Source: Pirellulales bacterium
GTDB taxonomy: Bacteria > Planctomycetota > Planctomycetia > Pirellulales > JADZDJ01
Assembly (NCBI GenBank): GCA_035656635.1
Contig: DASRSD010000053.1
Span: 1 to 45,425, forward strand
Reading direction: 5' to 3'
DNA length: 45,425 nt
Below the pieces are notes generated by a model. The model was not told where the DNA came from and did no database searches. It saw nothing but the letters and a program-made list of their open reading frames with translations. Position numbers and translations under genes: made by a program. Positions 1-45,425 of the stretch are shown here, one piece after another (position 1 is the first letter of the stretch; the number at the start of each line of letters is the position of its first letter).

Positions 1-498
1 GTGCGTATGCTGATGCCCGCCGACAACAGGGAACCGAAGATGGACCTTCGGCAAACGACGTTCCTAGAGGAAGAGGAAGGCGCCCGTGCTCCCGAAGTAA
101 GCCGCTCAACGTTGCGAGGGAGCAAGCGTTCTAGCAGTAAAGAGTCAATTCAGGCGATGCTCATCGAATCACTTGTACCGCTGGCAGAGCAGCTCCAGCG
201 AATTCATGCGATGCTCGATACGCTCGCCAAGCAAGTGCTGTCGCAGCAATTGGTCAAAGAATACTACAGCACCAAAGAGGCCGCGAAAGTGTTGGGCAAA
301 CGTCCCTATACGGTGCGGGAATGGTGTCGCATGGGCCGCATTCGTGCTGAGAAAGCTGACTTCGGTCGCGGACTGGACGAGGAGTGGCGGATTTCGCACG
401 ACGAACTGGTGCGGATTCAAAATGAAGGCTTGATGACACTCAAGCCGGAAAGCCGAATCGGTGGCCCCAGGCGCGTCGCGAAAAAGCAGGCTGGTTAA
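1..498 (+). CDS. Helix-turn-helix (excisionase/MerR-like) DNA-binding protein
   Basis: A protein of up to 165 residues. The C-terminal half (about residues 88-140) begins YYSTKEAAKVLGKRPYTVREW, the pattern of the short winged helix-turn-helix found in excisionases and MerR-type proteins (HTH_17). It is followed by a WRISHDELVRI segment typical of the end of that fold. Residues about 50-85 form a Leu-rich amphipathic stretch that could be a coiled coil. The reading frame is open from base 1 (a GTG), with further starts at 7, 13 and 40, so the true start may lie at 40 or outside the window. It shares the element edge with a recombinase at 1048-2292, so it may be a recombination directionality factor or element regulator; that role is inferred. 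Confidence 0.7.
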   Translation: MRMLMPADNREPKMDLRQTTFLEEEEGARAPEVSRSTLRGSKRSSSKESIQAMLIESLVPLAEQLQRIHAMLDTLAKQVLSQQLVKEYYSTKEAAKVLGKRPYTVREWCRMGRIRAEKADFGRGLDEEWRISHDELVRIQNEGLMTLKPESRIGGPRRVAKKQAG

Positions 499-576
499 GT
501 GGAAGTCGCCAACAGCAGCATAGCGGCCACGGGCAGATTACGGTTCTGCTCTTGGCCGCTATCGTTTTATAGCCAG

Positions 577-900
577 TCAGAAGATTGGTTCTCCATCGCC
601 ACAGCCAGGGCAAGCCATGCGGCGCAATTGCTCGCGATAGGCCCGGCGGTATTCTTCCTCACGAAGTGCATCCAGTTGTTCGTGATGATCGGACAATTGA
701 CATGCATTCTCTTGGATTGCGGTTACTGCCGCCAATTCGGTTTGCGTGGTCCGGCCGTTTTGCTGCCAAGGAGGGACAATCCGTTCCTGCGATTCGCAAG
801 TTCGACCACAACGGCTACATTTGACAACCGGCTCTGGATAAAACCACTTGGCGTTGCAGCAGCCGCACACGAAGTAGAAAGGAGGCAAGTCGCTTTGCAT
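577..900 (-). CDS. Small zinc-ribbon protein of unknown function
   Basis: About 107 residues with three Cys-pair motifs: CGCC near the N-terminus, CSRCGRTC about 15 residues later and CPGCG near the C-terminus. This suggests one or two zinc-binding knuckles. The middle is charged and helical (DALREEEYRRAYREQLRR). I chose the ATG at 900, preceded by an AGGTG Shine-Dalgarno-like stretch, over a GTG at 918. The regular Cys spacing argues that this frame, not the opposite-strand frame over 499-1014, is coding. It sits between the HTH protein and the integrase, so it is probably element cargo. No function can be assigned. Confidence 0.6.
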   Translation of the reverse strand: MQSDLPPFYFVCGCCNAKWFYPEPVVKCSRCGRTCESQERIVPPWQQNGRTTQTELAAVTAIQENACQLSDHHEQLDALREEEYRRAYREQLRRMACPGCGDGEPIF

Positions 901-1047
901 CGGAACACCTGTGGGCACGAGCGATTTTTGCTAAACGTTCGTCACGGTCTGAATGCTAAACAGTCGATGACGATAGGCCAGCGATACAAGTCCCATTCAA
1001 GCGCGACGTGCTGAGATGCGCAGCAAGAGTACAGCAGCGCTGCAACC

Positions 1048-2292
1048 TTACGCGAACACCGATCGAATCGCTTCCTGCTGCTGATTGGGAATTAAATGAC
1101 GATAACGGTCCACCATTTCTTCTGACTGGTGGCCGACCCAGGCGTTGATCAATCGTTGGTCGACGCCGCGAGCCGCGCAGTTGGAACAGAATGAGTGACG
1201 CAGAACGTGCCATCCCCGCAGTCGCGACCATTTCGAGTTGGCCAGTGTCCGCTTGAAGTGATCGTGCGATTCATCGCGGGTTAGCAAACCGAACTCAGTC
1301 CGGGTTTTCTTGCTGCGCTCCACTTCGAGTTGCTGTGAAAAGGTATACAGACCACCGGGATGATGAGACAGCCAACCTTTCAGAACGTCGATCAACAGCG
1401 GCGAGAGTGGTACGCGCCGTGTGCTGAGCTTGCCTTTTTTGCGTTTTCTTTCGTGGATAATTGCCGATTGCGATTGAAAATCGAGGTCAGTAAGTAAGGA
1501 GCGAATCATTTCACTGCGCCGGGCGCCGGTGTGAGCAGCGAAGACGAACATGGGATAGATAAACGGCTGCACCGCCTTGACTCGAACATATTCCAAGAGT
1601 TCGGTGATGTCGGGGAGTGTCAGGAATACGCAATCCCACAGATCTGCTTCTTCCGCTGGAGTGAGCCCGCCCTTATCCACGCGTCGGGAGACTTCGGCAA
1701 AGGTCTGAAAGGGTGGCTTCTCTGTCATTTTGGGAAACAGCAATCCCCGATTAGGATACGGGCGTTTCACGACGCCCATGTGGAACGACCAGTTCCAAAC
1801 CGTTCGCAAAGTCACCAGTTCTTTTTTGATAGTGGCAGCACTGAGTTTCCGACCGTGAATGCCCTTTCCCCGCGAACGCTGCTCGATGTACCGCTGCAAA
1901 TCTGCGCCTTCGAGTTCTGGAATCGAACAGTGACTTCCCAGAATGCGCTTCAGATGGTTGACATGAATCTCCATCCCGTCACGGGTAGTTTGCTCTAGTG
2001 CTGCGACGGGAATCGAAGCAAAGTAGTTCTTGAAAAGCGCACCGAGTGTGCGAATCGGCGCCATTGATGGCTTGCCTTGCACTCGGCCATCCGACAACAG
2101 AAAGCTCACCAAATCGACATCGTCGGGAGGCGTTAGAAGTCCCAACTCAACTCGACGCAAATTGTCGTCCAGTCGCGCCAGCGAGGCGAGCGCCTCACGC
2201 TGGTTGTTCGTCTTCAGGGAACGGGCGAAGCGCTCCCTGCCGAAGTAGAAGATGACACGATACTTGCCGGAGCGTTTTTCGAGAGTCGCCAT
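1048..2292 (-). CDS. Tyrosine recombinase (phage-type integrase)
   Basis: 414 residues. The N-terminal part (about 1-75) is an Arm-type/AP2-like DNA-binding region with the [13 protein letters not shown] start common in integrases. Residues about 83-185 form the core-binding SAM-like domain and about 240-400 the catalytic domain. The catalytic residues are visible: Arg258 in HTGARRSE, Lys near 286, His362 and Arg365 in HVLRHSF, His388 in VGHQ, and the nucleophile Tyr397 in DRYRHL. It is therefore expected to be active in site-specific DNA integration and excision. The gene starts about 150 bp from tRNA-Leu and points away from it, the usual arrangement for an element integrated at a tRNA 3' end. 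Confidence 0.93.
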
Positions 2293-2371
2293 CCTTGCAG
2301 CATCCTTTCGGATTGCGGCAAGCGCAAGCGATACAAACGCCCTACAAGCGCCACATTCTTCCCAATTTCTT

Positions 2372-2433
2372 CCCAGTAAGGACTCTTTCGCAATCTTGCA
2401 TTCAGATTGTGAAAGCCATAAGTCCTTACTGGG
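2372..2433 (-). repeat. Large imperfect hairpin just downstream of tRNA-Leu
   Basis: A 13-bp perfect inverted repeat (CCCAGTAAGGACT at 2372-2384 and its complement at 2421-2433) encloses a second near-perfect arm pair, CTTTCGCAATCT and AGATTGTGAAAG, with a 7-nt loop and a 5-nt bulge. The whole 62 nt can fold into one long stem. No T tract follows on the minus strand, so it is not a classic intrinsic terminator. It lies exactly between the tRNA 3' end and the integrase start, where an attachment site, recombinase-binding arms or a tRNA 3' processing structure would be expected. Confidence 0.6.
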
Positions 2434-2440
2434 TTAAAAG

Positions 2441-2523
2441 TACCGAAGGTCGGACTTGAACCGACACGGCCTTGCGGCCACTGGATTTTGAGTCCAGCGC
2501 GTCTGCCATTCCGCCACTCCGGC
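2441..2523 (-). tRNA. tRNA-Leu (anticodon CAA)
   Basis: 83 nt read on the minus strand. The acceptor arm GCCGGAG pairs with CTTCGGT, allowing G:U pairs at 1-72 and 5-68. The anticodon stem CTGGA/TCCAG has the loop CTCAAAA, giving anticodon CAA (codon UUG). There is a long class II variable arm (GGCCGCAAGGCC) and a T arm GTCGG-TTCAAGT-CCGAC. The discriminator is A, as in other tRNA-Leu, and CCA is not encoded. It is the probable integration target of the element at 1-2440. Confidence 0.95.
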
Positions 2524-2783
2524 ATCCGATGGTCATGCTTTCGACAGCATTCACTTCACAAGGGGAAAAGTCTACCATGTAAACGATGGAAAGTGAACGG
2601 CCGACGTGTCCGTTGCCGCTCGGTTTTGATTGGGTCCACTCTGCCTGATTTTCGCGGACTGACCCTCTTCCATTTGCCAGCCCGCAGTGCACGAGTAACA
2701 ATTGCATTTTGGTTGTTCCCTGTGCGGAATTTTCCTTAGCAGTTTTAATCGCTTGACGGCTCTGCGCTTGCGGAAATATCACG

Positions 2784-3587
2784 ATGGATAAACCCGATAC
2801 CCAGCGAATGACGGTGCCGCGGTTTGCGGCCCTCAAATCGGCCGGTCACAAAATCACAGTTCTTACAGCCTACGACTACACCATGGCGGCCCTGCTGGAC
2901 GCCACCGGCATCGAAGGCATTTTGGTTGGCGATAGTATGTCGATGGTTGTGCAAGGACACCCCAACACTTTGCCTGTCACACTGGACGAAATGATTTATC
3001 ATGCCGAGATGGTCGGCCGTGCTGTGCAGCATGCGCTGTTGATCGTCGACATGCCGTTTCCCAGTTATCATTTAGGCGTGCCCAAAGCGATCGAAAACGC
3101 CGGCCGTATTCTCAAAGAAACGCGTTGCCAGGCGGTGAAGTTGGAAGGGGGGGCCGATCAGGCCGATGTGATCCGCGGCCTGGTCTCGGCCGGCATTCCA
3201 GTGATGGCCCATGTGGGCTTGCGACCGCAAAGCGTGCACGTGCTAGGCGGTTACAAAGTGCAGCGTGACGAAGCTCGTTTGCTGAACGATGCCCGGGCGG
3301 CTCAGGAATCGGGCGCTTTTGCGATTGTGCTGGAGTGCATTCCGGCCGAGATTGCGGCGAAGATCACTAAGACGCTCACGATTCCGACCATCGGCATCGG
3401 CGCCGGCGTCGATTGCGACGGGCAGGTACTAGTTGTAAATGACCTCCTGGGCATTACCAGCGGCTATGTACCAAAATTTGTGAAAGCCTATGCGGATTTG
3501 AAAACCACCATCGCCAACGCGGTGGGCCATTTCCGAGAAGACGTTCGCAGTGGCAAATTTCCGGGACCCGACCAAGCCTTTCATTGA
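2784..3587 (+). CDS. panB: 3-methyl-2-oxobutanoate hydroxymethyltransferase (ketopantoate hydroxymethyltransferase)
   Basis: 267 residues, the family's normal length. PanB transfers a hydroxymethyl group from 5,10-methylene-tetrahydrofolate to alpha-ketoisovalerate, the first committed step of pantothenate and CoA synthesis in the cytoplasm. Family motifs are all present: LTAYDYTMA near the N-terminus, ILVGDSMSMVVQGH with the metal-binding Asp, DMPFPSY, VKLEGG, VMAHVGLRPQ and TIGIGAG. The ATG at 2784 gives the expected N-terminus. It stands alone, with no panC or panD nearby. The 106 bp downstream contain two competing hairpins. Confidence 0.97.
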   Translation: MDKPDTQRMTVPRFAALKSAGHKITVLTAYDYTMAALLDATGIEGILVGDSMSMVVQGHPNTLPVTLDEMIYHAEMVGRAVQHALLIVDMPFPSYHLGVPKAIENAGRILKETRCQAVKLEGGADQADVIRGLVSAGIPVMAHVGLRPQSVHVLGGYKVQRDEARLLNDARAAQESGAFAIVLECIPAEIAAKITKTLTIPTIGIGAGVDCDGQVLVVNDLLGITSGYVPKFVKAYADLKTTIANAVGHFREDVRSGKFPGPDQAFH

Positions 3588-3609
3588 ATTCCGCATGCGG
3601 TGCACTCGC

Positions 3610-3671
3610 TGGTCGCGCGAAAGCGCGAAATCCTATGATCGAATTCCCCGCATTCTCCACTAGCGCGACCA
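3610..3671 (+). other. Overlapping, mutually exclusive inverted repeats downstream of panB
   Basis: TCGCGC-GAAA-GCGCGA at 3613-3628 forms a perfect 6-bp stem with a GAAA tetraloop. The left arm is also part of TGGTCGCGC (3610-3618), whose exact complement GCGCGACCA lies at 3663-3671. The two stems therefore compete. A separate 10-bp palindrome CCGCATGCGG is at 3591-3600. There is no T tract. It may end panB transcription or act as a leader for the gene at 3694; both are inference. Confidence 0.45.
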
Positions 3672-3693
3672 AGGGTCGTAGCTTTATTGAAGC

Positions 3694-5766
3694 ATGAACC
3701 GGCTTGCCGACGAATCGTCACCCTATCTGTTGCAGCACCAGAACAACCCGGTCGATTGGTATCCCTGGGGGCCAGAATCGCTGCAGCGCGCAAAGGCCGA
3801 GCAAAAGCCGATTTTTTTGTCGATCGGCTATTCCGCCTGCCACTGGTGCCACGTCATGGAGCACGAAAGTTTTGAAAATCCAGACATTGCACGGCTCATG
3901 AACGAAAACTTCGTGTGCATCAAGGTCGATCGCGAGGAACGCCCCGACTTGGATCATATTTACATGAATGCCGTGCAATTGCTCACGGGCCGCGGCGGCT
4001 GGCCCATGTCTGTGTTTCTCACGCCCGATTTGCAGCCGTTTTATGGCGGAACTTATTGGCCGCCGACCGCGAGAATGGGCATGCCGGGATTCGATCAAGT
4101 GCTGCTGGCCGTGGCCAATGCTTGGCAGGAGCGGCGGCAACAAGCCATTGAACAAGCGGCGGAATTGACCGGGCACATTTCACAATTGGCGGCGCTGCCG
4201 ACAGCTGCAGGAGAGCTGTCGCAAAAACTAATCGACGTCGCTGGCGCGGCCTTGGAACGCAGTTTCGACTTCCACCATGGTGGTTTTGGCGGCGCGCCGA
4301 AATTTCCGCACCCGATGGATTTGCAAGTGCTGTTGCGGTTGTGGAAGCGCCATCGCCGGCCCGGCTTGTTGGGCATGGTAACCACCACGCTTGATAAGAT
4401 GGCCGCAGGAGGAATTTACGATCACCTGGGCGGCGGGTTTCATCGCTACTCAGTCGACGAACATTGGTTGGTGCCGCACTTCGAAAAAATGCTGTATGAC
4501 AATGCGCTGTTGACAACCGCCTATACGGAAGGATTTCTTGCTACCCATAACGCCGAATACGCCAGGGTGGCGAGGGAAACGTGCGATTACTTACTGCGAG
4601 ATTTGACAGATCCGGCGGGCGGCTTTTATAGCACCGAAGACGCCGACAGTGAAGGCGCGGAAGGAAAATTCTACGTTTGGACACCGCAGGAAATTGCGAC
4701 CGTGCTAGGAACGAAAACCGCGGAAGTTTTTTGCTATGTTTACGATGTAAGCGAAGCGGGCAACTTCGAAGAGCAAAGCATCTTAAATTTGCCAAAGCCG
4801 CTTGAAGTGTGCGCCAAAATCAAGCAGCGTGATCCAGCTGAACTCCGAGCTGTACTGGCCGCGAGCCGGCAGAAACTATTGGAAGTGCGCGGCCGCCGAG
4901 TGCGGCCAGGACGAGACGATAAAGTGCTCGTCGCCTGGAATGGGCTGATGATCGATGCATTATCGCGTGCAGCGGTGGCCCTGAGTGAACCGCGCTACAT
5001 TGCGGCGGCTGTCAACGCAGCAAATTTCATTCTGCACGACATGCGCCGATCTGACGGACGCTTGCTACACACCTGGCGGGCCGGAAAAGCAAAGTATGAT
5101 GCTTATCTCGACGATTACGCGGCGCTGGCCAATGCGCTGGTAAGTTTGTATGAAGCCACGTTCAACGAACGATACATTGACGAAGCAGTTCGGTTAGCTG
5201 AGATCGTGCTGACACACTTTGCCGACGGTGAAGCAGGCGGTTTTTTTTATACTGCCGACGATCACGAGCAACTTATCGCCCGACACAAGGATATTCAAGA
5301 TAGTTCCGTTCCCAGCGGCAATGCGCTGATGGCCACAGTGCTTGTGCGACTGGGCAAACTCACCGGCAGGGCAAATTATCTGGAGGCCGCCGAAAGAACT
5401 TTGAGAATGGCTATCGGTTTGTTAGAGCGGGCGCCAACCGTTGCGGGGCAAATGCTGCTGGCGATAGATATGCTCCTGGGGCCGACACCGGAAATTGTGC
5501 TTGTGGGCAACAAAGCCAATTCTGACACTTCCGCCATCCTGCTCGAATTACACCGCCGATTCATTCCCAACAAGATCGTCGCCCTGCGGTCGCCAACCGC
5601 TGAATCTTCCCAACCGCATTCAATTGCGCTCGACCCGCTGTTCGCCGGCAAAGCGCCGCTTTCATCCGAACCCACGCTGTTCATTTGCGAAAACTTCGCC
5701 TGCCAAGCGCCGGTCAGCGGCCATGCTGCAGCAGTTGAGAAAATTGCGACGCTCGCTGGCGAATAG
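3694..5766 (+). CDS. Thioredoxin-domain protein of the YyaL/SPATA20 (DUF255) family
   Basis: 690 residues, full length for the family. The N-terminus has the family signature [21 protein letters not shown], then a thioredoxin-like domain (to about residue 165) with a CHWCH motif (Cys49, Cys52) and [16 protein letters not shown]. The remainder is an alpha/alpha six-hairpin glycosidase-like region, with [17 protein letters not shown] and [11 protein letters not shown], and [12 protein letters not shown] further on. No signal peptide is seen, so it is probably cytoplasmic. The biochemical role of the family is not settled; members are annotated as thioredoxin-domain or N-acylglucosamine-2-epimerase-like proteins. 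It lies downstream of panB and converges on nrdJ. Confidence 0.92.
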
Positions 5767-5794
5767 CACTCTCGGTTAAAGCTGCACACGAAAA

Positions 5795-5838
5795 GCGGGC
5801 GTCGTCGGCCACGATGATGCTTTGTGGACGGCGCCCGC
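5795..5838 (-). terminator. Strong hairpin between convergent genes, probable nrdJ terminator
   Basis: GCGGGCGTCGT (5795-5805) pairs over 11 bp, with one G:U, with ACGGCGCCCGC (5828-5838). Inside are a CCAC/GTGG stem and a short loop. On the minus strand the hairpin is followed by TTTT (5794-5791), so it can terminate nrdJ, whose stop is about 180 bp upstream. It could also stop readthrough from 3694-5766. Confidence 0.6.
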
Positions 5839-6015
5839 GACAATGAAAATCAATTTATCAAGCCACGAACACGAACGATTCAAATAAAAGGTTGCTCGTG
5901 GGCGTCCAGCCCCCAAATCCATTTCGAGCAACCCGTATTTTCAACACATAAAGCGGGTGGCAAAACAAAATAGGCCTTTCGGAAATTCAGCCTTTTGCCT
6001 TCTATTTTCTGCTTT

Positions 6016-9000
6016 TTATGAACAGCCCATTGAATTGCCGCAGTTGTGGCACAAATAGCAGTTGCCGTTGCGGACAGTAATATTACCGCAGTTGTCGCAA
6101 CTGGGCGCATCCAGTTGGAAACTGGCGAACTGCTCTTCGCGGGCCATCGCCCCAGCATTTTGGTCGATGTGCATGACGGCTCCAGACCGGTGCAACAAGG
6201 CAGCATTGTCAGCCACGATACTCGCTGCTTTGCCGTGACCGTTGCTTCCGTTGTGTGCGCCGTTTGTCACCTGTTTGGTGACAATTGGCTTGGTCGTCGA
6301 CGTTTGATTGCCGGCGCTTGCGGCCTCCGGAGCACGGGCGCCACTGGCAGGCTTTTGCGCTGACTCCTGGCCTTTGACCGCGGACCCTTGATTCTTCACC
6401 GCCGGTCCCGGCAGATCAACGGCGTTGGTAAGCGGCGCCGGCTCGTCATTGTGCAAGCCTTTACTGGCTGCTTCTTTGTAGCCTCGCAAAAACTCATTTC
6501 CCATCCAGCGGAAAATGTAATCAACAACGCTTTTGGCAATGCGAACTTCTGGGTTCTTCGTTTGCCCCATTGGTTCAAACCGCATGTGCGAGAACTTGTT
6601 GACCAGGACCTCCAACGGCACACCGTATTGGAGACTCATCGAAACGGCGGTGCCGAAAGCGTCCATCAAACCACCGATGGTGCTGCCTTCCTTGGCCATG
6701 TTGATAAACAATTCGCCGGGTCGTCGAATTTCATTCAGATTGTTTTTGTCGACACGATCGTATAACCCAACGGTTAAATAACCTTCGTGCCCGACGATGC
6801 TGAATTTATGTGTGACGGAATCTCGCGTATCGGGCAACCGTTCGCGGCGCGGGGCTGCAACGACCTTTGCCGCCGCTTTGTCGCTTTCGGTGCCGGTGTT
6901 TAGCGGCTGACTTTCTTTGGAACCATCGCGGTAAATCGCCAGCGCTTTTAAACCTAGGCGCCAACCTTCCATGTAGGCGTTGGCAATATCGGCCGGGGTA
7001 GTCTCCCGCGGCATGTTCACCGTTTTGCTAATTGCGCCGGAGAGGAACGGCTGCGCGGCAGCCATCGTAGTCACATGAGCATGCCAGGCGATGGAGCGCT
7101 GACCTCGCATCGGCTTAAAGGCACAATCGAATACGGCCAGATGCTCAGGCTGCAGGTCGTTGGCGCCTTCGATCATGTCGTTTTTCTCGATGTACGCCAA
7201 AATCGATTCGATTTTTGGTTGATCGTAGCCCAACGTTTTCAACGCCGAGGGAACCGTGTTGTTGACGATTTTTAACATGCCGCCGCCGGCAAGTTGTTTG
7301 TACTTCACGAGCGCAATATCGGGCTCGATGCCAGTCGTGTCGCAATCCATTAGGAAGCTGATTGTTCCTGTAGGGGCCAATACCGTCGCTTGAGCATTGC
7401 GGAAACCGAAGCGATGCCCTTCATCGAGCACCTGATCCCACAGACCTTGCGCGGCGTCTTTCAAATAGCCGGGGCACGCGGAATTAATTTGCTCCACGGC
7501 ATCGCGATGCATTTGCATCACCTCAAGCATTGGCTCGCGGTTTTGCTCAAATGCTTCAAAGGGTCCCACGGCTGCGGCCAATTCCACACTCGTGAGATTG
7601 GCGGTCCCATGCAACAGCGCCGTGATGGCGCCGCACAGACCACGAGCCGCATCGCTATCATACGGCACACCGCCAGCCATCAGCAGGCTGCCGAGATTGG
7701 AGTAACCCAAGCCCAGCGGACGGAAGCAATGGCTGTTGGCCGCGATTTTTTTCGTCGGGTAACTAGCGTGATCGACCAAAATTTCCTGCGCGATGAAGAA
7801 GATGCGGCAAGCAACCTGAAACCGTTCCACGTCGAACGTGCCATCTTCCCGGCGAAACTTCATTAAATTGATGCTTGCCAGATTGCAGGCAGTATCGTCC
7901 AGAAACATGTACTCGCTGCACGGATTGCTGGCGTTAATGCGGCCGCTTTCCGGGCAGGTGTTCCAACGGTTAATCGTCGTGTCGTATTGCACGCCGGGGT
8001 CGCCGCATTGCCAGGCGCACTCAGCCATACGTTGCATTATCTCGCGGGCTTGCAGCGTTGGACCTTCGCGCTTGGCATCCGTCACCCAGCGTGTGGTCCA
8101 GGGTTGATCTTTTTCTACAGCCTGCATGAATGCATCACTCACGCGGACTGACAAATTGGCGTTTTGGAACAGGATGGAACTGTACGCCTCGCCGTTGAAG
8201 TTCGATTCGTACCCGCCCTTTTCGATCAATACGCGAGCCTTGTTTTCTTCCTTGGCCTTGCATTCAATGAACTCCATTACGTCAGGATGCTCCACTTTCA
8301 GCGATTGCATTTTTGCCGCACGGCGCGTTTTGCCGCCGCTCTTTACCACCGCGGCAATTTGATCGTACACGCGCATGAACGAAAGAGGGCCGCTGGGGCG
8401 GCCACCACCAGAGAGCTTTTCACGGTGAGAACGAAGCGTGGAAAGATCAGTGCCGGTACCGGAGCCAAACTTGAACAACATCGCTTCGCTACGAGCCAGC
8501 TCCATAATGTCTTCCATGTTATCGTTCACGCTTTGAATGAAGCAGGCCGAGCCTTGCGGATATTCGTAAGGATTTTCTGGCTGCTTCACATCACTGCTTT
8601 CGGCATCCCAGTGCCAGTTGCATTGCGCACCCTTGACGCCGTACTGATGAAACAAGCCCACGTTGAACCACACAGGCGAGTTAAATGCTCCATGCTGATG
8701 TAAACACAGCCAGGTAAGCTCGCGGTAAAATTGTTCGCCGTCGGCAGCACTGGCGAAGTAACCGTCGGCCAGTCCCCAATCAGCAATCGTGCGGCTCACA
8801 CGATGAATTAATTGCCGCACGCTGCTTTCACGTTCCGGGGTGCCGTTTTCGCCATAGAAGTACTTGCTCACAACCACATTCGTGGAAAGCTGGCTCCAAA
8901 ACTTCGGCACTTCGCAGTTTTTTTGCTCGAACAGCACTTCGCCGCCCTCGCCTTTGATGGCGGCGGTGCGCAAATCCCACTCGACTGTTTCGAACGGATC

Positions 9001-9141
9001 GACTGCTGAAGCAGGGCAAAAGAGCGAATCGATGGCTAGGCCGCCGGCACGTAACCGCCCGGCATTTCGTTTTGAATTTCCCATTTTCTGGCTACGCTTG
9101 GGGATGGGCTTGGTCGATAAAGCGAGATCGGCTTGCGCCAT
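6016..9141 (-). CDS. nrdJ: Adenosylcobalamin-dependent (class II) ribonucleoside-diphosphate reductase
   Basis: 1041 residues. Class II ribonucleotide reductase makes deoxyribonucleotides using a 5'-deoxyadenosyl radical from B12, so it works with or without oxygen. The active-site NPCSE loop is at 406-410 (Cys408). FKFGSGTGTDLS, the LAPTGTISFLMDCDTTGIEPD loop and GGQ-type flanks match the large B12-dependent family. The C-terminus is a Cys-rich ribbon (CDNCGN...CYLCHNCGNSMGC) that supplies the redox-active thiols and metal site. Residues about 940-985 form a low-complexity Ala/Ser/Gly linker before this tail. No intein is present. The ATG at 9141 has AGGAG 8 nt upstream. Paired NrdR-type boxes at 9320-9366 suggest control by the repressor NrdR. 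Confidence 0.96.
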   Translation of the reverse strand: MAQADLALSTKPIPKRSQKMGNSKRNAGRLRAGGLAIDSLFCPASAVDPFETVEWDLRTAAIKGEGGEVLFEQKNCEVPKFWSQLSTNVVVSKYFYGENGTPERESSVRQLIHRVSRTIADWGLADGYFASAADGEQFYRELTWLCLHQHGAFNSPVWFNVGLFHQYGVKGAQCNWHWDAESSDVKQPENPYEYPQGSACFIQSVNDNMEDIMELARSEAMLFKFGSGTGTDLSTLRSHREKLSGGGRPSGPLSFMRVYDQIAAVVKSGGKTRRAAKMQSLKVEHPDVMEFIECKAKEENKARVLIEKGGYESNFNGEAYSSILFQNANLSVRVSDAFMQAVEKDQPWTTRWVTDAKREGPTLQAREIMQRMAECAWQCGDPGVQYDTTINRWNTCPESGRINASNPCSEYMFLDDTACNLASINLMKFRREDGTFDVERFQVACRIFFIAQEILVDHASYPTKKIAANSHCFRPLGLGYSNLGSLLMAGGVPYDSDAARGLCGAITALLHGTANLTSVELAAAVGPFEAFEQNREPMLEVMQMHRDAVEQINSACPGYLKDAAQGLWDQVLDEGHRFGFRNAQATVLAPTGTISFLMDCDTTGIEPDIALVKYKQLAGGGMLKIVNNTVPSALKTLGYDQPKIESILAYIEKNDMIEGANDLQPEHLAVFDCAFKPMRGQRSIAWHAHVTTMAAAQPFLSGAISKTVNMPRETTPADIANAYMEGWRLGLKALAIYRDGSKESQPLNTGTESDKAAAKVVAAPRRERLPDTRDSVTHKFSIVGHEGYLTVGLYDRVDKNNLNEIRRPGELFINMAKEGSTIGGLMDAFGTAVSMSLQYGVPLEVLVNKFSHMRFEPMGQTKNPEVRIAKSVVDYIFRWMGNEFLRGYKEAASKGLHNDEPAPLTNAVDLPGPAVKNQGSAVKGQESAQKPASGARAPEAASAGNQTSTTKPIVTKQVTNGAHNGSNGHGKAASIVADNAALLHRSGAVMHIDQNAGAMAREEQFASFQLDAPSCDNCGNITVRNGNCYLCHNCGNSMGCS

Positions 9142-9319
9142 GATTCAGCTCCTTCTGTATGCGAACAACCGGGGCATCCGTACCTAGCAAAGTGTACTTC
9201 CATACACTATGCCACTATAACTTATGTTCGACATGCTCGCTGCTTAATTTTAGGGGCGTTTCGCGAGAAAACCCGAGAAAAATAACCCTATTGGGTGGTA
9301 GTGCTGGCAGAGTCGATAA

Positions 9320-9366
9320 CACCCATATATTGTGGTGAATGCCCTTGCGGCCACAACATACAGTGC
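9320..9366 (-). promoter_or_regulatory. Two tandem NrdR-type boxes upstream of nrdJ
   Basis: CACCCATATATTGTGG (9320-9335) and CCACAACATACAGTGC (9351-9366) both fit the published NrdR box pattern acaCwAtATaTwGtgt in most core positions. Their starts are 31 bp apart, three helical turns, which is the known spacing of NrdR box pairs. They lie about 180 bp upstream of the nrdJ start. NrdR is the ATP/dATP-sensing repressor of ribonucleotide reductase genes. The nrdR gene is not in this window. Confidence 0.72.
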
Positions 9367-9412
9367 GAAGGCGACATCTTACTCCGATTCCTCGAGTCGT
9401 CAACTCCCATCT

Positions 9413-9441
9413 TTGAATTGCATTAAACCTTTATTGATAAA
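9413..9441 (+). promoter_or_regulatory. Weak sigma70-like promoter candidate
   Basis: TTGAAT (9413-9418), 17 bp, GATAAA (9436-9441). Each hexamer matches 4 of 6 consensus bases. It points towards the orphan terminator at 9823-9855 and could start a transcript of about 400 nt. The match is weak and could be chance in AT-rich DNA. Confidence 0.25.
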
Positions 9442-9822
9442 CCAGTTGCGCTGATTTTAGATGGCCCTCGTTCGCGCGAAATTCGGCTCCATGGTTAGAA
9501 CTGCATTGCCACTTTCTCCCGAGCGATAGTGCATTTTTTTGAATTTGCTCATTCTTTTCTTGCGCGCACCTAACAGACAAAAAGTTTTTCTGGATTTTTT
9601 GGCCGCTCACCGTAAAACTAGGTGTCTTCTGAAAATGGGGCTAAAGGCAACGATAAGAGGGGCCGCACGCAGTGAAGGTCTCTTTGTCCATAAAGTGGAG
9701 CAAAAAAACACATGCACGTCGTCAAAGGCTAAGCCGGTGCTGTCGTTGCGAATTGCTCGCAGCCCGGGATCAGTTACACTCACATCTTTCCGCCGGGCCC
9801 GGGCCCCGCGCTCTATATGACC

Positions 9823-9855
9823 AGCCGCAATGCCTAACCGCAGGGCGGCTTTTTT
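9823..9855 (+). terminator. Orphan intrinsic terminator
   Basis: AGCCGC (9823-9828) pairs perfectly with GCGGCT (9845-9850), followed at once by a T run (9850-9855). It is oriented to stop plus-strand transcription, yet no plus-strand protein gene lies upstream back to 5766. It may end an unannotated small RNA. Confidence 0.55.
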
Positions 9856-9966
9856 ATTGCGCTCTTTTGAAGGCGCGAGGCAGGCTTCTCCACTGGCCCA
9901 AAAGTTCGCTCGATTTTTTCTGGGGCGATGCTATACTGATCGGATGTACATGTATGCTGCGTACTA

Positions 9967-10190
9967 GGGGCTAGTGAGTAGTGCCTGGTCACTTTAGCCA
10001 CTGACCACTAGCCACTAAACACCAGCCACTAGCCCCAGCTCCTAACCACTAACGACGAACTACTCGATACCAGACCTCCAGGCCATCCGAACCATATCAA
10101 CCGCTCCCTCACGGTCGCGGCTCACTAATCCCTAGCCACTAATCACCAGACCACAAGCCACCTGACCACCACTCACCAAATTCCAGCCAC
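9967..10190. repeat. Degenerate CCACTA-rich low-complexity repeat
   Basis: The plus strand is strikingly poor in G over much of the stretch, with many variants of CCACTA, GCCACTAA and ACCA. Near-identical units include CCACTAGCCACTAA (10005-10018) and CCTAGCCACTAA (10131-10142). GGGGCTAGTG (9967-9976) is the exact complement of CACTAGCCCC (10027-10036), so one end can form a stem. It looks like a decayed tandem repeat. No function is visible. Confidence 0.6.
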
Positions 10191-10270
10191 GATGAACCAA
10201 TATTCGCTCCATTTCGCCGGTCAGGAATTAAACAGCGCTCGAGAAAATGCGCTGCGGCGGCAAAGGGGAG

Positions 10271-10295
10271 CGGACAAATCGTTCTGTTTTGTCCG
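10271..10295. promoter_or_regulatory. Perfect 8-bp inverted repeat with TTTGTCC half-sites
   Basis: CGGACAAA (10271-10278) and TTTGTCCG (10288-10295) are separated by 9 bp. On the minus strand it follows the gene ending at 10327 and could be a terminator stem, though its T8 run lies before rather than after the stem. Similar TTTTGTCC half-sites recur at 24296-24341. Confidence 0.35.
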
Positions 10296-10326
10296 TGAAA
10301 AAAAATTCCGCACAAAACACAGTCCG

Positions 10327-10995
10327 CTACTGTCCGGCGACTTTGCCTGCGGCCTGGGATTGCTCGATTGCCGTCAGTGCGGCCAGGGCTTGCTGGCGAA
10401 CTTCGCCGGCGGGGCTGGCTTGTTTGGCAGCGTTTTGGAAATAGATTTTCGCCACGCCCAATTTATGCTGGGCCACCCATTGGCGGCCCCGCGCCAGGGC
10501 CGCGGCCGCCTGTTCATCGGCCGCGACATTTTCGGCTGCTTGTTCCGCCTTCAAGGCAGCCACGCTTTGGAGTGCTGGATTGGGGACGGCGATCGCCGCT
10601 TGTTGCGAAGCCGACAGATGCCAGGCGGAAACATCGGTTTGAAACGAGGGCGGGCCAATGAGCGCATCTTCCATGGCCCCGAAATCGTGAATTTGGGCAC
10701 TCACACTGACATTGCTGGCCCCGGTCGTTGTGCCAATGGCGGTGTTAACAAACGGCGGGCCGGAAAAACCTGGAATGCCACGCTCGCTGCGGCCAAAACT
10801 GGAACTGCTTGCGCCCCCCAAAAAGGCATCGCCCCCATCGGGCACCAGCACTGTGGTGTCCACGGCGAAATAATGGAACGACGGCAATTGCACCGTTTGG
10901 GCCGCCGCTTCGCCGGTCCACAAATGCAGAATCGCCAAGCCGGCCACGAGACCCAGCGTTCGACGCAGCACGCACGCAGGAAGAATCGATTTCAT
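10327..10995 (-). CDS. Secreted protein of unknown function with a VPDGG motif
   Basis: 222 residues. The N-terminus MKSILPACVLRRTLGLVAGLAILHLWTG followed by AAAQT is a clear Sec signal peptide with probable cleavage after AAA or AQ. Next comes a segment with YFAVDTTVLVPDGGDAFLGG, a V-x-V-P-D-G-G pattern that also occurs in secretin-like beta domains. A Ser/Gly-rich stretch follows (GGASSSSFGRSERG). The C-terminal 80 residues are Ala/Gln-rich and helical. I do not recognise a named family. It is probably periplasmic or cell-surface. It lies downstream of the kinase gene, 92 bp away on the same strand, and could be co-transcribed with it. Confidence 0.75.
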   Translation of the reverse strand: MKSILPACVLRRTLGLVAGLAILHLWTGEAAAQTVQLPSFHYFAVDTTVLVPDGGDAFLGGASSSSFGRSERGIPGFSGPPFVNTAIGTTTGASNVSVSAQIHDFGAMEDALIGPPSFQTDVSAWHLSASQQAAIAVPNPALQSVAALKAEQAAENVAADEQAAAALARGRQWVAQHKLGVAKIYFQNAAKQASPAGEVRQQALAALTAIEQSQAAGKVAGQ

Positions 10996-11016
10996 CGCAG
11001 CGTTATCCTTAGCACC

Positions 11017-11040
11017 CGGCCTTTAGCCCACAGAAGGCCG
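11017..11040 (-). other. Perfect hairpin between the kinase and secreted-protein genes
   Basis: CGGCCTT (11017-11023) and AAGGCCG (11034-11040) are exact complements around a 10-nt loop. No T tract follows on the minus strand. It may weaken readthrough from the kinase gene or stabilise a 3' end. Confidence 0.35.
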
Positions 11041-11087
11041 CCCGTATTGTACCGCTTTGGCTCGCGAGAAGGCAACGATTTTGTTGC

Positions 11088-13418
11088 TTACCGGGTGCCG
11101 GACCACAAGGTATCGACGGTATCGGTGCTAACCGAGGTGGCATCCAGACTGGGATCGACGGCGACGGACAGGTCGTCCAAATCGGTGCGGATGGATTGCA
11201 GCAGCTTGAACGACAGGATGGTGTCCAACAGGCCAATCAGCGCCAGGCAGCCCATCCAAATTTTTTGGGACTCTTCCTTCAAGCCCGAGACCGCCAGTAG
11301 CCCGACGGCAAAAAACGGCGCCATCAAAGTTAAATACAACGCCCAACCGCAGCGACGGCCATTGCTGTTCAGATTGTTTACTTCATCGGGATGGGATTGT
11401 TCCGGGCGCACCAGCACCGGATAAAAGGCACGCACAAACATGAACGTGAGCAAGAAAAACGTGAGCGTGGAAGAGATCCAACCGCAGACGATTTGCGAAG
11501 CCAAGAAATTTCGATATTGGACCAGGCCGACGCCCGGAATTTCACCGAAATATAAATGTTGCCACAGCGGAAACACAATTCCCGAAGTTACCCACAGCGC
11601 CATTCCGACCCAAGCGGCGCCATCGCCGATCCAGAGCGATCGGCGGCGCAGGCGACTTAGTTCATCGGACGGCATCGAGCTTCCGGAGCCCACCCGACCC
11701 ACGGCGGTGAGCACGGGCCACGCAAAAAAGAAAACCAGGAGAATTGCAATGGGAAATGCAACCGCGTTCACCACCGGCACCTCGACGTGCCAAAAGAAAT
11801 CGTGGATGGCGGTGTTCACCGGGGAATCTGCAGGCGGAATGAACTCTTTGGAATTGAATTGCAAGTTCATCACGCTGAAAAAGACACTGGGCATGAGCCC
11901 GACGCACACAAAAAACCAAAATGGCCAGCGCCGCAAGCGTTGGCGCAAGGAACCGGGGGTGGGGCGCAGCAGCCGTTGCACTTTCGGCTTCAGGCACAAT
12001 TCCAATTGCCGCTGCAGCAGGCCTGCGGTGGCCGGCCGGTCTTCACGGTTTGGCGATAAGCACGACACCAACAGCGGCTGCAAGCCATTGGGTAAGTCCG
12101 GAGGCAAGTTGGCCAATGCGTGCGACGATAACCCGGCCCGGCGGCGCTGGGCCAACCGGGTGAGGAGCTTGTGCGTGTTGCCAATGCAATCGTCCAAGTT
12201 GTCTTCGACAAACGGTCGACTTCCGGTAAGCATTTCCCACAACACGATTCCCAATGAATAAACATCGCTGCGACCATCTAACTCGTCAGGTTGGCGGTCG
12301 TGATCAGGATTGTAGGCTTCGATTTGCTCGGGCGACATGTAGGCCAACGAGCCGCCGAAAAATGCCGCCGGAGTGGCCCCTTCCAGTTTGGAGCTGAAGC
12401 TGACATTGAAATCGACCAGCTTAGGAGAACCGTTGGCGGCCAGTAACACATTCGCCGGCTTGACATCGCGATGCAGTACACCCCGTTGATGAGCATAATC
12501 TAATGCCGCTGCCAAACGTGCACCTAACCAACAAACGGCTTCGGGCCAGGAATACGCTGCCAAGCGTCGGCGTGCGCTCGATTCGGCCGGCGGCGCCTCG
12601 CCATGACGCTCCAAAGCCAGATCTATCGATTGCACCACGGTTTTGCCGTTCCGCAGCGCCGGCGCTTGTTGCCGAGCCTGCTCCAGTACATCTTGCAGGG
12701 TGCCACCGGGAATGTGCTGCATGTACATCAACTGCAAGCGATTGTCGGGCAACACGCGCTGATCATACACGCGGACAATGTGTGGGTGATCGAGCTGTGC
12801 CAACGTTTGCGGCTCGGCCCCTTTGTTGCGAGAAATTTTTAGCGCCACCAGCCGCTGCATGGATCGTTGCCGCGCCAAAAATACCGATCCGAACGAGCCT
12901 TTGCCCAACCGCACCAGCAAATCAAAATCATCAATTTGCTGGCCGGCATCAAGTTCCAATTCGCGCGCTCCGCGCGCCAAGGCGGTGCTAGATGTGCGAT
13001 TGGGATCCAATCCGATCATTCGGCGCAAGCGTTCAGCTTGTTGCGGGAAGCGTGCGAAATAATCTTCCAATTTGGGAGGATTGTCGGTTTGCCACCGAAC
13101 GTGGTATTCCTCGCAAATCAATTCGGAGGGAATATCCCCATCGCGAATCAATTCGGGAAACTCCGCGACATATTCCTCCACTTGCTTGGGAAGCTCATGA
13201 TGTTGCCAACGATACTCGAGATCGATTTTGATCAATTCGATCAGTGTCAAACTCCGCAAGGCGGGAGGTTCGGCGGGAAGGAATTGCGACAAATCGGGAG
13301 GCAAGTCGGTTCCTTGCCAGGCGGCCAACAGGGCGTCGGCCCGTTCCACTAGGGCATTCAAAGCCACGGTGGCCAGTTCAGCGGGAGTCGTGCTGGGACG
13401 GGCTGTGCTTTCAATCAT
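11088..13418 (-). CDS. Membrane-bound serine/threonine protein kinase
   Basis: 776 residues from the ATG at 13418; an upstream frame extension to 13544 exists but its sequence is Arg/Cys-rich and unlike a kinase N-terminus. Residues 1-160 are a helical region with LEYRW and EEYHVRW segments, seen in planctomycete kinases. The kinase domain (about 165-490) has the Gly loop LGKGSFGSVF (171-180), VALKI Lys194, HRDVKPAN (316-322) and SPEQ (362-365). The metal-binding motif is DFN (336-338) instead of DFG. About five hydrophobic segments follow between residues 510 and 750 and anchor it in the membrane. Its substrate and signal are unknown. Proteins of this class are abundant in planctomycetes. 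Confidence 0.9.
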   Translation of the reverse strand: MIESTARPSTTPAELATVALNALVERADALLAAWQGTDLPPDLSQFLPAEPPALRSLTLIELIKIDLEYRWQHHELPKQVEEYVAEFPELIRDGDIPSELICEEYHVRWQTDNPPKLEDYFARFPQQAERLRRMIGLDPNRTSSTALARGARELELDAGQQIDDFDLLVRLGKGSFGSVFLARQRSMQRLVALKISRNKGAEPQTLAQLDHPHIVRVYDQRVLPDNRLQLMYMQHIPGGTLQDVLEQARQQAPALRNGKTVVQSIDLALERHGEAPPAESSARRRLAAYSWPEAVCWLGARLAAALDYAHQRGVLHRDVKPANVLLAANGSPKLVDFNVSFSSKLEGATPAAFFGGSLAYMSPEQIEAYNPDHDRQPDELDGRSDVYSLGIVLWEMLTGSRPFVEDNLDDCIGNTHKLLTRLAQRRRAGLSSHALANLPPDLPNGLQPLLVSCLSPNREDRPATAGLLQRQLELCLKPKVQRLLRPTPGSLRQRLRRWPFWFFVCVGLMPSVFFSVMNLQFNSKEFIPPADSPVNTAIHDFFWHVEVPVVNAVAFPIAILLVFFFAWPVLTAVGRVGSGSSMPSDELSRLRRRSLWIGDGAAWVGMALWVTSGIVFPLWQHLYFGEIPGVGLVQYRNFLASQIVCGWISSTLTFFLLTFMFVRAFYPVLVRPEQSHPDEVNNLNSNGRRCGWALYLTLMAPFFAVGLLAVSGLKEESQKIWMGCLALIGLLDTILSFKLLQSIRTDLDDLSVAVDPSLDATSVSTDTVDTLWSGTR

Positions 13419-13522
13419 GCCGAGAGCTTCGAGAACTACTAAGGATTGTTGAATGCCGCGCACACGGCAGCGCAACCGCCGTTCTGTTTTAGCACACTTC
13501 GCGAACTGTGGCAGGGCAGGTT

Positions 13523-13532
13523 GTGCTAGCAC
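13523..13532. promoter_or_regulatory. GTGCTAGCAC palindrome upstream of the kinase gene
   Basis: A perfect 10-bp palindrome 105 bp upstream of the chosen kinase start. The same 12-mer GTGCTAGCACCT occurs once more at 36422 in front of the ABC exporter operon. Possible regulator site; function unknown. Confidence 0.3.
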
Positions 13533-13591
13533 CTGGGTAATCAATAGGACGAGTCACGGCTTGAGAAGATTCACGGAGCGTTTAGCAATAC

Positions 13592-13620
13592 TGGACACAC
13601 GTTCATATCCGGCATATAAT
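13592..13620 (+). promoter_or_regulatory. Near-consensus sigma70 promoter
   Basis: TGGACA (13592-13597, one mismatch to TTGACA), exactly 17 bp, and TATAAT (13615-13620). Transcription would start near 13627, about 45 bp before the ATG at 13672. It diverges from the kinase gene. Confidence 0.6.
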
Positions 13621-13671
13621 CAACAGTGTACAGATAATCAGTAAATTGTGATTTGCCAGAGAGAGTAAGCC

Positions 13672-13998
13672 ATGATTGCCCCCCTTCGTTCCACCAGCAA
13701 ACCTGCGGCAAGAGTTTCCACCCAACCGATCGGTCAATTATTGCCACAGGTTTTGGCTCGCTATGGCATTTCGATGACTGCCGAAGAATTAGCTGCGTTC
13801 GACTTCCCCCGAACCCTCCAGTCCGCATCCTTGTCACGCACTCCTCTATTGCGGATAGACAGCCGTGGTCGTAAAAAACCCCGTCGAACTGGACGAACGC
13901 CGCCTCGAGATAATCGTTCCGGCACATGCCAGCGGATGCAACAGTCGTTGTTTCTGGCATCCAATAGTTCTACTGCTGAAGTGGTCGCGATACCATAA
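13672..13998 (+). CDS. Small hypothetical protein, possibly real
   Basis: 108 residues beginning MIAPLRSTSKPAARVSTQPI. It has a hydrophobic helical segment (GQLLPQVLARYGI), an acidic helix (TAEELAAF) and a basic middle (RGRKKPRRTGRTPP). AGAGAG lies before the ATG as a possible ribosome binding site, and a near-consensus promoter is about 50 bp upstream. No family is recognised. The second half reads less like protein than the first, and another plus frame and the minus strand are also open here, so a frameshifted or shorter gene is possible. Confidence 0.42.
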   Translation: MIAPLRSTSKPAARVSTQPIGQLLPQVLARYGISMTAEELAAFDFPRTLQSASLSRTPLLRIDSRGRKKPRRTGRTPPRDNRSGTCQRMQQSLFLASNSSTAEVVAIP

Positions 13999-14015
13999 CT
14001 TGTCTCAACCGGCAA

Positions 14016-14807
14016 TTACAGAAATTTTGGTTCGCGCTTTTCGATGAACGCCGCCAGTCCTTCTGCAGCCGCTTCCGTCGTGCGTGCCGTAGCACTGACC
14101 GCTGCGCCCGCAGTTAGCAGTGTGTTCAAATTCTCGCCGATGGTTTCATTGAGCATCCGCTTGGTCAACAGCATGGCTTCGGGCGCGCAGTCAGCAATTT
14201 CGCCGGCTAATTGATGGGCCCGAGGCCAAAGCTTTTCCCCTGGAATAAGTTCGTGGTAAATACCCATTCGGAAGGCTTCTTCCGCCGGAATTAATTGGGC
14301 GCTTAAAAGCAAATAAGCGGCGCGGCCTGCGCCCAAGCGAAAAACCAACAGTGGCGCGACCAACCCGGCCACAATGCCGCGCTTGGGTTCGGGCAAACCG
14401 AATTTGGCTTCCGGGGCGGCCAACACAATATCACAGGCCAACGCCAGGCCGGCGCCCCCTGCTACCGCTGGACCGCCGACTGCGGCAATTATCGGCTTGG
14501 GCAATTGCAAAATGGCTTCCAGCAAATCGCGATAAGCGGTAGCATCGTCATACCACAATTCTTGGGAGTTGCTCGCGGCAGCAGTCTGCTGCATTTCATT
14601 CAAATCCATTCCGGCACAAAAGGCCGAACCGCTGCCGGCAATGACAACGGTTCGCACTCGTCGCTCCCGACGCAAATCGTCCAAGGCTTGCGTCAATTCG
14701 GCGATCAGTCCGCGCGTTAAAGCGTTGCGTTTGTCGGGCCGATTCAAAATCAATGTGCCGGTATGTTCGTGAATGTGAATTTTTACTAGTGGTGCGCCGT
14801 TGTTCAT
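14016..14807 (-). CDS. Enoyl-CoA hydratase/isomerase family protein (LiuC/AtuE-like)
   Basis: 263 residues, normal crotonase length. The oxyanion-hole segments SAFCAGMDLNEM and GPAVAGGAGLALACD are present, and FGLPEPKRGIVAG carries the catalytic-region Glu. In leucine and acyclic terpenoid breakdown, crotonases of this kind hydrate the glutaconyl-CoA made by the carboxylase. It is the last gene of a four-gene minus-strand operon, 21 bp after the AtuA ferredoxin-like ORF, so a hydratase acting on the carboxyltransferase product is likely. Exact substrate cannot be read from the sequence. Confidence 0.88.
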   Translation of the reverse strand: MNNGAPLVKIHIHEHTGTLILNRPDKRNALTRGLIAELTQALDDLRRERRVRTVVIAGSGSAFCAGMDLNEMQQTAAASNSQELWYDDATAYRDLLEAILQLPKPIIAAVGGPAVAGGAGLALACDIVLAAPEAKFGLPEPKRGIVAGLVAPLLVFRLGAGRAAYLLLSAQLIPAEEAFRMGIYHELIPGEKLWPRAHQLAGEIADCAPEAMLLTKRMLNETIGENLNTLLTAGAAVSATARTTEAAAEGLAAFIEKREPKFL

Positions 14808-14828
14808 AGAATTCTGCAGTTATGGATA

Positions 14829-15179
14829 TTAGATCCGCAACATTTTTTTCAAATCTGTTTCTGATGGAGCGGGAAGCGGCAAATCAAGAATAGCCATACT
14901 TAATAGTTTGCCTTGCGTGTCAATTCGCAACGATTGGCTGGCCCCGCCGGCTAACGCATGAAGTAGTAAAAAATTGAGTGCGCCGAGCTTGGGCAGTTCA
15001 AATCGATTGACTTGACTTGGTTTCAGGCTAGCAAAGAAATCGGCTACACGTTCGGCAGTTAATTCCGATTGCAAAAACTGAAAACCTGTTGGCGTGTAAG
15101 CAATCACACCAATGTTGGCATGATTTCCTTTGTCCCCACTGCGAGCATGTGCAATTTTACTAAGCGGAATCGACGGCAT
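14829..15179 (-). CDS. AtuA C-terminal ferredoxin-fold-like protein
   Basis: 116 residues, beginning IPLSKIAHARSGDKGNHANIGVIAYTP, the signature of the domain found at the C-terminus of AtuA proteins. KLGALNFLLLHALAGGASQSLRID is also typical of that domain. Here it is a separate ORF placed 24 bp after the AtuA body. The two products probably associate. In the atu cluster of Pseudomonas, AtuA is needed for growth on acyclic terpenes, but its reaction is not firmly known. Confidence 0.85.
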   Translation of the reverse strand: MPSIPLSKIAHARSGDKGNHANIGVIAYTPTGFQFLQSELTAERVADFFASLKPSQVNRFELPKLGALNFLLLHALAGGASQSLRIDTQGKLLSMAILDLPLPAPSETDLKKMLRI

Positions 15180-15203
15180 GGTAGATCTTCACGTTGACGG
15201 AAA

Positions 15204-16541
15204 TTAAATCCACTGCTTCGCAGTTTTGACCGAAATCGACGGTTTAACGAATTTTTTTGGCATCAGCGTAGGCCAATAAGCGAATACTGGCCGCACCTGT
15301 GGACGGCCCGTGGCATAACCGGCGATGCCAGGGGGCCCGCTAGTGATAAGTGGAGCAAATTCTTTCGTAAATCGTTCCACGGCTTTCTGACGAGAATCGT
15401 GTGCTGAGACGCGTAACACAACCTGTTTGGCGTCGATATGATTATCGCCCAAACATTCAATCAATGTCCGCTCCAACTTGAAGCCGGCACGTTCCACTCG
15501 CTGCAAAATCAACTCGCCGCAGGCCTGGGCCTTCTTCACGCAATCTTCACCGTAAATGAGCAACTGGCCGCTGGCCATAAATCCATTTGAATAGGCTAGC
15601 GAAACTTTGTAATTTTCCGGAGCCGGCCTACCCGTGGCGCCACGAACCAATACCCGATCGGTTCCAATTTCTTCAACTTCCACCGTCGTAAAATCGACAT
15701 CGACATCAGGCGTTAAATAGTGGGTAGGATCGCCGATTTCATAAACAAGTTGCTCGATTACCGTGTGCCTATTCACTGTCCCACCGGTGCTATTGGGCTT
15801 GGTAATGATGCACGATCCGTCGGCGTTGATTTCGGCGATGGGGTAACCGGCATTGGCCAAATCCAGATTTTGCCAGTGTCGGTATAGGCCGCCAGTAACT
15901 TGTGCGCCGCATTCGATTAAATGCCCCGCGACACTAACGCCGGCTAAGAAATTCCAATTCTCCCACTCGTGGTCCAATTCGTGCATCGCCGGGCCAACCG
16001 TCAGCGATGCATCTGCCACCCGGCCAGTGATGACAATCCTTGCCCCATCGGCCAAGGCGTTGACAATTGAGTGCGCGCCTAAATAGGCATTGGCGCTTAC
16101 AATCGGTTGACGTAATTCGGAAAGAGGTTGGTGAGTGTCGAGATTCTCGAATTTGCAGCCGGCGGCCTGAAGTTTTTCCAGGCGCGGCAGTAAATCGTCA
16201 CCGATCACAACGCCGATGGCGGTTTCGCCTAATTCGGCGGTGGTCAGAATGGCTCCAACTGCCGCAGCACATGCCAGCGGATTCACACCACCAGCATTGG
16301 TGACAATTTTCAATTGTCGTTGTGTTTTTAGTGCGGGCAACAAACTTTTCAGTACATCTAGAAAATCGGTCGCGTAGCCCATTGCGGAATTTTTCTCGCG
16401 CTGTCGAGCCAAAATTGACATTGTCAATTCGGCCAAGTATTCCAGCGTGAGATAATCGACACACGCACCTTCCACCAACAGCCGCGGCGCATCCAAATTA
16501 TCTCCGAGAAATCCAGCGCCGTTAGCGATTTTGATTGTCAT
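15204..16541 (-). CDS. AtuA-family protein (DUF1446), N-terminal body
   Basis: 445 residues. Family motifs include IANGAGFLGDN at the N-terminus, VDYLTLEYLAELTMSILARQR, VTNAGGVNPLACA, ITGRVADASLTVGPAMHEL and the ITKPNSTGGTV loop. The C-terminal ferredoxin-like part of longer AtuA proteins is missing and is supplied by the next ORF. It follows the carboxyltransferase with a 55-bp gap. A role in branched-chain or terpenoid acyl-CoA catabolism is inferred from context; no catalytic mechanism can be assigned. Confidence 0.9.
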   Translation of the reverse strand: MTIKIANGAGFLGDNLDAPRLLVEGACVDYLTLEYLAELTMSILARQREKNSAMGYATDFLDVLKSLLPALKTQRQLKIVTNAGGVNPLACAAAVGAILTTAELGETAIGVVIGDDLLPRLEKLQAAGCKFENLDTHQPLSELRQPIVSANAYLGAHSIVNALADGARIVITGRVADASLTVGPAMHELDHEWENWNFLAGVSVAGHLIECGAQVTGGLYRHWQNLDLANAGYPIAEINADGSCIITKPNSTGGTVNRHTVIEQLVYEIGDPTHYLTPDVDVDFTTVEVEEIGTDRVLVRGATGRPAPENYKVSLAYSNGFMASGQLLIYGEDCVKKAQACGELILQRVERAGFKLERTLIECLGDNHIDAKQVVLRVSAHDSRQKAVERFTKEFAPLITSGPPGIAGYATGRPQVRPVFAYWPTLMPKKFVKPSISVKTAKQWI

Positions 16542-16596
16542 GTCAATTCTGGGCGCTGGCTGTGAATTAAATTTTCGCTATTTGTTTGTGCCGCCC

Positions 16597-18222
16597 TTAC
16601 ACCTGAAACACGCCCAGACGGAATGGCTCTGGCTCGACGTACCGAGTTGCACATTCTAGGGCGAAGATTAATGCTTCACGGGTAACCGCGGGATCCAAAA
16701 TGGCATCGATCCAGCCGCGTGCGGCGGCGTAACGGACATCCGTCTGGCGCAGGTAATCGGACTTCACGGTGTCGCGAAGTTGCTCTAATTCGGCGGCGTC
16801 CACATCGCTGCCTTCACGTCGCAGACTTTTCACCGCTACCTGCAACAACGTGTCCGACGCCTGTTCGGCTCCCATGACTGCTACCTGGGCAGTCGGCCAC
16901 GCGAAAATGAATCGTGGATCGAACGCCTTTCCACAGAGTGCATAGTTGCCCGCTCCATAGGAACCGCCGGTAATAAGAGTGACTTTCGGCACCCGACTAT
17001 TGCTGATGGCGCTTACCAATTTGGCACCGGCCTTAATGATCCCGGAGCGTTCTGCGTCACGCCCAACCATAAATCCGTTGACATCTTGCAGAAACAAAAT
17101 CGGCAGCCAATCTTGATTGCAATTCATCACAAACCGCGCGGCCTTTTCGGCGCTATCAACGTACAGGACACCACCGAACTGGTACGGGCCATCGGCGGGA
17201 CGTACTCGATGATGTTGATTCGCTACGACGCCCACTGTGAAACCGCCCAATCGAGCTGTGCCGCAAACAACGGTTTGGCCATACTCTGGTTTGAATTCAT
17301 CGAAGCTGTTGGCATCGAGCAAACATTCCAGAATATCGCGCACTTCGTATTCGCCGTGGACACGCTCCGATAAAATTCGAAGAATCTCGGCCCTCCCAAG
17401 TACGGGAGCTTGTTCTTCATCGCGCCGAAACGGCGGTATCGATTTTGGATCGTCCGGCCGTACCGCTGCCGCCAAACGGCGCAGGCGTTCCAAGCAGGCT
17501 TCGTCGGTCACATCACGATAATCGATGGTGCCGCTCACCTGAGCGTGCATTGCCGCGCCCCCTAATTCTTCGTGCGAAACTTCCTGTCCAATCGCACTGC
17601 GCACCAGTGCGGGCCCGGCCAAATACAGGCCCGAATCTTCAGTCATCAGCAGTTTATCACACAGTACAGGCAGATAACCGCCGCCGGCGACACAGTTTCC
17701 CATAATCGCGGCCGTCTGTTGCAAGCCCATGGCCGAAATGACAGCGTTGTTGCGAAAGATGCGGCCAAAATCATCTTCGTCGGGAAAAACATCTTCCTGC
17801 AGGGGCAGAAAAATGCCGGCCGAATCTACCAAATACACGATCGGCAGCCGATTTTGCACCGCGATTCGTTGTGCCCTAAGAACTTTTTTGGCTGTAGCGG
17901 GAAAGAACGCGCCGGCTTTCACGGTGGCATCGTTGGCGATAATCATGTGTCGCCGGCCGCTGATGGCGCCAATGCCGGTAACAACGCTAGCGGCGGGTGC
18001 ACCGCCCCATGGGCTGTACATTCCCCATGCAGCCCACAAGCCAAGTTCAAAAAAGGGAATGTCCGAATCGAGGAGTTTTTCGATTCGCTCGCGCGCCGTG
18101 AGACGGTTCTTTTTGTGTTGCCGTACGATGGCCGCCAACCCACCCCCCAGTCGAATATCGGCCTCCTGTTCGGCCAAGTGAGCAATAAGCTCAGGCAAAG
18201 ATAATTGATCAGCCATAGACAT
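16597..18222 (-). CDS. Acyl-CoA carboxylase carboxyltransferase (beta) subunit, methylcrotonyl/geranyl-CoA type
   Basis: 541 residues, the usual length. Signature regions include LGGGLAAIVRQHKKNRLTARERI near the N-terminus, NDATVKAGAFFPATAKK, LVDSAGIFLPLQEDVFPDEDDFGRIFRN, and GGSYGAGNYALCGKAFDPRFIFAWPTAQVAVMGAEQA in the second crotonase-fold half. The enzyme moves carboxyl from biotin to a branched unsaturated acyl-CoA. It needs a biotin carboxylase/BCCP alpha subunit, which is absent from this window. First gene of the operon, with a candidate operator 86 bp upstream. The AtuA neighbours favour a methylcrotonyl or geranyl-CoA-like substrate over propionyl-CoA. Confidence 0.92.
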   Translation of the reverse strand: MSMADQLSLPELIAHLAEQEADIRLGGGLAAIVRQHKKNRLTARERIEKLLDSDIPFFELGLWAAWGMYSPWGGAPAASVVTGIGAISGRRHMIIANDATVKAGAFFPATAKKVLRAQRIAVQNRLPIVYLVDSAGIFLPLQEDVFPDEDDFGRIFRNNAVISAMGLQQTAAIMGNCVAGGGYLPVLCDKLLMTEDSGLYLAGPALVRSAIGQEVSHEELGGAAMHAQVSGTIDYRDVTDEACLERLRRLAAAVRPDDPKSIPPFRRDEEQAPVLGRAEILRILSERVHGEYEVRDILECLLDANSFDEFKPEYGQTVVCGTARLGGFTVGVVANQHHRVRPADGPYQFGGVLYVDSAEKAARFVMNCNQDWLPILFLQDVNGFMVGRDAERSGIIKAGAKLVSAISNSRVPKVTLITGGSYGAGNYALCGKAFDPRFIFAWPTAQVAVMGAEQASDTLLQVAVKSLRREGSDVDAAELEQLRDTVKSDYLRQTDVRYAAARGWIDAILDPAVTREALIFALECATRYVEPEPFRLGVFQV

Positions 18223-18307
18223 AATCGATTATGCACTAAATGATTGATGGAAGAGATCGATCCGCTAGTGCCATTCGCCGACTCGGCATCGCCATATCAT
18301 ATTCAAT

Positions 18308-18329
18308 CATGCTAGAAGTCTATAGCATG
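18308..18329 (-). promoter_or_regulatory. Candidate operator overlapping an extended -10 of the carboxyltransferase operon
   Basis: CATGCTA (18308-18314) and TAGCATG (18323-18329) form a perfect 7-bp inverted repeat with an 8-bp spacer, a TetR/GntR-like geometry. On the minus strand the region reads TGCTATAGA, an extended -10 element, inside one arm. It lies 86 bp before the start at 18222. No regulator gene is adjacent. Confidence 0.5.
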
Positions 18330-18394
18330 GTGGCTTAGTGAGAAAATGTGTGAAATTATTCCCGCCGCAATTCAGCATGTTTCACAACAGACAC

Positions 18395-20221
18395 TCAAAA
18401 TCCACCGTCGACCGCTTTGGAAGAATATAGGGGTAGATAGCGATAGTACACTTCCAGTGTGAGGATGGCCAGCGACGTGTTGAGCAGCCGGCCCCCTTTA
18501 TCGTCATGAAAATCGGGGAAGTACCAACTGCCGTTTTCGTGCCCTTCGGTGGCTTGCGTGGCAATCAGATAATCGCGCATTTTTTTGTTCCAGCGCTCCC
18601 ATTGCGAACCGCCGTGGTGGTACATCACTTGAGTGGCGTAGTAATTGAAGTACATGTTCGTTTCGGAGGGGCCCAATTTTTCCAGAATTGCCACGCCTGC
18701 ATTCAAAGCCGGGTTGTTTCGCCCCCAACCCAAGTACATACGGCAGAGCAAGCCGACGGAAGTTGTGGTGGCTCCGCCATTACTAGGAAGCGTGTAACCG
18801 TAGTAGGCCCCCTTTTCGTTCTGCACGCTGTCGAGAAATTTGTTCGCCAGGAAAAACGCGGGGGAAGAAACATCCAAGCCGGCCATCTGGGCGCTTTTGA
18901 GCGCCATCAGCTGCCAACCGGTCACACTGGTGTCGCCTACTTGCCCGGGAAAGTATCGCCAACCGCCGCCGCGATGATCTTGCGCATACAAAATGAAATT
19001 GACCGCATTTTGAGCATAAGGTCGCAAGTTGGAATCTTTTGACATGGCGTACGCCTCGCACAACACAATCGTGGTCAGCCCTTGCGCATACATGGTTCCT
19101 TCCTGCAAATCGCCCCCTTGCGGAGTGACCAACATTTTCGTGCCTAGATAATACAGTCCGTGATTTACTTGTTCGGCATAAGGCCCTTCCTTGTGCGTGT
19201 AGCCGGCACCGTAAAATGGCAACAGAGCCAAGGCGGTGGCGGCAGTGGTGGAAGTTTCACGACCCGGGTTGCGGCATAAATTTCCACACGGGGCACCATC
19301 AAAATTGAATCGCCAACCGCCGTCCTCGTGCTGATGGGCCAGCAGCCATTTCAGACCGCGCTCTACGGCCGCCTCACTTCGTTCGGAACCGCCTCCGGAG
19401 CCGACCAACTGCGCTCGACGTTCCGGTGACCGTCCTCCTAAACCGCCGCCGCCTTTGCCCATGGGTTGCCCCCACGGTACGCCGCCCCCGTCGGCCGAAA
19501 ACGCAGCAGCCAAAGGATCAACCTCTGGTAGTTGTGTAGTGAGATGGCTTTTCAATTTACTTGCAGTTCCTAATTTCGGCACGCCCAAAGGCGTATCTTC
19601 CAAGGCCGACCCGAATAAATCGCCGCTGGGTGAAGCAGAGGCGGCGCCCGGCAGCCGGGACTGCGAACGATCGGCGGGGGACGTTTCACCAGGCAATTCT
19701 TCCGACAAAGGCTCGTCACTGCTGACGGTGTGGACATTCAAATTCACGGGCGAAATATCTTTGATAACACGGTGCATCAATAAGCAGAGCATCACAAACA
19801 GCGTCGCATGCATCAAAGCACTGGTGAACCAGGCACCGGTCTGCTGATGGAACGGCCACATCCGTCGCATTAGCGACAGACTGGTTTCGCTGGGAATGGC
19901 ATTCAACTGGGTCGCGATAGTAGTGGATTGCTCCGACGCAGACTGAGCAGAGGAAGCAAAATTTGCAGCATCAGCGGCCGCCGACTTCTCTGCGGCAGGC
20001 AGTTCGGGCGCTGCTGTATTTGTGGACACCACGGGAGGCGGTGCTGGTTGAGTCATGTTTGGAGCTACTAGATCTGCTTTGAACGGCACACCACGCCAGC
20101 CCCGCGAGGAAGGCAGATTTGTTTTGTCGACGGGAAAACTGGGATCGGCCGAACCCAATTTCACCGGCGATGGGGACACATTGACGGCAGATGGAGTTTC
20201 ACCAGGCATCGCTGAATTCAC
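18395..20221 (-). CDS. Membrane-anchored prenyltransferase/squalene-oxidase repeat protein
   Basis: 608 residues. Residues 1-115 are a Pro/Ala/Ser-rich disordered tail. One transmembrane helix lies at about 131-152 (FTSALMHATLFVMLCLLM). A second low-complexity linker follows, then from about residue 285 an alpha/alpha toroid domain with repeated GGWRF/GGWRYFPGQ-type motifs of the squalene cyclase fold. The DxDD motif of true hopene cyclases is not seen, so it is unlikely to be a triterpene cyclase. Such proteins are common in planctomycetes and have no established role; binding or scaffold function outside the cytoplasmic membrane is an inference. Confidence 0.85.
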   Translation of the reverse strand: MNSAMPGETPSAVNVSPSPVKLGSADPSFPVDKTNLPSSRGWRGVPFKADLVAPNMTQPAPPPVVSTNTAAPELPAAEKSAAADAANFASSAQSASEQSTTIATQLNAIPSETSLSLMRRMWPFHQQTGAWFTSALMHATLFVMLCLLMHRVIKDISPVNLNVHTVSSDEPLSEELPGETSPADRSQSRLPGAASASPSGDLFGSALEDTPLGVPKLGTASKLKSHLTTQLPEVDPLAAAFSADGGGVPWGQPMGKGGGGLGGRSPERRAQLVGSGGGSERSEAAVERGLKWLLAHQHEDGGWRFNFDGAPCGNLCRNPGRETSTTAATALALLPFYGAGYTHKEGPYAEQVNHGLYYLGTKMLVTPQGGDLQEGTMYAQGLTTIVLCEAYAMSKDSNLRPYAQNAVNFILYAQDHRGGGWRYFPGQVGDTSVTGWQLMALKSAQMAGLDVSSPAFFLANKFLDSVQNEKGAYYGYTLPSNGGATTTSVGLLCRMYLGWGRNNPALNAGVAILEKLGPSETNMYFNYYATQVMYHHGGSQWERWNKKMRDYLIATQATEGHENGSWYFPDFHDDKGGRLLNTSLAILTLEVYYRYLPLYSSKAVDGGF

Positions 20222-20309
20222 ATAGCTAAACCTAGGCCGGACACTTCTGCATCGCCGGCACGTGATAGGCAGAAACTGAGCAGCTTATATCAATTATAAC
20301 CCGTGCCCC

Positions 20310-20339
20310 TTACGAAAGACGCCGAGAAAACGGTACAAT
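20310..20339 (+). promoter_or_regulatory. Probable promoter of rpmG-recJ
   Basis: TTACGA (20310-20315), 18 bp, TACAAT (20334-20339; one mismatch to TATAAT). It would start transcription near 20346, about 45 nt before the rpmG GTG. The -35 is weak. Confidence 0.4.
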
Positions 20340-20389
20340 CGAGCGTTCTCAACCGATGGTTTTAATCGTTTTGGCCTGAGGAGAAAATC

Positions 20390-20554
20390 GTGGGAAAGAG
20401 CAAAAAGAAAGCGGAAACCGTGTTTTTGGTGTGCGACGAAACCGGCGATTACAATTACACCCTGCGGCGGAAGCCAGGGGGCGAGAAACTCAAGCTGAGC
20501 AAGTTCAACCAGCGGTTGCGCAAGCACACCATGCATACCGAGAAGAAAAAGTAA
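20390..20554 (+). CDS. rpmG: Large ribosomal subunit protein bL33
   Basis: 54 residues starting with GTG, preceded by a good GAGGAG ribosome binding site 6-8 nt upstream. The product reads (M)GKSKKKAETVFLVCDETG and continues with NYTLRRKPGGEKLKLSKF, ending in a basic HTEKKK tail. This is the L33 pattern: a beta-rich 50-residue protein of the 50S subunit near the E site. Only one Cys is present (VCDE), so it is a zinc-free form. It is 31 bp upstream of recJ and probably shares its transcript. Confidence 0.85.
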   Translation: MGKSKKKAETVFLVCDETGDYNYTLRRKPGGEKLKLSKFNQRLRKHTMHTEKKK

Positions 20555-20585
20555 TGGTTTGCCGAAGGTGTCAGGAGGACGAAGC

Positions 20586-22352
20586 ATGCCCAAACGCTGG
20601 CTCATTCGCGAACATGATCCGGCACAAATTGTTCGCCTGGAGCGCGAAGCAGGCGTATCGGCTGTGGTGGCCCAACTGCTGATCGGCCGAGGCATTTGCG
20701 ATCCGCACGTGGTGGGCGGTTTTCTCGATCCCAAGCTTACTGCCCTGCGCGATCCGGAAGAATTGCCTGGTATTCCCGCAGCCGCCGATCGATTGTTGTC
20801 TGCCATCGCCGCCAATAAGCCGATTGTGGTGTATGGCGATTATGATGCCGACGGCATGACCGCCACCGCCATTCTATTGGGTTGTCTGCAATTATTGGGC
20901 GCGAATGCCAGTTTTTATGTGCCAAATCGCATTGATGAAGGTTACGGTCTGAACCATGAAGCCCTGCGCAGCTTGGCCGAACGCGGCGCAACGGTGGTAG
21001 TGACCGTTGATTGTGGAATTACGAGCATCGATCAAGCCCTAACTGCCCGCGAACTGGGTTTGGAACTTATCATTACCGACCATCACGAAATGGCGGCTGA
21101 GTTACCGACCGCGGCAGCGATTGTGCATCCACGACTGTCGGGACATGGTTATCCGTTTGCCGGTTTAAGCGGTGCGGGTGTGGCGTTCAAATTGGCATGG
21201 GCATTGTGTCGACGGAAGTGTCAGGCGAAACGAGTAACCGACGCCCTGAGGTCGTTTTTGTTGCAGGCGGTGGGCATTGCCGCCATCGGCACAGTGGCCG
21301 ACATCGTGCCGTTGATCGATGAAAATCGTATTTTGGTGTATCACGGCCTGACCAGCTTGAAGCATCAACCGACGCCGGGTGTGGCAGCGCTCATGCGGCT
21401 GACCAAACTCGATCAAAAACCGGCGCTCAATTGCGAAGATATTGGCTTCACGCTGGCCCCCCGATTGAATGCGGCCGGTCGTTTAGGGCAAGCGCAGTTG
21501 GGCGTCGAATTACTGACCACTACCAACGCCGAACGGGCCGGCGCACTGGCCGAGTATTTACACGAGCTCAACAACAGTCGTGATAGTTTGGAGCGCAGCA
21601 TTTATTTGGCGGCGAAAAAGCAACTGCAGGAACAGTTCGATGCCGAACAGGATGCCGCGTTGGTGCTCGCCAGCCGCGGCTGGCATCCGGGCGTGATTGG
21701 CATTGTTGCCGGACGGCTGGCAGAGAAACATCATCGACCAGTAGTATTGATTGCCCAAGATGATTTGGGAGTAAAACCGGGAATTGGCTCGGTTCGGGGA
21801 GTACCCGGCTTTCAAGTACATCTCGCGCTGACGGCTTGCACTCAGTGGCTATTGAGCCACGGCGGACATGCCGCAGCCGGCGGTTTGAAAATTGAAGATG
21901 GCCATGTAGGCGCTTTTCGCATGGGATTTTGCGAGTTTGCCGCCCAACAAATTTGCGACGACCAGCGCGTGGCCGAGTTGTGGATTGACGGCGAAACCGC
22001 ACTCGCCACGCTAACGCTAAAAGCCGTGGAGCAGATCGAGCGATTGGCACCCTTCGGTCATGGCAATCATCGCCCCCTGCTATGTGCCAGCCACCTGCGG
22101 TTGGCGGAGCCGCCCAAACGCATTGGAGCCAGCGGGCGGCATTTATCGCTGCGCTTGGAGCAACATGGGGCCCGTCTTCGCGGCGTGGCCTTTGGCGGCG
22201 GTGAATGGTTCGACGAACTGGCCGGGCATGCCGGCCTGCTGAACGTGGCGTTTCGGCCCGTCATCAATACTTTCAATGGCCGCCGCGCGGTAGAATTACA
22301 CGTTGTTGATTGGCGCGCGGCAGAGTCAGCCGTAGTAGCAAAAACGGGCTAA
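20586..22352 (+). CDS. recJ: Single-stranded-DNA-specific 5'-3' exonuclease RecJ
   Basis: 588 residues from the ATG at 20586, which has AGGAGG about 8 nt upstream; an upstream GTG at 20559 is less likely. RecJ degrades single-stranded DNA in recombination and repair. DHH-superfamily metal motifs are present: DYDADG (85-90), VDCGITS (about 141-147), TDHHEM (DHH at 165-167) and HPRLSGHGYPFAGLSGAGVAFK. The DHHA1 motif SHGGHAAAGG follows, and the C-terminal OB-like region ends in a VVDWRAAE-type segment. Length and motif order are those of complete RecJ. Confidence 0.95.
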   Translation: MPKRWLIREHDPAQIVRLEREAGVSAVVAQLLIGRGICDPHVVGGFLDPKLTALRDPEELPGIPAAADRLLSAIAANKPIVVYGDYDADGMTATAILLGCLQLLGANASFYVPNRIDEGYGLNHEALRSLAERGATVVVTVDCGITSIDQALTARELGLELIITDHHEMAAELPTAAAIVHPRLSGHGYPFAGLSGAGVAFKLAWALCRRKCQAKRVTDALRSFLLQAVGIAAIGTVADIVPLIDENRILVYHGLTSLKHQPTPGVAALMRLTKLDQKPALNCEDIGFTLAPRLNAAGRLGQAQLGVELLTTTNAERAGALAEYLHELNNSRDSLERSIYLAAKKQLQEQFDAEQDAALVLASRGWHPGVIGIVAGRLAEKHHRPVVLIAQDDLGVKPGIGSVRGVPGFQVHLALTACTQWLLSHGGHAAAGGLKIEDGHVGAFRMGFCEFAAQQICDDQRVAELWIDGETALATLTLKAVEQIERLAPFGHGNHRPLLCASHLRLAEPPKRIGASGRHLSLRLEQHGARLRGVAFGGGEWFDELAGHAGLLNVAFRPVINTFNGRRAVELHVVDWRAAESAVVAKTG

Positions 22353-22425
22353 CGTGGTTTGGGAATTCAATTTTTCCAAACGACGTGGGGCACGGCGGCT
22401 CGGCATGTTTCAAAATAAGTGATTT

Positions 22426-23079
22426 ATGGCAACGCCGGATCCACTTCAGACGGCGCGGCTGCAAATGGTCGCGGAGCAACTAGAACATCGCGGCATTCAC
22501 GATGCAAACGTGTTGGCCGCCATGGGTAAAGTACGGCGAGATGTGTTTGTGCCCAAGGAACAACAGGCTAATGCCTATCGAGATGGGGCTCTGGCCCTGG
22601 ATCACGGGCAGACGATCAGCCAGCCATACATTGTGGCGCTGATGACTCAAGCGCTGGAGCTTACGGGCAACGAAACCGTGTTGGAAATCGGCACCGGCAG
22701 TGGATATCAGTGTGCGGTGTTATGCGAGCTGGCACGCTGGGTGACTAGCGTAGAACGACACGAAGAGCTTTCTAACCAGGCCGCCGCCGCCTTAAAAACG
22801 CTGGGTTATACCAATTACACGCTGGTAGTGGGCGATGGCACGTATGGCTGGCGCGAGCTTGCGCCGTATGATCGCATCATGGTTACCGCCGCCGCACAGC
22901 GCATGCCGCAGGCATTGTTCGATCAATTACGCGAAGGAGGCATTTTGGTCATTCCACTGGGTCCCACGGAAGATCAAGCGCTGCAAGCAATCAAAAGAAT
23001 CAATGGGCAACCGTCCTTGCGCGAACTTTCGCCTTGTCGCTTCGTTCCGCTTGTGGGCAGCGAAGAACCGCGGTGGTAA
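22426..23079 (+). CDS. pcm: Protein-L-isoaspartate O-methyltransferase
   Basis: 217 residues, the usual size. It methylates isoaspartyl residues in aged proteins with S-adenosylmethionine, allowing repair. The PCMT substrate segment (RRDVFVPKEQQANAYRDGAL, then GQTISQPYIVALMTQ) and the SAM-binding motif VLEIGTGSGYQ are clear, with VTSVERHEELS, YDRIMVTAAA and LREGGILVIPLG following. It lies 73 bp after recJ on the same strand and may be the last gene of that transcript. Confidence 0.95.
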   Translation: MATPDPLQTARLQMVAEQLEHRGIHDANVLAAMGKVRRDVFVPKEQQANAYRDGALALDHGQTISQPYIVALMTQALELTGNETVLEIGTGSGYQCAVLCELARWVTSVERHEELSNQAAAALKTLGYTNYTLVVGDGTYGWRELAPYDRIMVTAAAQRMPQALFDQLREGGILVIPLGPTEDQALQAIKRINGQPSLRELSPCRFVPLVGSEEPRW

Positions 23080-23182
23080 TGTGCAAATTCGGCGGGCGGC
23101 AATTTTCAGATCTCGGCATGACCACGCTATCAACATGGCTAGAAGTAACCAAAACCTCGCGGAATACGCATAAAAAACGCTC

Positions 23183-23211
23183 TTGACCCATTTGGAGAAT
23201 TGCCCTAATCT
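23183..23211 (+). promoter_or_regulatory. Sigma70-like promoter downstream of pcm
   Basis: TTGACC (23183-23188), exactly 17 bp, TAATCT (23206-23211). Predicted start near 23218. No protein gene with family support follows before the terminator at 23584. Confidence 0.45.
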
Positions 23212-23217
23212 TCCCGC

Positions 23218-23607
23218 CTCACGACGGTCGATTGGGGTGGACGACCAATACTTTTCGTCTAGCTCAGCTCGCCGCCAATCAAACACAACAATTCGCGTGA
23301 TCCACTAGTGGATGGGTCTGCACGGGGATAAGTATAGGCGACGGGCCCGGTTTATCCTGCGGACCAGCGGAGCGATTTCGGCAGCATGGATGCGGCCGGA
23401 CGCTTCGATACATCAACCGATGTTACGCACACGTCGGACAAGCGCTCGCCAGTACCAAACTTTGCACGGAGGCAAATCTTTCCCGCCACGCGGACATCTT
23501 TATCCCCTAGTTCCGCGTCACAACCACCTGCCGCATCGTCCAATCGCTCCCGGAAACGGATGGAGTCCTTTGCCCCCCTGGGACCCGGCCTTTCCGGGAG
23601 CTTTTTT
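23218..23607 (+). ncRNA. Possible unannotated RNA bounded by promoter and terminator
   Basis: About 390 nt between a promoter with ideal 17-bp spacing and an intrinsic terminator. I compared it by eye with RNase P RNA, tmRNA, 6S and SRP RNA and saw none of their conserved cores. It contains the palindrome at 23300-23313. An 80-residue frame at 23386-23628 runs through the terminator and is not convincing. The call rests only on the flanking signals. Confidence 0.25.
23584..23607 (+). terminator. Intrinsic terminator
   Basis: CCCGG (23584-23588) pairs with CCGGG (23594-23598) around CCTTT, followed by AGC and six T (23602-23607). It is about 500 bp beyond the pcm stop, so it ends either a long pcm 3' UTR or a separate RNA. 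Confidence 0.55.
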
Positions 23608-23634
23608 GCGCACATGATGTACGAATGAAGATTG

Positions 23635-24231
23635 TTATGCTGGCTTGCTTTGTGGCGATGCACCCAGCTTGCGGACTTCGTTGAGTAGTTCTTCCAAGCG
23701 CATTAACAGTTCGCCGTGTCGCATTTCATCTGGTTCAGGCTTGCGAGCCACAATCGAAATGTTGCCGCCAGGTTCGAGAATCGCACGTTCGACATCCTTG
23801 AGTGAACTGAATCCTTGTCGTCGAGCTACGGCCTCCAATTCGGCTTCGGTAATGAGTTCACGGCGCAACCGATCTTTGTGCACTTTACCCGCTTCCACCA
23901 ACACGTCGGCATCCCCTTCAATTAGATGCTCCAATTTTTGATGGCCGAACAAAAACCACACCACAACATAATTAACCAACAGCAAAGTGGCGGCGCCAAT
24001 CAGGCCGCCGGTGACAGAGTTATCATCACCAATAATCGCGTTTTGCACGGTGTTAGCCAACGTCAACAGCACGATCAAATCAAACGGATTGAGCTGCGCC
24101 AATTGCCGCTTACCCGCCAAGCGCACCCCTAGAATGAGAAAAACGTATACAACAATAGGCCGCAAGATTTTTTCGATGACCGGCAAATTCAAATAAAACA
24201 TGTCGTGCCAAGAGGTGTCAGCAAAAAGCAT
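23635..24231 (-). CDS. DUF421 (YetF-like) membrane protein
   Basis: 198 residues from the ATG at 24231, with GGAGA about 8 nt upstream; a TTG at 24246 is an alternative start. Three hydrophobic helices lie in the first 100 residues (ILRPIVVYVFLILGVRL, FDLIVLLTLANTVQNAI, GAATLLLVNYVVVWFLFG), followed by the cytoplasmic YetF-type domain with LIEGDADVLVEAGKV, ELITEAELEAVARRQGF and DVERAILEPGGNISIV. The family is widespread and its biochemical role is not established. Confidence 0.88.
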   Translation of the reverse strand: MLFADTSWHDMFYLNLPVIEKILRPIVVYVFLILGVRLAGKRQLAQLNPFDLIVLLTLANTVQNAIIGDDNSVTGGLIGAATLLLVNYVVVWFLFGHQKLEHLIEGDADVLVEAGKVHKDRLRRELITEAELEAVARRQGFSSLKDVERAILEPGGNISIVARKPEPDEMRHGELLMRLEELLNEVRKLGASPQSKPA

Positions 24232-24295
24232 AGGCCGGGTCTCCAAAACAAATTGAATGGGAAATGGCGGATCGAATCAGAAAAAAGGAACGGCT

Positions 24296-24341
24296 CGATT
24301 TTGTCTTTTTGTCCAGGAAATTAAATTGGTGGACAAAATCG
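24296..24341. promoter_or_regulatory. Inverted repeat with competing TTTTGTC half-sites upstream of the DUF421 gene
   Basis: CGATTTTGTC (24296-24305) and GACAAAATCG (24332-24341) are exact complements. A second left arm, TTTTGTCCA (24307-24315), is the exact complement of TGGACAAAA (24330-24338), so two stems compete for one right arm. A third TTTTGTC lies just after. It may be an operator or leader structure of the DUF421 gene, which starts 65 bp away. Confidence 0.4.
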
Positions 24342-24440
24342 CTACGTTTTGTCACAAGCTTGGCCTGCTTGCCGCGGATTTTTTCGAAGGTGTGCTGAGT
24401 TGGCGGCGACATAATCGGGGAGTTTTTGGCTTGGAAGTGC

Positions 24441-24524
24441 TAAATGATGAATGATAAATGTTAAACGTTAAACGGCGGCGCAGGTGCCGGCAAAGCGCTG
24501 AACGATGAACATGAAACGATCAAC
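24441..24524. repeat. Short degenerate A-rich repeats
   Basis: Two clusters of near-repeats: AATGATGAATGATAAATG followed by GTTAAACGTTAAACGG (24443-24474), and AACGATGAACATGAAACGAT followed by CAACGG (24501-24526). They look like decayed simple repeats. No function is visible. Confidence 0.4.
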
Positions 24525-24780
24525 GGCTGCGGTTTACATCTCCGTGTGTAATATCGTGGCTCTCGCTCTTTCTACCAATTGTCTATCGCCGGTCGCCTTC
24601 GATCCACGCTTATATAGGTGACACATGTACACTTTACCGAATTTCGCCTGAGAATCAATGCTATTTTTGAGCCACGGAATGCCACTGGCTGGAGTCAGTG
24701 TTGTTCAATGAATACAGCTCTGGCTCGATCAACAAGTTCTTGCGTCGAAAATCGTAGGAATCGGTTGGTCACCTACAGGC

Positions 24781-26781
24781 TCACGTCTTCGGCAACTTCA
24801 GCACAAATTGGTGGAGTTCGGTCAGTTCTCGTTCGTATCCGCCGGAAAGAATGGGAAAGCGGCACCAGGTTTTGGGATCCAAGTTCTCGTCGTCCACATG
24901 AAATGATGGGGCATAGCGCTCGCGCTTCCATTGATTACGGCTCCACAAACGAAAAAATCGCTCCACCCATGTCAACATTTCCTGCGCCGAGTATTGCACA
25001 AACTGAGTGCGCATGAGCTTAAATACTTCCATCGGGCTGTGTTTATCGCGGATGGCAGCCCGTTCGATGGCGTCCAGCACGTCGTACGGCATTAAATCGG
25101 CTTCGTCGGTTTGACCGGCGCTAGGCGGACGAAGCTCCGCGGTGGGCGCTTGCACGTTCACCGCGTGTAGTGCGGGAATAGGGCCGAATCCTTGCGGGCC
25201 GATGGTCTCCAACCACAATAGCCAGCGGCGCAAAAATGCTTTGTCGATGCCGGCAATTGGGCTGATGCCGCCGCTGGTATCGCCGTCCATCGTGGCGTAA
25301 CCTACGGCCGCCTCCGAACGGTTACTGGTGGAAGCCAGCAGTGCCCCACGCAAATTTGCCAACAGCCACGCACTGGGAGCGCGGGCTCGAGCTTGAATGT
25401 TTTGCAGCGCCAAATCGTCCGTTTTCCAACTCAACGTGCGGTTAGTCTTCTGAGAAACAAGATCCAGGTACTCCTGCACTACTCGATCGATATCGAATTG
25501 GAAAAAATCGGCGCCAATGGCCTCCGCCACACCGCGAGCGGCCGCTAAAGTAACCTCGCCACTGTTACGCGTCGATTGATACACGCAAGCCAACAAGCGC
25601 TGCACCATTTCTCGCTCGTTGTCGGCGGTTTGAATTTCGGGAAAGTAAGACAGCTTGGTAAGAAACGCTTCGCGGCCCAATTCAGCCACGCCGAATTTCA
25701 CCATCAGCGCGATCAAGCAAGATACCGCCGCCGAATCGGCCCCGCCGCTGATCGAAACCACAAAACCTCGAGAGCGGCTTTTGCGCATGTAGTCGAATAG
25801 AGCTAACGAAATAGCCCGGGCGAATTCTTCCTCCTTCACGTCCACGCTGTTTTCCCAGGCTGGGCGCTGCACGGATTGCGCCATGGGTTCGCACGGCAAA
25901 TAAGTAAACGGCACGTGAATGCAGTCGTCGGTGACCGCGGTTAAATCAGGAGTGAAGCTGCCGGTGCGAGCCCGCGTCAATCGCGCTGCATCCATATCGA
26001 CCAAGGCCGACGTCAGGCCCCATTGGGCAAAGGAAAAGCGTGGTCCGGCGGCAATCATTTTTCCGGCCGAGGCAATTAAAGCATCGCCATCGTAAATGGC
26101 CCGGCCTGCCTCATTGCCAACCAAATTGGAGTACACGTAATGAACCCCGAACGCGCGGGAACCCTCCAACACAAATCGTTCGCGAATGATTGTTTTGCCG
26201 AATGCAAAATGACTGGCGCTGGGATTCAAGATGACATCGACGCCGCGCTGAGAAAGCTCGATACCCGGCCGGTTAGCCACCCAGGCATCTTCGCAAATTT
26301 CAAAGCCGATGCGCACACCGCCGCAATCGAAGTAAATATCTCCTAGTGGATACTCGTGACCGTCGACCACAATTTGCACCCGGCGACCCAACGGCCAGGG
26401 CTTAAACCAACGGGGTTCGTAATGAATTCCGTCGCCGGCCAAATACCGCTTGGCGGTGAATCCGGCAATGCGCCCATCGACGGCCAGGCAAGCCACGTCG
26501 TATAGCGCATTTTGATACAGCAAGGGCAAACCCAGAGAAACAATCATGCCGTGGGTTTGCGGCACAATTTCTTCCAGCACACGCCAGGCCATGCGCTGCA
26601 CGCCGGAAGAAAGAAACGCATCTTCGCAGCCGTAGCCGCTGATGCATAACTCCGGCAGGCAGAGAATGCTGACGTTCCGCCGTCGCGCTTCTTCGATGGC
26701 AGCGACAACGTTGGCCTGATTGGCATCCCATGCCAAAGGCGTTTGATTTAGCACCGCGGCGCCGACGTGAAGCAGTTGCAT
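24781..26781 (-). CDS. nadE: Glutamine-dependent NAD(+) synthetase
   Basis: 666 residues, a two-domain enzyme that makes NAD from nicotinate adenine dinucleotide, ATP and glutamine. The N-terminal nitrilase-fold glutaminase has its triad: Glu44 in LPELCISGYGCED, Lys111 in FTAKRYLAGDG, and nucleophile Cys163 in FEICEDAW. The synthetase domain begins near residue 310 with the PP-loop SISGGADS (343-350) and contains NIQARARAPSAWLLAN and SNRSEAAVGYATMDGD. The C-terminus (WKRERYAPSFHV) is typical. The whole protein is cytoplasmic. It stands alone with its own 3' spacer. Confidence 0.96.
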   Translation of the reverse strand: MQLLHVGAAVLNQTPLAWDANQANVVAAIEEARRRNVSILCLPELCISGYGCEDAFLSSGVQRMAWRVLEEIVPQTHGMIVSLGLPLLYQNALYDVACLAVDGRIAGFTAKRYLAGDGIHYEPRWFKPWPLGRRVQIVVDGHEYPLGDIYFDCGGVRIGFEICEDAWVANRPGIELSQRGVDVILNPSASHFAFGKTIIRERFVLEGSRAFGVHYVYSNLVGNEAGRAIYDGDALIASAGKMIAAGPRFSFAQWGLTSALVDMDAARLTRARTGSFTPDLTAVTDDCIHVPFTYLPCEPMAQSVQRPAWENSVDVKEEEFARAISLALFDYMRKSRSRGFVVSISGGADSAAVSCLIALMVKFGVAELGREAFLTKLSYFPEIQTADNEREMVQRLLACVYQSTRNSGEVTLAAARGVAEAIGADFFQFDIDRVVQEYLDLVSQKTNRTLSWKTDDLALQNIQARARAPSAWLLANLRGALLASTSNRSEAAVGYATMDGDTSGGISPIAGIDKAFLRRWLLWLETIGPQGFGPIPALHAVNVQAPTAELRPPSAGQTDEADLMPYDVLDAIERAAIRDKHSPMEVFKLMRTQFVQYSAQEMLTWVERFFRLWSRNQWKRERYAPSFHVDDENLDPKTWCRFPILSGGYERELTELHQFVLKLPKT

Positions 26782-26815
26782 GGGATGATTGAAAGGTTAA
26801 ATCAATTGCTTTCAA

Positions 26816-29200
26816 TCATTTTCCGCCGCCGCTAAAACGTTCGTCAAGCTGTTGGCAGCCTTGTTGGATGTAATAGTTCAGCAATTCGTTGCGCAGGCTA
26901 CGCAACGAAATTTGTCGCTGGTCCCAACGCGCGACCAGGTCGGCATGCTTGGTGCGAATGCGATCGATGGCGGCGCGCTCTTCCGAAATATGCTGACGTT
27001 GATCGGCCACCGGGGGATTGACCGGGGATGCTGGGTTGACGTCAAGCGGAGGTGGTGGCCCGTCCGAAATGGCATCCAATGCCGCTTGAAACTCGCGGCC
27101 AGCGCCATTGGCCACGTCGTCCAGGGTTTCTACCACAGCCTGGGTTTTCGCCGCCGAAACCAAATCCATTTGCGCGCTCACGTTGGCGCTGGCTGCCAGC
27201 GCTTTGGCCAGCAATTCGTTGTCTTTGGCCGCCTCCGCCACTTTCAGACGCAACGCTTGAAACAAATCGGGCGTGGGACGCAACACTTGCTTTTCCATTA
27301 ATTGCGCGAAATGGTCGTAGATAGCTTCTTGCACCTGCCGCTGTGGATCGTACATGGGCTCAGCACGACCGACAATTTCCATCTTCGGCGAAAACAGCGC
27401 GCCGGTGGGTGAAACAAAGCCATCCCCCAGCGACAGGCCCAAGGTGGCAATGTTTTCTTGCGTGTGGCCGCTGGCGGCGGTTTCGGTTATCGGAAAAAAA
27501 ACTTCGCGCGGCAAACCCGTTTGCTGGGCACACAACAGCAGCAAGCCGGCGCAGTAGGTGTGAATTTTCTTGCCGCGCAAATCGACGTTTTTCAATTGGG
27601 CAATGCGGTCAGTGCGAAAATTCAGATCGAATTCCGCTGGGTCGCCGATCATTGCCGTGGCCGCTCGCCCCATTTTTTCCGCCACAGCTGGATCGGGATG
27701 CCGCAAAAATACGTAATTCAACGTGCGATTCAGAAACAAATCGACATTCGTGGCCGGAATGCTGGTGCCACGTTCTTCCAAATCAACCACGACCATTCGC
27801 TGCTTGCCATCACTGCCGGTGTCAACAGCCAACACTCCCACGTGCGTGAATAATCCCGGCGATAAATCGGTGAATAAATTGTATGGCGAAGGATTACGCA
27901 TCAGCAGCCAATCGCCGGGGCGCACTTCAAAGTGCCCCAAGCGGTAAACGTTGCCTTCCAAACCGTTCCGCTCGCGGTCGGCCAGCCAGGCCAGCAATGT
28001 TTCCACCCGGCGTTGTTCTTCGGGCCGCCATTGGGTGCGATCGATTTTCAGCAATCGCTCTCGAAGCTTGGCTGCCGTGATTACCGGCGGCGGAAGCGTA
28101 GAATCTTGTCCGGGTCGTGGATCTTGCGGCAAGCCCAAAGCGCGAATCGCTTCGGCCGCGGCCAGAATTAAGGTGGGAGGCGTGGTTTCATCGCGAATGA
28201 AATCGGCCAAATCGCGGACGGAATCGATGGTGCCGGCCGCGGCCATCAATTGAATGACTTTTAGCTTTTGTTCGGGCGACAAGACGGAAGCGGTGGCCGG
28301 ATTGAAATTAAAAAGATTCGAAGTCATGGCGCTGGAGGCGCCTTTGGAGCCATTTGCCTCGTTGGCGCCGGCGGACAGGGCTGCGCGCATGGCCAAGCGC
28401 CGTTGAAAGGGAGTCATGCCGGCCATGGCGCTGGCTTGGTTTTTGGCCGAAGTGGCTTCGGAGTTGTTGGGGTCGCTGGACGTTGCCGGCGGATCGATCA
28501 AATCGACCGACATGACTTCCGCTCCCACGCTGCTTTTGCGCTGCGAAAGAAAATCTAGGAGCCGTTGCCGCAACGGAGGGACATCGGCGAAGCGGTCGGC
28601 GGTGTCGTCGAGAATATCGATCAAATCGGATTGCAACCGGCCCGAAAGATCAACTAATTTGGCCGTCGTCGATAAATAATTTCGGAGACTCGTGTGACGC
28701 TGGCTATCGTCGGGAAGCGAAGCAAAGCGAACGCGGACGGTCAACAGGTCGTCGAGTTCTCGATCGATAAACTCTTTGGCATCGAGTAACCGGCCAAGAA
28801 TATTAATTTGTTCCTGCGGCGGCTGTCCGGCAGCCACTCGACCCCATAAATGCACCCATTGTTCGATCGCATCGGCTGCTTGTGAAAGGCCTGTCAGATC
28901 AAGACTGCCGAAATCTTCCGCCGCTTGTGGAACCGATTGATGAAAACGTCGTAGCCAGGGGCTAAGGCCATCGGTTTCCGGCGGAGATGGGGCATTGGGA
29001 TCGACCGGCTGAGAACGACCTTGTTGTTGCTGAAGTTGCTGCTCCTCTTCCAGCATGCGCTCCATGCGCGGATTCGTGCGCATCATGCGGGCTTGCGCCC
29101 AGGCGGTTGAGCCATGCACAACCAATTCCGCTGCAATTGTGGCAATCAAAACGCCACACTTGCCAGACACTAGCCAGCGACAACGCAGCACAGCAATCAC
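26816..29200 (-). CDS. Secreted protein with a permuted papain-like (YiiX/NlpC-P60-type) cysteine hydrolase domain
   Basis: 794 residues. It begins with a hydrophobic segment (CGVLIATIAAELVVHGSTAWAQA) that looks like a Sec signal peptide. Residues 40-400 are helical and Gln/Ala-rich without known motifs. Around residues 425-580 lies a domain with LGHFEVRPGDWLLMRN, THVGVLAV with His453, and HTYCAGLLLL with Cys550. This His-before-Cys order is the circularly permuted papain fold of YiiX-like proteins, whose members are thought to act on peptidoglycan peptides or other amides. The last 200 residues are again helical. The domain assignment is by motif order; the substrate is unknown. Confidence 0.72.
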   Translation of the reverse strand: MIAVLRCRWLVSGKCGVLIATIAAELVVHGSTAWAQARMMRTNPRMERMLEEEQQLQQQQGRSQPVDPNAPSPPETDGLSPWLRRFHQSVPQAAEDFGSLDLTGLSQAADAIEQWVHLWGRVAAGQPPQEQINILGRLLDAKEFIDRELDDLLTVRVRFASLPDDSQRHTSLRNYLSTTAKLVDLSGRLQSDLIDILDDTADRFADVPPLRQRLLDFLSQRKSSVGAEVMSVDLIDPPATSSDPNNSEATSAKNQASAMAGMTPFQRRLAMRAALSAGANEANGSKGASSAMTSNLFNFNPATASVLSPEQKLKVIQLMAAAGTIDSVRDLADFIRDETTPPTLILAAAEAIRALGLPQDPRPGQDSTLPPPVITAAKLRERLLKIDRTQWRPEEQRRVETLLAWLADRERNGLEGNVYRLGHFEVRPGDWLLMRNPSPYNLFTDLSPGLFTHVGVLAVDTGSDGKQRMVVVDLEERGTSIPATNVDLFLNRTLNYVFLRHPDPAVAEKMGRAATAMIGDPAEFDLNFRTDRIAQLKNVDLRGKKIHTYCAGLLLLCAQQTGLPREVFFPITETAASGHTQENIATLGLSLGDGFVSPTGALFSPKMEIVGRAEPMYDPQRQVQEAIYDHFAQLMEKQVLRPTPDLFQALRLKVAEAAKDNELLAKALAASANVSAQMDLVSAAKTQAVVETLDDVANGAGREFQAALDAISDGPPPPLDVNPASPVNPPVADQRQHISEERAAIDRIRTKHADLVARWDQRQISLRSLRNELLNYYIQQGCQQLDERFSGGGK

Positions 29201-29296
29201 AACAAGAGCCCTGCAAATTCAGGAAAAATCGGCACGTTTTAGATTATATCACTATTAACGTGCTGCAGGTTGAAATGCCAGAGCGCGAGCGAAAAT

Positions 29297-29488
29297 TTAC
29301 AACCCCTTGCCGAGCCACCATAAGAACAGGCCCAAGCCAAGCAGGAACGCGGCAATCCATGTTCCAAAGCGTAACGCATGCCACAAGATCGAGCGCATAT
29401 CTTCGTGTCGAGTGGCAGCATAGACAAGGCTTACCGAGACTACGAGCGGCAATGCGTACCACAATTGATTTGCTTGTGCCAGTAACAT
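29297..29488 (-). CDS. Small two-helix membrane protein
   Basis: 63 residues with two transmembrane helices (LWYALPLVVSVSLVYA and GTWIAAFLLGLGLFLWWL) separated by a charged loop (TRHEDMRSIL). Its ATG follows directly after the TAA of the upstream gene (29489-29491), so translation is probably coupled. Function unknown. The pairing with a DUF6677-like protein suggests a shared membrane role. Confidence 0.75.
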   Translation of the reverse strand: MLLAQANQLWYALPLVVSVSLVYAATRHEDMRSILWHALRFGTWIAAFLLGLGLFLWWLGKGL

Positions 29489-30199
29489 TTATTTCTTTTC
29501 CTCTTTATCGGAAGGTGTGCTATCGGTGAATTCTCCTTGCGGTTTCGGTAGGGGAATCGCGGGTCCACCCCATGCATCCCAAATGGCTAGCACATTGAGC
29601 AAACCAGCCACCATGGTAAACACGGTGCCCAAATCGTAATATCCGCCTTGCTGATATTGCCAGTGTGCTGATTGATCAGTCGGCGGTTCGCTGCTGGAAA
29701 CATATCGCAAATATGTGGCGTTAGGATCGCGCGGATCGTACGTATCGAATTTCCGAAATTCCGGATCGTCGGGATACTTTGCTCGTTCACTTTCGACCCA
29801 TGCACGGGGAACTACCTGGCCAGGCACAACCGGAGGCGCCATGAATCCATCCCACAAGGGCGCTTTGGGGGGAACACTGGCGACGCGAACGGCCTGTACA
29901 ATGGCCGGAAGGGCCGGCAAGCCTGCGGCGACTTGGCACAAATAAGCATAGTGGGCGTCATTTTCGCGGAACGAAGCGTACACAACGCGCCCGCCCCCTA
30001 GCCACAATCCGTAAAAGAACGTGGCCAGAATGCACGTCATCAGCAGGCCACCTTTGCCCCAACGGCGCTGGTACATGTGACCCAACCCCGGCACCAACCA
30101 CGCCAACAGGGCCGACAGCCAAGGATCGCGCAAGTTAATTTGCAGCGTATTCTTTCCCGCGGGAACCGTAATGATTTTTCCGAGTGTCGTTTCTGGCAT
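29489..30199 (-). CDS. Membrane protein, DUF6677-like
   Basis: 236 residues. After a short cytoplasmic start comes a segment LAWLVPGLGHMYQRRWGKGG and a helix (LLMTCILATFFYGLWLGGG), typical of planctomycete proteins annotated DUF6677 and of TM2-like P-G-x-G-H-x-Y motifs. A Pro-rich middle portion follows. A last transmembrane helix lies near the C-terminus (YYDLGTVFTMVAGLLNVLAIW), then a charged tail. Family name given from memory, so treat it as probable. Role unknown. Directly followed by the small membrane protein at 29297-29488. Confidence 0.75.
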   Translation of the reverse strand: MPETTLGKIITVPAGKNTLQINLRDPWLSALLAWLVPGLGHMYQRRWGKGGLLMTCILATFFYGLWLGGGRVVYASFRENDAHYAYLCQVAAGLPALPAIVQAVRVASVPPKAPLWDGFMAPPVVPGQVVPRAWVESERAKYPDDPEFRKFDTYDPRDPNATYLRYVSSSEPPTDQSAHWQYQQGGYYDLGTVFTMVAGLLNVLAIWDAWGGPAIPLPKPQGEFTDSTPSDKEEKK

Positions 30200-30384
30200 G
30201 GAAATTCCCTCGCAGTAGCGATGATTTTACGGGACCGATTACCCGCGGCCTTTGGAACGCCAATCGCTAGGCCAGCGCACATGCTTCGATTTTAATGCAA
30301 TCGAGAACGTACCACTAGGGCAACTAGTTATTCGCCGCCGCGAATAGAATCTTAGTCTGCTGCCAAACGGCGTAGTAGATTTTG

Positions 30385-31221
30385 TTAGGCCACGGCGTCT
30401 ACAGCGCCCAATTCGTGATAGACGCTGTTGACGATATCGACGTCGATTTGTGCCAGTTCGCGACCGGCCCCGGCAAGCAACGCCAGGTTGGCCAATTGAT
30501 CGACACACCTTGGAATGCCGCGGGTCAGATCATGCAAATGTTGCAGCGCTTCGTCGGTGAAAATGGGCGATTCGCTGCCGGCTTGCGCCAACGTTTCGAT
30601 AATGTATTGCACGGTATCAGTCGGTTCCCAGGCTTCCAGGTCGATGCGTAATTCGGCCAACTCAAGCAACCGCGGAGACAACCGGACCGCGGAATTACCT
30701 GGGGCGGTCGTGGTGGCAACCAGCACCATGGTCAGGCGGCCGCCAGCAATATTCTCGGTTTGCGACAACCGTACTAAGTGATCGAGCATTCCGTTGGCGG
30801 CCTCATCGGCGTTATCTAGCAGCAAAACGGTGTCGAGTTGCTGATAGCGATTTTCGGCTAGCCGATCGAGTATGCCGCGCCACAACCGAAACGGATCGTC
30901 CCGGCGATCTGGATTAATTCCCAATTCGGCCGCCGTGAGCCATAAAAACTCGTGCAAATCGATTCCTAGCAAGTTCACATTGGCCAGTTGCGCGCCGCTG
31001 CGCCGAAGCCGACGAGAAAATACATCCAGCACCAGCGATTTGCCACAGCCGCTGGAACCCAGGAGCAGCCCCAGCCGCCTTCGCTCCTCTACTAAAAAAT
31101 GGAGTCGGGCCAGCGCTTCTTCGTGGATCGGGCTGCGGAAAAACCGCCGGCCATCTAGCGTGCCGCGAAAGGGGGATTCACGCAGTTTCCAATGATTGCG
31201 AAGCATACTTGTGCCAAGCAT
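30385..31221 (-). CDS. ExeA-like AAA ATPase
   Basis: 278 residues. The N-terminus NHWKLRESPFRGTLDGRRFFRSP and EEALARLHFLVEERR is the ExeA/GspA-type entry, followed by Walker A LGSSGCGKS (54-62) and Walker B TVLLLDNADEA (133-143). The C-terminal ALQHLHDLTRGIPRCVDQLANLALL is the helical lid of this family. ExeA drives peptidoglycan-associated secretin assembly in type II secretion; planctomycetes carry many solitary copies. No secretion genes adjoin it and it lacks the peptidoglycan-binding domain of ExeA, so its partner is unknown. A second start at 31206 is possible. Confidence 0.88.
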   Translation of the reverse strand: MLGTSMLRNHWKLRESPFRGTLDGRRFFRSPIHEEALARLHFLVEERRRLGLLLGSSGCGKSLVLDVFSRRLRRSGAQLANVNLLGIDLHEFLWLTAAELGINPDRRDDPFRLWRGILDRLAENRYQQLDTVLLLDNADEAANGMLDHLVRLSQTENIAGGRLTMVLVATTTAPGNSAVRLSPRLLELAELRIDLEAWEPTDTVQYIIETLAQAGSESPIFTDEALQHLHDLTRGIPRCVDQLANLALLAGAGRELAQIDVDIVNSVYHELGAVDAVA

Positions 31222-31339
31222 GAAACGAGGAGATTGAGCCGGCCATCCACCGCTTAATCCACTTTGGATTTCCGTATCTTTTAAATTATCGGTAAGATTG
31301 ACAGAAAACTTGGCTGAATTTTTTCAGAAAAGTGAACTC

Positions 31340-32071
31340 ATGTCCAAAAGATTTTTTGCCCAGACTCCCATCAATGGCGATCGTGTGACGCTCGAAGGAG
31401 TCGAAGCTCATCATTTGGCGCGCGTGATGCGTGCTCAAGTGGGCGATGTAGTAACGCTGTTCGACGGATCGGGTTGCGAATGTATGGCGGAAATTGCAGA
31501 GATTGGAAAATCGCATGTGGAATTTGTGGTGCGCCAGCGCCGAGAAATGAATCGAGAATCGCCCCTTAAGCTTACGCTGGTGATCGCGCTGCCGAAGGGA
31601 GATCGGCAGCGCTGGCTCGTGGAAAAAACCGTAGAATTGGGCGTGGCGACGTTAATTCCGTTGGAAACCCATCGCGGCGTAGCACAGCCTTCCGCGGCAG
31701 CACTGGAACGGCTGCAGCGCGCCGTAATTGAAGCCAGCAAACAATGTGGCCGCAATCGGCTTATGGAAATCGCTGCGCCTCAAGCTTGGAGCACCTTTGC
31801 GGCCGCTTTCCATGGCCCGGCTTTACGATTGGTGGCCCATCCGGGCGGAGAGCCATTGCACGGCATTCGGTCGAACAACGCAACCATGGAACTTGCCGAA
31901 GGCGTGGTCGCTGCCATTGGCCCGGAAGGTGGATTTACCAACGAAGAAATTGCGCAAGCGGTCACGGCTGGCTGGATGAGTGTTGATTTGGGTCCGCGAA
32001 TTCTACGTGTTGAGACAGCAGCCATTACCATGGCTGCTTGGGCTGCCCTCATCGGCATCGAGATTTGTTGA
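31340..32071 (+). CDS. rsmE: 16S rRNA (uracil(1498)-N(3))-methyltransferase
   Basis: 243 residues from the ATG at 31340, giving the family start SKRFFAQTPINGDRVTLEG; upstream in-frame codons to 31298 add a non-family extension. RsmE methylates U1498 of 16S rRNA with SAM. The PUA-like N-terminal domain (HHLARVMRAQVGDVVTLFDG) and the SPOUT-fold C-terminal domain with KTVELGVATLIPLET, EASKQCGRNRL, AIGPEGGFTNEEI and LGPRILRVETA are complete. It diverges from the ExeA-like gene. Confidence 0.95.
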   Translation: MSKRFFAQTPINGDRVTLEGVEAHHLARVMRAQVGDVVTLFDGSGCECMAEIAEIGKSHVEFVVRQRREMNRESPLKLTLVIALPKGDRQRWLVEKTVELGVATLIPLETHRGVAQPSAAALERLQRAVIEASKQCGRNRLMEIAAPQAWSTFAAAFHGPALRLVAHPGGEPLHGIRSNNATMELAEGVVAAIGPEGGFTNEEIAQAVTAGWMSVDLGPRILRVETAAITMAAWAALIGIEIC

Positions 32072-32173
32072 TAATACGGTTTCTAACAAATGTTCTGTCA
32101 CATTTCGAGTCATTCCTTCGGACTCGCACGAAACTGTAAGCCGATAATATTCTTTAGGTTATCAAGTCTGGGT

Positions 32174-32202
32174 TTGCGCGACTTTGGGGCAAGCAGTATA
32201 AT
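32174..32202 (+). promoter_or_regulatory. Sigma70 promoter of the secreted unknown
   Basis: TTGCGC (32174-32179), exactly 17 bp, TATAAT (32197-32202). Predicted start near 32209, about 80 nt before the ATG at 32291. Confidence 0.6.
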
Positions 32203-32290
32203 GCTGCATCGTTCACCAAATATTCGAAATTAGCAACATTTTTAAATTCCATTTGTATGCCGCATTGCTTGTATTGTGGCAAAAAGAACC

Positions 32291-33253
32291 ATGAAAAACA
32301 TTTCCTTCGTGTTATTAGTTTGCGTCGTGTGGTTACCTCTGATTGCCAACGCGGAAGACAACGCGGTTTACAAGGAATTAGTGACGCAAGGCATTGCACT
32401 TGCCAACGGCAAAACGATAACACTTCCTGAGCCCGTTATGGTCGACGGTCTGAAAGCCGACCAGCAGCAAACGATCATGACGCAAGTGGGCCCGAAAGCA
32501 AAAAGCCTGCTGCAAAGCTATTTGCAAGGCAGTTCAAACGCCGAATTCGAACGCAAATACACAGATGAAAAGGGCGATAAGTCGGAAGATTCGATCGGTC
32601 GCCGGATTGATTTGTACTTTGTCGCCAAAGGAAAATTCAAAGTCGTTGCCAGCGAAGGTTTTATAAAAGATCAAATTGCACAGCAAAAACAAAACGGCAA
32701 TCAGGCAAATCAACCAAAAAGAGCGACAAACGGAAAAGTCGAGTTTTATACCGATGCGGAATTGAAACAGCGAAATCTTTTGGTGACAAATAAAAACACG
32801 TTAAAGGATCGTTACGCCCATGCATTAGTGGATCTGATTGGTGAAGTTCAAGTTTCCGGCAGTGGGTACGGTGTTGAGACAATAACGGATGACAGTATCA
32901 CAATGGCGTTCAAGCTCGATCCGCGGTTGGCGAAAGATGCTCAGTTTCCCAATCAATATCAAACGATCAAAATCAATGCGGCCGGCGCTCCGGTTCTAGC
33001 AGATCCGAAGCCTTACGCCGGCTTTGGCGGGTACGCCAAAATTACGAAGCTGGAAGGATCTGAAGATAAAGTCTTTGTCGAATATCACCTTGTTTTTGAT
33101 GAACCATACGAGTGGTTTAACGGGACCACGGCGTTGGTTTCCAAACTCGATTTTTCTTTTCAAGCCGACATTCGCAAATTCCGGCGCAATTTACTAGCAT
33201 ACGAAAAAAATCTTCCAGCGGCGGCAGCTCCGCAGCCTAATTCTGCGAAATGA
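32291..33253 (+). CDS. Secreted protein of unknown function
   Basis: 320 residues from the ATG at 32291. MKNISFVLLVCVVWLPLIANA is a Sec signal peptide with probable cleavage after ANA. The mature protein has no transmembrane segment and no family I recognise. Features are repeated Lys/Asp-rich beta-like segments (KGKFKVVASEGF, DSITMAFKLDPRL), a Gln/Asn-rich linker (QQKQNGNQANQPKRA) and a C-terminal AAAAPQPNSAK tail. It is visibly more A+T-rich than its neighbours. A good promoter precedes it. Confidence 0.8.
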   Translation: MKNISFVLLVCVVWLPLIANAEDNAVYKELVTQGIALANGKTITLPEPVMVDGLKADQQQTIMTQVGPKAKSLLQSYLQGSSNAEFERKYTDEKGDKSEDSIGRRIDLYFVAKGKFKVVASEGFIKDQIAQQKQNGNQANQPKRATNGKVEFYTDAELKQRNLLVTNKNTLKDRYAHALVDLIGEVQVSGSGYGVETITDDSITMAFKLDPRLAKDAQFPNQYQTIKINAAGAPVLADPKPYAGFGGYAKITKLEGSEDKVFVEYHLVFDEPYEWFNGTTALVSKLDFSFQADIRKFRRNLLAYEKNLPAAAAPQPNSAK

Positions 33254-33318
33254 TCGAGCCAAAAAAATCACGATCGCGGCCGGCAGAGTGCGGTTAAAAT
33301 CGCTCGTTCAAAAACATT

Positions 33319-34449
33319 TCACTTGCGCCGCAGGGCTTCGGTGGGCAGCAAATTGGCGCTCCATAATGCCGGGTAAATCGCCCCGAACACTCCCACCAAA
33401 ATTGCAAAGAAAAATCCCCAGAGAATAACCGGCAGAGAAATATTACCCGACACCAAGCCCGAGGTATTAGGCAATTCGGTCAGTAATTTGACCATCACCA
33501 AACCGGCCACACTGCCAACAATGGCGCCCCCCAGGCTTAACAACAGAGATTCGCCAATGACCATTTGAATGATTCGCGTCCGGCGCCAGCCAATGGCCCG
33601 GAGTGTGCCGATTTCCTTGGTGCGTTCAAAGACAGACATAATCATGGTATTGAGCATTCCAATGGCGCCGATCACCAACGCAATCGCCGAAGTAATCCAG
33701 GCTACGGCGTTAATCATTTTGATTTGTTGCACATTGTTGACGAATTCCGCGGATTTTTTTACCTGCAATCCCGGCTGCAAGGCTTTAATTCGCTCGGCTA
33801 AATCATCGAGACCTTTTTCGTCGATCGGCTTCTCAGCGCTAATGGTAAAGCCTGAGGTTTCGTTGGGTTTATTAATTAATGATTGTAGTTCTTTGAGCAA
33901 AATGACCGCGCCGCCGTTCTCATACACGATGGGGCTTTCGTAAATCCCGACGACTTCAAATTTTTTGGTGTTGTATAGCTCAATAGTATCGCCGACCTTT
34001 TTGTTCATGTTGGCGGCGAACACCCGGCCCAGGATGATTTTGTCGGTATCGGCGGCGGTTAGCTTTTGGCCTGAGATCATTTTAATTTCGCTGAATAACG
34101 GAGAATCGGGAGGCCAACCATTCAGCAGCACGCCCAACAGACCTTGATCACGAAATTGAATGGTATCGACCAAACCACCCACCACCTGCTTGACTCCTTT
34201 CAGCTTAGTGAGCGGCCCTTGCAGTTGCTCGGGAAGGCCGTTGTTGATTGCCTCGGTGCCTCCAGCGCGCGTGACGACCAGATCGACATCGCGAGATTCG
34301 TAAATTTTCATGAACGAATCTTTGAATCCGCTGGCCACGCCCACTAATGACACCACAGCGCCGACCGCCACCGCCAGGCCGACAATTGTCAACAGCGTGC
34401 GGGCCGGCCGACGAAGCAAATTTTTGAGCAAAAACGTAAAGAAATGCAT
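33319..34449 (-). CDS. ABC transporter permease (MacB/FtsX-like), second copy
   Basis: 376 residues. One N-terminal helix (TLLTIVGLAVAVGAVVSLVG), a periplasmic domain of about 220 residues with the AGGTEAINNG and GRVFAANMNKKVGDTIELY segments of MacB-type domains, then three C-terminal helices, the first in ITSAIALVIGAIGMLNTMIMS followed by VFERTKEIGTLRAIGWRRTRI. This is the type VII ABC (MacB/LolCE) layout, which moves substrates from periplasm or membrane without crossing the inner membrane. It lies 3 bp after the ATPase gene and is a paralogue of the permease at 35186-36337. Confidence 0.93.
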   Translation of the reverse strand: MHFFTFLLKNLLRRPARTLLTIVGLAVAVGAVVSLVGVASGFKDSFMKIYESRDVDLVVTRAGGTEAINNGLPEQLQGPLTKLKGVKQVVGGLVDTIQFRDQGLLGVLLNGWPPDSPLFSEIKMISGQKLTAADTDKIILGRVFAANMNKKVGDTIELYNTKKFEVVGIYESPIVYENGGAVILLKELQSLINKPNETSGFTISAEKPIDEKGLDDLAERIKALQPGLQVKKSAEFVNNVQQIKMINAVAWITSAIALVIGAIGMLNTMIMSVFERTKEIGTLRAIGWRRTRIIQMVIGESLLLSLGGAIVGSVAGLVMVKLLTELPNTSGLVSGNISLPVILWGFFFAILVGVFGAIYPALWSANLLPTEALRRK

Positions 34450-34452
34450 GGG

Positions 34453-35193
34453 CTAAACGGCTTCGCGCTGCTTGAGTGCTTCGGCTCGACTTGGCACAAT
34501 GCGGCCGTCGCGGATCCAGATAATTCGCTGAGCGTGTTCGGCGACTTCCTGGCTGTGGGTAATCACGATCAGTGTTTTTTTGTGCTTCAGATGCAATTCG
34601 TCGAATAAATTCAACACATCGTTGCCGGAACGAGAATCTAAATTGCCGGTGGGCTCGTCGGCTAATAGTAGGGGCGGATCGTTGGCCAACGCTCTGGCAA
34701 TGGCCACCCGTTGCCGTTCGCCCACCGAAAGCTGCATGGGTAAATGGTTGACCCGATGGCTCATGCTGACCGATTCCAACAGCTCTTGCGCCTTTTTCAC
34801 ACGCTGGCTCGGCGGAGTGCCGGTTTCAAACATGGGAATTTGGACATTTTCCACCGCAGTAAGCGTGGGCAGCAAATAGAACGATTGAAACACAAAGCCG
34901 ATTTTTCGCGACCGAAAGGCGTCCAAATCGCGCAATTGCGACAGCGGCTGGCCTTCAAAATACAATTCGCCTGTGGTCGGCCGATCGAGCGTGCCCAACA
35001 AATTCAATAACGTCGATTTGCCGCTGCCGCTGGGACCCATGATGGCCACATATTCGCCCCGGCAAATTTCCAGGCTGACTTCATTCAGCGCGGTTACTGC
35101 ACCATCGGCATAAGTACGGCCGACGCGGTCCACACGCAAAATCACCGGTTGGCCATTGTGGCTGCTGTGCAACAGATGACTGTGATTACTCAT
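34453..35193 (-). CDS. ABC transporter ATP-binding protein (LolD/MacB-like)
   Basis: 246 residues from the ATG at 35193, which overlaps the end of the upstream permease by 8 bp. Walker A GPSGSGKST (53-61), Q-loop VFQSFYLLPTLTAVENVQIP, signature LSVGERQRVAIARAL, Walker B LLLADEPTGNLDS and an H-loop LIVITHSQEVAE are all present. The signature is LSVGE, not LSGGE. The layout EVSLEICRGEYVAIMGPSG is that of LolD/MacB ATPases. It serves both flanking permeases. Confidence 0.94.
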   Translation of the reverse strand: MSNHSHLLHSSHNGQPVILRVDRVGRTYADGAVTALNEVSLEICRGEYVAIMGPSGSGKSTLLNLLGTLDRPTTGELYFEGQPLSQLRDLDAFRSRKIGFVFQSFYLLPTLTAVENVQIPMFETGTPPSQRVKKAQELLESVSMSHRVNHLPMQLSVGERQRVAIARALANDPPLLLADEPTGNLDSRSGNDVLNLFDELHLKHKKTLIVITHSQEVAEHAQRIIWIRDGRIVPSRAEALKQREAV

Positions 35194-36337
35194 ATCGCAA
35201 AGCCTCGGTGGGGGGCAGACTGGCGCCGCGCAGCGCTGGGTATCCGCCGCCGACAAGTCCTACCAAAATCGATAATAAATAGGCCAAGATCACAATTTGA
35301 ATGGTAATGCCGCCGCTCAGCACGCCCTGAGCTGCGGGAAAACGGGCCAACATTTGAACCAATGCGAAAGCCAACAAAATGCCGGTTGCGGCTCCGGCAA
35401 AGCTCAACGTAAAGGATTCAACCATAATCATGCTAATGATACGCGATTTTCGCCAGCCAATGGCGCGTAAAATGCCGATTTCCTGAGTTCGCTCCAACAC
35501 CGAAACAATCATGGTGTTCAACATGCCAATGGAGCCCACAATCAATGCGATGGCTGAAGTAATCCAGGCCATGGCGTGCGCAAGGCGAATTTGATTATCG
35601 CTTTTTACAAATTCGTCGCTGGCTTGCGCTGCCAGGCCTAATTTATTGCCGTCATCGCCGCGCAAACCTTCAATTTGCTGCCGCAGAGCAACTAGAACGG
35701 CCGCCCGATTGGACAAATCTTTTTTGACGGTAATGTCGAACTGCGAAACTTGTGCATCTTTACTCGATAGATTCTGGAAAGCGCGCAAAAGCATCACGGC
35801 CGAACGATCTTCCATAATGCTGCCGCTGTCGTAAATACCCACCACGGTGAATTTTTCTCCCTCGATTTCTACTTCGTCACCAACTTTTTTATCGAGATTT
35901 TCGGCCAATGTTTTTCCCAACAGAACCGCCTGTTTATCGCTCGCTTCCAAGTCGCGGCCGGGTGGCAAAATGGTTAAGGTATCAAAGTTAAAGCTGTCCA
36001 AAGGCCAGCCATTTACGGGCACCAACCCCGAGGTACCTTCAATAGAAACGGTATCGCGCAGCGCCATGCTGACCTTGCTGACCCCATCAAGTTCCTGGAG
36101 GCGCTTAGCCAGTGATTGATCCAAAGTGCTGCCGTTGGTGACCGCTTCTCCGGCACGCACCACGACCATATCAATGCCGTGGCTAGCATATACTTCTTTG
36201 CTGGATTCCTCATAGCCACCGGTAATGCTCATTAGCCCTACAACGGCTGCAATAGCGACCGATACGCCAACAATAGTTAGCGCGGTCCGTACTTTGCGCC
36301 GGAGCAAGTTTCGCAAGACAAAATCCAAGAAATGCAT
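35186..36337 (-). CDS. ABC transporter permease (MacB/FtsX-like), first copy
   Basis: 383 residues and first gene of the operon. N-terminal helix ALTIVGVSVAIAAVVGLMSI, periplasmic MacB-like domain, and C-terminal block ITSAIALIVGSIGMLNTMIV plus SVLERTQEIGILRAIGWRKSRI with further helices to the end. It aligns with the permease at 33319-34449 along the whole length. No HlyD-type adaptor or outer-membrane channel is nearby, which differs from MacA-MacB-TolC. Its stop overlaps the ATPase start. Confidence 0.93.
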   Translation of the reverse strand: MHFLDFVLRNLLRRKVRTALTIVGVSVAIAAVVGLMSITGGYEESSKEVYASHGIDMVVVRAGEAVTNGSTLDQSLAKRLQELDGVSKVSMALRDTVSIEGTSGLVPVNGWPLDSFNFDTLTILPPGRDLEASDKQAVLLGKTLAENLDKKVGDEVEIEGEKFTVVGIYDSGSIMEDRSAVMLLRAFQNLSSKDAQVSQFDITVKKDLSNRAAVLVALRQQIEGLRGDDGNKLGLAAQASDEFVKSDNQIRLAHAMAWITSAIALIVGSIGMLNTMIVSVLERTQEIGILRAIGWRKSRIISMIMVESFTLSFAGAATGILLAFALVQMLARFPAAQGVLSGGITIQIVILAYLLSILVGLVGGGYPALRGASLPPTEALRYE

Positions 36338-36421
36338 ACCTATAATCCGTCAAGAGTAAACGCAACTCTAAACGAACCATCAACTTAACGAATTTCAACA
36401 TTTTGTCCAGCCGCGTTTCGC

Positions 36422-36431
36422 GTGCTAGCAC
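36422..36431. promoter_or_regulatory. GTGCTAGCAC palindrome upstream of the ABC exporter operon
   Basis: A perfect 10-bp palindrome 85 bp upstream of the permease start at 36337 and about 190 bp upstream of the universal stress gene. The identical GTGCTAGCACCT occurs at 13523 near the kinase start. Confidence 0.3.
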
Positions 36432-36614
36432 CTATTTGTATCCGTGCGGCGCCTTTGACCGAAGCGTTTGGGGGGGTTCCAAGGGCTTATCGGCTGATTC
36501 GGTTGATCTTGGGACCGAATTGGATATGGCATGGCGCCTCACTCCCAGAGATTGATTTTGTTTTTTACAATTTGGACATTCAAGCATTCGCTTTTATTGA
36601 TCCAAGGCCAGGTC

Positions 36615-37073
36615 ATGCACATTGAACTGCGAAACATTTGTGTGCCAGTTGATTTCAGCGATACCTCTGCCGCCGCGCTAAATTATGCCAAAGCGCTGGC
36701 CGAGGCGTTTCAAGCGCAGCTTCATTTGTTGCACGTACTGGTGAATTGGATTCCTGACAACGATTTTCCCATCAGTCCGCAGTTTTATTCCGATTTAGAA
36801 AAATCGGCGCGGCTGCAATTAGACAAGCTGCTGACCGCTCAAGAGCGAGATAAATTCAAGGCGCGTTTAGAACTGGTGAACGGAATGAGTGAGTTTGTCG
36901 AAATCATTCGCTATGCGCGCGAAAAAAACATCGATCTTTTAGTATTAGGCACGCATGGACGCGGTCCCATTGCCCACATGCTACTGGGAAGCGTTGCTGA
37001 AAAAATCGTGCGCAAGGCTCCTTGCCCAGTCCTTACGGTGCGCCATCCGGAGCACGAATTCGTGATGCCTTGA
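36615..37073 (+). CDS. Universal stress protein (UspA family)
   Basis: 152 residues from the ATG at 36615, which gives the standard start of the fold (RNICVPVDFSDTSAAALNYA). Upstream in-frame codons to 36531 encode a hydrophobic stretch that is probably untranslated. The nucleotide-binding motif GTHGRGPIAHMLLGSVAEKI and the last strand CPVLTVRHP are complete, so it belongs to the ATP-binding Usp group. It diverges from the ABC exporter operon. Confidence 0.92.
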   Translation: MHIELRNICVPVDFSDTSAAALNYAKALAEAFQAQLHLLHVLVNWIPDNDFPISPQFYSDLEKSARLQLDKLLTAQERDKFKARLELVNGMSEFVEIIRYAREKNIDLLVLGTHGRGPIAHMLLGSVAEKIVRKAPCPVLTVRHPEHEFVMP

Positions 37074-37106
37074 CGTTCGAGGATTTCGTATCGACGGCGG
37101 GGAACG

Positions 37107-37604
37107 TCATTTCGGCTTCGAACTTCGCACGTCGACCTTTGTTCGCGGCCTGGCAAATGCCCCGGCCAACGGGCTTTCCAACCGCATAAAGTCTTCGCCA
37201 GCCATGCGAATGGCTTCTTGATGCGTGTTGGCCTCGAACACAATTTGTTCGGCCTCGCGCAGAGACTCGTCTAACACGGTTTCCAAGCCGTAAATCGAGC
37301 CGAACGGCGGCAAAACCCCCATTTCGCAATCGGGGCAGCGCTGGCCGATTTCGTATTCGGTCGCTAACTCTACCTTAGCTCCGCCCAACAATTGGCTGAT
37401 CGAATCCAAATCGATCAAATGGGTAGCAGGCAGAATGGCGACCGCATATTTGTAACCATGATCCATCCGCAGCAACACCGTTTTTGCCACTTGCCGACCT
37501 GAGACGTGCACTGCTTCGGCCAAATGCTGGGAATCGAAGGTGTCTTCATGTGGTAACACGTCGAACTTCACCTCTCGGTCATGAAGATATTCTTGAACTT
37601 TCAT
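37107..37604 (-). CDS. YbaK/EbsC-type aminoacyl-tRNA deacylase
   Basis: 165 residues. YbaK and ProX-like proteins hydrolyse mischarged tRNAs, mostly Cys- or Ala-tRNA(Pro). Characteristic regions are HEDTFDSQHLAEAVHVSG, KTVLLRMDHGYKYAVAILPATHLIDL with the conserved Lys, and GVLPPFGSIYG. A CPDCEMG insertion before GVLPPFG adds a Cys pair not typical of the family. The tail after residue 145 is basic and probably disordered. It converges with the universal stress gene. Confidence 0.88.
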   Translation of the reverse strand: MKVQEYLHDREVKFDVLPHEDTFDSQHLAEAVHVSGRQVAKTVLLRMDHGYKYAVAILPATHLIDLDSISQLLGGAKVELATEYEIGQRCPDCEMGVLPPFGSIYGLETVLDESLREAEQIVFEANTHQEAIRMAGEDFMRLESPLAGAFARPRTKVDVRSSKPK

Positions 37605-37854
37605 GGTGGACTCCCCTCTCTGGCCGAACGTCGGCGACGATATTTGTGGAACAAAGATTTTCGTCCCATCCTGCCAGTTAATCCTTGCGAATTGAAGCAG
37701 CCGGTCAATGGTTGAATTGCCAGGGCGAATATTTCATGCGGACAATGAATTTTAGAGGCGATTTTACGCTCCTAGCGAAGTGGCCCGCGGCCCGGCAAAC
37801 CGGTAAACTGGGAGTAACTGACATATCTTTTCGACAGACACTTAGGAGCGCGGC

Positions 37855-40800
37855 GTGTTTCATTCGCTGGTGGAGAACTGGTTTTGCCGTCGCTTTGGCC
37901 AGCCGACGGACGCTCAGCGCTTGGGCTGGCCGGAAATTGCGGCCGGCCGTCACACGCTGATTGCCGCCCCCACCGGCAGCGGAAAAACGTTGGCCGCTTT
38001 TTTATCGTGTTTGGATCGACTCCTGCGCGAAGCACTGGCCGGCACTCTGACCGATGCGGTTCGTGTGGTCTATATTTCGCCTTTGAAAGCGCTTTCCAAC
38101 GATATTCACAGGAATTTGGAAGTGCCGCTGGCCGAACTTCAACAAGCGGCAATCGATATGGGGGAGCGGCCCCTGCCGATACGTGCTGTCGTTCGCACCG
38201 GCGATACCCCCAACCGGGAGCGCGCGGCCATGCTTCGCCATCCCCCGCACTTGCTGGTTACCACGCCGGAATCGCTGTACTTGTTGGTAACCAGCGCCAA
38301 AGGGCGCGCGATGCTTCGCAGCGTGGAAACCGTGATTGTGGACGAAATTCACGCGCTGGCCCGAGATAAACGCGGCTCTCATTTATCGATCACTTTGGAA
38401 CGGCTGGCCCGGCTGTGTCATCAACCACCGCTGCGAATTGGACTTTCCGCCACCCAGGCCCCGATTGACGAAATTGCCCGATTCCTGGTCGGCACGAACC
38501 AGGTGAATGCGGAGGGCCGGCCCCAGTGCACCATTATCGATGCGGGCCATCAGCGGCAGCTCGATTTGAACATTGAAGTACCCCCCAGCGAATTGGAAGC
38601 GGTTTGCTCTGGCGAGCAGTGGGGCGAGGTTTACGAGCGGCTATCTCAATTGATTCAAGCTCATCGCAGCACGTTGGTGTTTGTCAACACACGCAAATTG
38701 GCCGAACGTGTGGCCCATCAACTGCGCCAAACCCTGGGTGAAGAAGCCGTGGCGGCACATCACGGAAGCTTGTCACGGCAAATTCGTTGGGATGCCGAAG
38801 AACGGCTGAAGCAGGGTAAGTTGAAAGCCATTGTGGCCACCGCTTCGCTGGAAATGGGCATTGACGTAGGTTACATCGATTTGGTTTGCCAAATCGGTTC
38901 GCCGCGTTCGATTGCCACGTTTTTGCAGCGCGTAGGTCGTTCGGGCCACTCTTTGGGGGTAATTCCCAAAGGCCGACTGTTTCCGCTGACTCGAGATGAA
39001 TTGATCGAATGTTTGGCGCTGATTCGGGCAGTCGGTTGTGGTCGATTGGATGCTATCGAAGTACCCGTGGCTCCGTTGGACTTGTTGGCCCAACAAATCG
39101 TAGCCATGTGCGCCAGCGACGAATGGCACGAAGATGATTTATTTGCTGTGGTACGTGGCGCATGGCCGTACCGCAATTTGAGCCGCGAGCAATTCAATCG
39201 AATTATTGCGATTCTTAGCGAAGGAATTACGCCGGCGAACCGCTCCGGGGCGTGGCTGCATCGCGATGTTATTTCGGGCCGCGTGAAAGCTCGCCGCGGG
39301 GCCCGTATTGCGGCCATCACGTGCGGCGGTGCAATTCCGGAATTGGGTGATTTCCGCGTCGTGACCGAGAACGACGGCACCTTTGTCGGGACCGTGAATG
39401 AAGATTTCGCGCTGGAAAGCAACATCGGCGATATTTTCCTGTTGGGAAACACTTCCTGGCGCGTGCATTACGTGCGTGGTTCTGAGGTGGTCGTTAGCGA
39501 CGCACAGGGAGCGCCCGCCACCGTGCCGTTTTGGTTGGGTGAGGCACCCGGCCGTACGATCGAATTTTCGCAGGAGATTTCCCGCCTGCGGGAAGATTTA
39601 GAACAGCAAATTTCACCACACGTAAGTGCCAATGGCACCGAACCGGATTTATCTGCGCCGGTGGCGTGGTTGCAGCAGGAGCTGGGAATTGATGCTTTTT
39701 CCGCCGTGCAGACCGCACGGTACGTGGCGGCCCAATATGTCGCCATTGGTTTAATTCCCACTTTACGGCGAATTGTATTCGAACGCTTTTTCGACGAATC
39801 GGGCGGAACGCAATTGGTCATTCACGCGCCCTGGGGTGCACGCATTAATCGGGCATGGGGTTTGGCCTTCCGCAAGCGCTTTTGCCGCTCGTTCGATTTT
39901 GAATTGCAAGCCAGCGCCGACGAAGATGGCATCGTACTTTCGCTGGGCCCCCAACACAGTTTTCCGCTCCAGGCGCTTTTCGGCATGCTGACGCCTGAAA
40001 ACGGCCGGCACTTATTGGAGCAGGCGCTCTTGGCCGCGCCGGTATTTCAAACCCGTTGGCGATGGTGCGTTACCCGAGCGTTGGCCGTGCTACGCAATAA
40101 ACACGGGCAGCGCGTGCCGCCGAACTTGCAACGCTTCCGCAGCGATGATTTGTTGGCCGCGGTGTTTCCGGCGCAAGCAGGGTGTTTAGAAAATCATCAC
40201 GGCGATACCGAAATTCCCGACCATCCATACATTCATCAAACATTCGAGGATTGTTTGCACGAGGCCATGGATGTGGATCGCTGGCTGAGCGTATTGGCGG
40301 ACATCCGCAGCGGCCACATCGAACTGATTGCACGCGATACCCGAGAGCCCTCGCCATTCAGTCACGAAATTTTGAACGCTAGTCCGTATGCCTTTCTCGA
40401 TGATGCGCCGTTGGAAGAGCGCCGCGCGCGGGCCGTTGTCCTACGGCGCGGTCTGTCGTTTGAATCGGCCAGCGATTTGGGCCGGCTCGATCCGGAAGCT
40501 ATTGCTCAGGTGCGCGCCGAAGCGTGGCCGTTGGTCCGCGATGCAGATGAATTGCACGATGCATTGCATGGATTGTGCCTACTGCGCGCCGACGAAGCGC
40601 CGGAATGGACGCCGCAATTTGACGAATTAGTTTCCGCCGGCAGAGCGCTACGCGTGGATGCGGCGCATACGATTCAAATTGATCAGCAAGTAGAGCGAAA
40701 TGGCCAGAGCCAAGTGCATGCAGAAGTTGTCAAAACTTTTCCAGCGTCACAAACTTCACAATTTTGGACAGTGACCGAACGCTGGCCGTTGGTAAAATCG

Positions 40801-42459
40801 CTGTATCCGGAAGCGGTGGCAGATCTGCATAGAGAATTACCCAGTACCGTGCGTCAACATTGGGAATCGGCTGAAGCCTTGGTGACTCTGGTGCGCGGTC
40901 GCCTGCAATGTAGCGGACCGGTTACTTCGGAACAGCTTGGCGAGTTGTTATCGCTCGAACCCAGCCAAATTTTTGCGGCACTGGAAGCCGTCGAGGCGGA
41001 AGGTACGGTTATGCGCGGGCATTTTTCGGGACAGCGAAATTCAGATCTTCCTGTCGGCAACGGCCAAACCGCCGCCGAGGGCAATCTTGCGACGGGGAGT
41101 CCCAACGCTGCGCTTCACCGTCACCCATCGTCTCTTGTTCCGCGTCCTTCCGCTCCGATCGAATGGTGTGAACGCCGTTTGCTGGCCCGAATTCATCGCA
41201 AAACTTTGGATGGCCTGCGGCGGCAAATTCAGCCAGCTCCTCCGCGTGATTTTATCCGCTTTCTGGCTCGCTGGCACCATTTGCTGCCGGGCACTCAGTG
41301 GCATGGCCGTGCAGGGCTGCGGAAGGCGCTATCACAACTCCAAGGTCTGGAATTGGCGGCCGCTTTGTGGGAACGTCGTTTGTTGCCGGCCCGGTGCGAC
41401 GAATATGATCCGCACTGGTTAGATGAACTTTCGATGTCGGGCGAAATCGCTTGGGGACGACTCTCGCCGCCTCGGAAAGATGCTGCCGATGTGCCTAGCG
41501 GCGCGGGGCTTACTCGGGCAGCACCTATTTCGATTTTGTTTCGAGAAAATTTGGGATGGCTGTTGCCTGAAAACCGCAAATCGTCCGAAGCGTATTGCCG
41601 AGCCGATGCGACCTCGATATTGGAAGCTCTGCGCCAGCGAGGTGCGCTATTTCCCCATGAACTTTTGGCACTAACCCAACTCTTGCCTTCGCAGCTGGAT
41701 GAAGCGCTGCACGAATTGGCGACCCTGGGTCTTGCGACGGCCGACGCGTTTACCGCCGTGCGAACTATTTCGGGCACCGTCACTGATCGTCGTCGTGCCG
41801 AAAAACGTCGCCGCGCCCGACGAATGCGGCGAGAGTTCACGGCCGCGCCTTCAGGACGCTGGTCGCAGTTTCCCGGTTTTTTGCCCAAGGTTGATTCACA
41901 ACAAGCGTTAACCAGTTGGGCGTGGCAATTATTGCGGCGCTGGGGAATTGTATTTCGCGATTTGTTAACGCGCGAATTGGCGGCGCCCTATTGGGGACGT
42001 TTGGCGCCGATATATCGACGCCTGGAAGCACGCGGAGAAATTCGCGGCGGCCGATTTGTCAGCAATGTCGCCGGAGAACAATATGCTTTGCCAGAAGCAG
42101 TGGAATTACTTCGCGGCTTGCGCGATGAACCGGGAGATACATCGACGTTGGTGTTATCGGCTGCCGACCCAATCAATCTATGCGGCCTCATTACGCCAGA
42201 GCCACGTATTCCGGCCGTCCACACTAACACCGTGGCCTTGAACAATGGTCAACTTGCAGCCGCCTGCCAAGCCGGCGAAATTCAATGGTTTGTCGAGTTG
42301 CCGTCCGATCAAAGAGAAGAGATTTCGCACCGCTTGCGGTTGCAATTCCACGCGGCCGAAGAGCCTTTGGTAACGGGTGATTTCGCCGCTCACGGCTTTG
42401 CCGCGCCAGCGGCAGAATTGGGAGGATTATCAGCCGGGTTGGATAACCGTTGTTCGTAA
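37855..42459 (+). CDS. Lhr-type superfamily 2 DNA helicase, full length with C-terminal extension
   Basis: 1534 residues, the size of full-length Lhr. GTG start at 37855 with AGGAG 8-9 nt upstream. RecA domain 1 has APTGSGKTLAAF (Walker A, 38-45) and the DEIH box (163-166), with TTPESLYLL and GLSATQAPIDEIA. RecA domain 2 contains LVFVNTRKLAERVA, HHGSLSR, VATASLEMGIDVG and QRVGRSGHSLG. Then come a winged helix and the Lhr core domain (to about 850). The remaining about 650 residues form the Lhr C-terminal region with several helical units. Lhr is a 3'-5' translocating helicase linked to DNA repair. It overlaps the next gene's 3' end by 70 bp. Confidence 0.93.
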   Translation: MFHSLVENWFCRRFGQPTDAQRLGWPEIAAGRHTLIAAPTGSGKTLAAFLSCLDRLLREALAGTLTDAVRVVYISPLKALSNDIHRNLEVPLAELQQAAIDMGERPLPIRAVVRTGDTPNRERAAMLRHPPHLLVTTPESLYLLVTSAKGRAMLRSVETVIVDEIHALARDKRGSHLSITLERLARLCHQPPLRIGLSATQAPIDEIARFLVGTNQVNAEGRPQCTIIDAGHQRQLDLNIEVPPSELEAVCSGEQWGEVYERLSQLIQAHRSTLVFVNTRKLAERVAHQLRQTLGEEAVAAHHGSLSRQIRWDAEERLKQGKLKAIVATASLEMGIDVGYIDLVCQIGSPRSIATFLQRVGRSGHSLGVIPKGRLFPLTRDELIECLALIRAVGCGRLDAIEVPVAPLDLLAQQIVAMCASDEWHEDDLFAVVRGAWPYRNLSREQFNRIIAILSEGITPANRSGAWLHRDVISGRVKARRGARIAAITCGGAIPELGDFRVVTENDGTFVGTVNEDFALESNIGDIFLLGNTSWRVHYVRGSEVVVSDAQGAPATVPFWLGEAPGRTIEFSQEISRLREDLEQQISPHVSANGTEPDLSAPVAWLQQELGIDAFSAVQTARYVAAQYVAIGLIPTLRRIVFERFFDESGGTQLVIHAPWGARINRAWGLAFRKRFCRSFDFELQASADEDGIVLSLGPQHSFPLQALFGMLTPENGRHLLEQALLAAPVFQTRWRWCVTRALAVLRNKHGQRVPPNLQRFRSDDLLAAVFPAQAGCLENHHGDTEIPDHPYIHQTFEDCLHEAMDVDRWLSVLADIRSGHIELIARDTREPSPFSHEILNASPYAFLDDAPLEERRARAVVLRRGLSFESASDLGRLDPEAIAQVRAEAWPLVRDADELHDALHGLCLLRADEAPEWTPQFDELVSAGRALRVDAAHTIQIDQQVERNGQSQVHAEVVKTFPASQTSQFWTVTERWPLVKSLYPEAVADLHRELPSTVRQHWESAEALVTLVRGRLQCSGPVTSEQLGELLSLEPSQIFAALEAVEAEGTVMRGHFSGQRNSDLPVGNGQTAAEGNLATGSPNAALHRHPSSLVPRPSAPIEWCERRLLARIHRKTLDGLRRQIQPAPPRDFIRFLARWHHLLPGTQWHGRAGLRKALSQLQGLELAAALWERRLLPARCDEYDPHWLDELSMSGEIAWGRLSPPRKDAADVPSGAGLTRAAPISILFRENLGWLLPENRKSSEAYCRADATSILEALRQRGALFPHELLALTQLLPSQLDEALHELATLGLATADAFTAVRTISGTVTDRRRAEKRRRARRMRREFTAAPSGRWSQFPGFLPKVDSQQALTSWAWQLLRRWGIVFRDLLTRELAAPYWGRLAPIYRRLEARGEIRGGRFVSNVAGEQYALPEAVELLRGLRDEPGDTSTLVLSAADPINLCGLITPEPRIPAVHTNTVALNNGQLAAACQAGEIQWFVELPSDQREEISHRLRLQFHAAEEPLVTGDFAAHGFAAPAAELGGLSAGLDNRCS

Positions 42460-44402
42460 AACTTAAGGCGCGTCATAATTCCATCGGCTAACTTGGCGTC
42501 TTTCTTCGAACGCGCCAGCTCTAAAGCGGTTTCGGCATATTTAATTGCTTCCACAAAATTACCCAGAGCCGCATACGCGGAAGCCATGTTAACATCAGCT
42601 TCAACAAAATCGGGATCAGCCTTTAAGGTCTGCTGAAAGTAATCAATTGCATCCTGATATTGACCGCGCGACGCTAGCAACAAACCCATTGCATGATTGG
42701 CATCGGGGTAACCAGGATTGAGTTCGATAGCCTTTCGATAGTGGGGCTCGGCTTGATCCGGATGTCCGGAAAGAGTTAAAGCCATTCCGAGGTTGTAATG
42801 GGCAACCGGATCGCTCGGCGCAATATAAAGTGCTTTATTGTAATTCTCGATAGCTTCCGGCAAGCGATCTAAGTCGGATAGCGCGTTGCCGAGATTACGA
42901 TAAGCGACTGCGCAATCGGGATTGAGTCGCAATGCCGTTTCGTAATGCGAAATGGCTGCATCTAACTTGCCTGCCTTGTAATATTCAAAGCCAAGGTTGT
43001 GCTGCACTAACCAACTTTCCGGATTGTCTGCTACCGTCTTGGTATATAAGGTCATTGCATCGACATATCCGCTGCTTTGCTGCCAGGTTAAAACCGCGAA
43101 TGTCACAACCATCAATCCAGCAACTCCATTGAACGCTTGTTGATTCACAGGCAATTGCAGTTCGCGCAATCGGAAAAAAGCGGCGGCCACTAATGCTACG
43201 ACGGCAATAAGCGCAATATGCTGGTAGTGATCAGCCACCAGGCTATGCCGCATGTAGCCAACGTCAGTAAAACCCATCACGGGCAACAAGGCGATGCAGA
43301 AAAACGCCCAAGCAAAGATTGCGGGCCGAATCCACTTCCATTGTGAGGAATTTCGGTTACGCAACAGAAAGAAAGTCACAGTAGCTGTCGCTATATCAGG
43401 CAGCCACCAGAGCGGATTGTTGGGATCGATGTGCCATTGCGGATATACAAATACTAAATGCAACGGGAATATTGCTTTCTCCAAATAAAACCAGATCACT
43501 GCTCCCGCACCTAATAGACGTTGAATCAACGAGACTTCGCGAATGACATCTCCCGTGCCGTGCGTTTGAAACCAAAGATTGATCGCGGTTAGCACAACGG
43601 CAACCACAAAAAATGGGCCGGCGCGCAGCAAGTCGGACCAGTGAATTCGGTTCCACCGCCACCAGGTAATCAACAGTAAAATGGGAGGCAAAATCGCCAC
43701 GGAACCTTTGCTTAACATGGCCAGCACAAAGGCCAATATGCTGATCCAGTACCAAATGCCGAACACTCCCTTGCCATGGTTAATGTTGTCCGGAGTGGAG
43801 GGTGGCTGCGTGGCGTTGCCTCTGGCAGTGCCCCCGGTTGCAAGCTCTTCGTTCGGTTCGCTTTTGATCCAAAATAGAATGGAAAGCAGAAAAAATAGCA
43901 CCGCCATAACATCTTTGCGCTGTGCAATCCAAGCAACTGATTCCACATTCACCGGATGGACTGCGAACAATAAGCCTGCCAACCAAGCCCCGGGAACGTG
44001 CAACCGTTGCAATACGGCCCAAACCAGTAACGAATCGATGATGTGTAAAATCAAATTTGTAACGTGGTAACCGGTGGGATCGAGATGCCACAGCCGCCAC
44101 TCCAGCCACAGCGTGGTGTTCGACAGCGGCCAATAGTCAGCCGGCTGTTTGTCCAGAGCCAGGTTCCATGGCCACCAAAAACGAAATAAGCCGTCCGATG
44201 CACGAATGGTATTACTCGTGGTCAGCAATACGTCATCGTCGAGAATAAAGCCGCCATGAATGCTCGGATAATACGCGATCAACACAGCGGCGGCGATCAG
44301 GCCTGCGCCACCGATGCGCTGCATCCGTGCAGTTGAGGGGCGTGCGCCTGCAGACTCAGCTAACAGCAATTCTTGGCGCTGCGCGCGTTGCTTTCGAGAC
44401 AT
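42390..44402 (-). CDS. TMTC-like multi-pass protein with C-terminal TPRs (GT-C-type glycosyltransferase candidate)
   Basis: 670 residues. About ten transmembrane helices span residues 30-440. The first exposed loop has GGFILDDDVLL with acidic residues like the GT-C active-site loop, and AVHPVNVESVAWIAQRKDVM matches the TMTC/DUF1736-like motif. Residues about 455-640 hold five or six TPR units (LGFEYYKAGKLDAAISHYETALRLNP and similar). Eukaryotic TMTC proteins are O-mannosyltransferases; bacterial relatives lack a proven function. The minus-strand gene ends inside the tail of Lhr (70-bp antisense overlap). The next gene on the strand is a paralogue. Confidence 0.82.
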   Translation of the reverse strand: MSRKQRAQRQELLLAESAGARPSTARMQRIGGAGLIAAAVLIAYYPSIHGGFILDDDVLLTTSNTIRASDGLFRFWWPWNLALDKQPADYWPLSNTTLWLEWRLWHLDPTGYHVTNLILHIIDSLLVWAVLQRLHVPGAWLAGLLFAVHPVNVESVAWIAQRKDVMAVLFFLLSILFWIKSEPNEELATGGTARGNATQPPSTPDNINHGKGVFGIWYWISILAFVLAMLSKGSVAILPPILLLITWWRWNRIHWSDLLRAGPFFVVAVVLTAINLWFQTHGTGDVIREVSLIQRLLGAGAVIWFYLEKAIFPLHLVFVYPQWHIDPNNPLWWLPDIATATVTFFLLRNRNSSQWKWIRPAIFAWAFFCIALLPVMGFTDVGYMRHSLVADHYQHIALIAVVALVAAAFFRLRELQLPVNQQAFNGVAGLMVVTFAVLTWQQSSGYVDAMTLYTKTVADNPESWLVQHNLGFEYYKAGKLDAAISHYETALRLNPDCAVAYRNLGNALSDLDRLPEAIENYNKALYIAPSDPVAHYNLGMALTLSGHPDQAEPHYRKAIELNPGYPDANHAMGLLLASRGQYQDAIDYFQQTLKADPDFVEADVNMASAYAALGNFVEAIKYAETALELARSKKDAKLADGIMTRLKFYEQRLSNPADNPPNSAAGAAKP

Positions 44403-44540
44403 AGGCGACTAAATCAATTTCGGCCGGGCCAAAAATAACCGGCACAACACGTGACGAGTTGATTGCAGAGCAATCATTCTCGATCCGCAATTCTATTTTA
44501 TCTAGCCCATGCGCCGATTCGATAATGGCTGAATCCCGAA

Positions 44541-45425
44541 TTAGCGGTTCAAAGTAGATGGCCCGCCGCGCGATGCCTGGTTCTGCGAATTAAGACCAGC
44601 TTGATACTCTTTCAGCCACATGGTTATCTCTTGGGCAATTTCGGTTTGTTTTTGGGCCGTAGCCAGTTGGGTCGCTTGAAGTGCTTGCGCCTGAGCAGCA
44701 TCAGGCCGGTTTAATTGTGCATACGCTAATGCTAAGTTGAACGTGGCATCATAATCGATGGGATTTTTTTGCAGCACTTCTTGAAACTGCTCGATAGCTT
44801 GCTCCGGTTGTTCCAAATTCAAAAAAGCTATTCCCAATTTGGCTCGGGCGACGGTGTAATTGGAATTCAGCCGCAATGCCGTTTGGAATTGCTGGACGGC
44901 TTCCGGCAATCGCCCCGCTTGCCCTAGTCCGATTCCCAAATTGTAGTGCACCTGGGCGTTATCTGGATCGGAGTGTTCGGCTATTTGCAATTGCTCGAGG
45001 GCTTCCGCGGTTTTGCCGATTTTTCCCAGTGCGAGCCCTAAGTTGCACCGGGCGGGAACAAAGTCAGGCTTTAGTTGCAAGGCTTGTCGATATTGCTCGA
45101 TAGCTTCCTCCAGGCGGCCGATTTTCATTAGTGCGGTTCCCAAGTTCGTGTGAACCTCACCGTGCTTGGGATTGATTTGCAGCGCATGTCGATAACGTTC
45201 AATTGCCTCGGGAACACGATTCGCGGCCATCAATTCAAGCCCCCAGTTGTTATAGGCCACAACGTCGCTTGGTTGCGTCTGAGCGGTATCTTCCCACAGG
45301 GTAATGGCATCGTGATAAGCGGCTAGGCGGTGGAGATCGACGCTGCTGTAGATCAAGATGAGTGCGGACGCAAGGGTGGCCAACGCCGTGCTGGCGCGCC
45401 GTGTTCCTATTCCTATGTGTGTCAA
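44541..45425 (-). CDS. TPR protein, C-terminal part of a second TMTC-like protein (partial)
   Basis: 294 residues visible, open at the window edge. It begins with one hydrophobic helix (TALATLASALILIYSSVDL), then YHDAITLWEDTAQTQPSDVVAYNNW, which lines up with YVDAMTLYTKTVADNPE of the gene at 42390-44402. Six TPR units follow, of the form NLGTALMKIGRLEEAIEQYRQALQLKP. The missing N-terminal part is expected to be a multi-pass TMTC-like domain; that is inference. It lies 138 bp upstream of its paralogue, so the two may be one operon. Confidence 0.8.
   Translation of the reverse strand: MTHIGIGTRRASTALATLASALILIYSSVDLHRLAAYHDAITLWEDTAQTQPSDVVAYNNWGLELMAANRVPEAIERYRHALQINPKHGEVHTNLGTALMKIGRLEEAIEQYRQALQLKPDFVPARCNLGLALGKIGKTAEALEQLQIAEHSDPDNAQVHYNLGIGLGQAGRLPEAVQQFQTALRLNSNYTVARAKLGIAFLNLEQPEQAIEQFQEVLQKNPIDYDATFNLALAYAQLNRPDAAQAQALQATQLATAQKQTEIAQEITMWLKEYQAGLNSQNQASRGGPSTLNR

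Follow-up and report, generated by a model that had tools for sequence, protein, structure and literature searches.

A conserved carboxyltransferase–AtuA–hydratase operon of Pirellulales with a candidate two-subunit lyase and no recognizable dedicated alpha chain

In the 45,425-nucleotide stretch of a Pirellulales bacterium analysed here (the window; contig DASRSD010000053.1 of assembly GCA_035656635.1), four minus-strand open reading frames adjoin between positions 14016 and 18222, with gaps of 55, 24 and 21 bp. They encode a beta-type carboxyltransferase (CT) of 541 aa (16597..18222; PF01039, 432 bits); AtuA, 445 aa (15204..16541; PF07287, 476 bits); an AtuA_ferredoxin protein (AtuFd), 116 aa (14829..15179; PF23544, 104 bits); and an enoyl-CoA hydratase/crotonase of 263 aa (14016..14807; PF00378, 189 bits). 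Both AtuA-family scores exceed the gathering score. A sigma-70 and terminator scan gave values close to those of shuffled sequences. A sequence-only reading of this DNA had described a CT–AtuA–hydratase operon devoid of alpha subunit, acyl-CoA dehydrogenase and lyase. The operon lies where it had been placed, AtuFd being an extra gene that the reading left unnamed, and in whole-genome searches the window's contig was free of matches to biotin carboxylase, biotin/lipoyl, the HMGL family and acyl-CoA dehydrogenase. The absence of an alpha subunit is genuine, and conserved, and that of the dehydrogenase was confirmed. The claim of a missing lyase held for the HMGL family but is probably wrong as a whole, because AtuA and the 116-aa protein together make a lyase candidate.

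Among 80 related loci found with AtuA, 43 hold a CT and 36 hold CT, AtuFd and hydratase together, a recurrence that argues against a chance arrangement. At E ≤ 1e-5, alpha chains, AccC, AccB and pyruvate carboxylase were matched in none of the 80. Across 117 genomes of the order, CT and AtuA occurred together in 45, CT without AtuA in 1, AtuA without CT in 4 and neither in 67, counting CTs from 65% identity upwards and AtuA of both types where full-length, in related, hence not independent, genomes; nine whose AtuA-family matches were all weak and partial were scored as AtuA-less. Counting against a joint pathway, no CT was seen nearby in 28 of the 69 loci with at least 1.7 kb upstream of AtuA; in some of the genomes concerned (G010, G011) it is encoded elsewhere. 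A second type of operon (type B) is a separate, GCC-like set with an alpha chain and a fused AtuA, the alpha chain being present in 15 of the 117 genomes among the matches listed.

We searched the genome for an unpaired alpha subunit and found none. The biotin carboxylases found were AccC and pyruvate carboxylase, with no others; the one free biotin carboxyl carrier protein (BCCP) lies beside AccC; and nothing resembling the dedicated BC, BT and BCCP chain of methylcrotonyl-CoA carboxylase (MCC) was detected. The other CT-domain places were AccA and AccD alone, and no complete liu or atu operon with its own beta subunit was found elsewhere. Completeness is 95.6%, over 190 contigs, which leaves a small doubt about such absences. 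The same alpha-less CT nevertheless recurs in genomes across the order and, outside the phylum, at loci of Opitutae. Scoring the best ten candidates per genome, 31 of 46 CT-bearing genomes of the order had no long alpha chain among the matches listed; with all candidates scored, this applied to 20 of 21, most of those with stated completeness being 92–99% complete. AccC was the sole biotin carboxylase found in G004 (99% complete), G079 (96%) and G125, and the alpha chain of G001 adjoins a different CT, 36% identical. By contrast, CT-bearing G124 gave no AccC match, only one of pyruvate-carboxylase size, which counts against sharing. Together, the lack of an unpaired alpha subunit and the recurrence of the alpha-less CT support the suggestion, already raised from the sequence, that this enzyme uses a shared one, and the best reading is that AccB/AccC would serve it.

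The closest PDB matches of the window CT were AccD1 (438 bits), human MCC beta (436 bits) and, third, 9tps (434 bits), compared with 333 bits for geranyl-CoA carboxylase (GCC) and 262 bits for the propionyl-CoA carboxylase (PCC) 1vrg. Both oxyanion-hole regions, AGGG and GGSYGAGNY, align as in MCC, GCC and PCC beta chains. In the available text of PMC4673880, MCC and GCC are told apart by Phe191 in the former and by Gly plus a three-residue deletion in the latter. The window CT has an aligned phenylalanine, Phe152 (codon 17767..17769, minus strand; residue positions counted along the alignment), lacks the deletion and carries an MCC-type GAGNY signature. Geranyl-CoA, considered as a substrate, was ruled out by this pocket.

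A phylogeny compared the CT with MCC and GCC-like chains. From a CT cluster of 43 ORFs (4 from Fibrobacteres), the tree took 16 loci and the window as type A, plus 4 Fibrobacteres, 7 type-B, 8 plasmid and 2 reference rows; GCC itself was absent, and rooting was by midpoint and two long rows. Type-A CTs were not placed within the clade (support 98/97) that unites GCC-like proteins with MCCs, including those of human and P. aeruginosa; they thereby stand apart from the characterized MCC beta chains despite the MCC-type pocket, and their own unity was weak (67/62). All type-A rows displayed share a C-domain insertion of 14–17 residues; in the window it comprises 14 residues after VANQ (approximately residues 337–350; 17173..17214, minus strand). 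It is absent from the Fibrobacteres, type-B, human and P. aeruginosa CTs in the alignment, from which ORFs of 500 aa or less were excluded and in which identical strings were displayed once. Judged from sequence, the likeliest substrate of this MCC-like but separate lineage would be 3-methylcrotonyl-CoA.

That missing parts might lie elsewhere was borne out for the acyl-CoA dehydrogenase (ACAD), encoded at three places in the genome. The copy on contig C90 shares 54% identity with that of locus L141, which sits 48 bp upstream of CT. In Planctomycetota loci, a thiolase-cluster gene precedes CT (7 loci) or an acyl-CoA-synthetase-cluster gene follows the hydratase (16 loci), both clusters being named from one member each by Pfam, and four Fibrobacteres loci have the order ACAD–AtuA–AtuFd–CT–hydratase. 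The hydratase is putatively of the 3-methylglutaconyl-CoA type; isohexenylglutaconyl-CoA hydratase (4zu2) stands sixth in its PDB list, so this match is not diagnostic. A point against the pathway is that no E2 of the branched-chain type could be named in the genome as a source of isovaleryl-CoA.

A search of the genome for HMG-CoA lyase yielded none above the NF004283 cut-off, and the same was true of all 117 genomes of the order. Since AtuA-bearing and AtuA-less genomes alike gave no such match, the lack of this enzyme cannot be ascribed to AtuA; 15 of the 117 carry a dedicated GCC/MCC-like alpha chain among the matches listed, yet none has an HMG-CoA lyase above the cut-off. Classical leucine degradation through that lyase was rejected on this ground. 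A CitE-like (R)-HMG-CoA lyase was likewise rejected as a general replacement: the single PF03328 protein of the genome is closest to HpaI/GarL aldolases, and six CT-bearing genomes (G004, G023, G039, G073, G079 and G084) gave no PF03328 match.

The structure models point to another candidate. Predicted AtuA (pLDDT 94.6) and AtuFd (pLDDT 89.4) matched separate chains of one PDB entry, 9evf, entitled "Citramalate lyase - ADP - pyruvate complex", and for each model this was the only structure match at E ≤ 0.001. Both matches span the whole length: AtuA aligned with chain A over 415 residues (E 2.8e-23, Z 31.7, rmsd 3.3) and AtuFd with chain B over 100 residues (E 3.7e-4, Z 10.8, rmsd 2.9). The PDB, whose titles and molecule names are our source for 9evf and 9erq, labels subunit A of citramalate lyase an AtuA-family protein, CmlA. 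A profile of 45 AtuA proteins reaches CmlA (E 1.3e-4; 0.005 for the best stretch), and the GG, GRxxD, EC and YExxDP motifs are retained; the AtuFd profile brought up no meaningful sequence relative in the PDB, so its match to CmlB is one of fold. At 15–16% identity to 9evf, a shared fold shows neither function nor substrate. The structure alignment for AtuA covered the window plus 44 of the 80 loci, and the alignment for AtuFd the window plus 20 loci. On these models, the 'missing' lyase is probably a CmlAB-like pair, with AtuA as the large and AtuFd as the small subunit. In the available parts of PMC4847356 and PMC9973270, the lyase role of AtuA is read off its position within the atu cluster, in terms such as 'characterized or tentatively identified' and 'speculated'. 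Against this, PMC4097962, in the portion available, credits Pseudomonas LiuE with the isohexenylglutaryl-CoA lyase step. Our literature searches found no paper on 9evf/9erq and none joining 'HMG-CoA lyase' with 'AtuA', and no title on DUF1446 treated AtuA function.

Other genomic settings of AtuA bear on its reaction in both directions. Three haloarchaea have a degradative HMG-CoA reductase followed by AtuA and AtuFd; one of them, Halorarius, also has a classical HMG-CoA lyase (287 bits), which counts against AtuA as that lyase. In Natrinema, hydratase–AtuA–AtuFd has CT, ACAD and a 2-oxoacid dehydrogenase in its vicinity. According to the accessible text of PMC4682846, the methylaspartate cluster of E. 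coli O157:H7 holds a DUF1446 gene, and its citramalate cleavage step was not found.

We propose with moderate confidence that the operon encodes the carboxylation, hydration and cleavage steps at the heart of a catabolic pathway resembling liu and atu. A beta-methyl enoyl-CoA, most likely 3-methylcrotonyl-CoA, would be formed by an acyl-CoA dehydrogenase from another part of the genome; CT would carboxylate it with carboxybiotin from housekeeping AccB/AccC; the hydratase would yield a tertiary alcohol of the 3-hydroxy-3-methylglutaryl-CoA type; and AtuA–AtuFd, as a two-subunit lyase of the CmlAB fold, would split this alcohol, presumably with ATP/ADP and with loss of an acetyl unit at the free-acid end, leaving thiolase as the last step. 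A bolder version, which we advance tentatively as possible, makes AtuA–AtuFd a new class of ATP-dependent lyase for tertiary 3-hydroxy-3-alkyl acids. Joined to the AccB/AccC-run, MCC-like CT lineage, it would activate as an acyl phosphate the free carboxylate of HMG-CoA, or that of isohexenyl-HMG-CoA, citramalate or citrate, releasing an acetyl unit (perhaps acetyl phosphate) and leaving acetoacetyl-CoA or 3-oxoacyl-CoA for thiolase. Such an enzyme would account both for the acetate-releasing Atu step and for how a leucine-type pathway could do without HMG-CoA lyase.

Several alternatives compete with this proposal. The substrate of AtuA–AtuFd might instead be a tertiary hydroxy acid in free form, such as citrate or citramalate, or some other intermediate, while an unrecognized enzyme cleaves the HMG-CoA-type product, as the solved relative (a citramalate lyase), the citrate symporters upstream of AtuA–AtuFd in 3 of 16 plasmid loci and the frequent separation of AtuA from CT would suggest; the near one-to-one occurrence with CT in the order (45 together, 5 apart) and the haloarchaeal reductase neighbours make this somewhat unlikely. 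We consider it unlikely that CT, still served by AccB/AccC, acts on propionyl-CoA or some branched acid, with AtuA working on that route's product or independently. Its branching position and unusual insertion would fit, as would Opitutae locus L158, where methylmalonyl-CoA mutase genes precede CT. The match to 9tps, named a propionyl-CoA carboxylase beta, would likewise fit, but at both diagnostic sites this protein is itself MCC-like in the alignment, and the window's pocket and GAGNY signature are of MCC type. A hydratase makes little sense next to propionyl-CoA carboxylation.

The hydratase and CT reactions are both reversible in principle, and Myxococcus has an alternative isovalerate route that could serve as a model: the hydratase would dehydrate an HMG-CoA-type acid and CT decarboxylate the product to an isovaleryl-type CoA for branched lipids. 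The genome, with neither HMG-CoA lyase nor branched-chain-type E2 named, would suit such a reversal; we regard it as very improbable, as the thiolase, acyl-CoA synthetase and ACAD neighbours indicate breakdown and a lyase encoded next to CT would compete for the HMG-CoA-type acid. Least probable of all is that an alpha subunit was missed in an unassembled part of this 95.6%-complete genome, given the repeated absence in relatives and in all 80 related loci.

The proposed catabolic core combines traits of several known systems. With MCC (LiuB/LiuD, alpha6beta6), the window CT shares its general sequence, pocket and GAGNY motif, but differs in lineage, insertion and the want of a dedicated alpha chain. 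As in the Liu (leucine/isovalerate) system, a carboxylase is followed by a hydratase, with ACAD elsewhere or, in relatives, adjoining; unlike it, the operon lacks LiuD and a LiuE-type lyase above the cut-off, and AtuA/AtuFd hold the lyase position. The acyclic terpene utilization (Atu) system also places AtuA beside a carboxylase and hydratase, whereas here the pocket is not GCC-type and AtuA is split between two genes. CmlAB (9evf, 9erq) shares the fold of both subunits and the two-subunit split (about 450 + 105 aa), but the genomic setting here is one of CoA-ester degradation rather than citramalate. Archaeal ACC/PCC of Sulfolobales, in the available text of PMC3199775, likewise distributes CT, biotin carboxylase and BCCP over different chains; it is a three-subunit enzyme, whereas the biotin carboxylase and carrier proposed for the window's CT belong to a set of AccA, AccB, AccC and AccD. 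TIM-barrel HMG-CoA lyases (LiuE/MvaB) and the CitE-like Rv2498c, from the part of PMC6689899 available, catalyse the reaction on HMG-CoA proposed here; the AtuA structure matches listed (VIA-align) include no such lyase, which excludes nothing.

That both AtuA subunits match a single solved citramalate lyase in fold turns an earlier guess into a defined biochemical test. If AtuA–AtuFd is a lyase, it would close, for the 49 of 117 genomes of the order that bear AtuA, the gap left by HMG-CoA lyase. If our reading of CT is correct, AccB/AccC of acetyl-CoA carboxylase would be able to serve a second, MCC-like carboxyltransferase, and 'acyclic terpene utilization' proteins of organisms that may not use terpenes could receive names based on their reactions.

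The operon lies on the minus strand and comprises a beta-type carboxyltransferase (CT; 16597-18222; Pfam, 432 bits), AtuA (15204-16541; 476 bits), a 116-aa protein matching PF23544 (AtuA ferredoxin-like, AtuFd; 14829-15179; 104 bits) and an enoyl-CoA hydratase (14016-14807; 189 bits), separated by 55, 24 and 21 bp. The three genes named in the sequence-only reading are all present; it left out the PF23544 gene, the member that matters most for the lyase question. The upstream neighbour (18395-20221) has weak squalene-cyclase-repeat matches, and several related loci have tblastn relatives of it close to the operon.

As that reading noted, the operon lacks a biotin carboxylase, and a search of its own genome (4.90 Mb, 95.6% complete, 190 contigs) for an alpha chain, the dedicated biotin-carrying subunit, returned only AccC, in a 453-aa frame, and a pyruvate carboxylase of 1,149 aa as carriers of the biotin carboxylase C-terminal domain. 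The window, 45,425 bases long, is one complete contig of this genome. CT domains were found in the window CT, AccD and AccA. Biotin/lipoyl domains occur in six places: AccB, adjoining AccC; pyruvate carboxylase; two 2-oxoacid dehydrogenase E2 chains, the first above the 2-oxoglutarate E2 cut-off, the second nearest to pyruvate E2 yet under that cut-off; and proteins of 689 and 138 aa that appear membrane-fusion-like and GcvH-like, respectively, from their sequences. These identities therefore leave a single free biotin carrier found in this genome.

This CT (at least 65% identity) is present in 46 of 117 genomes of the order. Thirteen of these carry the alpha chain of a second operon type (type B) and two another alpha-like chain; among the matches listed in the other 31 (best 10 candidates per genome scored) there was none. 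When every candidate was scored in 21 CT-bearing genomes, an alpha-like chain appeared in one (G001), adjoining a different CT that is 36% identical to the window CT. AccC was the sole biotin carboxylase match, without pyruvate carboxylase, in genomes G004 (99% complete), G079 (96%) and G125; G124 had only a match of pyruvate-carboxylase size, and the second carboxylase of G050, split across contigs, reads as having the spacing of pyruvate carboxylase. No alpha chain, AccC, AccB or pyruvate carboxylase match lay near any of 80 named AtuA loci. The absence of an alpha chain beside the window's kind of CT (type A) is conserved.

Type A runs CT-AtuA-AtuFd-hydratase. Other operons of this bacterial order, type B, run CT-alpha-AtuA, sometimes with an acyl-CoA dehydrogenase (ACAD) ahead of CT; their AtuA and AtuFd are fused (about 590 aa), and 15 of the 117 genomes have their alpha chain. 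By the rule for methylcrotonyl-CoA (MCC) versus geranyl-CoA (GCC) carboxylase pockets in Jurado et al. (PMC4673880), type A (Phe, no deletion) is MCC-like and type B (Gly, three-residue deletion; seven rows, L069-L078 loci) is GCC-like, and these type-B operons suggest geranyl-CoA-like substrates in planctomycetes. In a 38-row tree, rooted at its midpoint and containing two long rows, type A falls outside a clade (98/97) that joins the MCCs of human and P. aeruginosa with type B, the Fibrobacteres CTs and six of the eight plasmid CTs. Type A as its own group is weakly supported (67/62); every type-A row printed has an insertion of 14-17 residues after the VAN motif. Against the PDB, the window CT scored 438 with AccD1, 436 with human MCC, 434 with 9tps (named propionyl-CoA carboxylase beta) and 333 with GCC.

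A candidate exists for the missing dehydrogenase: of the three ACAD places in the genome, the one on contig C90 shares 54% identity with the ACAD 48 bp upstream of the CT at locus L141, and 36-38% with the ACADs that neighbour AtuA in four Fibrobacteres loci. The search for a classical HMG-CoA lyase had another outcome. HMGL-family places in the genome are two isopropylmalate synthases, citramalate synthase and pyruvate carboxylase; NF004283 was over cut-off in none of the 117 genomes, in 3 of 14 controls and, among 17 additional genomes or records, in Halorarius alone, and the candidate in its place is AtuA/AtuFd. PF03328, the family that includes the (R)-HMG-CoA lyase Rv2498c (PMC6689899), matched in 81 of 117 genomes. 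The single member here is nearest to HpaI/GarL aldolases, under their cut-offs, and none was found in G004, G023, G039, G073, G079 and G084, all bearing type-A CT.

The AtuA model, built from 45 sequences (pLDDT 94.6, pTM 0.90), has as its sole PDB match at E≤0.001 chain A of 9evf (E 2.8e-23), 'Citramalate lyase - ADP - pyruvate complex', with a structural alignment of 415 residues (Z 31.7, 16% identity; second-best structure, Z 10.1 over 99 residues). The AtuFd model (pLDDT 89.4) likewise matched only chain B (E 3.7e-4; Z 10.8 over 100 residues; runner-up, 6.7). That two separate models lead to the two chains of one complex is hard to explain by chance. The AtuA sequence profile also reaches the subunit A molecule, which carries the name 'Acyclic terpene utilization AtuA family protein | Citramalate lyase, subunit A (cmlA)', at E 1.3e-4, with 0.005 for the best stretch. 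We read G84 G85, G173 R174 D177, E210 C211 and Y267 E268 D271 P272, among others, as invariant across the 45 rows and CmlA.

In the proposed order, ACAD would act first, followed by CT with carboxybiotin-AccB, the hydratase and AtuA/AtuFd. The one hint that CmlAB-type catalysis may use ATP is the ADP in the 9evf title; if it does, the lyase would activate HMG-CoA at its free carboxylate and split off an acetyl unit, and the remaining acetoacetyl-CoA would pass to thiolase. Such a reaction would also fit the Atu pathway, in which acetate is released (PMC4847356, PMC4097962). Because of its pocket and partners, CT probably uses 3-methylcrotonyl-CoA. Against this substrate count the lack of an identified isovaleryl-CoA source in the genome and methylmalonyl-CoA mutase genes ahead of CT in one Opitutae locus, where a B12-binding/MeaB fusion, a mutase-type protein and an unmatched 119-aa ORF precede it (L158:1726-5218).

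CT or AtuA/AtuFd may instead have other roles. The 9tps protein is among the best CT matches; AtuA has low identity to the solved citramalate lyase and stands without an adjoining CT in many loci; Halorarius carries AtuA plus a classical HMG-CoA lyase; that lyase was not found in the 117 genomes, AtuA-bearing or not; and PMC4097962 credits LiuE with the Atu-pathway lyase step. Against another substrate for CT stands its MCC-like pocket.

Most of the 80 loci, found with AtuA, come from Planctomycetota, many under the labels Pirellulales or Isosphaeraceae; four are from Fibrobacteres, two are Opitutae-type and one is a haloarchaeal record. CT is nearby in 43. Of the 69 loci whose upstream sequence reaches 1.7 kb or more, 28 show no CT nearby, though some of their genomes (G010, G011) encode it elsewhere; of the loci with room for them, 58 of 74 have AtuFd and 45 of 69 have the hydratase. 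Among type-A relatives, seven loci have a thiolase-cluster gene before CT, and 16 have an acyl-CoA-synthetase-cluster gene. One Fibrobacteres locus (L130:1-4881) has a POR-type 2-oxoacid oxidoreductase, 3-hydroxyacyl-CoA dehydrogenase and thiolase, then ACAD-AtuA-AtuFd-CT-hydratase. Two Fibrobacteres genomes hold a further biotin carboxylase (G120:C101 and G121:C15; frames of 1,245 and 1,137 aa) additional to AccC and pyruvate carboxylase.

Matches occurred in 161 plasmid records, of which 16 neighbourhoods were read (seven with 7-kb and nine with 5-kb flanks). CT was present in seven, PF23544 was the small gene after AtuA in all nine split cases scanned, and no HMG-CoA lyase was annotated in the 16, whose feature tables are incomplete. 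A degradative HMG-CoA reductase directly precedes AtuA-AtuFd in two from haloarchaea (Halalkalicoccus, Salinigranum) and on the Halorarius chromosome (TIGR00532, 444 bits), a possible mevalonate-degradation unit (L164:5703-8681, L168:5733-8672, L197:3733-6696). Natrinema has CT, ACAD, hydratase-AtuA-AtuFd and a 2-oxoacid dehydrogenase inside 15 kb, on both strands. On a Rhodococcus gordoniae plasmid (L167:5952-8658), a phosphate acetyl/butyryl transferase (PF01515, 268 bits) overlaps the AtuA start, which would suit acetyl phosphate as product. A citrate:proton symporter lies directly upstream of AtuA-AtuFd in three neighbourhoods (L193, L195, L196), which suggests that some members of the family act on a citrate-like compound. 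The E. coli O157:H7 methylaspartate cluster has a DUF1446 gene, and a citramalate cleavage enzyme was not found there according to PMC4682846. These settings suggest that AtuA substrates are tertiary hydroxy acids needing C-C cleavage.
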